A stretch of DNA of 42,838 bases, taken from assembly GCA_030019395.1 (NCBI GenBank), contig JASEES010000049.1:1-42838 (forward strand), in the 5' to 3' direction. How positions within the stretch are numbered: the stretch's first letter is position 1; the number at the start of each line of letters is the position of its first letter. A program made the position numbers and the translations under genes. This document shows, in pieces, positions 1 through 42,838 of the stretch. Below the pieces are notes generated by a model. The model was given only the letters and a program-made list of their open reading frames with translations. It searched no databases and was not told the DNA's origin. This DNA comes from Methanolinea sp. GTDB taxonomy: Archaea; Halobacteriota; Methanomicrobia; Methanomicrobiales; Methanospirillaceae.

Positions 1-52
1 GTCGGCTTCCAAGGCGCTCGTGAAATAGATCGAGTCGAACCAGCCCCTTTCC

Positions 53-3000
53 GTGACCGCGAAAGTGAACGCCTATTTTTCTTATGGCGGAACCTCGAAC
101 ATGGTAAACCTCCTGCGGTTCCTCCGCTCGGCGATCATGCGCGAGCCCGTGCACTTCGAGGAACCGGCCCTTGATCTCTGGGAAGGGATATACCACCCGG
201 ACGCCCCCCGGATCTTTACTTCGGCCGGTGAGTACTGGGAATGGAGGGGAAGGAAACACCCCCATGCCATCGGTATCCTCTTCTACCGCATTTACTGGTC
301 AAACGGCGATCTCGATGCCGTCAATGCCCTCATCAGGGAGTGCGAAAGGGAACACGATGTCATCGCTGCGTTCTCGGTCGGAACGGGGGACGCAACAGCG
401 GGATCCCGCGACGCGGCCAGCGTCGTCCGGGAGTACTTCTCAGGCGTGGACGCCATCATCTGCCTCCCGTCATCTGCCCTCTCCCATGACGCCGGGGAAC
501 CTGTCCGGGTCTTTACTGAGCTCGGCGTGCCTGTTATCCACCCCCTGGTCCTCTACTACAGGACCTGCCAGGAATGGCAGGAAAAACAGGATGGGATCGG
601 CAGCACGGAACTTGGCTGGGCCGTCATCCTCCCGGAAATGTACGGGATGACCGGGATGATACCGGTGGCAAGCGCGATGAGGGAGGGACCGGAAGGACCG
701 GAGCATGCCTGGCACATGCCCATCCCGGAGAGGATCGAGGCCCTCGTTGCGCGGGTGAAAGCACTCATCAGGCTCCGGGAGAAACCCGACCGGGAGAAGA
801 GAGTTGCATTCATCCTGAACAGTTCCGCGTGCGCTTCAGTCGAGGCAAATGTCGGGGCCGCGGCGCACCTTGACTCCCTCGAGTCCGTCGTCCGCATCCT
901 CTCCCGGATGAGGGAAGAGGGGTTCCTCGTCGAGGTCCCGGAGAGCGGGGAAGAACTGGCACGCCTCATCCTCGGGCGGAGGGCCATCAACGAGTTCCGC
1001 TGGACAACAGTCGAAGACATTATCGCGCGGGGCGGGGCACTCGGGATGGTCGATCCCGAAACGTACAGGGAATGGTTCCGTGAACTCCCCGTGGATCTCC
1101 GGAACCGGGTGATCGCAACGTGGGGTGAACCGCCCGGGCAGGAAAAGGATGGTGTCCCGCCGGCAATGCTCTACCAGGGCAGAATGATCATCCCGGGTGT
1201 CCGGTTGGGAAACGCTATCGTCCTTACCCAGCCCAAGCGCGGGTGTGCGGGCTCCCGGTGCGATGGCCGGGTCTGCCGGATACTCCATGACCCCCACGTC
1301 CCCCCGCCTCATCACTACATCGCGGTGTACAGGTACATTGCCCGGGAATTTGGAGCCGACGTCGTTATCCACGTCGGGACACACGGAACGCTCGAGTTCC
1401 TGCCGGGAAAGTCCGTTGCCCTTTCCGCCGAGTGCCTGCCCGATGCAGTGCTCGGGGATATCCCGCTCCTCTACATTTACAACTCGGACAACCCATCGGA
1501 AGGAACCATTGCCAAGCGGCGGGCATACGCCACGCTCGTCGATCACCTCCAGACCGTGATGGCACCGGGGAGCCCCTACGGTGTCCTGAAGGAACTGGAA
1601 GAGATGGTCGCGGCGTTTCGGAAGTTCGGGGACGCAGACCGTGCGAGGGCCCATGCCCTCCGGCACCAGATCCTCGAGACGCTCGAAAGGGAGGGTTTTA
1701 CCCGGGAACTCGGGTATTCCGATCCCCGGGAGATGAGCGGCGATTTCAATGCGGTTCTTGCGAAGGTCGACCACCTCCTCTCGGGAATGTATGCGACAAG
1801 GATCCCGGAAGGGATGCACATATTCGGGGATATCCCGAAAGAAAAGCGGAGGGCGCGGTTTATTGCATCCATTCTCAACCACGACGGCCACATCCATGCC
1901 CTGGTCGCCCGCATGATGGGGCTCGATATGCGTATCTCTCCCTCGGAATCGGCACTTCTCGGTGTCCTTGACCGGTTTGCAGAGGATATCGTGGCAGGAA
2001 TCCTTGCGGGCGACGAACCATCCCGCGTGGCAGCCGCGGTCCTCGGTGAAAAATGCGCAGACATTGACAACGTCGGGCTTTTCCGCCTCCGGGACGAAGT
2101 CTCGGAGGTATCCCGTCGCCTGGACCTCTCCGATGAAACAGGGAGCCTCCTCTCCGGGGCACGGGGGAGGTTCATTCCCCCCGGCCCTTCCGGCCTCCTC
2201 TCCCGTGGAAAGATCGAGATCCTCCCGACAGGCCGTAACTTTTACTCCCTTGATCCCTCTGCCGTCCCGACACCCGCTGCCTGGACGATCGGGTCCCGGC
2301 TAGCAGACCTCCTCATCGACAAGTACAGGAATGAGAACGGGAGGTACCCCGAGAACGTTGCGCTCCTCTGGATGGCATCGGACATCATGTGGGCCGAGGG
2401 AGAACAGATGGCGCAGGCACTCGCGTTGATCGGGGTAGAGCCGGAGTATGAACACGGGAAACTGCGTGGATTTCGCGTGGTACCTCTGGAACGCCTCGGG
2501 AGACCAAGGATCGATATCACGGTCCGCCTCTCGGGGATCCTCAGGGACTGTTTCTTCGGGTGCGTGGAATTCCTCGACGATGCCATCAGAAAGGTTGCCT
2601 CGCTCGATGAACCGCCGGAAAGCAACTACCTGCGGAAAAAAGCTGCGGATGGGAAGGTGACCCCGCGGATCTTCGGTGCTCCCCGCGGGACCTACGGTAC
2701 GGGCGTCAACCTCGCGGTGTACGCTTCGGCATGGGAAACGGCTGCTGACCTCGGTGACATTTTCATTTACTGGAACGGGTATTCCTATGGCCGGGGGAAC
2801 TTCGGGGGAGAGGCAAGGCAGGACCTTGTCCGCCAGCTCGCGAACGTCGATGTCACCTTCAACAAGGTCGTCACGGACGAGTATGACCTGCTCGGGTGCT
2901 GCTGCTACTTCGGGTCGCACGGCGGGATAACGGCAGCAGCCCGCGAGGTATCGGGAAAGGAAGTCCCGGCCTATTATGGAGACACCCGGAATACCGCGGC

Positions 3001-3493
3001 CGTTGAAGTGCGGACGCTTGCAGAGGAGATCCGGAGGGTTGTCCGGACCAAGCTCCTTAACCCGCAGTACATTGCAGGGCTTCGGGAACATGGCTACTCC
3101 GGTGCTGCTGAACTCTCCCGGAGGGCGGGACGGGTCTATGGCTGGGATGCGACGACGGGGGAGGTCGATGACCGCATCTTTGACGATATCGCCCGGACTT
3201 TCCTCATCGACAGGGAAAACCGGGAATTTTTCAGGGAGCACAACATCTGGGCGTTGGAAGAGATGGCCCGGAGGCTCCTCGAAGCGAATGCCCGGGGAAT
3301 GTGGGACGCTGACGAAGACGTCATCCAGGCCATCCGGGATATCTACCTTGACATCGAGGGGGATCTCGAGGAGGAGATGGGAACGTCCCGGGGTGATCGC
3401 CAGGGCGGGGCGGTCAGCCCGGTGATCACGGACGAGATGCGGGCCTGGAAAGAGAAGATCGGTCACCTGAAGCACAGGACATCAGTTCCCTGA
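53..3493 (+). CDS. cobN: CobN-type cobaltochelatase large subunit (N-terminus missing)
   Basis: This is the large subunit of the CobN/BchH chelatase family, which inserts Co2+ (or another metal) into a tetrapyrrole with ATP-driven helper subunits. The family signature is clear around residues 440-500: a VHVGTHGTLEFLPGK-like block followed by a conserved YIYNSDNPSEGTIAKRRAY block. The reading starts at GTG 53, but family members usually carry roughly 100 more N-terminal residues, and the same frame continues upstream to the window edge, interrupted by TAG at 26-28. The true start is therefore probably outside the window, or the 5' end is broken. A three-Cys insertion (GCAGSRCDGRVC) lies just before the HDP motif. 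Methanogens need cobamides for methyltransferases, which fits. A paralogous chelatase with another metal substrate cannot be excluded. No helper subunit is visible here. Confidence 0.88.
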   Translation: MTAKVNAYFSYGGTSNMVNLLRFLRSAIMREPVHFEEPALDLWEGIYHPDAPRIFTSAGEYWEWRGRKHPHAIGILFYRIYWSNGDLDAVNALIRECEREHDVIAAFSVGTGDATAGSRDAASVVREYFSGVDAIICLPSSALSHDAGEPVRVFTELGVPVIHPLVLYYRTCQEWQEKQDGIGSTELGWAVILPEMYGMTGMIPVASAMREGPEGPEHAWHMPIPERIEALVARVKALIRLREKPDREKRVAFILNSSACASVEANVGAAAHLDSLESVVRILSRMREEGFLVEVPESGEELARLILGRRAINEFRWTTVEDIIARGGALGMVDPETYREWFRELPVDLRNRVIATWGEPPGQEKDGVPPAMLYQGRMIIPGVRLGNAIVLTQPKRGCAGSRCDGRVCRILHDPHVPPPHHYIAVYRYIAREFGADVVIHVGTHGTLEFLPGKSVALSAECLPDAVLGDIPLLYIYNSDNPSEGTIAKRRAYATLVDHLQTVMAPGSPYGVLKELEEMVAAFRKFGDADRARAHALRHQILETLEREGFTRELGYSDPREMSGDFNAVLAKVDHLLSGMYATRIPEGMHIFGDIPKEKRRARFIASILNHDGHIHALVARMMGLDMRISPSESALLGVLDRFAEDIVAGILAGDEPSRVAAAVLGEKCADIDNVGLFRLRDEVSEVSRRLDLSDETGSLLSGARGRFIPPGPSGLLSRGKIEILPTGRNFYSLDPSAVPTPAAWTIGSRLADLLIDKYRNENGRYPENVALLWMASDIMWAEGEQMAQALALIGVEPEYEHGKLRGFRVVPLERLGRPRIDITVRLSGILRDCFFGCVEFLDDAIRKVASLDEPPESNYLRKKAADGKVTPRIFGAPRGTYGTGVNLAVYASAWETAADLGDIFIYWNGYSYGRGNFGGEARQDLVRQLANVDVTFNKVVTDEYDLLGCCCYFGSHGGITAAAREVSGKEVPAYYGDTRNTAAVEVRTLAEEIRRVVRTKLLNPQYIAGLREHGYSGAAELSRRAGRVYGWDATTGEVDDRIFDDIARTFLIDRENREFFREHNIWALEEMARRLLEANARGMWDADEDVIQAIRDIYLDIEGDLEEEMGTSRGDRQGGAVSPVITDEMRAWKEKIGHLKHRTSVP

Positions 3494-3819
3494 AATGATG
3501 ATTTGACGGTTCCCTTTGATTTTTGGAAATTTTTTTCCGGAAATCCCGGGTGGGTGACAGGAAAAGAATGCGGGGGCAGCCCGCCCCTCCATACCAATGG
3601 GGAAAATATCACCCCTTGTTTTCCAGAATCGATACCCCGGCAGTGATTCGGGCTCCAATTTGTTTAAAAAAGACGATATTACTTTTATTTTGAGGAACCA
3701 ACTCATTCCCGCGAGCTGCTGCACTCATGTGGCACACACGCAGAGAATAAAGGAGAATGGGGCGTTTCACTCACGGAAGTGTCCGTGAATGTGGTTTTGG
3801 CCAGGGTTGTGAAAAAAAG
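3494..3819. other. Intergenic region between convergent cobN and pyrI
   Basis: No gene is supported here. Besides the T-runs near the cobN end it holds two short hairpins: GCGGG/CCCGC at 3570-3574/3580-3584, and a perfect 7-bp stem TCACGGA/TCCGTGA at 3771-3777/3782-3788 that may mark the 3' end of the pyrBI transcript. An A/T-rich patch at 3660-3690 resembles a TATA box on the + strand, but nothing convincing follows it, because the open frame starting at 3757 is antisense to pyrI. Confidence 0.4.
3519..3537 (+). terminator. T-rich terminator after cobN
   Basis: Two T-runs (3520-3524 and 3530-3537) lie 25-45 nt after the cobN stop. Archaeal RNA polymerase terminates at such oligo-T stretches without needing a hairpin. 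Confidence 0.4.
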
Positions 3820-4290
3820 TCACATGATGTGGCTCGTGATGTCCTTTGTGATCAGCCAGTCACAGTAGAGGCACCGCAGTCCTTTCTTCTGGACGAGGAA
3901 GCAGGACTGGATGGGCTCGTTTGTATTGGAGATGCAGCCGGGGTTCGGGCAGCGGACGATCCCGACGACCCGGTCCGGGATCTCAACGCCCTTCTTGTCC
4001 CAGACCTTGTAGTTCCGGATGATGTTGATCGATGCCTTGGGGGCAATCAGGGCAATGCGGTCTACCTCCTCTTTCCGGAGCTCACGGTTCTTGATCTTGA
4101 CGATATCCTTTGTTCCGATCTTCTTGCTCTCGACGTTCGTTGCGACCGATATCGACTCGTGCGTGGTCCCCGTGATCCCGATGATGCGCAGCACGTTGAG
4201 AGCTTCTCCCGCGGTGATGTGGTCGATCACGGTCCCGTTCTCTATCGGGCTGATGAGGAGCCCTGCCCGCGCGTCCTTCTCCCGCGTCAT
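3820..4290 (-). CDS. pyrI: Aspartate carbamoyltransferase regulatory subunit
   Basis: This is the regulatory chain of aspartate transcarbamoylase, which binds nucleotide effectors and holds the catalytic trimers together through a zinc domain. The 156-aa length is normal. The N-terminal allosteric domain is recognisable (GTVIDHI near residue 20, then VLRIIGI). The C-terminal zinc site shows the expected four cysteines as CPNPGC near residues 113-118 and CLYC near 141-144. It overlaps the end of pyrB by 4 nt (ATGA), so the two are translationally coupled and made together. Catalysis itself is in PyrB; PyrI gives feedback control of pyrimidine synthesis. Confidence 0.97.
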   Translation of the reverse strand: MTREKDARAGLLISPIENGTVIDHITAGEALNVLRIIGITGTTHESISVATNVESKKIGTKDIVKIKNRELRKEEVDRIALIAPKASINIIRNYKVWDKKGVEIPDRVVGIVRCPNPGCISNTNEPIQSCFLVQKKGLRCLYCDWLITKDITSHIM

Positions 4291-5183
4291 GTCATCACCC
4301 GCAGGAGCATCGCCATCCTGACTGCTATCCCGTTTGCCGACTGTTCGAAATACCGGGCACAGGGAAGTTCGTCGACGCGCGGGTCGATCTCGTCGAGGCG
4401 GGGGAGGGGATGGAGAACGATGAAGTTGTTTTTCGTGCCGGTGAGCAGTTCGGGTGTTACCCGGTAACTCGAGGCGACCTTGAAGTAGGATGCTGCGTCC
4501 GGGAACCGTTCCCTCTGGATCCGCGTGACGTACAGCACGTCGAGGTCACGTATGCACGACGCGATATCGCCATGCTCGATGACCTCCGTCCCGGCATCCC
4601 GGAGCTCGGTGGCAAGCCCGGCCGGGAGTTCGAGTCCCTTGGGCGTGATGGTATGGATCGTCACGTTGTAAAGGGAGAGGGCATGGGTGAGGGAATGAGC
4701 GGTCCTCCCGTACCGGAGGTCACCGAGGAGGCCGACATGGATCCCTTCGAGCGGCATGGACTGCCGGATTGTAAAGAGGTCGAGGAGGGTCTGGGAAGGA
4801 TGCTGCCCCGCCCCGTCACCGGCATTGATCACGGGCACTGTTGCAAACTCGCTTGCGAGGCGCGCTGCCCCCTCTTTCGGATGGCGGAGCACGATCGCGT
4901 CCACGTACCCGCTCACGACCCTGATCGTATCTGCCAGGGTCTCGCCTTTTGCCATGGAACTTGCCTCCACGCTGTCCATGGAGAGGAAGTTTCCCCCGAG
5001 GCGCGCCATCGCAGCCGCAAACGACATCCGTGTCCGCGTGCTCGGTTCGAAAAAAAGGAGCCCAAGCAACTTCCCTTTCAACGCTGAAGGATCGTAGGAG
5101 CGGGACTGGATGGCTGCCGCTTCGTCCAGAATTCTTCCTATCTCCTCCTTTCCCAGATCCCGGATAGAGATGATATGCCGCAT
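4287..5183 (-). CDS. pyrB: Aspartate carbamoyltransferase catalytic subunit
   Basis: It catalyses carbamoyl phosphate + L-aspartate to N-carbamoyl-aspartate + phosphate, the committed step of pyrimidine synthesis, in the cytosol. The 298-aa length is typical. The carbamoyl-phosphate loop FEPSTRTRMSF is near residue 50. HPSQTLLDLFTI near 130 and HPLPRLDEIDPRVD near 260 are the other family blocks. It is first in a two-gene operon with pyrI. The ATG at 5183 is preceded by a weak GGGAAAAG element only. The leader upstream carries a 9-bp inverted repeat and a possible TATA box, listed separately. Confidence 0.97.
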   Translation of the reverse strand: MRHIISIRDLGKEEIGRILDEAAAIQSRSYDPSALKGKLLGLLFFEPSTRTRMSFAAAMARLGGNFLSMDSVEASSMAKGETLADTIRVVSGYVDAIVLRHPKEGAARLASEFATVPVINAGDGAGQHPSQTLLDLFTIRQSMPLEGIHVGLLGDLRYGRTAHSLTHALSLYNVTIHTITPKGLELPAGLATELRDAGTEVIEHGDIASCIRDLDVLYVTRIQRERFPDAASYFKVASSYRVTPELLTGTKNNFIVLHPLPRLDEIDPRVDELPCARYFEQSANGIAVRMAMLLRVMT

Positions 5184-5219
5184 CTTTTCCCAAAACCCCC
5201 GCAGTACGATGCAGACGTG

Positions 5220-5247
5220 GGGGACACGGGTAACGGAGCGTGTCCCC
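5220..5247 (-). promoter_or_regulatory. Stem-loop in the pyrBI leader
   Basis: A perfect 9-bp inverted repeat (GGGGACACG at 5220-5228, CGTGTCCCC at 5239-5247) with a 10-nt loop lies 37-64 nt upstream of the pyrB start. A TATA-like TTTATC at 5285-5290 (- strand) would place transcription start near 5262, so the stem would sit inside a leader of about 80 nt. It could be an RNA control element or a protein operator. No T-run follows it, so it is not a simple attenuator. Confidence 0.4.
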
Positions 5248-5346
5248 GGTACCCTGCCTATCCTCCAGTATGGACAATCGAAGGGATAAAGCCCTATCCA
5301 TCGTCCCGGACACGTACTGTCACAACTGCGTTCCCTACTGTTACCT

Positions 5347-6672
5347 TCAGGAGTCCGGGGCAGTAAAAGGCCTCACCATGCTGGTGCGCGTCACGAGAAG
5401 GTTGTATGCCCTGTACCGGGGATTATAACGGACGAGGACCGGCGAGAACTCGGCGATATCCCCGTAGGGGGCTGAAAGGAGCCACCTGTTCTTATCGCTG
5501 ACATGGTAACGCGGGAGGACGGCGTAGGCAGGCGCCCCCGGACTCCCGTCGCACACGAAAAAGACATGGGTCACCGAATCCCCGAGGTCCCCTGATGCAA
5601 TGGTTGCGGCAACCCGGATCCTCCTGTCCACGTGGCGTCCAAGGGTGGAGAGGCGGACATAATGCTTTGCCGAAAGAGGTATCCCGGGAACCCGGGGCGG
5701 GGGGATTTTCCGCAGGAGGGAATAGGAATACTTGATGTCCACGTTCCGGAACCGGAACCCCTCCCTGCCCCGCGCGAGGTCCTGCATGAAAGGGGGAGGC
5801 CGTATGGGAGGTCTCGTCTCGAAACTCCAGCAGCATTCTCCCCGGCAGGCCTGGCCCCAGAGGAACCTGCAGGGAGCATGGATGAAGAGGTCTTTTCCTG
5901 ATGCGGAAGAGGCCACTCTCCTCAATTCCTGGGAGTTGTCGAGGTCGGCCGGTTCGACGAGGAGTATACACCCCCTCTCCGAGAGTTTCGGTGCAAACTT
6001 CCTGACAAGTTCGCCTTTCTCCGCAGGGTTTTGGGAAGGGATCTCGTTGAGAACGTTCTGGAAAATGATCAGGTCAAGAGACGGGGGAATATCGTCCGGG
6101 TCAAGAAACCGGATATCTTTCTGCAAAGGCCTGTGCAGGCACACGGAACTCTTTTCCGACGCAGTCTGTTCCGCGAGGAACGTGTAGGCCTCAATGAACT
6201 CCTCCGACTGTTCGATCGAAAAGACCTCCGCGGAGAGCCCCTCGCGGCTTTCCATGAAATCGGCGATTGCAAGGGGGAGGGTTCCGGGTCCTGTCCCCGC
6301 ATCGAGAATCCGCATGGAGGGAAAGACGAGCCCTCTCCGGGCGAGATCCTCCATGAGGTACATCCCCTGCGCGTAATAGACCGGAAAATGGTAGACGAGG
6401 TACCCGAGAACCTGGTAACCTTTCCTGTAGGAGACCTTCTTTTGGCTCTTCTTCCAGTATGCTGATTTCTGGGCAACGATTGCCCGCATAAGCCGCTCGA
6501 GGACAGTCGGATCTCCCCACGGTTTCCCCGTCTTCCTCTCGATATACGCCCGTATCGCGTCGGAGAGGGCGGACGGGATCTCCCCGACGACGAAAGGAGG
6601 ATTGGTATCCAGGTGTTTGTCCGGGACGGACGGGATTCGCTTTTTCCTGCGATACCCGTCTTTTTTATCCAT
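5347..6672 (-). CDS. Rsm22-family SAM-dependent rRNA methyltransferase-like protein
   Basis: This is a class I SAM-dependent methyltransferase of the Rsm22/METTL17 family, whose mitochondrial members act on small-subunit ribosome assembly. The SAM-binding motif I is ILDAGTGPGT near residue 120. NVLNEIPSQ near 205 is the post-motif region. A cysteine cluster (CRFLWGQACRGECCWSF, around residues 270-286) is the family's likely metal or Fe-S site. I take ATG 6672 as the start. The open frame extends 12 codons further, but a TATA box at 6691-6702 is centred about 25 nt upstream of 6672, which suits a leaderless mRNA. It is divergent from the acyl-CoA synthetase gene. The substrate is unknown. Confidence 0.82.
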   Translation of the reverse strand: MDKKDGYRRKKRIPSVPDKHLDTNPPFVVGEIPSALSDAIRAYIERKTGKPWGDPTVLERLMRAIVAQKSAYWKKSQKKVSYRKGYQVLGYLVYHFPVYYAQGMYLMEDLARRGLVFPSMRILDAGTGPGTLPLAIADFMESREGLSAEVFSIEQSEEFIEAYTFLAEQTASEKSSVCLHRPLQKDIRFLDPDDIPPSLDLIIFQNVLNEIPSQNPAEKGELVRKFAPKLSERGCILLVEPADLDNSQELRRVASSASGKDLFIHAPCRFLWGQACRGECCWSFETRPPIRPPPFMQDLARGREGFRFRNVDIKYSYSLLRKIPPPRVPGIPLSAKHYVRLSTLGRHVDRRIRVAATIASGDLGDSVTHVFFVCDGSPGAPAYAVLPRYHVSDKNRWLLSAPYGDIAEFSPVLVRYNPRYRAYNLLVTRTSMVRPFTAPDS

Positions 6673-6690
6673 GCATGAATAATGGCGGCA

Positions 6691-6702
6691 GAATACAATA
6701 AA
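6691..6702 (-). promoter_or_regulatory. TATA box for the Rsm22-like gene
   Basis: TTTATTGTATTC on the - strand, centred about 25 nt upstream of ATG 6672, predicts a transcript beginning at or very near the start codon. Confidence 0.5.
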
Positions 6703-6823
6703 GGGCATGCAGGGGCGCAGGGCAGGGATGTACGCATCCGTGTCCGATATTGTAATGACAGGTCAGGGCCAAGGAAAGAACAGGCAGACCGAAAAGAATT
6801 GGTTTTTCCCAGGAGGCAAACAG

Positions 6824-8914
6824 GTGGAAGGAAACCAGCAGGACACACGACCAGGGAGAATGATCGCCTTTCCAAACGTCATAGAGAGGCTTGGAAATGC
6901 CGGGATCGAATTTCCCGCGTACGCTATCGCCCGGACACCGGAAGATGCCGCGAGGGCTGCCGATGCCATCGGGTACCCTGTCGTGCTGAAAATCCTGTCC
7001 GACCAGGTTGTTCACAAGACCGACGTTGGCGGGGTTGTCACGGGGATAGGATCCGCAGAGGAGGCCGCCAGGGCCTGCGAAAAGATGCTCCGGGATGTGC
7101 CGTCACGGGTCCCCGGAGCAGTCGTGCAGGGAGTCCTCGTTCAGGCACAGGTTCCTCCAGGTCTTGAAATCATCGTTGGCGGGAAAACAGATCCGACTTT
7201 TGGGAAAGTCATCCTCTGCGGGATGGGCGGGGTTCTCGTCGAGCTTCTCCGGGACGTCTCGATGAGGGTGCTTCCCGTGGGGAAAGACCAGGTCCGGGAA
7301 ATGGTTCACGAGATGAGGGGATACCCGCTCATCCGCGGGTTCCGGGGGTCCCCTCCCCTTGACGAGGAGGCGCTTGTCGATACCATTTTTTCCCTGTCGG
7401 AGGTTTTCTTCCGTGACGACACACTCCTCGAGTTTGACTGTAACCCGGTCATTCTCTTTCGGAAAGGATGCAAGGTCGTTGATATCCGTGCCTTTTCAGG
7501 GAATGCTGCATCGACCCGGGAGGCAGTATCAACCATGCCGGTCGATTGCGGGATATTCACACCCCGGTCAGTGGCAGTCATCGGTGCGTCCGCGGACCCC
7601 GCAAAGATCGGGTATGTCGTCCTGCGGAACCTCCTCTCCTTTTCGGGCGCCGTTTATCCTGTAAATCCCCGCCACACGGAGATACTGGGGAAAAAGGTAT
7701 ACCGGACGGTCGGGGAGATCCCCGGAAATGTCGATGCCGCTGTCGTCGCTGTCCCCGCCCCGGCAGTCCCGGGCGTCATCCGCGAGTGCGGGGAGAAAAA
7801 AATACCCCTCGCAATCATCCTCTCGTCGGGTTTCCGGGAAGACGACGAAGAGGGAGCCAAAAGGGAAGAAGAGGTCCTTTCCATTGCAAAGAGTGCAGGA
7901 ATGCGGATTATCGGCCCTAACTGCCTTGGAATAATCGTGCCCCGGCTTGGACTCAATGCAACGTTCGACCCGGTCATGCCGAGGAACGGTCCCCTGGGGT
8001 TCATATCCCAGAGTGGCGCGGTCATCACGACCATTGTCGACTGGAGCGTTCCCGAGCAGATAGGGTTTTCCATGATCATCAGCGTGGGCAACCAGGCGGA
8101 CCTCGGTTTCGTGGACTATCTCCGGATACTGGAAAAGGATCCCGGTACCCGCGCCATCATCCTCTATATCGAGGAAATCCGGAAAGGTCGGGAATTTCTC
8201 AGGACGGTCGCGGAGATCACGCCGAAAGTCCCCGTGATTGCATTCAAGTCAGGGTCTTCCCGGCTGGGGAGGAAGGCCGCTGCCTCCCACACGGGTTCCC
8301 TTGCAGGCAATTACGAGGTCTACCAGGCAGCATTCAGGCAGGCGGGCATCATTCCTGTGTACTCGATAGAGGAGGCATTCGACGTGGCCGAACTCCTCGC
8401 GTCCGAAGGGTACCCGGAAGGGAACCGCGGGATCGTTGTCACCACGGCGGGTGGTTTTGCCGTCATGGCCTCGGATTTTGCTGACCGGTACGGTATAGAC
8501 CTTGTTCCCCTCCCCGAAAAGATGAGGGAGGAACTGGACTCGTTCCTCCCTCCCATGTGGAGCAGGGAGAACCCGGTGGACATCATCGGCGACGGTGGCG
8601 TGGAGAGATATGCAAGGGTCTTTGATGTTATGACCCGTTTCCAGGATGACTGGGACATCGCAATCATCATTGCCGTACCTTCTGCACTCCTTGATCCTGT
8701 ACACCTCGGGTCCGAGATATCGCGGTTCTCGAAGGCCACGAGGAAGGTTACCATAGGATGCCTCCTTGGAGGAGAGAGCATGAGGGCAGGCGAACGGGTA
8801 CTTCGCGAGAAGCACATCCCCAACTACAGGGAGATCGAGGCAGCTTTCAGGGCAGCGGGAAGAGCGCTGCAATCCCGCATGAAGCCAGGCAGGTCTCAGG
8901 CTGGTATCCGGTAA
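6824..8914 (+). CDS. ADP-forming acyl-CoA (acetyl-CoA) synthetase, fused beta-alpha
   Basis: It interconverts acyl-CoA + ADP + Pi with acid + ATP + CoA through a phosphohistidine intermediate, in the cytosol. The order is an ATP-grasp (beta) domain at about residues 15-225, then a CoA-binding Rossmann domain (VAVIGASADPAKIG near 250), then the succinyl-CoA-synthetase-like part. SHTGSLAG near residue 490 contains the likely swivelling catalytic His. I chose GTG 6824 because a perfect AGGAGG (6811-6816) sits 7 nt upstream. ATG 6860 is possible, and the longer frame to 6707 lacks support. The predicted length is 696 aa, as expected for fused single-chain enzymes. The substrate (acetate, aryl or branched acids) cannot be read from the sequence. 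Confidence 0.9.
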   Translation: MEGNQQDTRPGRMIAFPNVIERLGNAGIEFPAYAIARTPEDAARAADAIGYPVVLKILSDQVVHKTDVGGVVTGIGSAEEAARACEKMLRDVPSRVPGAVVQGVLVQAQVPPGLEIIVGGKTDPTFGKVILCGMGGVLVELLRDVSMRVLPVGKDQVREMVHEMRGYPLIRGFRGSPPLDEEALVDTIFSLSEVFFRDDTLLEFDCNPVILFRKGCKVVDIRAFSGNAASTREAVSTMPVDCGIFTPRSVAVIGASADPAKIGYVVLRNLLSFSGAVYPVNPRHTEILGKKVYRTVGEIPGNVDAAVVAVPAPAVPGVIRECGEKKIPLAIILSSGFREDDEEGAKREEEVLSIAKSAGMRIIGPNCLGIIVPRLGLNATFDPVMPRNGPLGFISQSGAVITTIVDWSVPEQIGFSMIISVGNQADLGFVDYLRILEKDPGTRAIILYIEEIRKGREFLRTVAEITPKVPVIAFKSGSSRLGRKAAASHTGSLAGNYEVYQAAFRQAGIIPVYSIEEAFDVAELLASEGYPEGNRGIVVTTAGGFAVMASDFADRYGIDLVPLPEKMREELDSFLPPMWSRENPVDIIGDGGVERYARVFDVMTRFQDDWDIAIIIAVPSALLDPVHLGSEISRFSKATRKVTIGCLLGGESMRAGERVLREKHIPNYREIEAAFRAAGRALQSRMKPGRSQAGIR

Positions 8915-9357
8915 GACCGGAGGCATGAATGACCCCTGTCCTCTTAACCTCTCGGTTCAATGGTGGTCGGATCCGGTAGCCTTCCCTATCCCCGTCCATG
9001 GACACATTTTATCAAGGGGCTGGCAAAGAGAGGAGTCCTGGTGAGGCATGAGAGAGAGGTGCCGGGAGGGTCAACCCGGATAACGGGTGGACCGGGAATG
9101 GGAACGGAAGTGGCGGCAAAGGAATCATGTTCCCCATGTCCCGTCCAGGGCACAAAAGCCCGTCCCTGACGTGCCTGTCACCATCCCGGACCATACCTGC
9201 CTCCTGCCGCACCCGGAGGTGTCCTGCACATTCCGCTGCATCTCCATCAGCCACCCAACCACCAGAGGAGCACAACCAAATCAGCATCACTCCCGATGAG
9301 CAATCGGAAAGCATTGGTAATGCATGCCAGATCCTGAAAAATCCACACACTCACCAT
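8915..9357. other. Intergenic region with no supported gene
   Basis: About 440 bp between the convergent acyl-CoA synthetase and kinase genes. Short open frames on both strands are low-complexity or lack ribosome binding sites and family features. I see no tRNA, repeat or promoter worth reporting. Confidence 0.4.
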
Positions 9358-9398
9358 GAAAAAAAAAGTCTCCTGCAGAAAAGAGGCAGGCAGGAGAC
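9358..9398 (-). terminator. Intrinsic-type terminator of the FHA-kinase operon
   Basis: A 9-bp stem (GTCTCCTGC at 9368-9376 with GCAGGAGAC at 9390-9398) is followed on the - strand by a run of nine T (A-run on + at 9359-9367), 23 nt after the kinase stop. On the + strand a T-run at 9403-9408 follows it, so it may also stop transcripts from the acyl-CoA synthetase side. Confidence 0.65.
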
Positions 9399-9420
9399 AA
9401 CATTTTTTGGAACTTCCCGG

Positions 9421-11856
9421 TCAGGTATCCTCGAAAATATCGAAATCATCGTACGGCGATGTGCCTGAGAGGAACTGATCCAGATCGCGTTCGAGATCAC
9501 GTGCATCCTGGTACCTGTCTTCCGGCTTCTTTGCAAGGCAACGCATCACGATAGTGTCGAGGGGCCGGGCAGCGGGATTCAGTTCGGAGGGCAGCGGGGG
9601 CGTGGCGGAGAGGATGGCCGCTGTCACCTGTGCCATGTCCGTGCCGGGGAAAGGCACCCTCCCTGTCAGGAGTTCGTAAAGGACGCAGCCCAGCTGGTAG
9701 ATATCCGTTCTCCTGTCGGTCTCCCCGAATGTCCCGGGAGCGAGCTGTTCGGGGGCAGCGTACGCGAGCGAGAATCCCGTGATGGTCGGCATTCCAGGGA
9801 TACCCATGATCTTGCTCATCCCCCAGTCGGATATCTTTGGAATCCCGTCATTCGTGATCATGATGTTGTGTGGCTTGATATCCCGGTGGATGACCTGCCG
9901 TTCATGTGCATGGGAAAGGCCCCTGCAGAGATCGCGGGCGATTCGCGCGGCTTCCCGGACGGGGAGGGGTTTAGGCACGTCTGCAAGCGTACGCCTGATG
10001 TATTCCATCTCGATATAGGGAATGGGAAGAATGTTGGCCTCGTTCACCCTGACGATATTGGGGTGATAGAGACCCTCCCATCCCCTGATCTCCTTCATGA
10101 ACGATTTCCCTGTGGTTTCGTCAGATCTTAAGGGTATTTTCAGGGCGACCTCCTGGCCTGTGGCGGAATTGACAGCCCGGTAGACATGGGCAAGGCCCCC
10201 CGAACCGATGAACTCGATCGAGGAATACTTGTCGGCAAGATCCGGGGGGAGCATACCCTGCCCGCGGGACGGGAGAGCACGGGTCACATCGCTTGAGTCC
10301 CCCGCTACCCTGTTCTCTGCCTCTCCGCGGGTTCCATGCCCTTTTCCGGCCGGGTACAATCCCTCCTGCCACCTTGCACCAAGCGCTGCGAGCAGGCCTG
10401 AAAGGAGGAACAGGCCCGTTATGGCGGGTGCCGGGTCATCTCCCCGGGCAAGAGAGAAGAGGGAGAGGAATACCATGACGACACCAGCGACTGTATGCGC
10501 CTTCAGCATGCCCCGGAAAGGCCACGACAGGAGTGCTCCGATAACAAGACCCGTGCCGGAGAGAACGAGGTAGAGGGAGACGGGAATGACGACGACAGCA
10601 AGGTCAAAGAAGAGTCCTCCTCCTGCACCCCCGGAGCGGATTGTTGCATGGAGAGCCATTGCCTGGGCTACGCAGGGGATTCCAAGGACGAAAAGGGCAA
10701 TGATTCGCTTTTTGAGGGGAATGAGGGGCTCCCGGGATGAGGAGAGGACATCGCGGGAGAGGATAACGGTTGCAAGGAGACCCGTGACCAGGACGAGCAG
10801 GGTCCGGAGGGGAGAAGAGGGGGGGAGCAGTCCTCCCTGGTTTCCCGGCCCGGTTTCGAATGGCACTGTTGTATTGGAGGGAACGGGAGACGTCGCGGGC
10901 AGACCTGCCGGAGTCGTGCTTTCGATCGGTGTTGTAGTCTCAGTAGGAGTCGGGGAGGTAGTTGTGGTAGTTGTGGGTGTGGGTGTGGGCGAAGGTGTGG
11001 GTGTGGGAGTCCGAGTGGGTGTCGGGGAGGTAGTTGCGGTAGTTGTGGGTGTGGGTGTGGGCGAAGGTGTGGGTGTGGGAGTCTGAGTGGGTGTCGGGGA
11101 GGTAGTTGCGGTAGTTGTGGGTGTGGGTGTAGGCGAAGGTGTGGGTGTGGGAGTCCGAGTGGGAGTAGGAGAGGGAGTTGTGGTAGTTGTGGGTGTGGGT
11201 GTGGGCGAAGGTGTGGGTGTGGGAGTCCGAGTGGGAGTAGGAGAGGTAGTTGTGGGTGTAAGTGTAGGCGAAGGTGTGGGTGTGGGAGTCCGAGTGGGTG
11301 TCGGGGAGGTAGTTGCCGTTGTGGGGATAGGGACAAGGGTGACGAGAGGGACCGTCGTCGTGCTGCCCTCCGAGATCAGGATATCGGTTGCGTAGTCCTC
11401 GTAGCCCTCCAGGACAAGGCGGAGGGAATGCGTGCCGGGAGTGATCCCGTCAAATCTCGCCGGGCCCGTCGGTGTCGTTTTCCCGATGTATGTCCCATCG
11501 AGGAAGACAGATGCACCTGAAGGCGAGGAGTCGATCTCGAGTGTTCCCGTCAGGGGGAGAAAGCTCGCAGCGATGGAGTGGTCTTCCCGGACATTGGTGA
11601 ACGTATAAAACGAGATGGGCCCGAGGGATTTTCCGTCAACCCGGACATCCCCGATCGTGAATCCGTTTGCTGCTTCGATGATGAATATCTGGCTTCCCCC
11701 ATGGTCGACCCGGACTTCACCCGAGGGGGATATTACCCCACCCTCACCGGCGCTTGCCGAAATCGTGTAGGTCTTGACAGCACAGGCGGGACCGATAATC
11801 AAGAGGACAGCGAGGATCAGGATGGTGACAACAGGAATGGACGGACCGGTATTCAT
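9421..11856 (-). CDS. Transmembrane Ser/Thr protein kinase with PEGA and Thr-Pro-rich stalk
   Basis: This 811-aa receptor-like kinase has an inferred extracellular sensor and a cytosolic Hanks-type kinase. Order: signal peptide or anchor (1-26); a divergent InlB-B-repeat-like domain (about 30-100); a PEGA domain (about 104-172, [18 protein letters not shown]); a Ser/Thr/Pro stalk of about 145 residues in repeats of 21-24; several membrane helices (about 345-500); then the kinase (about 545-800). Kinase landmarks are [21 protein letters not shown] and APEQ. The metal-binding motif reads DWG rather than DFG. It starts 23 nt after the HTH-FHA gene, with no clear SD, so translation may depend on the upstream gene. 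The FHA partner suggests a phospho-Thr signalling pair. Stimulus and targets are unknown. Confidence 0.88.
10936..11322 (-). repeat. In-frame minisatellite coding the Thr/Pro stalk
   Basis: Five near-identical units of 63-72 nt plus a partial sixth encode [21 protein letters not shown]-type repeats. Unit lengths are multiples of three. Such repeats change copy number by slippage, so stalk length may vary between strains. Archaeal O-glycosylation of such stalks is possible but not shown. Confidence 0.85.
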
Positions 11857-11879
11857 GGGAGGGAGACCGTCAGGAATTG

Positions 11880-12680
11880 TCAGGAAGCCCCGATTGGCAG
11901 GATAACGAGCAATCTGGCTCCTGCAGGTCCTTTCGCGAGTTCGATGACATCACCGTCCGATACCTCGGTCGCGACACCTTTCTGGAGAGCGTTGCCGTTC
12001 AGAAACGTTCCTCCCGTGCTGCCCCTGTCTTCTATGAGCCATTTTTTTCCCTCCCTGCGAATAACTGCATGCGGACGCGATACCCGGCTCACCGACGAGT
12101 AGTCCCTGCCCAGCACGACGTCTCCGGAGGGGTCTTCCTTTACAGTCTGGTCAATTCTGCCTATCCTTGCGCCCTTTCCTCCGATGAAGAAAAATTTTCC
12201 ATCTTCAGGTCCCCCAAGGACGATGAGGACAGGCTGGTTTCCGGTGATCTCTCCCTCGATCGCAGACCTGACATCTTCGAGGCGTCGTTTCAGGTCAAGG
12301 TCTGAGAGCTGGATGCGCATGTTCGAGAAGAAGCCGAGGTTGCGGATGATTGCTTCCATTGCCCCGGGAACCAGGGAGTATTTCCAGACAGGGTGCACCC
12401 CCTTTGAAGTCTGCGGCCCGAGCCCGACTTCCTTCCTGATGAGCCCCATGCTCATCAGCCTGTCGAGATGCTTTTTCGTGTTTTCGTAGCTTGTCTCTAT
12501 CTCGGAAGCGATTGTCCGAACATCGCGCGGTTTCTTCTCGAGCATCTTTAATATCTTGAGCCGCTGGCTGTTCGAGAGAACCTCGAGGTACTCGGAGAGT
12601 TCCTGGAAGTAATCGGGGACCTCCTCGCGAATGACAGTCTTTGTCATGTCATCCGTCCCGGGGGGCTTCCGGAGTTCCAT
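11880..12680 (-). CDS. Winged-helix regulator with C-terminal FHA domain
   Basis: This 266-aa protein joins an ArsR-like winged helix (about residues 20-90: [20 protein letters not shown], then [18 protein letters not shown]) to a forkhead-associated domain (about 170-255: [15 protein letters not shown]-like SRVSRPHA, then [10 protein letters not shown]). FHA domains bind phosphothreonine, so the likely role is a transcription factor that reads kinase output, here the kinase encoded 23 nt downstream. I take ATG 12680 because a TATA-like CCTTTTTTAG (12705-12714) lies about 30 nt upstream, giving a leaderless or short-leader transcript. ATG 12647 is the alternative. The frame further upstream has no support. 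Confidence 0.85.
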
Positions 12681-12704
12681 TATGTATGTACCTATAACCC
12701 CGGG

Positions 12705-12714
12705 GCTAAAAAAG
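12705..12714 (-). promoter_or_regulatory. Possible TATA box for the FHA-kinase operon
   Basis: CCTTTTTTAG on the - strand lies 25-34 nt upstream of ATG 12680, the usual archaeal TATA distance for a leaderless start. Confidence 0.35.
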
Positions 12715-12826
12715 GTACATGGGACAGGGGCATCCGGCCATGGGTGGACGATCAGGATCACCACATTTTTTTTGGGAAAACAATTCATTGGGGGACTTGA
12801 AAGGAACAGCAGGAAATTGCTCCGGG

Positions 12827-13504
12827 ATGGGATATGATCAAGACCCCACTTTCTGGATGGAAGCCCGCCGCCTCCAGGAAGAGGTTGCACGGTTCGCGGC
12901 AGGGCAGCAGCCTGTCGACACATCGGTCATTCAGACGGTGGGGGGCGCAGACGTCTCGTATGGAGGTGACAATGCATACGCGTGCTTTATCATCCTGGAA
13001 TACGGGTCCCTTCGCGGGCGAACCCGGGCAGCTGCCACGTCGAAGGTGAGATTTCCCTATGTCCCCGGATATTTCGCATTCCGGGAAATTCCCGCCCTTC
13101 TTGCGGCATTACGCCTGGTTCCTGCACTCCCTGACCTCTTTTTGGTCCATGGCCATGGATACGCACATCCCCGCCGGGCAGGGATCGCAACGCACCTTGG
13201 GGTCCTGCTGGGAGTCCCGACGATAGGCGTTGCCGGAAACCTCCTCTCCGGCATGCAAGCAGAGACCCCTCCTGATCGTATCGGGGAAACTGCACCTGTC
13301 AGGATGGGGGGAGAGGTCGTCGGGGCAATGGTCCGAACATGCCAGGGAAAGGCGCCCCTCATCATCTCGCCGGGATTCAGGACAACTCTTCCTGATGCAG
13401 TCTCCATCGTCCTGCACTGCACGACGGACCACAGGTTTCCGGAACCCCTTTACCTGGCTGACAGGTGTGCAGGACGTTTCCGGAAGGATGTATGCCGGGG
13501 ATAA
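12827..13504 (+). CDS. nfi: Endonuclease V homologue with altered active site
   Basis: Endonuclease V nicks DNA (or RNA) next to deoxyinosine. Family blocks are present: GGADVSY (metal-binding Asp), VPGYFAFREIP (metal-binding Glu), HGHGYAHPRRAGIATHLGVLLGVPTIGVA. Two positions depart from the family. The Asp of VDGHG (D110 in the Thermotoga enzyme) is His (codon CAT), and the Lys after GVA (K139) is Gly (codon GGA). Cleavage may thus be weakened, or the protein may only bind or use other metals. I chose ATG 12827 (225 aa, normal length); an AGGAA lies 11 nt upstream, so the start is not firm. It is divergent from the FHA gene. Confidence 0.8.
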   Translation: MGYDQDPTFWMEARRLQEEVARFAAGQQPVDTSVIQTVGGADVSYGGDNAYACFIILEYGSLRGRTRAAATSKVRFPYVPGYFAFREIPALLAALRLVPALPDLFLVHGHGYAHPRRAGIATHLGVLLGVPTIGVAGNLLSGMQAETPPDRIGETAPVRMGGEVVGAMVRTCQGKAPLIISPGFRTTLPDAVSIVLHCTTDHRFPEPLYLADRCAGRFRKDVCRG

Positions 13505-13543
13505 AGGGAGGGATAAAAAAAAATCCAACAATCCGGAGCGTTT

Positions 13544-13957
13544 TCAGGAGCTCTCTGCCGTTCCCTCTCCCGCTTTCTCTCCGGTCTCCGGTCGCTTCGG
13601 TCGCTCGGGCTTCACGTAGGTGATTGCATGGACGTCGATTGCGCTGTGCTCTGTCACGCAGGGGAAATAGGAGGTTTCCATCGTCAGGCAGTGCGCCGGG
13701 CATACCTCGACGCAGCAATTGCAGACGACACATTTCAGCCTGTCGATGCTCCACGTCTTTTCCTCCTTCCTGACACAGATCGCACCCGAAGGGCACTTTT
13801 TCATGCACATCCCGCACGAAATGCACCGCGAGGGGTCGATAGAGACTCTGCCCCGCGTGAGGGGTGTACTCTTCGGGGCTACCGAGGGATACCGCCGGGT
13901 CGCAGGTTTCCGGAGAACCGTGCCAATTGCCGTTTTTGCCATTTCGAAGAATGCCAT
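13544..13957 (-). CDS. echF: Ech hydrogenase ferredoxin-like subunit EchF
   Basis: This electron-transfer subunit of the membrane-bound energy-converting NiFe hydrogenase carries two [4Fe-4S] clusters. The binding motifs are CISCGMCMKKCP near residues 45-56 and CVVCNCCVEVCP near 76-87. It would pass electrons between soluble ferredoxin and the small subunit EchC. It is last in echABCDEF, 7 nt after echE. ATG 13957 is preceded by GAGGTGAT, which overlaps the echE stop. A Lys/Glu-rich C-terminal tail follows the clusters. Confidence 0.93.
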   Translation of the reverse strand: MAFFEMAKTAIGTVLRKPATRRYPSVAPKSTPLTRGRVSIDPSRCISCGMCMKKCPSGAICVRKEEKTWSIDRLKCVVCNCCVEVCPAHCLTMETSYFPCVTEHSAIDVHAITYVKPERPKRPETGEKAGEGTAESS

Positions 13958-13964
13958 TCTCCCA

Positions 13965-15044
13965 TCACCTCTCCGCGCAACCGATGCAGGGATCTATCGA
14001 GAGCACGATCACGGGGACATCCGCAAGGTTGCACCCCTTGAGCATCCTGACCAGCGAGGGGAGGTTTGTCAGCGTAGGCGTCCTGATGCGGGACCGCACA
14101 AGGTGCCTGCTCCCGTCTCCCTTGACGTAATGGACAAGCTCTCCCCGTGGCTGCTCCGATCGCGCAAAATAATCCCCTTCAGGGTTCTTTTTGGGCTTCT
14201 CCTCAACAGGTCCGTCCGGGATTTTTGCAATTGCCTGCCGGATCAGGTCGATGGATGTGAAGATCTCCTTAACCCGGACGATACACCGGGCATGGCAATC
14301 CCCTGCCGTTTCCACCACGGGCGAAAAGGAGAGCCTGCCGTATGCTGCGTACCCTGTTTTCCGGAGGTCTATTCCCACACCGCTGGCACGTGCCGTCGGC
14401 CCGACGGCACCGAGCGCATAGGCATCCTCCCGGGAAAGGACGCCGATGCCCCGCGTGCGGGAGATGATCGAATCGTCACGCAGGAAAACATCGGCGATCT
14501 CTCCCGCCTCCCTCTCGATGGTATCAAGGCCGCTCCTCATCCGTTCAAGGGTCTCTCCGGGAATGTCCCTCCGGACACCCCCTACCTTGCAGCTTCCCTG
14601 GATGACCCTTCCCCCGGTCGTCTCCTCGAGCACGTCGAGCACAGACTCGCGGAGCCTCCACGATGCCATGAAGAGGTTCTCGAACCCGAGCGCATCGGCA
14701 AAGAGCCCGAGCCAGAGAAGGTGGGAGTGAAGCCTCGAGTATTCGGACCAGATCGTCCTGAGGAACAGGGCACGCTCCGGGACGCTGCAGTCCACGAGTT
14801 TTTCGACGGCCTGGCAGTACGTCATACCGTGGATGAAACTGCAGATACCGCAGGTGCGTTCCGCGATGTAAACGTATTCGGGGTATTCACGCCTGGTAAC
14901 GAGCGTTTCCAGCCCCCGGTGGATGTACCCGATCGAGGGCAGTGCCTCCTCGACGTGCTCGTCTTTCAAGACGAGATCAAGGTGAATCGGCTCGGGAAGG
15001 ACCGGATGCTGCGGCCCGAATGGCACGACTATGCGTCGGGGCAT
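13965..15044 (-). CDS. echE: Ech hydrogenase NiFe large subunit EchE
   Basis: This is the catalytic subunit that reduces protons to H2 or oxidises H2. Both nickel-binding motifs are intact: ERTCGICSFIH near residue 65 and DPCIGCAER at the extreme C-terminus. That separates it from the Nuo/Fpo-type homologues that lost them. The C-terminus ends directly after the motif, with no extra peptide to be cleaved. It overlaps echD by 16 nt and precedes echF. At 359 aa it matches Ech-type enzymes. In methanogens Ech drives ferredoxin reduction by H2 at the expense of the ion gradient, or the reverse. Confidence 0.95.
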   Translation of the reverse strand: MPRRIVVPFGPQHPVLPEPIHLDLVLKDEHVEEALPSIGYIHRGLETLVTRREYPEYVYIAERTCGICSFIHGMTYCQAVEKLVDCSVPERALFLRTIWSEYSRLHSHLLWLGLFADALGFENLFMASWRLRESVLDVLEETTGGRVIQGSCKVGGVRRDIPGETLERMRSGLDTIEREAGEIADVFLRDDSIISRTRGIGVLSREDAYALGAVGPTARASGVGIDLRKTGYAAYGRLSFSPVVETAGDCHARCIVRVKEIFTSIDLIRQAIAKIPDGPVEEKPKKNPEGDYFARSEQPRGELVHYVKGDGSRHLVRSRIRTPTLTNLPSLVRMLKGCNLADVPVIVLSIDPCIGCAER

Positions 15045-15409
15045 GGCTTTTCCCCCCTGAAGGACGGATCTGCAAACGGGTTTTTCTTTGCGGTCCGGAT
15101 GAGGTTCCCGGAGAAATCGATATTCATCCCTGCAAACCGGATGCCGAAGAGGTCTTGCATCTCGTTCTCGTAGATGAATGCGCCCCAGTAAATACCGGAA
15201 ATGCTCGGGATCTCGGTCTTTCCGTCGGTGATGATCCTGATATTGGAGAACTCGTAGTTGATGTCGAACGAGTAGTTGATCTCGAAGGTGTCACCGGCCT
15301 TCGTGCAGTGCATCTGGACGAGCCGGCACCCCTTCTTTTTGAATTCCTCTACTTTTCCGAGGAGGTGCAGCGGCTCGATAATCGTTGTCTGCTGGTCGTC
15401 CTGTGTCAT
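15029..15409 (-). CDS. echD: Ech hydrogenase subunit EchD
   Basis: This is a small hydrophilic subunit related to the 30-kDa (NuoC) subunit of complex I. The visible family block is YWGAFIYENEMQDLFGI near residues 75-92. It carries no cofactor and is structural. It overlaps echC by 4 nt (ATGA) and echE by 16 nt, so the operon is tightly coupled. The 126-aa length fits EchD. Confidence 0.9.
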   Translation of the reverse strand: MTQDDQQTTIIEPLHLLGKVEEFKKKGCRLVQMHCTKAGDTFEINYSFDINYEFSNIRIITDGKTEIPSISGIYWGAFIYENEMQDLFGIRFAGMNIDFSGNLIRTAKKNPFADPSFRGEKPCPDA

Positions 15410-15879
15410 TGTGCCCCCCCTGCAGGCGAACCGGCCTGCTCCTTTCCACCCGCATTTTCCATCCTTCTCTTTTTATCCTCGAGAACGGCGAGGGCCCGGA
15501 CTATCCCGTCGATGATGGACTCCGGGCGCGCAGCGCAGCCCGGAACATAGACGTCAACGGGAATGATGCAATCGATACCCCCGACAACGTTGTAGCACTC
15601 GCGGAAGACGCCTCCCGTGCATGCACAGATACCCACGGCCACGACGACTTTCGGGTCAGGCATCTGTTCGTAGATGTTCCTGACGACTTCACGGTTCTGC
15701 TCGTTGATCCCGCCGGTAATGACCAGAACGTCTGCATGCTTGGGATTCCCCGTGTTGATGATCCCGAACCTTTCGACATCGTAAAGCGGGGAGAGGCAGG
15801 CGAGAACCTCGATATCGCAACCATTACAGCTCGACGCGTCGTAATGGAGGACCCAGGGGGAACGCGAGAGGTAACTCAT
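15406..15879 (-). CDS. echC: Ech hydrogenase small subunit EchC
   Basis: This NuoB-like small subunit carries the [4Fe-4S] cluster next to the NiFe site. The four cluster cysteines are visible within SSCNGCDIE, GICACTGG and VPGCAARPE. ATG 15879 overlaps the echB stop (ATGA); the longer frame to 15975 lies inside echB and is not used. The 157-aa length is normal. A Gly/Ala/Gln-rich tail follows the conserved core. Confidence 0.93.
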   Translation of the reverse strand: MSYLSRSPWVLHYDASSCNGCDIEVLACLSPLYDVERFGIINTGNPKHADVLVITGGINEQNREVVRNIYEQMPDPKVVVAVGICACTGGVFRECYNVVGGIDCIIPVDVYVPGCAARPESIIDGIVRALAVLEDKKRRMENAGGKEQAGSPAGGAQ

Positions 15880-16742
15880 GCCGGCACCACCCCCGAGAGG
15901 TAATACAGTATGCCGAGGTTCGCAAGCCCCATGAGGCCCGCAATGATCCATGCACTCTTCAGGGTCAGCTGCCATGTGACACGCGAGAACGTGTTGTCAA
16001 TCACGATCTCGATGAAATAAACGATGGCAAGGACGAGGATTGCAACAAGGGGGTTCCATGCGAAGAAGAGGTAGATGAAACCCAGGAGGAAGACGTTTTC
16101 GTACCAGTGCGCAATTTCGACCCGGCCGAGCATGGGGCCCGAGAACTCGGTTGTCACTCCCTTCACGATCTCCTGATGCGCGTGGTGCGAGGTCGAGAGG
16201 TCGAACGGCGATTTCCGGAGTTTTATTGTCAGCACCATCAGGAACCCGATGAAGACACCGGGCAGGTAATAGATGAGGGGAAACTCTGCTGCCATGATGT
16301 CGGCAACGTAGAAACTCCGTGTCACGAGGTACATACCGACGGCAGAGAGGATGATCATCGGTTCATAAGCGATGATCTGGATGAGCTCTCTCTCTGCACC
16401 GATGAAACTGTAGGGAGAATACGAGGAGTATGCCCCGAGGACCAGGAAGATGTGGGCAAGCGTGAATGCAAATATGACCAGCAGGAGGTCTCCGCCTGCA
16501 AAGAAGAGTGCGCCGCTGACCACGATGAACACGAGGTAGGCGGTGATGTAGAAGTTCTGCGACGGGGTCACGAGGATCTGTTCCTTCTGGAAGAGCTTGC
16601 CCACGTCGTAGAAGGGCTGGAGGAGTGGCGGTCCCACCCTGCCCTGCATCCGTGCGGTGACTTTCCTGTCGATCCCGGCGACGAGGCCGCCGATGAGCGG
16701 TGCGAGCACGATAAAGAGGAGTGCGTTTCCGATGTGCATCAT
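15876..16742 (-). CDS. echB: Ech hydrogenase membrane subunit EchB
   Basis: This NuoH-like integral membrane protein docks the hydrogenase module on the ion-pumping arm. It is 288 aa with about eight hydrophobic helices. Family blocks include GRVGPPLLQPFYDVGKL near residue 33, an AERELIQIIAYEP loop near 115, and KSPFDLSTSHHAHQEIVKG near 180. ATG 16742 overlaps the echA stop (ATGA). The longer frame to 16856 lies inside echA. Confidence 0.93.
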   Translation of the reverse strand: MMHIGNALLFIVLAPLIGGLVAGIDRKVTARMQGRVGPPLLQPFYDVGKLFQKEQILVTPSQNFYITAYLVFIVVSGALFFAGGDLLLVIFAFTLAHIFLVLGAYSSYSPYSFIGAERELIQIIAYEPMIILSAVGMYLVTRSFYVADIMAAEFPLIYYLPGVFIGFLMVLTIKLRKSPFDLSTSHHAHQEIVKGVTTEFSGPMLGRVEIAHWYENVFLLGFIYLFFAWNPLVAILVLAIVYFIEIVIDNTFSRVTWQLTLKSAWIIAGLMGLANLGILYYLSGVVPA

Positions 16743-18646
16743 AGTGCCACCCCTGCAGTGAGCGTTCCGACGAGCAGGATCAGGCCGAAGCAGAGCGCGC
16801 TCCCGGCCATGAAGAGTTTTTGCTCCCCGAATACTTCCTCGAAGTAGTAATTGCAAAGACCGACGTGCTGCTTCATTCCCAGGGATCCCTGGAAAGTCAG
16901 GTCGGCAGTCGCCGGTCTCCCGCCCATGTACGCAGGAACGATCCGCTTGTCATTCCTGTAGAGCAGGAGGGAGAAGGGCATGATCATCAGCAGGAAGAGC
17001 ATCATCGCCATGATGGTGATGTTGTCCTGCGAAAGCCTTGTTGTCTGGCCATACACTGCCAATACGAACGGCTCTATGAGGTGTGCCGAGATGATGGGGA
17101 AGATAAGGCACACGAGGACCGTCAGGGCAGTGAGAATGGAGAGGACCATCCATTTCTCGGTCGGGATGTTGTTCTCAACTCTCTCGGCCACGGGACACAC
17201 GGATATGATCTTTCCCATCCACTTCGACCAGAACAGGACCGTGAGTGACCCGCCAAATGCAAGGATGGCGACGAATGCAAGCCCGAACTGGGCGTCGATG
17301 AATGCCTCGATGGCCGCCCACTTGGATATCAGCATACCGAACGGGGCGAGGAACATTCCTGCGATGCCGATGAACATCATCACCGATATCCGGGGCATAC
17401 GCACGATCAGGCCTGTCATGTCCTCGATGTCCCTGCTCCCGATCCGGTGTTCAACGGTCCCGACGCAGAGGAAGAGGAGGGACTTTGCGATTGCGTGGAA
17501 GATGATGAGGAGGATCGCGGCCCAGATGAGCTTGTAGGTCCCGACACCGGCACATGCCACGATGAGGCCCAGGTTCGCGATGGTCGAGTACGCGAGCACC
17601 TTCTTTGCATTGCTCTGGGATATTGCTATGGCGGACGCAAGGAGGAATGTCACGCCCCCGACGAGCCCGATGATCAGGCCCTCCATCGTCCCGGTCAGGA
17701 CAGGGGCGAAACGGACGATGATGTAGACCCCGGCCTTGACCATCGTGCTCGAGTGGAGGAGGGCTGAGACGGGTGTCGGTGCGACCATGGCGCCGACGAG
17801 CCACCCGGAGAAAGGCATCAGTGCCGATTTCGTGATCCCCGCAAACCCGATGAGGACTGCCGGGACGAGGGCGATCGCGTGGCCGGACTGGATCAGGGAA
17901 TGCAGGTGGAGCAGATCCCCGCCCGGGTTGACTGCAATGATATACAGGAGCGCACCGGCAAATGCGATCCCGCCGAGGATGTTCATGTTGAGGGCAAGGA
18001 ACGCGTTCTTGATGGACTCGTCCGTTTTTGAGTAGCCTATCAGCAGGAACGAACAGAGCGTCGTTATCTCCCAGAAGAAGAAAATCCACGGGAGGTAATC
18101 GGAAAAGACCAGCCCGAACATGGCAGAGAGGAAGATAAAAACGAGGAAGAAGAAACTCCGCCGGCGGTCAGGAACATTTGGATGTCGTTCATGGTACGTA
18201 GCCATGTAACCCAGCGAATAGACGCAGATGAGGCTCCCGATGATCCCTATGATGAGGGCCATGATCAGCGAGAACTGGTCAATAAAGAGATCCGGCGTGA
18301 TGTGGTGAACCACCGATCCCCGCCCGGTCTCGAAGAAGACGAGAAGGGCTGCCTGGAAAAGTATCAGGAAAATTGCAAGGTACTTGCGGTATTTTATCCC
18401 CAGGTAGATGAGGAAGACGGCAATTGCCAGCTCCGCAACGAACATCCCCTCCGAGAGCACTTCGTACCCGACGGGATAGAAGAGCGGACCCGATTCAGGA
18501 GTGATGAACAGCAGGGAGAGGGAGGCAATGCCGGTTACGGCTGCTCCTGCCCAGACGACCAGTCTCCTCCATGAATCGCGGGAGATCAGGAGGAGGAGGG
18601 CGGCAACAAGGGCAGGAAAGACCACCAGGAATGGCAATGTGAGCAT
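16739..18646 (-). CDS. echA: Ech hydrogenase antiporter-like membrane subunit EchA
   Basis: This is the ion-translocating subunit, homologous to NuoL and MrpA antiporter proteins. It is 635 aa with about 16 hydrophobic helices. Recognisable blocks are YLPWIFFFWEITTLCSFLLI near residue 160 (with the helix-5 Glu), KSALMPFSGWLVGAM near 255 and HSSTMVKAGVY near 280. I chose ATG 18646 because GAGGGTG lies 5 nt upstream and a hydrophobic helix starts at once; the longer frame to 18808 is unsupported. It is first in the operon. Whether H+ or Na+ is moved cannot be read directly. Confidence 0.93.
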   Translation of the reverse strand: MLTLPFLVVFPALVAALLLLISRDSWRRLVVWAGAAVTGIASLSLLFITPESGPLFYPVGYEVLSEGMFVAELAIAVFLIYLGIKYRKYLAIFLILFQAALLVFFETGRGSVVHHITPDLFIDQFSLIMALIIGIIGSLICVYSLGYMATYHERHPNVPDRRRSFFFLVFIFLSAMFGLVFSDYLPWIFFFWEITTLCSFLLIGYSKTDESIKNAFLALNMNILGGIAFAGALLYIIAVNPGGDLLHLHSLIQSGHAIALVPAVLIGFAGITKSALMPFSGWLVGAMVAPTPVSALLHSSTMVKAGVYIIVRFAPVLTGTMEGLIIGLVGGVTFLLASAIAISQSNAKKVLAYSTIANLGLIVACAGVGTYKLIWAAILLIIFHAIAKSLLFLCVGTVEHRIGSRDIEDMTGLIVRMPRISVMMFIGIAGMFLAPFGMLISKWAAIEAFIDAQFGLAFVAILAFGGSLTVLFWSKWMGKIISVCPVAERVENNIPTEKWMVLSILTALTVLVCLIFPIISAHLIEPFVLAVYGQTTRLSQDNITIMAMMLFLLMIMPFSLLLYRNDKRIVPAYMGGRPATADLTFQGSLGMKQHVGLCNYYFEEVFGEQKLFMAGSALCFGLILLVGTLTAGVAL

Positions 18647-18682
18647 GGACACACCCTCAAACGGGAAGAGTTCTGCATTTCT

Positions 18683-18695
18683 GTCATTATTAATC
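18683..18695 (-). promoter_or_regulatory. Possible TATA box of the ech operon
   Basis: GATTAATAATGAC on the - strand lies 37-49 nt upstream of the echA start. This would give a leader of about 20 nt that includes the SD. Confidence 0.35.
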
Positions 18696-18873
18696 ATTCT
18701 CATTTGACTCATATCTGCCCGATCAGGTCTTTTTCCCGGTCTGTCGAGGTATTCCGGTGATAGGAGTATGGATCCCCCCCGGAAGGAGACGTGATAAATC
18801 TGGGGCAAACTATTATCCGTCCGTGGGTAAATTACCGGTTACCCCGGCGTCACAGATCGAAGGGGGAAAAACC

Positions 18874-19203
18874 ATGCCGGACGTATCCAGGACCGAGATA
18901 GGGAGGAGACTGTTCTCCCTCCAGAAGGAGAAGAGTATCGAGCAGGCCCTAGAAAAGATACGCAAGAACCTTGGCGAGGAATGGAGGGATTTCTCCCAGG
19001 AGGAGATCGACCTCCTCAAGCATGCACTGGGTGATGCGTGGGTCTTCATCGAGCGGGACGTATGGGAGAAAATTGCGTTCTCCCGGCTGTCGAGGCGCGA
19101 TGTCCTCGATCTCATCGCCATAGGCAGGGAGTCCCGCGCAAAGGAAATCGACCAGAGAGTGGCCGTTGAGAAGGCATCACGCGTTCTCAGGGCAACCATG
19201 TGA
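18874..19203 (+). CDS. Conserved-looking hypothetical protein, 109 aa
   Basis: I do not recognise the family. The protein is strongly helical and charged (Lys/Glu/Arg-rich), with no Cys, signal or membrane segment. A possible helical repeat pattern runs over residues 10-100. ATG 18874 has AGGGGG about 7 nt upstream. It is divergent from the ech operon and convergent with ATP synthase operon 1. Its composition and codon use look like its neighbours, which supports a real gene. Confidence 0.6.
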   Translation: MPDVSRTEIGRRLFSLQKEKSIEQALEKIRKNLGEEWRDFSQEEIDLLKHALGDAWVFIERDVWEKIAFSRLSRRDVLDLIAIGRESRAKEIDQRVAVEKASRVLRATM

Positions 19204-19366
19204 CAGGAAAACGGGGAGGTCAGTCGAGGGCCTCTCCACCCTGCCCATTGCAGGGCACGATTGCAATGCATTGATTTATCTCTTTTCAATCCGGATTCTA
19301 TGGTTAGTCGTACCGGGTGGAGGGAAAGATCCCATCACCCGTAAGGTCCAAAAAAAAGGTGGAAAA

Positions 19367-19498
19367 ATGAGATCATATCGCCATCTCCGTCATGTCCTGG
19401 TCACGATGCGAACCGGGCAGGTTGCACGCAGGGAACCCGGTCTCAAGACACTGATCGATGTCTGCGAAAGGGTGGGTGGAAAAGAAGGGCAGAATTAA
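19367..19498 (+). CDS. Possible 43-aa basic small protein
   Basis: A short open frame starts at ATG 19367 with GGTGG 5 nt upstream and ends 4 nt inside the 3' end of atpD (operon 1). The product is Arg-rich (MRSYRHLRHV start) and resembles no family I know. It could be chance coding. The SD and position in an otherwise empty 290-nt gap are the only support. Confidence 0.3.
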   Translation: MRSYRHLRHVLVTMRTGQVARREPGLKTLIDVCERVGGKEGQN

Positions 19499-20172
19499 CC
19501 TTTCCTGGACATCTGCCCGCCGGAGGGGGATCTACCCTGTCCCCTTTTCTTACGGTTGAGGATCTTTTTCACTTTTTTCAGGCGGAAGAGGTCTTCGCGT
19601 TCCCTCTCCTCGATGGTGATCTTGATGTACTTCGCCTGCCTTTTCAATTCGGGTATCAGGACCTGTTCGAGTGCATTGACCCTGCGCCGGTTCATCTGGA
19701 TCTCGTGGCCCAGCCGGCGGAGTGCCGTCTCGGTCTCGGCAAGACCGATGATTAAGTCTATTTCCGACTCGAACCGCTCGGCTGTCTCGTCAATTCTTCC
19801 GCTGACGCCAAGGATACTGTATCCCCTCTCGATCGAGGGAAGGGAGAACCTCTTCTTTTCGATGATGGGAACAGGGACGCCCATGATGTTCTTGCCTCCG
19901 ATATCGAGTGCAATCTGCTTGCGCGTCGTAAAGGACACGGAACGGAGTGTCACCGGGTCGTCCACTGCCTGGGCGATGACGAGGGACCTGAATGCAGTTT
20001 CCGCAACGGTCTCGAGCTCATCCCGTGAACGCGAGACGGACCCCATGATCCGGAAAAACTCCTGGATGAGCGCATCCATCTTCTCCCGCAGGAGGTCCCT
20101 CCCCTGCTCTGCAAGCTTTATCTGGGCTCTCTTCCTGATGAGTTCCATCCTGGTCGGGTTGACCTGTTCCAC
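19495..20172 (-). CDS. atpD: A1Ao ATP synthase subunit D, operon 1
   Basis: Subunit D is the long coiled-coil central shaft that turns inside the A3B3 head. The start VNPTRMELIRKRAQIKLAEQ and the C-terminal RRVNALEQVLIP block are typical. I use GTG 20172, preceded 4 nt upstream by GGGGTGAT; GTG 20181 (GTGA overlap with atpB) is equally possible. The 225-aa length is slightly above the usual 209-212 because of a basic C-terminal tail. It is the last gene of operon 1: unlike operon 2, no small membrane gene (AhaG-like) follows. Confidence 0.93.
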   Translation of the reverse strand: MEQVNPTRMELIRKRAQIKLAEQGRDLLREKMDALIQEFFRIMGSVSRSRDELETVAETAFRSLVIAQAVDDPVTLRSVSFTTRKQIALDIGGKNIMGVPVPIIEKKRFSLPSIERGYSILGVSGRIDETAERFESEIDLIIGLAETETALRRLGHEIQMNRRRVNALEQVLIPELKRQAKYIKITIEEREREDLFRLKKVKKILNRKKRGQGRSPSGGQMSRKG

Positions 20173-20177
20173 GGGTA

Positions 20178-21575
20178 TCACCCCGCCCTGTACCTGGGGT
20201 GGTACTTCCGAATGTATTCCAGCTTGATCCTCTTGAGTTCGTCCTCGGGCAGTTTTGCAAGAAGCTCCCACCCGATGGTCAGCGTCTCCTCGATACTCCT
20301 GTTGGCACTCCCCTGCGTGACAAATTTCTTCTCGAAATCATCGGCAAACGAGAGGTAGACCTTGTCAAGTTCTGTTAAAGCCTCCTCGCCGACAATGGCG
20401 ACGAGGCGGCGCAGGTCTCTCCCGTAGGCGTAGGATGCGTACAGCTGGTCTGCCACGTTGCGGTGGTCTTCACGCGTCTTTCCAGGCCCGATACCGAGGT
20501 TCATGAGGCGCGAGAGGCACGGCAGGACATCGATGGGCGGATCTGCCCCTCTCCTGTAGAGGTCACGGGAAAGGACGATCTGCCCCTCGGTGATATACCC
20601 GGTCAGGTCAGGGACGGGATGCGTGATGTCGTCATCCGGCATCGTGAGGATCGGGATCTGGGTAATCGAGCCCGTCGTGCCCTTGATCCTTCCCGCACGC
20701 TCGTAAATCGAGGCAAGGTCCGTGTACATGTACCCCGGGTACCCCCTCCTTCCCGGCACCTCCTCGCGCGCTGTCGATATCTCCCTCAACGCCTCGCAGT
20801 AGTTGGTCATGTCAGTCAGGATGACAAGGACATGGAGGTGGTGGGTATACGCGAGGAACTCTGCAACGGAGAGGGCGCACCGGGGTGTCGCGATCCTCTC
20901 GATCGTCGGGTCGTCGGCAAGGTTCTGGAAGAAGACAACGCGTTCGAGGGCACCCGTCCGTTCGAATTCGTTCATGAAATAGGAGGCCTCCTTGTGCGTG
21001 ATACCCATTGCCACGAATACCACGGCAAAGGATTCTTCCCTCCCGAGGACCCGGGCCTGCCGGGCTATCTGGGCTGCAAGCTTGTTTGCGGGAAGACCTG
21101 ACCCGGAGAAGATGGGGAGCTTCTGTCCCCGAACGAGCGTGTTTAATCCGTCAATGGCAGACATGCCGGTCTGGATGAAGTCCGAGGGCTTGTCGCGGGC
21201 GTACGGGTTGATGGGCATCCCGGAGATATCGACCGTGTCCTCCGGGATGATCTCCGGTCTCCCGTCCCGGGGCCTCCCGACACCGGAAAAGACCCGCCCG
21301 AGCATGTCGAGGGAGACATCGATGCAGGGGGACTGTCCCGTGAACCTGACCGAGGTTGCCTTGTTGTCCACACCGCTCGTTCCCTCAAATACCTGTACCA
21401 CCGCAAGCTCCCTCGATACGTCGAGGACCTGGCCATTCCGTACCTCGCCATCGGGCAGCGTGATCCGCGCCGTCTCCCCGAACGATACTCCCTTCGGTCT
21501 CTCGACGAATATGAGGGGACCTGAAACGTAGCTGACCGTCCGGAATTCCCGATCGACGAGTGAAACCGGGGGCAT
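20178..21575 (-). CDS. atpB: A1Ao ATP synthase subunit B, operon 1
   Basis: This non-catalytic nucleotide-binding subunit alternates with A in the A3B3 hexamer. It lacks a P-loop, as expected; the site reads [15 protein letters not shown] near residue 153. Family blocks [19 protein letters not shown] and [12 protein letters not shown] are present. It is 465 aa. The start overlaps the atpA stop (TGATG). It is more similar in style to its operon-2 counterpart than to subunit A. Confidence 0.96.
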
Positions 21576-23314
21576 CAGTGTTCCACCTCCAGTGCTCCGA
21601 TCTGCGCCTTCACCCTGTCTGCAAGCTGCCTGATCTGCTCTACCTCGCCAATCTCCTTCATCCGCGCGATCTCGGCCCTGAGCGGGAGCGAAGAGATCTG
21701 CTTGAGCGAAACCCCGCGGTTCATGGCTTCCTCTGCTGCCTCGTAGTAGGAAATGATGGTCGCGAGCATCCAGAACTGCTTGTCAAGGGGGCAGAACGAA
21801 TCGGTATCGCTATAGGCGCTCTGCTGCAGAAAATCCTCCCGTATCATGCGTGTCACCTCGAGGATCGCCTTCTCGCTCTCGGGAAGAGCGTCCGGGCCTA
21901 CGAGCTGGACGATCTCCTGGAGTTCGACTTCTTTCTGCAGGAGGTACATCGTCTTGTCACGCAGTTCCCTCCAGTTCCCGGCCATCATCTCCGTAAACCA
22001 CTTCTCGACGCTGTCGAGGTAGAGCGAATAACTCTTAATCCAGTTTACCGAGGGGAAATGCCGCCGGTATGCAAGGTTCGTATCGAGTGCCCAGAACGTG
22101 CCTGCAATGCGCAGGGTGTTCTGCGTGATGGGCTCGGAAAAATCGCCACCCGGGGGAGAGACCGCTCCCACGATGGTGACCGAACCGGTACGGCCTTCCG
22201 GACCGAGGCAGATGACGCGCCCGGCACGCTCGTAGAAGGCGGCAAGCCTCGTCGCGAGGTATGCGGGGTATCCTTCCTCACCCGGCATCTCCTCGAGGCG
22301 GCCGGAGACTTCCCTTAATGCCTCGCCCCACCGCGAGGTCGAGTCGGCCATCAGCGCAACATCGTACCCCATGTCCCTGTAGTATTCAGCCATGGTAATC
22401 CCCGTGTAGATGGATGCTTCCCTTGCTGCCACAGGCATGTTCGACGTATTTGCAATCAGGATTGTCCTCTGGATGAGGGGGAGCCCTGTGCGGGGGTCGA
22501 CGAGTTCGGGGAACTCCGAGAGTACATCAGTCATCTCGTTTCCCCTCTCCCCGCACCCGATATAGATGATCACCTGTGCATCTGCCCACTTGGCAAGGGT
22601 CTGCTCGGATACGGTCTTTCCGGTTCCAAACCCTCCGGGGATCATGGCCGTACCTCCCTTGGTAAGCGGGAAAAGGCAGTCGAAGATCCTCTGCCCCGTC
22701 ACAAGGGGGACCGTCGGATCAAGCTTCTTGACGTAGGGACGTCCTTTCCGTACCGGCCACCTCTGGAGCATTGTCAGTTCAGTTCCGGAGTCGAGTTCGC
22801 AGATGGTATCGGTGACCCTGAACCGTCCTTTCCGGATCTTTTTAATCGTGCCGGTGACTCCCGGAGGGACGAGAATATGGTGGGTGAAATGAAACTCCCT
22901 GACCGAACCGAGAATTTCACCCCCTTTCACCTGCGTCCCTTCAGCTATTGCCGGTTCAAAATCCCACTCCCTCTCGCGCGAGAGTCCCGTCGCAGAAATT
23001 CCCTTCGATATGAAAGAACCGCTCTTTTTTGCCAGTTCGGGGAGAGGCCGCTGGACCCCGTCGAATATCGATGAGATGAGGCCGGGCCCCAATTCCACAG
23101 AAAGGGGTTGTTCGGTGTTCTTTACCGGTTCACCAATGGATAAGCCCGTCGTGTCCTCGTATACCTGGACGACGGCCCAGTCTCCTTCCAGCCGGATAAT
23201 CTCGCCGGGGAGGTCGAGCGTCCCGACGTTTACCACGTCGTACATCTTGGACCCCCGCATCCCTTCGGCAATGACAACCGGGCCGGAAATCCGCGAAATA
23301 GTCCCCTGAATCAT
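21575..23314 (-). CDS. atpA: A1Ao ATP synthase catalytic subunit A, operon 1
   Basis: This catalytic subunit makes or hydrolyses ATP. The P-loop is [12 protein letters not shown] near residue 230, the Methanosarcina-like version (operon 2 has [12 protein letters not shown]). [18 protein letters not shown] and the [27 protein letters not shown] block are present, as is the non-homologous insertion near residues 120-190. The length of 579 aa is normal and there is no intein. The start is 2 nt after atpF. Confidence 0.97.
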
Positions 23315-23315
23315 C

Positions 23316-23636
23316 TCATCGCCTCACCACAATGTTGTACCCGACCGCCCTTCGCAGGAGGTTCTCGAGATAACCGGGTCCCCCTCCGGTCCGCGCCCTC
23401 TTCGGTATCGGGATGATAATGGGACGGTACGTCCTCTCTATCCTGTTCATCAGTTTCTCATCAAGTGCCTGGATGAAATCCTCGTTCACCGCAATGATCC
23501 CCGTATCATCCCTGTGAAGGAGAGGGGGAATGATTTTTCTTGCCTCCTGGGCATCGGCTGCCTCGATCACTTCAGCACCCGCCAGCCGGAAACCTGCAGC
23601 AGTGTCCGGATCGGTAACGACCATGAATTTATACAT
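23316..23636 (-). CDS. atpF: A1Ao ATP synthase subunit F, operon 1
   Basis: A small Rossmann-like central-stalk subunit that binds D. The 106-aa length and the blocks [15 protein letters not shown] and GIIAVNEDF are typical. It overlaps atpC by 8 nt. Confidence 0.92.
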
Positions 23637-24678
23637 GCCTCAGCTCCTTCTCGAGTTCTGCATCAGGAATACGGGCATCCTTGCACCGTGCAATGATGCG
23701 GATATTGATGATCTCGTTCTGTTTTGCCCAGAGGTACCCGATGACGACTGCACCGCCCAGGGGGTCGCTCCGGAAGACCCCCGTCCCCTTTCTTGTCAGG
23801 TACTCGTCCAGTTCTTTTTCCAGAACGGAGAACGTCCCCGTCCGCATTGCCTCGGGAATGAGCGGAGCAAGGAAGTAATACGGCGTGCCTTCCACGTTCC
23901 CCACGATCTCGTCAATAGTGCCTGCTTTCACCAATGCCAGGAACTTTTCGGGCGTGATGTGTTCGCCTCCCGGCAGGAAGTATTTTTCAGCGGTTTCAGG
24001 ATCGACCCTGTCCCTGTTCATCCTGATTGCGTTTTTCAGGTTGAGGGAGTCTATCTCCTGCATGAGAAGCGTCCTCATCACCTCGTGATCGCTCTTCCCT
24101 GCTTTCAGGAGTGCAAGCGAGTTTTCATAGTGGAACCGGTCGAGGGCATACTCGAGAATGGAGAGCTCCCGGGCTGATGCGTACTCGTCAAAATACTGCG
24201 TGAGGGGTCTTGCGAAGGGGACATCCCACGTGGCGAGAAGGTCGACAACCCCCCTGACGTCGGGTTGCTTGATCAGCTCGACGAGAAGCGGTTCACCGAG
24301 GGACCCTGCGGGAATAAGGCACTCTTCGATCTCTTCGGGGGACACGTGCAGGTGCTTTCCCCTCATCACGGTCTTGATGTTGTGGACGTCCCAGCGGGCA
24401 AGGATGATCCGGACGAGCTGTTCGGCATCGCTCCCCTCGACGAGGGAGAGGATCTTCTGGCAGGTATGCACGAGGTTCAGGCGGAGCGCAGTCTCGATCC
24501 CCTTAAGGCCGGGATAGAGCACGCTCGCTTCCTGTATCTCGTCCCTGTAAGGTGTCTTCTCGAGTTCGCTCACGAGGGACGGGATATCCTGCTGTATCAT
24601 CAGTGCATCGAAGGCTTTTGGCCCGAGCAGCCGGCTGTGCATTCCCCTGACCCTCGCGTTGATGTAACCGAGATCCAT
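23629..24678 (-). CDS. atpC: A1Ao ATP synthase subunit C, operon 1
   Basis: Subunit C is the soluble funnel that connects the D/F shaft to the membrane rotor. The N-terminus MDLGYINARVRGMHSRLL is the standard soluble form with no membrane helix, unlike the operon-2 copy. It is 349 aa, normal. ATG 24678 has GGGGAG 5 nt upstream, overlapping the atpE stop; GTG 24684 is possible. Confidence 0.93.
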   Translation of the reverse strand: MDLGYINARVRGMHSRLLGPKAFDALMIQQDIPSLVSELEKTPYRDEIQEASVLYPGLKGIETALRLNLVHTCQKILSLVEGSDAEQLVRIILARWDVHNIKTVMRGKHLHVSPEEIEECLIPAGSLGEPLLVELIKQPDVRGVVDLLATWDVPFARPLTQYFDEYASARELSILEYALDRFHYENSLALLKAGKSDHEVMRTLLMQEIDSLNLKNAIRMNRDRVDPETAEKYFLPGGEHITPEKFLALVKAGTIDEIVGNVEGTPYYFLAPLIPEAMRTGTFSVLEKELDEYLTRKGTGVFRSDPLGGAVVIGYLWAKQNEIINIRIIARCKDARIPDAELEKELRHV

Positions 24679-24680
24679 GA

Positions 24681-25265
24681 TCACTCCCCGAAGAGAATGC
24701 GGCAGATTTCCCTCTTGGTCAGAATCTTGGCTCTTTCGAGCCGCGATTCAAGAGTGTTGTGTATCCGGATCTGATCATCGGGAGACGAGACGACAACACC
24801 ACCCCACGTTTTGATATCGGGATTGATTGTGAAGTTTCCCTCCATCTGCGAGACGACCTCCCTGCAGAGTGCCTCGTCACGGGGGTCAACGTGAAGGACA
24901 ACGGAGTTCTCTCCCATTTCTTTCAACGATTCGGAAAGGAGTCGGGAAAAAAGGGAGCGGTAATCGTTCTTCTCCCGGATTTTACCAAGGTGCCCGGTCA
25001 CCCGGGAGTACACCGCGTTCAGGATCTCTTCTTTGGCAGCGATCCCGGCCGATCTCTCGTCCAGTCTGGTCTTGTACAGAAGACGGTTTCTCTGGTCCGC
25101 AACGGTCGCCCGGGCCCGGGCCAGGAATTCCTCGCGTATTGTTTTTGCCTTCTCCTCCGCATCCTGAATGATTCCCTCGCTCTGGCGGGCTGCATTACTG
25201 CGAATCTCTGCAATTTTTTCCTCTGCCCCTGCCTCCATTGACTGTATGAGATCCTCATATGTCAT
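24681..25265 (-). CDS. atpE: A1Ao ATP synthase subunit E, operon 1
   Basis: This is the peripheral-stalk subunit. The first 90 residues form an Ala/Glu/Lys coiled coil that pairs with subunit H, followed by a globular domain that binds the head (GGVVVSSPDDQIRIHNTLESRL). It is 194 aa. GGGGAG lies 8 nt upstream of ATG 25265. Confidence 0.92.
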   Translation of the reverse strand: MTYEDLIQSMEAGAEEKIAEIRSNAARQSEGIIQDAEEKAKTIREEFLARARATVADQRNRLLYKTRLDERSAGIAAKEEILNAVYSRVTGHLGKIREKNDYRSLFSRLLSESLKEMGENSVVLHVDPRDEALCREVVSQMEGNFTINPDIKTWGGVVVSSPDDQIRIHNTLESRLERAKILTKREICRILFGE

Positions 25266-25374
25266 TTCAAGGTCTCCCCTCTTCCTCCGGGTTTCAATCG
25301 CCTCCCCATCCCGTGGCAGGATACGCTTTTTCTGACAACCCTGCGCACCGTGGAGGAAAATCTGTCTTTTCCCC

Positions 25375-25593
25375 TCACTCCACCATGATGATGATCATGG
25401 ACGCGACGACGAAACCGAGGATGACCAGGGTTTCGGGGATTGCTTCAAGAACGATGATCGAACCCGATGTCTCGGGTCTCTCCGCGATCGTTCCAGCCCC
25501 CGCTGACCCGATCCGTGATTGGGCCCATGCAGTTCCTATCGCACCAGCAGCAAAAGCAATTGCTGCGCCCAGTGGAATTTCCCATCCAGCCAT
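25375..25593 (-). CDS. atpK: A1Ao ATP synthase proteolipid K, single hairpin, operon 1
   Basis: This is the rotor-ring subunit, 72 aa with two hydrophobic helices. The ion-binding carboxylate is Glu54 in AIPETLVILGF, with Gln25 in helix 1 (GTAWAQSRIG), the pattern of Methanosarcina proteolipids. Many copies form the ring. Its RBS is the strongest in the operon (AGGAGG, 7-8 nt before ATG), and it has its own upstream TATA boxes in a 157-nt gap after atpI, which suits the need for about ten copies per enzyme. Confidence 0.96.
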   Translation of the reverse strand: MAGWEIPLGAAIAFAAGAIGTAWAQSRIGSAGAGTIAERPETSGSIIVLEAIPETLVILGFVVASMIIIMVE

Positions 25594-25630
25594 ACAAATG
25601 CCTCCTACACCTGTAACATAATCTTAAAGA

Positions 25631-25676
25631 TATATAAAATCAATACCTCAACAACATGATTTAAATCTTTTTATAA
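25631..25676 (-). promoter_or_regulatory. Internal promoter region for atpK (operon 1)
   Basis: Two TATA-like boxes on the - strand lie in the atpI-atpK gap: TTATAAAAAG (25667-25676) and TTTTATATATC (25631-25641). They lie about 40-80 nt upstream of the atpK start. A T-run just after atpI (CTTTTTTCCC, near 25715) could end part of the upstream message. Together they could make atpK and downstream genes more abundant. Confidence 0.55.
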
Positions 25677-25750
25677 CCCGGGATGGAAACTTCGTTCCCT
25701 CCCGGATGCAGGGAAAAAAGCACGGGAGCTAACCGGAAATTATTTCCTGT

Positions 25751-27664
25751 TCAATCTGTTTTCTTCTCCCTTCCGAAAGGCCTGTACTCTGTCCCGCCCC
25801 CTTCATAGAATTTGGAATAAAATTCCACGATATGAAGTCGAACCGAGTGGAGCGACGGGCTGAACATTGCGAGTATGATGTTGAGTGCATGGAGGAGAAC
25901 CGCAATGACAATCCCGGCGACGAGGACACCGATCGCACCCCCAAGTTCATTTGCTACCATGGCAAGGATGACCGATGCCATCCCTATCGCCATGATCCTC
26001 GCATAGGAGAGGATGTTCCCGATGGTACTCATCACTTCTATCACCCCCATCGTTCCACCACCGTACACGAGAAGCGGGAGGAATGCGACAAGGATGATTG
26101 CTGAAACGATCATCATGAAGGAGGGAAGTACCTTAACGAAGGTGAGGATGAGAAGTATGATTCCCAGCACGACACCCATCATCCCTGCCTTCTCGCAGAG
26201 ATGTTTCTTCTGATGCCTCGCATATGCGTTGAGTATGCCGATGGAGAGTCCCACGAAGATGTGGATCACGCCGATTGCAATGGCAAGCACGAGGAGGGGG
26301 ATCATGGCTTCCACCCTGTTCCAGGTTATTCCAAGGAAATGGACGGGGTGGAGAAGCCCGATGTGCTCTCCAAAGTCTCCGAAGAATTCGCCGAAGAGAA
26401 ACCCGAAGAAGATCGTCGGGAATGATGAAATAATCATGATATTCATGAGTTGCTGCATCCACTCCACTTTTTGGAACTTCTTTTTCATTGCAAGGCCAAA
26501 TCCGAGGATGCAGAGTCCGTATCCGATATCACCGACGATGATTCCGAAGAATATGGGAAAGAACAGCGCAAGGAGGGGGCTTGGGTCGATTTCGATGTAC
26601 TTCGGGGGTGATACCAGTTTCATGAAGAACTCGAAAGGCTTGACGATCCTGGGATTATCGTAATACGTGGGCGCGTTTTCCATCTCTTCCGGAGGTACCC
26701 GGACTTCGGTCAATACCACGCGGTCACCGAACTTTTCTCTCAGCGCTTCTCTCGTCTTTTTCAGGAACTTTTTCGGTATCCACCCCTTAATCATGATTGT
26801 GTGATCAGACTGCCCGAACATGTTGAGGGATCTCAGTTCTTCGAGGCGGTCTTCGAGGAGGCGGGTGTATACTGCAAGTTCCGTCTGCCATTTTTCCGCC
26901 AGAGTGCCAAGTTCACTGTCAATCTCCTCCATCTCCCTCGCGATATCACGCTTTCGATTATCGATGAGGGAAAGGGCTTCATTGAGGTGCATATTGGCGT
27001 ATTCTTCGGGAACCCTTACCTCGTTGACGTTCTGGGAGAAAAGAAAAGAGTGGACCTCCTGGGAGTATTTCTTGTTGAATACCGTGATTGCCGCGGTGGT
27101 CGTATCGTCAAGGTCCGCAGCAATGAACTCGAACTGGTTGTTCGTGATTGCTTTGAGCTGGGGACGGATCAGGTCAAGGACGTCCCGGTATTCTCTCTGG
27201 ATGAGGAGGACGCTCACCTCGAAGCCTTCCAGGATGGGCAACCTGTTCTCTAGGGGCTGTATCTTCTCCATGACTTTTGCATACCGGTCAAGTGTCGTCC
27301 GGGTCAGTTCGAGATCCCCTTTCCGTGTCGCCAGGTCGCGGACTTTGGATTCGAGGACGCGGACAACCTCCTTTGCCTCTGAAAGGAGTTCATCCGTTGT
27401 TTTTCCCCGCAATTCCCCGGTGCGTCTCTCTATTTCTGGTTCAACCGCTTTCCCGGGTAGAATCCGGGCAATACCGTGTAATTTCAAAAGAATGGCCGAA
27501 ATATCCTCGGTCTTTCCCGTCTCCATGGGGGAAAAAACGGGGTCGTCGAGTGAAAAGGGGATGTCCTGGAGGTGTACCGTTCCTTCCTGGTAGAGGACAT
27601 CGACGATCTGCTGGTAGTCTTTCTTTGGACCGACCACCAGGATATTTTTCATCTTCTGGAGCAT
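25751..27664 (-). CDS. atpI: A1Ao ATP synthase subunit I (a-subunit), operon 1
   Basis: This is the large stator subunit holding the ion half-channels. The N-terminal half is soluble and coiled coil; the C-terminal half (from about residue 365) has about seven to eight membrane helices. The essential Arg that faces the rotor is in LSYARIMAIGMAS near residue 555. It is 637 aa. The start overlaps the atpH stop (TAATG). Confidence 0.95.
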   Translation of the reverse strand: MLQKMKNILVVGPKKDYQQIVDVLYQEGTVHLQDIPFSLDDPVFSPMETGKTEDISAILLKLHGIARILPGKAVEPEIERRTGELRGKTTDELLSEAKEVVRVLESKVRDLATRKGDLELTRTTLDRYAKVMEKIQPLENRLPILEGFEVSVLLIQREYRDVLDLIRPQLKAITNNQFEFIAADLDDTTTAAITVFNKKYSQEVHSFLFSQNVNEVRVPEEYANMHLNEALSLIDNRKRDIAREMEEIDSELGTLAEKWQTELAVYTRLLEDRLEELRSLNMFGQSDHTIMIKGWIPKKFLKKTREALREKFGDRVVLTEVRVPPEEMENAPTYYDNPRIVKPFEFFMKLVSPPKYIEIDPSPLLALFFPIFFGIIVGDIGYGLCILGFGLAMKKKFQKVEWMQQLMNIMIISSFPTIFFGFLFGEFFGDFGEHIGLLHPVHFLGITWNRVEAMIPLLVLAIAIGVIHIFVGLSIGILNAYARHQKKHLCEKAGMMGVVLGIILLILTFVKVLPSFMMIVSAIILVAFLPLLVYGGGTMGVIEVMSTIGNILSYARIMAIGMASVILAMVANELGGAIGVLVAGIVIAVLLHALNIILAMFSPSLHSVRLHIVEFYSKFYEGGGTEYRPFGREKKTD

Positions 27665-27990
27665 TAGGGACCTTTTGCAACGATACGGCCGATTATCAGT
27701 TCCACTGCCTTATCTATCTGCTCTCCTGCACGTGCCGAGACTTGCTTCCGCTCCAGGAGCGAACTTTCCCTGATTTCCCGAATCTCCTGGTCCATTGCTT
27801 TTTCCTGTTCTCCCATGAAGCGCGAGGATTCTTCCTCTCCTCTCTTCCTTGCGCTTTCCAGGATCTCCTCTGCCCTTCTCCGTGCCTGTGCAATCGTTTC
27901 TTCGGCTTCTTTCGTGGCTTTCTCTATACGGGACTTGAGTTCGAGTTCCTTTTTCCTGACGACCTCCAGAAGCGATGATTCCTGGTCCAT
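27664..27990 (-). CDS. atpH: A1Ao ATP synthase subunit H, operon 1
   Basis: This coiled-coil peripheral-stalk subunit pairs with E. It is 108 aa, almost entirely Glu/Arg/Lys/Ala helix with no membrane segment. AAGGAGG lies 7 nt upstream of ATG 27990. Confidence 0.9.
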   Translation of the reverse strand: MDQESSLLEVVRKKELELKSRIEKATKEAEETIAQARRRAEEILESARKRGEEESSRFMGEQEKAMDQEIREIRESSLLERKQVSARAGEQIDKAVELIIGRIVAKGP

Positions 27991-28003
27991 GTTTTTCCCT
28001 CCT

Positions 28004-28174
28004 TTATAATAACCCGTGACGGGACTTGAGGAGCCGGGTGACGCCGGGCGGGGGTGGAAGTGAGGGTGAGGGAGATGGTTTGGGAAGAGCCCTGGCTCTC
28101 TCGATGCGCTCCATGCACCGGGTTAATGCCAGGTTTTTAAGTTTTTCTATGGTTTCTTCGTTTATTGCTGCCAT
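28004..28174 (-). CDS. Possible 56-aa leader protein of ATP synthase operon 1
   Basis: A short open frame lies between the operon-1 promoter and atpH, ending 13 nt before atpH. The product has a helical N-terminal half (MAAINEETIEKLKNLALTR) and a Pro/Ser-rich segment (PKPSPSPSLPPPPG) before a basic tail. I know no family for it. ATG 28174 has no SD at proper distance; TTG 28198 would extend it. Its placement and clear amphipathic start favour a real gene, but it may be only leader RNA. Operon 2 has no equivalent. Confidence 0.4.
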   Translation of the reverse strand: MAAINEETIEKLKNLALTRCMERIERARALPKPSPSPSLPPPPGVTRLLKSRHGLL

Positions 28175-28209
28175 TGCACTGGGTTCCGGCCCCTCCAATT
28201 GGGGTCGCT

Positions 28210-28259
28210 GATCTAAAGGTTATATGACTATTTATAACTTCCCTTCATACTTTTAGATC
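28210..28259 (-). promoter_or_regulatory. Operon 1 promoter flanked by an inverted repeat
   Basis: The TATA box GTTATAAATAG (- strand, 28228-28238) is flanked by GATCTAAAGGT (28210-28220) and ACTTTTAGATC (28249-28259), which are inverted copies matching at 10 of 11 positions. Arms on each side of a TATA box suggest an operator for a dimeric regulator. The region also lies upstream of uspA on the other strand (possible TATA at 28310-28317). Confidence 0.55.
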
Positions 28260-28365
28260 TTCCCCCGAATATCCTGGAAGATCGAGGTATATGCACATCG
28301 CCGCGCAGGGTTATATCTTCCCTCGTGCAACACTGCTACAGGTATGGATATGGTGTGATGGTGAC

Positions 28366-29271
28366 ATGTTTTCCCGCATTCTGTTCCCTACTGATTTTTC
28401 GGAACACGCGAAACAGACGCTCGATTGTATCGCAGGTTTCCCCGGTGTGAAAGAAGTCATCCTCCTGCATATCATCGATACATCGAGGCCGGGGTTTGCT
28501 CCCTGGGGCATATCGATGATGGAGGAAGAGGCAAAAAAGCAGCTCCAGAGCGAATGCACCCTATTAAAAGCACAGGGGGTCAATGCACGGACAATCATGC
28601 GCACGGTTTCCCACGGGCCCGTCGGAGAGATGGTCATCCGGGTTGCGGAGGAAGTGGACCCGTCGATGATACTGGTGGGAGCGCGGGGAAAGAGCATCCT
28701 GCGCGATATACTGCTTGGGAGCGTGTCGGGATACGTCCTCCGGCATAGTCCCTGCAGTGTCCTGATAATGAAATACCGCATGGTGGAAGGATTCAGGGGA
28801 AAAACATTCGAAAAATTCTGCCCCAGGATACTATCGCGGGTTCTCTGCCCCACGGACTTTTCGCCCCCGGCCCGTGAAGCTCTTGACATGGTTTCAAATC
28901 TCCGGGGCATTTCAGAGATTATTCTCCTCCATGTTGTCGATAGCGGGGAAAACGAGGAGGAGATTGCCATGCGGAAAGGGGAGGCCCTCCTCGAGATGGA
29001 GAAAGATGCCCTTTCCCTTGCAAGGAAGAACATTCCCGCCCGGTGCCTCGTGAAGGTCGGAAACCCCGCGCTCGAGATAGCGCGCTGTGCCGAGGAGGAG
29101 GACGTCTCCCTGGTCGCATTCAGCTCGCATGGGAGGGGCTGGCTCGGAGGACTCATCCCGGGAAGCACGGCCCAGGAAGTTGCACGGGTCGCATCGAGAC
29201 CGGTTCTCGTCATCCGTAACCCTGACACAGAGAAAAGGAACCCTTCTGCTGCCATTAACCGGTCCGGGTGA
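28366..29271 (+). CDS. Tandem-domain universal stress protein (UspA)
   Basis: This 301-aa cytosolic protein has two UspA domains, about residues 1-145 and 155-290. Each has the ATP-binding pattern G-2x-G-9x-G-S/T: GARGKSILRDILLGS in the first and SHGRGWLGGLIPGST in the second. Both begin with the strand RILFPTDFS/RVLCPTDFS. ATG 28366 is preceded by GGTG; the longer frame to 28291 is not supported. It sits between the two ATP synthase operons, divergent from operon 1 and overlapping the 3' end of operon 2 by 17 nt. A role in energy stress is inference. Confidence 0.9.
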   Translation: MFSRILFPTDFSEHAKQTLDCIAGFPGVKEVILLHIIDTSRPGFAPWGISMMEEEAKKQLQSECTLLKAQGVNARTIMRTVSHGPVGEMVIRVAEEVDPSMILVGARGKSILRDILLGSVSGYVLRHSPCSVLIMKYRMVEGFRGKTFEKFCPRILSRVLCPTDFSPPAREALDMVSNLRGISEIILLHVVDSGENEEEIAMRKGEALLEMEKDALSLARKNIPARCLVKVGNPALEIARCAEEEDVSLVAFSSHGRGWLGGLIPGSTAQEVARVASRPVLVIRNPDTEKRNPSAAINRSG

Positions 29272-29419
29272 GGACGAGGTACATGAAGATGAACAGCCCT
29301 GCAACGAGGGTGACGTAGATCGTAACCTGGAGGCAGAAGAAATAGAAGGATAATTTCGTCCTCACGTCGGGCCGGCGAAGGAAAGTGTCGATCCACGGGT
29401 CGTGGGGGGCAGCCTTCAT
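29255..29419 (-). CDS. Small single-helix membrane protein, AhaG-like, operon 2
   Basis: A 54-aa gene overlapping the end of atpD of operon 2 by 4 nt (ATGA). The product has a polar N-terminal part ([19 protein letters not shown]) and one hydrophobic helix (about residues 25-48), with Phe/Tyr-rich flanks. Methanosarcina A1Ao operons end with a small gene ahaG of unknown function at the same place; I infer that this is its counterpart by position, size and hydrophobicity, not by alignment. Operon 1 has none. Confidence 0.65.
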   Translation of the reverse strand: MKAAPHDPWIDTFLRRPDVRTKLSFYFFCLQVTIYVTLVAGLFIFMYLVLTRTG

Positions 29420-30054
29420 GGGGAGTCCGTCTTGAGGTGCTTGATGCGTTTACGCCGGAACTGGTCCTCCCTCTCCCTCTCCTCGAGGTGCATCTCGATG
29501 TACCTCCGGGTTGACTGGAGCTGCGGCAGGAGTATCCTTTCGAGGGCGTTCACCCTCCGGCGTGTCTTGCTAATCTCCCGGGACAGCCTTCTTACCGTCC
29601 CCTCCCTCTCGGCAAGTACGAGGATTTCCCTCGTGAGGTCCTCGAAACGCTTCGTGGCATTGTCGATTGCTGCCGGTGTACCGAGGAGCCCGTAACCACT
29701 CTCGTGGACGGGGAAGGATTCGGAAGGGAGGGCCGGGACACGGACACCCATCACGAGGCGCGAACCGGTGGGGATGTCCGGGAGTGGAGGCGAGGAAGCC
29801 GCCACGGCAGCGACGGTGTCGGTTCCTGCCAGCATCTCTGCAAAAGAGAGTGCAGAGAGTGCAGACCGGAACGTTTCGTCGACCCGCCTCTTCTGTTCGA
29901 GGTATGCATCCCTGTAATCAAAGAAAGCGACCACCATCGCGTCGAGTTTTTCCTCGAGGAGGTCATGCCCTCTCTGGGCAAGGAGTTCCTGTTTCTTCAA
30001 CCGCAAAAGTTCAATCCTGGTAGGGCGAATCCCGCTCCTTCCCTGGACACTCAC
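29416..30054 (-). CDS. atpD: A1Ao ATP synthase subunit D, operon 2
   Basis: The second central-shaft subunit D, 212 aa, is typical in length. It has the [20 protein letters not shown] start block and the C-terminal [14 protein letters not shown] block. GTG 30054 overlaps the atpB stop (GTGA); GTG 30048 is possible. It is clearly diverged from the operon-1 copy. Confidence 0.93.
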
Positions 30055-31448
30055 TCCTTCTGCCCCCTGTATGCCGGATGGTATTTCCTGATGAACGACT
30101 CGTCGATGCGACGGAGTTCTCCTTCGGGAAGGACGGAGAGAAGATCCCACGCCCTGTCGAGGGTTGCCTCGAACGAGCGATCTTCCTCGGGTCCCTGGGA
30201 GATAAACTCACGTTCGAACCGGTCGGCAAAACGGATATACTCCCTGTCCGTCTCCGAGAGCCCCTCTTCCCCGACCACTGCAACGAGACCTTTGAGCTTG
30301 ATGCCCTGCGCATAGGCTGCATAGAGCTGGTTGTTGACCTGTGCATGGTCCTCCCGTGTCCGGTCAGGACCGATACCGGTCTGCATGAGGCGGGAGAGGC
30401 AGGGGAGTGGATTGATCGGGGGATAGATGCCTTTCCGATGGAGGTCACGCGAGAGCACGATCTGTCCCTCGGTGATATATCCCGTAAGATCAGGAACGGG
30501 GTGAGTGATATCATCGTCCGGCATCGTGAGGATTGGTATCTGGGTAATGGAACCGGTGCGACCCTTGATGCGCCCGGCCCTCTCGAATATGCTCGCAAGA
30601 TCCGTGTACATGTATCCCGGATACCCCCTCCTGCCCGGTACTTCCTCGCGGGCAGCAGAGATCTCGCGCAACGCTTCGCAGTAATTGGTCAGGTCCGTGA
30701 GGATGACAAGGACGTGCATTCCTTTTTCGAATGCAAGGAACTCGGCCGTCGTGAGGGCCAGGCGGGGCGTGATGATGCGCTCGATTGCAGGATCATCTGC
30801 GAGGTTGAGGAAAATGACGGCCCTTTCGAGTGCACCTGTCCGCGTGAAATCGGATACGAAGAATGCAGCCTCCTCGTGCGTTATTCCCATTGCGGCAAAG
30901 ACCACCGCGAAGAGTTCCTGCTGTCCCCTGACCTTCGCCTGGCGCGTAATCTGTGCGGCGAGAAGGTTGTGGGGCAGGCCTGCACCACTGAATATCGGGA
31001 GTTTCTGCCCGCGGACGAGCGTGTTCATCCCGTCGATGACAGATATGCCCGTCTGGATGGAATCCCGGGGGTGTTCCCGGGCATACGGGTTGATGGACGA
31101 TCCGTGGATGTCCCTTTCCTCTTCCCCGAGTGGTGGAGCACCTCCGTCGAGGGGGCGGGCTATCCCGTCAAATATCCGCCCGAGCATCTCCTCGGTGACA
31201 GCGATGTGCATCGTCTTTCCCGTGAACCGTGCAGTTGTGGCATCCGTGTCAAGGTCACGGGTTGTTCCAAAGACCTGGACGATTGCCCGGTTTGTCCGGG
31301 ATTCGAGTACCTGTCCGAGCCTCTTTTCTCCTGACGGGAGCGTAATCTCGACCACTTCGCCGAATGCCACGCCCGAGACGTTGTCCACGACCATGATGGG
31401 CCCGTGGATGTGGGTCACTGACCGGTATTCCCTTGCTCCCCTCTGCAT
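30051..31448 (-). CDS. atpB: A1Ao ATP synthase subunit B, operon 2
   Basis: The second non-catalytic subunit B, 465 aa, has [15 protein letters not shown] in the P-loop position and the [19 protein letters not shown] block. ATG 31448 has GGGAGG 7 nt upstream, so the eight codons further upstream are not used. Confidence 0.96.
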
Positions 31449-31449
31449 A

Positions 31450-33231
31450 TCAGGACCTCCCGAGGGAAGCAAACTCTTCCCTCATCTGGTTTTCGATGCC
31501 GGGAAAGACAGTATCAACAGCATTTTCCGGGACAGTTCCCATCCGGGCAAGGCGCGACTTTACCGGAAGGGAACGGATGGTCTCCGTGAGGACTCCTGAA
31601 GATACCGCCCTCCGCGCGAGGGCAAAAAACGAAAAGACCATTTCAACCATCCTGTAGAGCTTTTTGGGGGAGGTATAGGTGTCTTCCGGGTGGAAGGCAT
31701 ACTGCATGAGGATGCTCTCCCTTATCACCTCGGCCTCGAGGAGTGTGAGCCTGTCCCGCTCCGGGAGAACCTCGGGCCCGACAAGCTTGACCATCTCCTC
31801 GAGTTCGTTCTCCTTCTGGAGGATGGCCATGATCTCGCTCTTCATGCTTTCCCAGCCCGGACCGGCATTCTCGTTCCACCACCTGTTGACAATACCCGTG
31901 TACAGGGAATATGAGGAGAGCCAGTTGATGGCAGGAAAGTGCCGGCGGTAAGCGAGGTCCGAGTCCAGGGCCCAGAAGACTTTCACGATCCGGAGCGTGT
32001 TCTGTGTCACGGGCTCGGAGAAGTCCCCGCCGGGTGGTGAAACGGCACCGATAACAGAGATCGACCCTTCCCTTTCCTCTGTTCCGATGGTCCTGACCCT
32101 CCCGGCACGTTCGTAGAAATCGGCAAGCCGCGAGCCAAGGTACGCAGGATAACCCTCCTCGCCGGGCATCTCCTCGAGCCTTCCGGATATCTCCCTCATT
32201 GCTTCGGCCCACCGGGAGGTGGAATCCGCCATGAGTGCGACCTTGTAACCCATGTCACGGTAATACTCTGCAAGCGTCATGCCCGTGTAAACCGAGGCCT
32301 CCCTTGCTGCAACCGGCATGTTGCTCGTGTTCGCGATGAGGACCATGCGGTTGAGGAGCGGGAGGCCGGTCCGCGGGTCTTCGAGCCGTGGGAATTCGGC
32401 AAGTACGTCTGCCATCTCGTTTCCCCTCTCTCCGCACCCCACGAAGATGACGATATCGGCATTGGCCCATTTCGCAAGCTGGTGCTGGACGACGGTTTTC
32501 CCGGACCCGAAGGGACCGGGTATCGCGGCAGTCCCGCCGATAGCGATGGGGAAGAGGAGGTCAATGACCCGCTGGCCCGTGAGTAACGGGTCCACAGGGT
32601 CAAGTTTCTGCGATATGGGCCGACCGGCCCGGACCGGCCAGTACTGGACCATGGTGAGTTCCACCTCTGCCCCCTCCGACCTGATGGTGCAGACAGGGTC
32701 GTGAATCGTGTATTCTCCCTCGTCGGCGATGGTGGCAACGGTCCCGGAAAGCGCAGGAGGAACCATGATGAGGTGAGGGACTGACGGGCTTTCGGGGACA
32801 ACACCGAGAACATCACCCCCCCGGACGCGGTCACCGGGTCGTGCCCGGGGTGTAAACGTCCATGGTTTCCGGGGGTCGAGAGCAGGAACGCTGCTCCCCC
32901 TCCCGATAAAGTCTCCGGACACCTGGTGCATTTCTGCAAGAGGACGCTGGATGCCATCGAAGATCGTGCCGAGGAGACCGGGGCCGAGGGCCACAGAGAG
33001 CGATCTCCCGGTGCCCGTGACCGGCTCTCCCGGCCTGATACCGGCGGTCTCCTCGTAGACCTGGATTGTTGCCCTGTCATTTTCGAGGGCTATTATCTCT
33101 CCGATGAGGGCCTCTTCTCCCACCCGGACGATCTCGAACATCCGTGCCCCGGCCATGCCATCGGCCACGACGACCGGCCCCGTGACCCTGATGATTGTTC
33201 CCCGGCACTTTTTATCTCCATCCATGTCCAT
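31450..33231 (-). CDS. atpA: A1Ao ATP synthase catalytic subunit A, operon 2
   Basis: The second catalytic subunit, 593 aa, has the P-loop [13 protein letters not shown] near residue 240, which is the common archaeal and bacterial A/V form and differs from GGFGTGKT in operon 1. The [18 protein letters not shown] block is intact, so it should be active. There is no intein. GGAG lies 4 nt before ATG 33231; a second in-frame ATG lies two codons on. Confidence 0.97.
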
Positions 33232-33232
33232 T

Positions 33233-33532
33233 TCACTCCAGTCCTGCCATTTTCAGGTAGTCCTCTCCTGCGTAATCCGCCCCTCCGGAACTATCAGGGA
33301 GGGCGAGGATCACAGGGTATCCTCCCCTGCTTCCCTCCACGCTCCTGATATCACCCCGCAGTCCGGACCAAAACCGTGCTGGGATGACAATGATCCCAAT
33401 CGCGGGATCGTGGAGCCATTTTACCAGTGTCTCCCGCGCAGAGGGGGGGTCCTGCGCAACGAATACGTCCTTTATCCCTGCAAGTGCAAACCCGCGGACC
33501 ATTTTGGGATCACCAAGAACGGCAATCTTCAT
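33233..33532 (-). CDS. atpF: A1Ao ATP synthase subunit F, operon 2
   Basis: A central-stalk subunit of 99 aa. The start MKIAVLGDPKMVRGFALAG aligns with subunit F. ATG 33532 overlaps the atpC stop (ATGA); the longer frame to 33895 lies inside atpC. Confidence 0.9.
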   Translation of the reverse strand: MKIAVLGDPKMVRGFALAGIKDVFVAQDPPSARETLVKWLHDPAIGIIVIPARFWSGLRGDIRSVEGSRGGYPVILALPDSSGGADYAGEDYLKMAGLE

Positions 33533-34728
33533 GATAAAGACGCCTCCGTCACGATAAACCGTGAAACGTCCGTGATCGAAAGTCCCTCGTAGAGCGAGTG
33601 AAAGAGGACACGGAGGTTTCGGACTTCGTATCGCCGGGCAATGGCATACTTGATCAGGGGTCCGCCCTGGAGGTGGTGAACCTGGGAGAGTGACACGACC
33701 CTGGCGAGTAAAAACCTGTCCAGTGCAATTTCGAGCATGGAGAGATCCGGTTCCTCTGCGTCCGAAAGGGCAAATGAAAGGACGGTATAGTAATCGGTCC
33801 CTGCGAGCTGGTTGATGATCTCTTTTACCCCCCTGTTTTCGTACAGCTGTGCGAGGCGCCACTCCTCGTATACCGCACCACCCGGAACAAACCATTCGGA
33901 AACGACGTCTGCAGGAATACCCTGCCGTTTAGCCCGGAGGAGGGTAAGGATGTTTGTTACATCCGTAAATATCCCGAGAAAACCGGCGACAGCAGAGAGA
34001 TGCGAGGGATCGATATGGATGCGGGAGAGATTCAGCCTCTCCAGTGAGAATCTCCAGAGGGTATTTTCGACGGGGAACGGCGATGATGACTGTTCGGCCA
34101 GGGGAACAATTCCCGAGAGAGCCTCCTCGTACGGCGTCCCGGAGAGCCTCGCTGCGAGTTCCCGAATCCCCGAAGCACCGTCGAGGTTCCGTAACCGTTC
34201 CGGGGTCAGGCATCCGACCGGGATCAGGCGGGAAGAGATACCTGCGGTTCCCCACGGGGAATATATCATCCGCACGGCCTTTACGAGCTGTTCCACCTCG
34301 AGGACGCCCTGGTAGGCAAGGAAAAAGGGTTTTATACTGTCGGGGAGCGTTCCGAGCAGTGCATTGAATTCGTTAATGTACCAGGCATCGAGGATCCTGT
34401 CGACATCTTCCGGCCGGGCATTTTCAGGTATGTCGAGCCCCGCCCCGGCCTCCCGGACAGCCGTGCAGGCCTCGTAGATGTTTCTCGTTTCACGCATGCG
34501 CTGGAGCGTTTCGGGCCGTATGAAAGGGTTTCCTATTGCCTTGACACGTGCGATGGGATAGGCAAATTGGGCTATCGTGAGCAGTACACGGAAGTAACCA
34601 AGAAAGGTCACGATGACGAGCACGATGACGAGGAGCATTGCAAGTGCCCCGATCATCAGGAGACCGGGGTCAAGTGAAAGACCCTTTGAAAGTGTGTCCA
34701 GCATGCTCCCGAGGTCTTCACCTGCCAC
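33529..34728 (-). CDS. atpC: A1Ao ATP synthase subunit C with N-terminal membrane helix, operon 2
   Basis: A subunit C homologue (QRMRETRNIYEACT, later RRYEVRNLRVLFHSL) that carries about 55 extra N-terminal residues containing a strong hydrophobic helix at 21-44 (PGLLMIGALAMLLVIVLVIV and on). Subunit C is normally soluble and sits on the rotor ring. I chose GTG 34728 because GGGGGTGA lies 5 nt upstream. ATG 34704 would still include the helix, so the anchor does not depend on the start. It overlaps atpE by 11 nt. The product of 399 aa exceeds the usual 350. Confidence 0.9.
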   Translation of the reverse strand: MAGEDLGSMLDTLSKGLSLDPGLLMIGALAMLLVIVLVIVTFLGYFRVLLTIAQFAYPIARVKAIGNPFIRPETLQRMRETRNIYEACTAVREAGAGLDIPENARPEDVDRILDAWYINEFNALLGTLPDSIKPFFLAYQGVLEVEQLVKAVRMIYSPWGTAGISSRLIPVGCLTPERLRNLDGASGIRELAARLSGTPYEEALSGIVPLAEQSSSPFPVENTLWRFSLERLNLSRIHIDPSHLSAVAGFLGIFTDVTNILTLLRAKRQGIPADVVSEWFVPGGAVYEEWRLAQLYENRGVKEIINQLAGTDYYTVLSFALSDAEEPDLSMLEIALDRFLLARVVSLSQVHHLQGGPLIKYAIARRYEVRNLRVLFHSLYEGLSITDVSRFIVTEASLS

Positions 34729-35335
34729 CCGCGTCACCCCCTTCCGAAAAGAGGATTCGTGCGACCCGTGCAGCAATCTCCCGTTCCATCCTCTCGAGCC
34801 TCGCCTCTACCGTGTTATTGACCTTCACCGTGCCGCCGGGACCCGACACGATGACTCCACCATTCGTCATGACAGTCCGGGTCGAAATGATGCATTCCCC
34901 GGGATTCTTCCCCCATTTCCTGATGAAGTCCTCTGCGAGGGGTCTGTCGGCAGGGTGCACCTCGAGCTCCACCCTGTCCTGCCCGAGGTTCCGGATACCT
35001 TCAGCCGCAAGCCTGAAGAATATGTCAGGGTACCGGGGATTCTCCCTGATCTTTCCAAGTTCCGCCTTCGCGCCTGCAAATACCTCGTTTATGGCATTTT
35101 CCCGGGCATTCCGGTATACCTTTCTTGCTTCGATTCTCGACTGCGACAGTAACTGGGTGCATGCCCGTGCAGTCTTTTCATCTTCTTCAGTCCTGATCTG
35201 ACGGGTCCTTTTTTCCGCTTCCTTCCGTGCCTTTTCAATCACAAGGTCTGCCTCTTCCCTTGCCTTTTTAAGAATACGCTCTGCCTCGGTCTTCGCATCG
35301 GAAAGAATGCGCTGCTCGATCTTCTCAACGCTCAT
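34718..35335 (-). CDS. atpE: A1Ao ATP synthase subunit E, operon 2
   Basis: A peripheral-stalk subunit of 205 aa: long charged coiled coil to about residue 95, then the globular domain with GGVIVSGPGGTVKVNNTVEARL. It lies 27 nt after atpK. Confidence 0.92.
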   Translation of the reverse strand: MSVEKIEQRILSDAKTEAERILKKAREEADLVIEKARKEAEKRTRQIRTEEDEKTARACTQLLSQSRIEARKVYRNARENAINEVFAGAKAELGKIRENPRYPDIFFRLAAEGIRNLGQDRVELEVHPADRPLAEDFIRKWGKNPGECIISTRTVMTNGGVIVSGPGGTVKVNNTVEARLERMEREIAARVARILFSEGGDAGGR

Positions 35336-35362
35336 TCACTGCCACGCTCCCCGGGCATCCGG

Positions 35363-36808
35363 TCATACATGGAAGATCCCCAGTCCAAAGAGAACGAGGA
35401 TTGCAACCAGGAGTCCAAAGATTGCAAAGGTCTCGGACATCGCGGCAAACACGAGGCTCCTGCCCATCGCTTCCGGTCTCCTGGCCGTCGCTGCTATCCC
35501 TGATGCGCACGTGATACCCTGGCCGATTGCCGAGAGTCCCCCCAGTCCGACGGCGATACCGGCTCCGATTGCCGCAACCCCGATTGCGACCGTGGTCACG
35601 AAATCATGCGTGATCATACCGGTGAATGCCATGAGGAGGATTGCGACGAGAAGACCATAGATCGCCTGTGTTTCGCATACCGCCGAGAATACGACTCCCT
35701 TGCCGAACATGTCTTCTTTCTCGCTCGTCGCGGCGATCCCCGATGCGGCTGCGATTCCCTGCCCGATTGCCGAGAGGCCGGCAAGGCCGACGGCAAGGCC
35801 ACCGCCGATTGCTGCAAACCCGACGGCAAGGGAGAGCGTGGGGTCTCCTGAAATGAGTCCGCAGAAGGACATGAGAAGTACTGCAACGAGAAGACCGTAG
35901 ATTGCCTGCGTTTCGCATATTGCAGCAAAAACAACTCCTTTTCCGAAGAGCCCCGGCTTCTCCGCAGTCGCCCCGATACCTGATGCAGCAGCAATTCCCT
36001 GGCCTATAGCCGAGAAACCAGCAAAACCGCTTGCAAGTCCGCACCCGATCGCGACGACTCCGGATGCGAGCGTAGTGATCAGATTCCCGGAGAACATACC
36101 CGTGAACGACATGATGAGGATGGCGACGAGAAGCCCGTATATCGCCTGCGTCTCGCATATCGCGGCAAAAACGACACCCTTGCCGAAGAGGTCAGGATGC
36201 TCTCCTGTTGCTGCCACTCCCGCAGATGCGGCTATCCCCTGGCCGATTGCGGATATGCCGGCCAGACCTATCGCAAGTCCGCACCCGATCCCGGCAAGCC
36301 CGCTCGCGACCGTTGCGATGTAATTGCCGGACAGGAGGCCGGAGAAGACAAGGATGAGAACAGCAACGAGGAGCCCGTAGATTGCCTGCGTCTCGCAGAT
36401 AACGGAAAAGACAACCCCTTTCCCGAACATCTCCGGACGTTCGCTCGTCATGGCAACCGCCGAGGATGCTGCAATCCCCTGCCCGATCGAGGAGAGCCCT
36501 GCGATCCCGACGGCAAGCCCCGCACCGATGGCAGAAAGACCTATGGGAACAGGGATGTCGCCGGCAAGCCCCCCGAGGAAACCTCCCGAGAGGAGGATGA
36601 GGATGGCGACGAGGAGCCCGTAAATTGCCTGTGTCTGGGGTATGGCAGAGTAAATGAGGGCAACACCGAACTTTTCAGGGCGCTCCGCAGTCACCCCTGC
36701 AGATGCCGCGCCCGTTATTCCGACTCCGATCCCTGCCCCGATTGCAGAGAATCCGGCTGCTATTCCGGCACCGATCGCGAGGAGTGCCGTCCCAAGTCCT
36801 ATCGTCAC
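35363..36808 (-). CDS. atpK: Six-hairpin A1Ao proteolipid K, operon 2
   Basis: A fused rotor subunit of 481 aa built from six hairpins (12 helices) with a period of 80 residues. Hairpins 2-6 each have a helix-1 Gln in SAIGQG (Q110, Q190, Q270, Q350, Q430) and a helix-2 Glu in CETQAIYG or SETFAIFG (E139, E219, E299, E379, E459). Hairpin 1 has Ala25 in place of the Gln and Gln58 (IPQTQ, codon CAG) in place of the Glu, so it should bind no ion. One polypeptide thus offers five sites. Fused proteolipids are known in other methanogens, with 2, 3 or 13 hairpins. ATG 36808 overlaps the atpI stop (ATGA). Confidence 0.95.
   Translation of the reverse strand: MTIGLGTALLAIGAGIAAGFSAIGAGIGVGITGAASAGVTAERPEKFGVALIYSAIPQTQAIYGLLVAILILLSGGFLGGLAGDIPVPIGLSAIGAGLAVGIAGLSSIGQGIAASSAVAMTSERPEMFGKGVVFSVICETQAIYGLLVAVLILVFSGLLSGNYIATVASGLAGIGCGLAIGLAGISAIGQGIAASAGVAATGEHPDLFGKGVVFAAICETQAIYGLLVAILIMSFTGMFSGNLITTLASGVVAIGCGLASGFAGFSAIGQGIAAASGIGATAEKPGLFGKGVVFAAICETQAIYGLLVAVLLMSFCGLISGDPTLSLAVGFAAIGGGLAVGLAGLSAIGQGIAAASGIAATSEKEDMFGKGVVFSAVCETQAIYGLLVAILLMAFTGMITHDFVTTVAIGVAAIGAGIAVGLGGLSAIGQGITCASGIAATARRPEAMGRSLVFAAMSETFAIFGLLVAILVLFGLGIFHV
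35363..36808 (-). repeat. Tandem 240-bp coding repeats of the fused proteolipid
   Basis: The gene consists of six in-frame repeats of about 240 bp. Units 2-5 are most alike (FGKGVVF...CETQAIYGLLVA in all four), while units 1 and 6 have diverged, as expected for growth by internal duplication. Confidence 0.85.
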
Positions 36809-38781
36809 TGTCCATCACCCCTTCTCGAATACATTCTCTCCACCCTGAAGGGGGTAAACGCTTTCCCCCCACCCTGGTAAAATTTCCCAAAAAATTCGAT
36901 GTACTGGAGCCTTATTGCGTGTATCACACCTCCGAGGGCCTGGATGACCACGTTGAACGCCTGGCCTCCAAGGAACACGATGATTGCGGGGACGAGGAGG
37001 AGAGGACCCGCATTCCCCACGATCTGGGCAAGGATATTCACGGTCATCGCAATTCCCCCTGTTGCGAGCGCCAGTGCGAGTATCCTCACGTACGAAAGCC
37101 AGTCACCCAGGAACCCCGTGAGGGAGAAGAAACCCATCGGGCCCCGTGTATAAAAGATCATGGCGATGGAGAGTGCGGCTCCCGCAAGGGCAAGGAAATG
37201 GAGCCACGGGTGTACCGGTGCCCATCCGAAGAATTCTGCAAGAAGAACGCCTGCAGATGGCTGGAGAATGTACCAGATGCCCTGGTCGAATATGCAGGCC
37301 CTGTATCGTTTCTTCCTGAAATTCTGGTAGAATGCGAGCAGGAGGCCGAGGTTTATGTGAACGATACCGAGAATGAGGGAGATCTGGAAAAATGCGATGG
37401 GATCCTTGAGTGGTTCTATCAGCACGAAGGGAGGTGTCATGCCAAAGAACCTCTGGGGAACATCGCCGAACCATCCCCCCTGGATAGCACCAAAAATGAT
37501 TGCGGAAATACCACAGAGAGTCAGGATATAACTCAGGTCACGCATCGTCGTGCTTACCCTGCCCGCACCCCTGTAAATCAGGTAACCGACGAGGGCTATG
37601 AGGATTCCGTATCCTGCGTCACCGAGCATCAGACCGAAGAAGATCAGGAATATCGGGGCAACAAACGGTGTCGGGTCGATCTCATCGTAGCGGGGACGTG
37701 CAAACATCGTGGTCAGGTACTCGAACGGTGCAAGGAACGGGGGGTTTTCGTAATGAACAGGGACTGATGAGTCTTCCGGGTCCGGTTCCTGCACGGAAAC
37801 AAAATGGTGTTCCTCTGTTGCCTCTCCTACTCCTGCCCTGATCTGCGTGAGTGCACTGGCCGGCACGAATCCCTGGATAACCGTCACTTCGCCCGTAACG
37901 CCGCATCGCGTAACGAGGTCGAGTTCTTCACGCCGGATCAGGAGTTCTTCCCGGAGCGCGAGAATATGCGTCTCGTGTTCCCTGCGCAGTGCAGCAAGTT
38001 CCTCCTGCAGCGAGTCCCGCTCTGCTTTGAGTTGTGATATCTCCTCATCCGTTGCTTTCAGCACTTCCCCGGGCAGGCCCTGCCGTGCCTCTATCCGGAT
38101 AGGAGTGATGCCCGGAGACTGGAGAATGGACTCGACAGCCTCTTTTTCTTCTGAAATGCAGGCAACCACGAAGACCGTGACATCTCCCGATTCACGGGAA
38201 TCGACATAGATCTCGTCGCCGCAGGTCTCTGCCAGGCGCGCGATGACTCCCCCTGCAGTCTCCGTTCCTGCGGAGGCTGCATAGATCGAGAGGAAGCGGG
38301 ATTCGCCCAGTGCCGAAAGATCGAAGGGGATGACCTGGAGAAGCTCGAGATCCGATCGTACACGGAACGATTCCCCGAGTCTCTCGTCTTTTTCCATAAG
38401 CAAAGCCCTGATTTCAAGGGCCCGCTCCGTTGTGTTCAGTATACTATCTATCTCTTGCAGGAGCTCTGCCAGGGTCCCTGCAGTGACCGGGTATTTTTCG
38501 TGTCCCCGGGGCGAAACAAGTTCTTTCAGAAAATTTCCCGGGCTGGGCGGGAACTCGTAAAGGGCTTCAAGAACCCGATCGAGCCGGACACGGTATTCCG
38601 CACACCTGTCAGCGAGAAGATCCCGTTCTCCGGCTTCGAGGTGATCCTGGAGGGGAGGATCGAATTCACGGAGGGGAATGACCTCGAGCATCCCCGTTTC
38701 GTGGAGTGCCCCTATCCCTGCACTTCGCCGGGTATTATCGATGCCCAGCGTCACCCTGTACATCCGGGCCGGATAGAACAT
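36805..38781 (-). CDS. atpI: A1Ao ATP synthase subunit I (a-subunit), operon 2
   Basis: The second stator a-subunit, 658 aa: soluble N-terminal half with a coiled coil near residues 255-300 and about eight membrane helices after residue 375. The rotor-facing Arg is in LSYVRILALALATGG near residue 575. ATG 38781 has GGTGA 5 nt upstream and overlaps atpH by 47 nt. The start MFYPARMYRVTLG is typical for the family. Confidence 0.95.
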   Translation of the reverse strand: MFYPARMYRVTLGIDNTRRSAGIGALHETGMLEVIPLREFDPPLQDHLEAGERDLLADRCAEYRVRLDRVLEALYEFPPSPGNFLKELVSPRGHEKYPVTAGTLAELLQEIDSILNTTERALEIRALLMEKDERLGESFRVRSDLELLQVIPFDLSALGESRFLSIYAASAGTETAGGVIARLAETCGDEIYVDSRESGDVTVFVVACISEEKEAVESILQSPGITPIRIEARQGLPGEVLKATDEEISQLKAERDSLQEELAALRREHETHILALREELLIRREELDLVTRCGVTGEVTVIQGFVPASALTQIRAGVGEATEEHHFVSVQEPDPEDSSVPVHYENPPFLAPFEYLTTMFARPRYDEIDPTPFVAPIFLIFFGLMLGDAGYGILIALVGYLIYRGAGRVSTTMRDLSYILTLCGISAIIFGAIQGGWFGDVPQRFFGMTPPFVLIEPLKDPIAFFQISLILGIVHINLGLLLAFYQNFRKKRYRACIFDQGIWYILQPSAGVLLAEFFGWAPVHPWLHFLALAGAALSIAMIFYTRGPMGFFSLTGFLGDWLSYVRILALALATGGIAMTVNILAQIVGNAGPLLLVPAIIVFLGGQAFNVVIQALGGVIHAIRLQYIEFFGKFYQGGGKAFTPFRVERMYSRRGDGQ

Positions 38782-39097
38782 GCGGTTCACCAGTCACAAT
38801 ATCAACGATGCAGCGGGTCGCTTTATCCGCTCTCTTCTTTGCCATTTCCAGGAGAAATTCTGCATCATTGACGGCTTTCTGGATAATCTCCTTTCCCTCT
38901 TTCTCTGCACGTTCGAGTGAGGCTCTTCTCCTGGCATCGCCTTCTCTTTGTGCTTCCGCTATTGCCTGCGAAACCAGGGCATCAGCTGATTCTGCAGCCC
39001 TCGAAAGGATATCTTCAGCTTCCTTTTCGGCCCCGGCAATGATTTCGAGTGCCTTCTCTTCTGCACGTTTCAGACGTCTTATCTCTTCAAGAGCCAT
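38735..39097 (-). CDS. atpH: A1Ao ATP synthase subunit H, operon 2
   Basis: A coiled-coil peripheral-stalk partner of E, 120 aa, Ala/Glu/Lys-rich over the first 90 residues. Its C-terminus overlaps the atpI start by 47 nt, an unusually long overlap. It is the first gene of operon 2. Confidence 0.88.
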   Translation of the reverse strand: MALEEIRRLKRAEEKALEIIAGAEKEAEDILSRAAESADALVSQAIAEAQREGDARRRASLERAEKEGKEIIQKAVNDAEFLLEMAKKRADKATRCIVDIVTGEPHVLSGPDVQGDAGHR

Positions 39098-39349
39098 GGA
39101 ATCCGATGTCTCTGATATGTTGTCATTATCGCAACAACTACTTCAAGGTATCTTTATGGTTGAGAGCCCCGGACGCAGGAGCCCATGCAACGTGATCAGG
39201 GATAGAGGATACCCTGTTATTAGTCTTATGGAAAATGTCCCGGGTCCTTACCGGTGCTGACAGGAGGGTGGATGAAGAAGACTACGCCGGCATGGCGAAT
39301 GGTTTCGAATCCATTATCTTGTGTCCGAGCCTAAAAATTAGGGATATCC
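39098..39349. other. Divergent promoter region of operon 2 and the symporter pair
   Basis: A 252-nt gap between divergent units. On the - strand, ACCATAAAGATAC (39148-39160) may be the operon-2 TATA box. On the + strand, CCTAAAAATTAGGG (39330-39343), a short palindrome, lies just before the small peptide gene. No coding sequence is supported. Confidence 0.35.
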
Positions 39350-39457
39350 ATGCAGGAAGGCTTCCTTTTTACCTTCGCAGTCACCGGTTGCACGGTTGTG
39401 GGGGTCATCTTTCTCCTCATCCTCTGGGGTGTCATTTACGGGAGGATGAATCCATGA
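39350..39457 (+). CDS. 35-aa membrane peptide, symporter small accessory protein
   Basis: A tiny gene encoding one hydrophobic helix (GCTVVGVIFLLILWGVIYG) with a short polar tail ending RMNP. Its stop overlaps the symporter start by 4 nt (ATGA), so the two are translationally coupled. Small single-helix companions in front of sodium/solute symporters are known and annotated as symporter small accessory proteins. The assignment rests on position, size and hydrophobicity. Confidence 0.65.
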   Translation: MQEGFLFTFAVTGCTVVGVIFLLILWGVIYGRMNP

Positions 39458-40950
39458 TCGACCCGGTGGATATGGCAATTGTCATCGTTTATTTCCTCAT
39501 CCTCGTTGGGATCGGGGTCGTGGCATCGAAAAAGATCCACACGATGAACGATTACGTGCTTGCAGGCCGATCCCTCGGTTTCTGGCTCTTCACCATGCTG
39601 ATGATAGGTTCCGTCTGCAGCGGGATGTCGCTGCTCGGTGTTTCGGGCCTGGGATACTCGTACGGATGGCCCACCATCTGGGAACAGATTTTTGTCCCGC
39701 TCTCCATCGCGTTCTGTATCGTCTTTTTTGGGGTAAAGATACACGGCCTGGCACAGGAATGGGGGTACCTCACCATACAGGACTACCTCGCCCACCGCTT
39801 CGGAAGTGAGACTGCATTGAGGTCTCTTTCGGCCGTTTCCGGGATAATCGTCTCGCTGATTTACCTTGCCGGGCAGTACACGGCCGTGAGTATCGTTCTC
39901 ATGTGGCTTTTTGGTCTGCCACATTGGATCGCACTCATTACCGGAGCATGCATCGTGACCATCTATACCGTGATTGGCGGATTGTATGCAGTCACATGGA
40001 CAACCCTCATCCAGGGCCTCATCCTCATTGCCGGCGTCCTCGTCATGGCACCACTCGTGATCATGAAGGCAGGCGGTTTTATGCACATAAACGAAGTCAT
40101 GGCCGCGCAGAACCCGGATTTCATCAGGCTCTGGGTCGATTCCGGTCTTTTTACCCCTGCCTATATCTTCTCTTTCTCCCTTCTCCTGATGGTGGGGCTG
40201 GCGTGTGCTCCTCACGTTATCAATAACGTCCTTGCTGTAAAAAACGCTTCATTCTTCAAGTGGGCACCGCTCGTTGCATTCTGCATCTACGGGCTGGTCA
40301 TGTTCCTTCTCAAATTCGGTGGATTTGCAGGAAGGGTGCTTGTCAGCGAGGGGATAATTACCCTGCCGCCCGTCAAGAATGCAGGGGATTTCGTGTTCAT
40401 TTACGCTATCCAGTCCGCTCTCCCGAATATTGTACTATGGGGGGTTTTTGCCGTTGTCGTCCTTGCCGCCGTCATGTCTACAACGGACCGCCTGATGCTC
40501 ACAATTGGGACGTATTTTTCATGGGACATTTTTAAAAGTCTCATCAAACCGGATGCCACAGACAGGCAGGTAATCCTCGTCAGCAGGGTATCCGTTGCCG
40601 CAGCAGCCATCCTGACAGTGCTGATGGCACTTGACCCGCCTGCAATGCTCGTCTGGCTGATATGGGCAGGTATCGGGATCATGTTCGCCACATTCGCGGT
40701 TCCCCTCCTTGCCGGGCTCTACTGGAAGAGGGCAACGCGGGAAGGTGCGCTGGCCGCAATGGCCCTCGGGCTCGTCACTTCGTGCCTGGCAGGGGGCCTG
40801 ACGTATTTTAAGATCATGCCATTGCCCGTCCATTTCAGTCTTTTCGGGGTTCTCGTTGCCATTGCAGCGATGGTCATCGTAAGCCTCATGACGCCTCCGA
40901 CAAGTCCCCGTGTCCTTGAGGAGACAAAGACGGGTTTTTTCCTGAAATAG
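39454..40950 (+). CDS. Sodium/solute symporter (SSS family)
   Basis: This Na+-coupled transporter is 498 aa with 12-13 hydrophobic helices. The SSS pattern is visible: DYVLAGRSLGFW near residue 30, GSVCSGMSLLGVSGLGY near 52, GQYTAVSI near 137, and SRVSVAAAAILT near 375. GGGAGG lies 8 nt before ATG 39454. The longer frame to 39235 is unsupported. It resembles the pantothenate/proline/carboxylate branch, but the solute cannot be told. It shares its upstream gap with ATP synthase operon 2. Confidence 0.9.
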   Translation: MIDPVDMAIVIVYFLILVGIGVVASKKIHTMNDYVLAGRSLGFWLFTMLMIGSVCSGMSLLGVSGLGYSYGWPTIWEQIFVPLSIAFCIVFFGVKIHGLAQEWGYLTIQDYLAHRFGSETALRSLSAVSGIIVSLIYLAGQYTAVSIVLMWLFGLPHWIALITGACIVTIYTVIGGLYAVTWTTLIQGLILIAGVLVMAPLVIMKAGGFMHINEVMAAQNPDFIRLWVDSGLFTPAYIFSFSLLLMVGLACAPHVINNVLAVKNASFFKWAPLVAFCIYGLVMFLLKFGGFAGRVLVSEGIITLPPVKNAGDFVFIYAIQSALPNIVLWGVFAVVVLAAVMSTTDRLMLTIGTYFSWDIFKSLIKPDATDRQVILVSRVSVAAAAILTVLMALDPPAMLVWLIWAGIGIMFATFAVPLLAGLYWKRATREGALAAMALGLVTSCLAGGLTYFKIMPLPVHFSLFGVLVAIAAMVIVSLMTPPTSPRVLEETKTGFFLK

Positions 40951-41057
40951 GTTTTTTCAGAAAAAAAGGGGTTCCGTGACATGCGCCGGGCATGGACCCC
41001 CCGTTCCCCGATTCATTGCGGGTGGCGCCTTCATTCGCTTTATGCGCGCTTCCCTCC
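40951..41057. other. Gap after the symporter gene
   Basis: A T-run (40952-40957) immediately after the symporter stop, followed by an A-run, is a likely archaeal terminator. The remaining bases hold no gene that I can support. Confidence 0.4.
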
Positions 41058-41120
41058 TTTATAAACATAATAAAGCCTATAAAAGGGTGACAAGATCAAA
41101 AATTATATTAACTATAAAAG
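41058..41120 (+). promoter_or_regulatory. A/T-rich promoter cluster for the structured RNA
   Basis: Three TATA-like boxes on the + strand lie in a sharply A/T-rich tract: TTTATAAA (41058-41065), CCTATAAAAG (41076-41085) and CTATAAAAG (41112-41120). The last would start transcription near 41140 and the others further upstream. No open frame with RBS follows, which fits a non-coding transcript. Confidence 0.6.
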
Positions 41121-41164
41121 CTATATGGGGTATGCCTCAGTGGGGAACTGACTGGGGATACCTG

Positions 41165-41259
41165 CCACAGTGAAATGAGTCCCCGGATCGAAACGGCTCG
41201 AAGGTCCGGGTGACGAAGAAGTCATTCACTGCGGGGCCGAACAAATGTTCAGGTAACAT
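41165..41259 (+). repeat. RNA module copy 1
   Basis: Outer stem 41165-41178 with 41221-41234 (one mismatch, one bulged A). Inner stem CCCGGATC 41182-41189 with GGTCCGGG 41203-41210. Loop AACGGC 41192-41197, tail GGCCG 41235-41239. Spacer hairpin ATGTT/AACAT 41245-41259. Confidence 0.75.
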
Positions 41260-41260
41260 A

Positions 41261-41361
41261 CTGCCGTGATGACTTGAACTCATGGTCCAGAACGGCGAAA
41301 AAGGCCATGAGTGACAAAGAAAGGTCATCATCGGGGCCGTAAGAGTATGTTCAAGGAACAT
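41261..41361 (+). repeat. RNA module copy 2
   Basis: Outer stem CCGTGATGAC (41264-41273) with GGTCATCATCGG (41323-41334), one bulge. Inner stem CTCATGGTC 41279-41287 with GGCCATGAG 41303-41311. Loop AACGGC 41291-41296, tail GGCCG 41335-41339. Spacer hairpin ATGTTC/GAACAT 41347-41361. Confidence 0.75.
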
Positions 41362-41365
41362 GATG

Positions 41366-41458
41366 CTGCAATACCCCGAACCCGTATCTCAAAACGGCGA
41401 AAGAGGTACGGGTGATAAAAACGAGGTATCGCAGGGCCGAACGTGTGTTTCCAGAAAT
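41366..41458 (+). repeat. RNA module copy 3
   Basis: Outer stem CTGCAATACCCC 41366-41377 with GAGGTATCGCAG 41423-41434 (two mismatches). Inner stem CCCGTATCTC 41381-41390 with GAGGTACGGG 41403-41412. Loop AACGGC 41393-41398, tail GGCCG 41435-41439. The following spacer hairpin is weaker, with several G-U pairs. Confidence 0.75.
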
Positions 41459-41574
41459 GTCCTCACGGGGCACCCGTTCCGGACACTATTTTCCCGTTAT
41501 CTGATTGGAAATTTCGTTACAGATCCAAGGTTATCGATGATGGAAAACTTTGAATAAAATACGACCCACAAGGA

Positions 41575-41609
41575 GGCATCCACCCTGTCCGACGGACAGG
41601 GTTTCTGCC
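41575..41609. other. Isolated strong hairpin
   Basis: GGCA (41575-41578) pairs with TGCC (41606-41609), then a symmetric 4x4 internal loop, then a perfect 8-bp stem CCCTGTCC (41583-41590) with GGACAGGG (41594-41601) and loop GAC. It is preceded by AGGAGG (41571-41576), but no start codon follows at SD distance. The role is unknown. The rest of 41491-41743 shows no gene; T-runs near its right end on the - strand may terminate the next gene. Confidence 0.45.
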
Positions 41610-41743
41610 ATGGATTGGAACGTTCAGTCGGTGACTTAGTTGGACACTAATACACCTGCTATAAGATGGAAAGCGCTTATTATTAAACTTTTTGAATCAT
41701 TCCGGGTCAGGGAAAGGGCCCGAGAGGGGAAAAAGGCGATGAT

Positions 41744-42385
41744 TCACCTTCCTTTTGACAGGAGGGCAAGACCCCTTTCAAACTCATCCAGGTATGCCTG
41801 CAGGGAGAGGGAACCTTCAGGGAAAGGGCAGTCCGGGTCGCGGTTTTTTTCGAGAGTGGAAGCAGATGGCAGGAGGAGGTCGAGCATAATCCCTGTTTTC
41901 CGGCTTGCCCTGCACATCGCCTCCCTGAAGGGGCCGATGCAATAAGCCACCCGTTTCCTGTAGATGTCTTTCGTTTTTGTCAGGTATGCTGCAAGGCGGT
42001 AGGTCTCTATCTCGAGGAAAGCCTCGCGTATGGTATTGTCCGTGCATTTCCCGAGCATGTAATGGTAGTGCGCAAAGGGATACATCAGCTCGAGTTCTCT
42101 GGGGACGACACCGCAGGTTCCAAAAACAACGATATGGTAGGTATCTGGGAGAACCCGGGAATCGATGATCCTCTGGAAAAGGCGGTGACTCGGGCTGCTG
42201 CTGTATGGTTTCCTGAGGGCACAGGGGAGAAATATCGCGATCTCTCTTTTTGGTGGAGTGTAGGTGCTGATGATGAAACGGAATGCGTCCTCGAATTCTG
42301 GGAGAAAAAAGGGAGGATCATTTATGATAATGCCATCCCGGGTAAGATGAGAATCATCCTGTTCCTTTATACCGCCGCCTGTCAT
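41744..42385 (-). CDS. DUF5591-domain protein (archaeosine-synthase-like)
   Basis: A 213-aa protein with the DUF5591 pattern found in ArcS-type archaeosine synthases: LRKPYSSSPSHRLF near residue 58 and GVVPRELELMYPFAHYHY near residues 92-109. Stand-alone, without the TGT-like or PUA domains, it is probably not a full ArcS, and its reaction is unknown. Usual DUF5591 proteins read AHYDIPVTG here; this one has AHYHYMLGK. ATG 42385 has a TATA box (TTTAAAAAATATT, 42401-42413) about 22 nt upstream, which fits a leaderless mRNA. Confidence 0.65.
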   Translation of the reverse strand: MTGGGIKEQDDSHLTRDGIIINDPPFFLPEFEDAFRFIISTYTPPKREIAIFLPCALRKPYSSSPSHRLFQRIIDSRVLPDTYHIVVFGTCGVVPRELELMYPFAHYHYMLGKCTDNTIREAFLEIETYRLAAYLTKTKDIYRKRVAYCIGPFREAMCRASRKTGIMLDLLLPSASTLEKNRDPDCPFPEGSLSLQAYLDEFERGLALLSKGR

Positions 42386-42400
42386 CGTATCATGCCGGAC

Positions 42401-42413
42401 AATATTTTTTAAA
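42401..42413 (-). promoter_or_regulatory. TATA box for the DUF5591 gene
   Basis: TTTAAAAAATATT on the - strand, centred about 22 nt upstream of ATG 42385. Confidence 0.5.
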
Positions 42414-42473
42414 GGTTCTCCCTCCTGATTCTGCTAATTGAACCCGTCCCCGGATGAACCACGAGCAGCCGTT

Positions 42474-42838
42474 TTACTGGTACCGGTTGAACCCCTGGGC
42501 TATCAGGTCGGAAAGCCACCGATCGAGGAATGCCGATAATTCGTTACGGACAGCAAGGTTCACCTTCCCTGGTGCGGGGTAGACGACCTTTTTGGTCTCG
42601 CGTGAAAGGCAGACCAGTGGTTCTGCAGTCTCTTCTCCATGGTCGACACGTACCTCGATGTCCGGGTCTGCAACCATCAGTCCATCGACAACAGGGTTCT
42701 GGGAGAGTGCATACGTGTCCGGGGAGAGCCTGTCAATGCAGAGCGGCACGTAGGGAGGATTTTCGATAACTGCATACTGTTTCACGTCGAGGATTCCCAT
42801 CTTTTTCATTTTCTGGTATATGGATCGGTAAATATCGG
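42474..42838 (-). CDS. Unknown protein, 5' end beyond the window
   Basis: The frame reads from ATG 42809 (111 aa) but stays open to the window edge (preceding residues DIYRSIYQK, continuous with a helix), so the real start may lie outside. It contains PPYVPLCIDRL, MVADPDIEVRVDH and a VYPAPGKVN segment near the C-terminus, followed by an amphipathic helix. I have an uncertain memory of this pattern as DUF6908, often on mobile elements. No catalytic motif is recognised. Confidence 0.6.
   Translation of the reverse strand, partial: DIYRSIYQKMKKMGILDVKQYAVIENPPYVPLCIDRLSPDTYALSQNPVVDGLMVADPDIEVRVDHGEETAEPLVCLSRETKKVVYPAPGKVNLAVRNELSAFLDRWLSDLIAQGFNRYQ

Follow-up and report, generated by a model that had tools for sequence, protein, structure and literature searches.

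Three copies of a folded unit lie in tandem in an intergenic region of a Methanolinea sp. genome of 1.8 Mb, within a contig of 42,838 nt that was analysed at full length and is called the window below. The initial annotation had described them as an unrecognised pseudoknotted RNA, and the question that the locus raises is whether they belong to a gene for an RNA in its own right or to a leader, a guide or a ribozyme of a known kind, and what such an RNA might do. We conclude that the family to which this RNA belongs is almost certainly one of stand-alone, non-coding structured RNAs of the Methanomicrobiales; our reading of its function is a good deal more tentative.

Architecture of the RNA

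The host intergenic region is bounded by a sodium:solute symporter gene (39235-40950, + strand; PF00474) and a DUF5591 gene (41744-42385, - strand; PF17884). On the + strand between them, the structured RNA occupies 41134-41471 plus a short tail, about 340-360 nt with three modules. The tandem arrangement, its period of 99-102 nt and its place were as first annotated, with modules of about 80 nt starting at 41163, 41262 and 41364 (spacings of 99 and 102 nt), but the start of the RNA, originally put at 41129, is better placed at about 41134, the first base of helix P1. This helix (41134-41145 / 41461-41471), which closes the whole RNA, had not been described before, nor had the two long-range helices P4 (ATGTTC/GAACAT) and P5 (AACATAC/GTATGTT), which form an arm that carries module 2. 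The features of the locus are as follows.

41043-41049, + strand: TGCGCGC element (position -91 relative to the start of the RNA); the only + strand TGCGCGC copy in the window
41096-41110, + strand: BRE/TATA-like promoter (TCAAAAA TTATATTA); position of the TATA-like box conserved across 44 loci
41134-41145, + strand: P1 5' strand of the closing helix (GCCTCAGTGGGG) and predicted transcript start; 94% paired in 24 homologues, mostly invariant
41152-41161, + strand: P2 5' strand (CTGGGGATAC), tentative; paired in the window
41163-41243, + strand: module 1; 72.4 bits, E 1.5e-13 with model R2; covariation; pseudoknot 41194-41197 with 41236-41239
41245-41250, + strand: P4 5' strand (ATGTTC), partner 41356-41361; fully paired (100%) in 24 homologues, with two double changes
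41255-41261, + strand: P5 5' strand (AACATAC), partner 41345-41351; 8 double-change cells versus 2.3 in shuffles
41262-41343, + strand: module 2; 74.8 bits, E 4.0e-14 with model R2; pseudoknot 41293-41296 with 41336-41339
41345-41351, + strand: P5 3' strand (GTATGTT), pairs with 41255-41261
41356-41361, + strand: P4 3' strand (GAACAT), pairs with 41245-41250
41364-41443, + strand: module 3; 79.9 bits, E 2.5e-15 with model R2; pseudoknot 41395-41398 with 41436-41439
41445-41454, + strand: P2 3' strand (GTGTTTCCAG), tentative, pairs with 41152-41161
41461-41471, + strand: P1 3' strand (CCTCACGGGGC), pairs with 41134-41145
41487-41492, + strand: TATTTT, likely termination site; T-run enrichment 3' of P1 in homologues (crude)

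Local inter-module hairpins (ATGTT/AACAT) could form in the window instead of P4 and P5, but in divergent homologues such as L004 and L025 the long-range pairs alone are retained, and among the homologues double changes occur in P4 and P5 but not in the local hairpins. For P2 the pairing is plausible, without support from covariation (83% paired, the same as the 83% in shuffles).

From its 5' side, each module comprises an outer helix (about 10 bp), one or two unpaired A bases, an inner helix (about 11 bp) and a loop containing AAACGGC; its 3' side then runs through about 8 nt of A-rich sequence near GACAAAGA and the second strand of the outer helix to GGGCCG. The internal loop is asymmetric and A-rich, and a kink-turn, an idea that came from GA dinucleotides, was dropped on account of the 5' side of this loop, which is just 1-2 nt long. 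The two-stem fold, with the inner stems and constant parts originally claimed, was borne out, each module folding better than its dinucleotide shuffles (z of -3.2, -3.2 and -3.5 for modules 1-3, and of -4.9 for the entire region). A G-U pair reported at the same place in every inner stem is indeed present in the three copies of the window, but is not conserved in homologues.

Loops and shape are constant among the module copies while the stem sequence varies freely. Tandem Repeats Finder reported no repeat at the RNA, so that what is repeated here is structure and not sequence: the sequence has drifted and the structure has stayed. Elsewhere in the window, a G-rich tandem repeat (10928-11316; 72-base period, 5.5 copies) lies inside a minus-strand reading frame (9421-11856).

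In a structure-free MAFFT alignment of 36 modules, standard pairs fill 88.5% of the paired cells versus 66.0% after shuffling, and 22 of the 25 pairs show double changes. An alignment of 121 distinct modules, which was fitted to the covariance model and is therefore biased towards it, gave 89.8% versus 64.0%, with 868 double-change cells versus 252 in shuffles; sliding the structure along it lowered the paired fraction to 28-37%. Across both alignments, 22-23 of the 25 pairs carry double changes. The covariation is overwhelming, and evolution firmly supports the structure of the modular RNA.

The pseudoknot

The proposed pairing between the tail of each module and its loop is upheld by compensated changes in homologues. 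The apical loop CGGC is complementary to a GCCG directly 3' of the outer stem in 104 of 124 modules, and the pair has changed on both sides to CAGC/GCUG in L033, L024 and L113 (genera g15 and g3) and to CGGU/ACCG in L105 and L110 (families f3 and f5), with L027 showing a G-U intermediate. One pair of the module 3 pseudoknot changes from GC to AU or GU in homologues. RNAs with one module often have CGGUU/AACCG, and since a second module is absent from them, pairing between modules is excluded there. The weakest pseudoknot is that of genus g35 in f5 (CGGU/UCCG), with 3 contiguous pairs only. By eye, the middle modules of f2 and f4 have a rebuilt apical loop and keep another loop-tail complementarity, such as ACGC/GCGU (L103) or CCGGC/GCCGG (L096).

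These data bear on the idea of an antisense small RNA whose conserved loops would pair with mRNAs or rRNA. The conservation of the loop AAACGGC and of the A-rich strand, as well as a trans-encoded gene with its own promoter (see below), would suit such a role. However, CGGC is taken up by an intramolecular pairing that covaries with the tail, which would be unexpected for a seed, and the identical loop is retained in all copies; we regard antisense action as distinctly improbable.

Distribution and number of modules

By blastn, each of the 12 remaining genomes in the genus has a homologue, and 11 more genomes from family f1 have a full-length or partial one. Every one of the 13 genomes in the genus, the host included, carries three modules, no more and no fewer. 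Searching with covariance models (Infernal), as proposed in the initial annotation, recovered homologues with covarying stems. In the host genome, model R2 matched the three modules only (E 1.5e-13 or better; the next match has E = 2.7), and a scan of named genomes gave matches in Methanolinea and Methanoregulaceae MAGs. Among 232 Methanomicrobiales genomes, 52 were positive with model R1 (36 modules) and 71, from families f1 to f5, with the rebuilt R2 (124 modules), both counts being lower bounds owing to Infernal's stricter filters. No genome outside the Methanomicrobiales matched R2 in a 393-genome sample across the phylum.

By model score, module number differs between families: two or three modules in f4, where the middle one is weaker, two clear modules and a divergent middle one in genus g27 of f2, and one in f3 and f5. 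In f5, which we take to be a Methanoculleus-like family, the single-module form is the rule, with an RNA of about 140 nt that holds its module within the same closing helix; covariation of P1 is clear among these RNAs (GCCTGAGAG/CTCTCGGGC, GCCTGGGAG/CTCCCGGGC, GCCTGAGGG/CCCTCGGGC). Some f5 genomes have two or three separate single-module genes (L106 at 3360 and 3771; L107 with L108; L109). The L109 copies (3751-3831 and 7585-7665) are identical over 81 bases and lie 3.8 kb apart, so some gene copies in f5 are recent duplicates.

In MAG G230 the short contigs C159 and C267 bear two differing versions of the RNA (L053 and L047), for which the 4% contamination of this MAG is a likely reason. One match in G063 (C1:1853654, E 0.005) has neither closing helix nor promoter and was taken as chance. 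A viral origin was also considered: a loose DNA pattern matched three IMG/VR contigs, where R2 gave E of 0.8 or worse, again attributed to chance, and by-eye reading places two of the three matches inside homologous, terminase-like phage ORFs.

The range of sizes also bears on whether the RNA could be a structural or oligomeric scaffold comparable to OLE, ROOL and GOLLD, acting as one body and not through separate binding sites. Its global fold, with closing and long-range helices, is intricate enough to suggest this, and RNA-only assemblies of ornate RNAs are reported from bacteria (PMC12286853). However, the 140-nt form with one module is very small for such a role, and the conserved unit is the module and not the global fold, so that we consider a scaffold of this type quite unlikely.

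A gene of its own

The initial annotation had suggested that the RNA has its own promoter, and comparison of 44 loci from several families agrees: a TATA-like box precedes P1, with a median distance of 26 nt from its centre to the first base of the helix, and its score is at least 6/8 in 89% of these loci versus 10% of random control stretches. About 26 nt is the usual distance from TATA box to start in archaeal promoters, so transcription is expected to begin at or close to the 5' end of P1. On the evidence of this constant position, the RNA has a conserved promoter of its own. At the other end, T-runs of at least four within 30 nt 3' of P1 occur in 46% of 24 loci versus 7% of controls, a crude measure. 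G-U exceeds A-C at paired positions (200 versus 126), which favours the + strand. Of 122 indels among homologues, 121 have lengths not divisible by three and would break a reading frame, which rules out coding, and no open reading frame is common to the homologues.

Upstream of the promoter, TGCGCG occurs at -89 to -91 in 16 of 24 f1 loci, at a fixed distance within surroundings that cannot be aligned; TGCGCGC itself has one copy on each strand of the 42.8-kb window. This element may be the binding site of a regulator of the RNA gene.

Neighbouring genes

In f1 a symporter gene often lies before the RNA, and DUF5591 and DUF6908 after it. The RNA lies beside a CO dehydrogenase or RNase III-domain gene in f4, a Clp1-type kinase in f2, a cation efflux gene and DUF169 in g5, and a ferredoxin and DUF421 in f5; no gene or function common to these neighbourhoods across families was found. 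The genes downstream of homologues vary and are mostly on the opposite strand, and at the window locus, as had been noted, no + strand gene follows, the downstream genes lying on the other strand. Since the neighbours differ between families, cis regulation of a neighbour is unlikely and action in trans is most likely, in line with the earlier argument against a classical riboswitch.

It should be noted that an RNase III-domain gene (PF00636) adjoins the RNA in five f4 loci (L101, region 4150-4900; L098; three others). RNase III, which is unusual for archaea, is present in 211 of the 232 Methanomicrobiales genomes, whereas no archaeal control genome has it. As a candidate partner of the RNA it is uninformative, being near-universal in the order with or without the RNA.

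Could each module nevertheless bind a small molecule or ion as an aptamer, either in a stand-alone sensor or in a leader where P1 and the U-tract form a ligand-dependent terminator? The compact pseudoknotted fold with invariant loop bases would fit an aptamer, tandem aptamers are known for several riboswitches, and a + strand ORF begins 95-322 nt downstream in a few loci (L021, L028, L025). However, no gene or function recurs beside the RNA across families, the genes downstream in the window are on the opposite strand, P1 closes the entire RNA and leaves no alternative expression platform, and there is no match to an Rfam riboswitch. Overall, we judge the aptamer reading unlikely.

Comparison with known RNAs

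The description of the RNA as unrecognised was correct with respect to Rfam 15: no match reached the curated gathering score in the window (the best in the RNA region has E 8.8), and none was found at the RNA in the tested relatives, where only two tRNAs matched elsewhere. Nor did we find a description in the searchable literature, although an earlier mention that never entered Rfam is possible. As far as sequence comparison goes, this is a new RNA family that matches no known family, and its role may prove to belong to a known type.

Archaeal RNase P RNA (RF00373) and SRP RNA (RF01857) are likewise conserved structured archaeal RNAs of similar length, but covariance models place both elsewhere in the host genome, on C14 and C10. 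The ornate orphan RNAs OLE, ROOL, GOLLD and raiA resemble our RNA in being strongly conserved, intricate, stand-alone and noncoding, whereas the present RNA is archaeal, modular and 140-350 nt long, and the window has no match to these Rfam families. Protein coding and a simple tandem repeat were considered as well; no shared frame and, at the RNA, no TRF repeat were found.

Archaeal H/ACA guide RNAs are likewise built of tandem hairpins, one to three in number, that have an internal loop, and three-hairpin forms are known in other archaea, so the three hairpins seen here, 99-102 nt apart, could be thought to form a divergent member. However, the outer stems are followed by GGGGCCGAACA, GGGGCCGTAAG and AGGGCCGAACG, with no constant ACA (ANA) 3' of the modules; the internal loop, with 1-2 nt in its 5' strand, offers no two-sided guide pocket; the apical loop, unlike that of H/ACA RNAs, pairs with the 3' tail; and no Rfam H/ACA family matched. 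This identity is therefore extremely improbable. A self-cleaving ribozyme in each module is another reading that we consider very improbable: small ribozymes typically have pseudoknotted folds, but modules 1-3 are held within common long-range and closing helices, which cleavage would separate, and no Rfam ribozyme family scored in the region.

Tandem riboswitch aptamers (for example those for glycine) also carry repeated folded or pseudoknotted units in one transcript, but our RNA has no link to a particular downstream gene, as no same-strand downstream gene or pathway recurs in homologues, and a terminal helix closes it; Rfam gave no match here either. The CsrB/RsmZ-type protein-titrating RNAs would be comparable in their way of working only: they too are stand-alone, have a variable number of structured units and sometimes several genes per genome. 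Their units are short GGA hairpins and bacterial, whereas the unit here is an archaeal pseudoknot of about 80 nt without Rfam match, repeated 1-3 times per RNA, whose conserved loop is ACGGC and not GGA.

Proposed mechanism

We can present a rough proposal. Because the loop of a module pairs with the base of the same module across two helices of near-equal length, a fold-back is required at the A-rich internal loop, which would bring the inner helix alongside the outer one. A constant shape with constant loops, freely varying stem sequence, variable repeat number and a trans-encoded gene are best explained by a binding unit for a common partner. As its modularity and location suggest, the RNA would then be a trans-acting platform or decoy to which a single cellular partner, most likely a protein, binds, one per module. 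The number of modules, 1 to 3 per transcript, and that of genes, sometimes several per genome, would set avidity or dose. In outline this mechanism would resemble that of CsrB-type RNAs, to which the RNA is unrelated.

We hold this protein-platform mechanism with a confidence a little short of even; the conserved pocket with its invariant unpaired A's would be equally suited to a small ligand. The whole statement, that of a stand-alone RNA family with a conserved promoter acting as a trans binding platform or decoy with one partner, probably a protein, per module, appears to us about as tentative. The initial annotation had taken the three units to suggest cooperative ligand or protein binding, or a sponge RNA. 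As the single-module form is the rule in f5, three units, and hence multivalency, are not essential for function; this weakens the argument for cooperativity, and a binding module is still plausible.

Significance

To our knowledge, few structured RNA families are private to archaea. The RNA described here possibly represents, though with some doubt, a new archaeal RNA class, in which an interchangeable, self-docking pseudoknot module of evolved copy number would serve as the scaffold of an undescribed ribonucleoprotein in the Methanomicrobiales. The family occurs in hydrogenotrophic methanogens of wetlands and digesters. Its single-module form of about 140 nt in f5 is small enough for structure determination and pull-downs, and RNAs with one, two and three modules on a shared closing helix exist in nature, which makes the function of the unit and the role of multivalency directly comparable.
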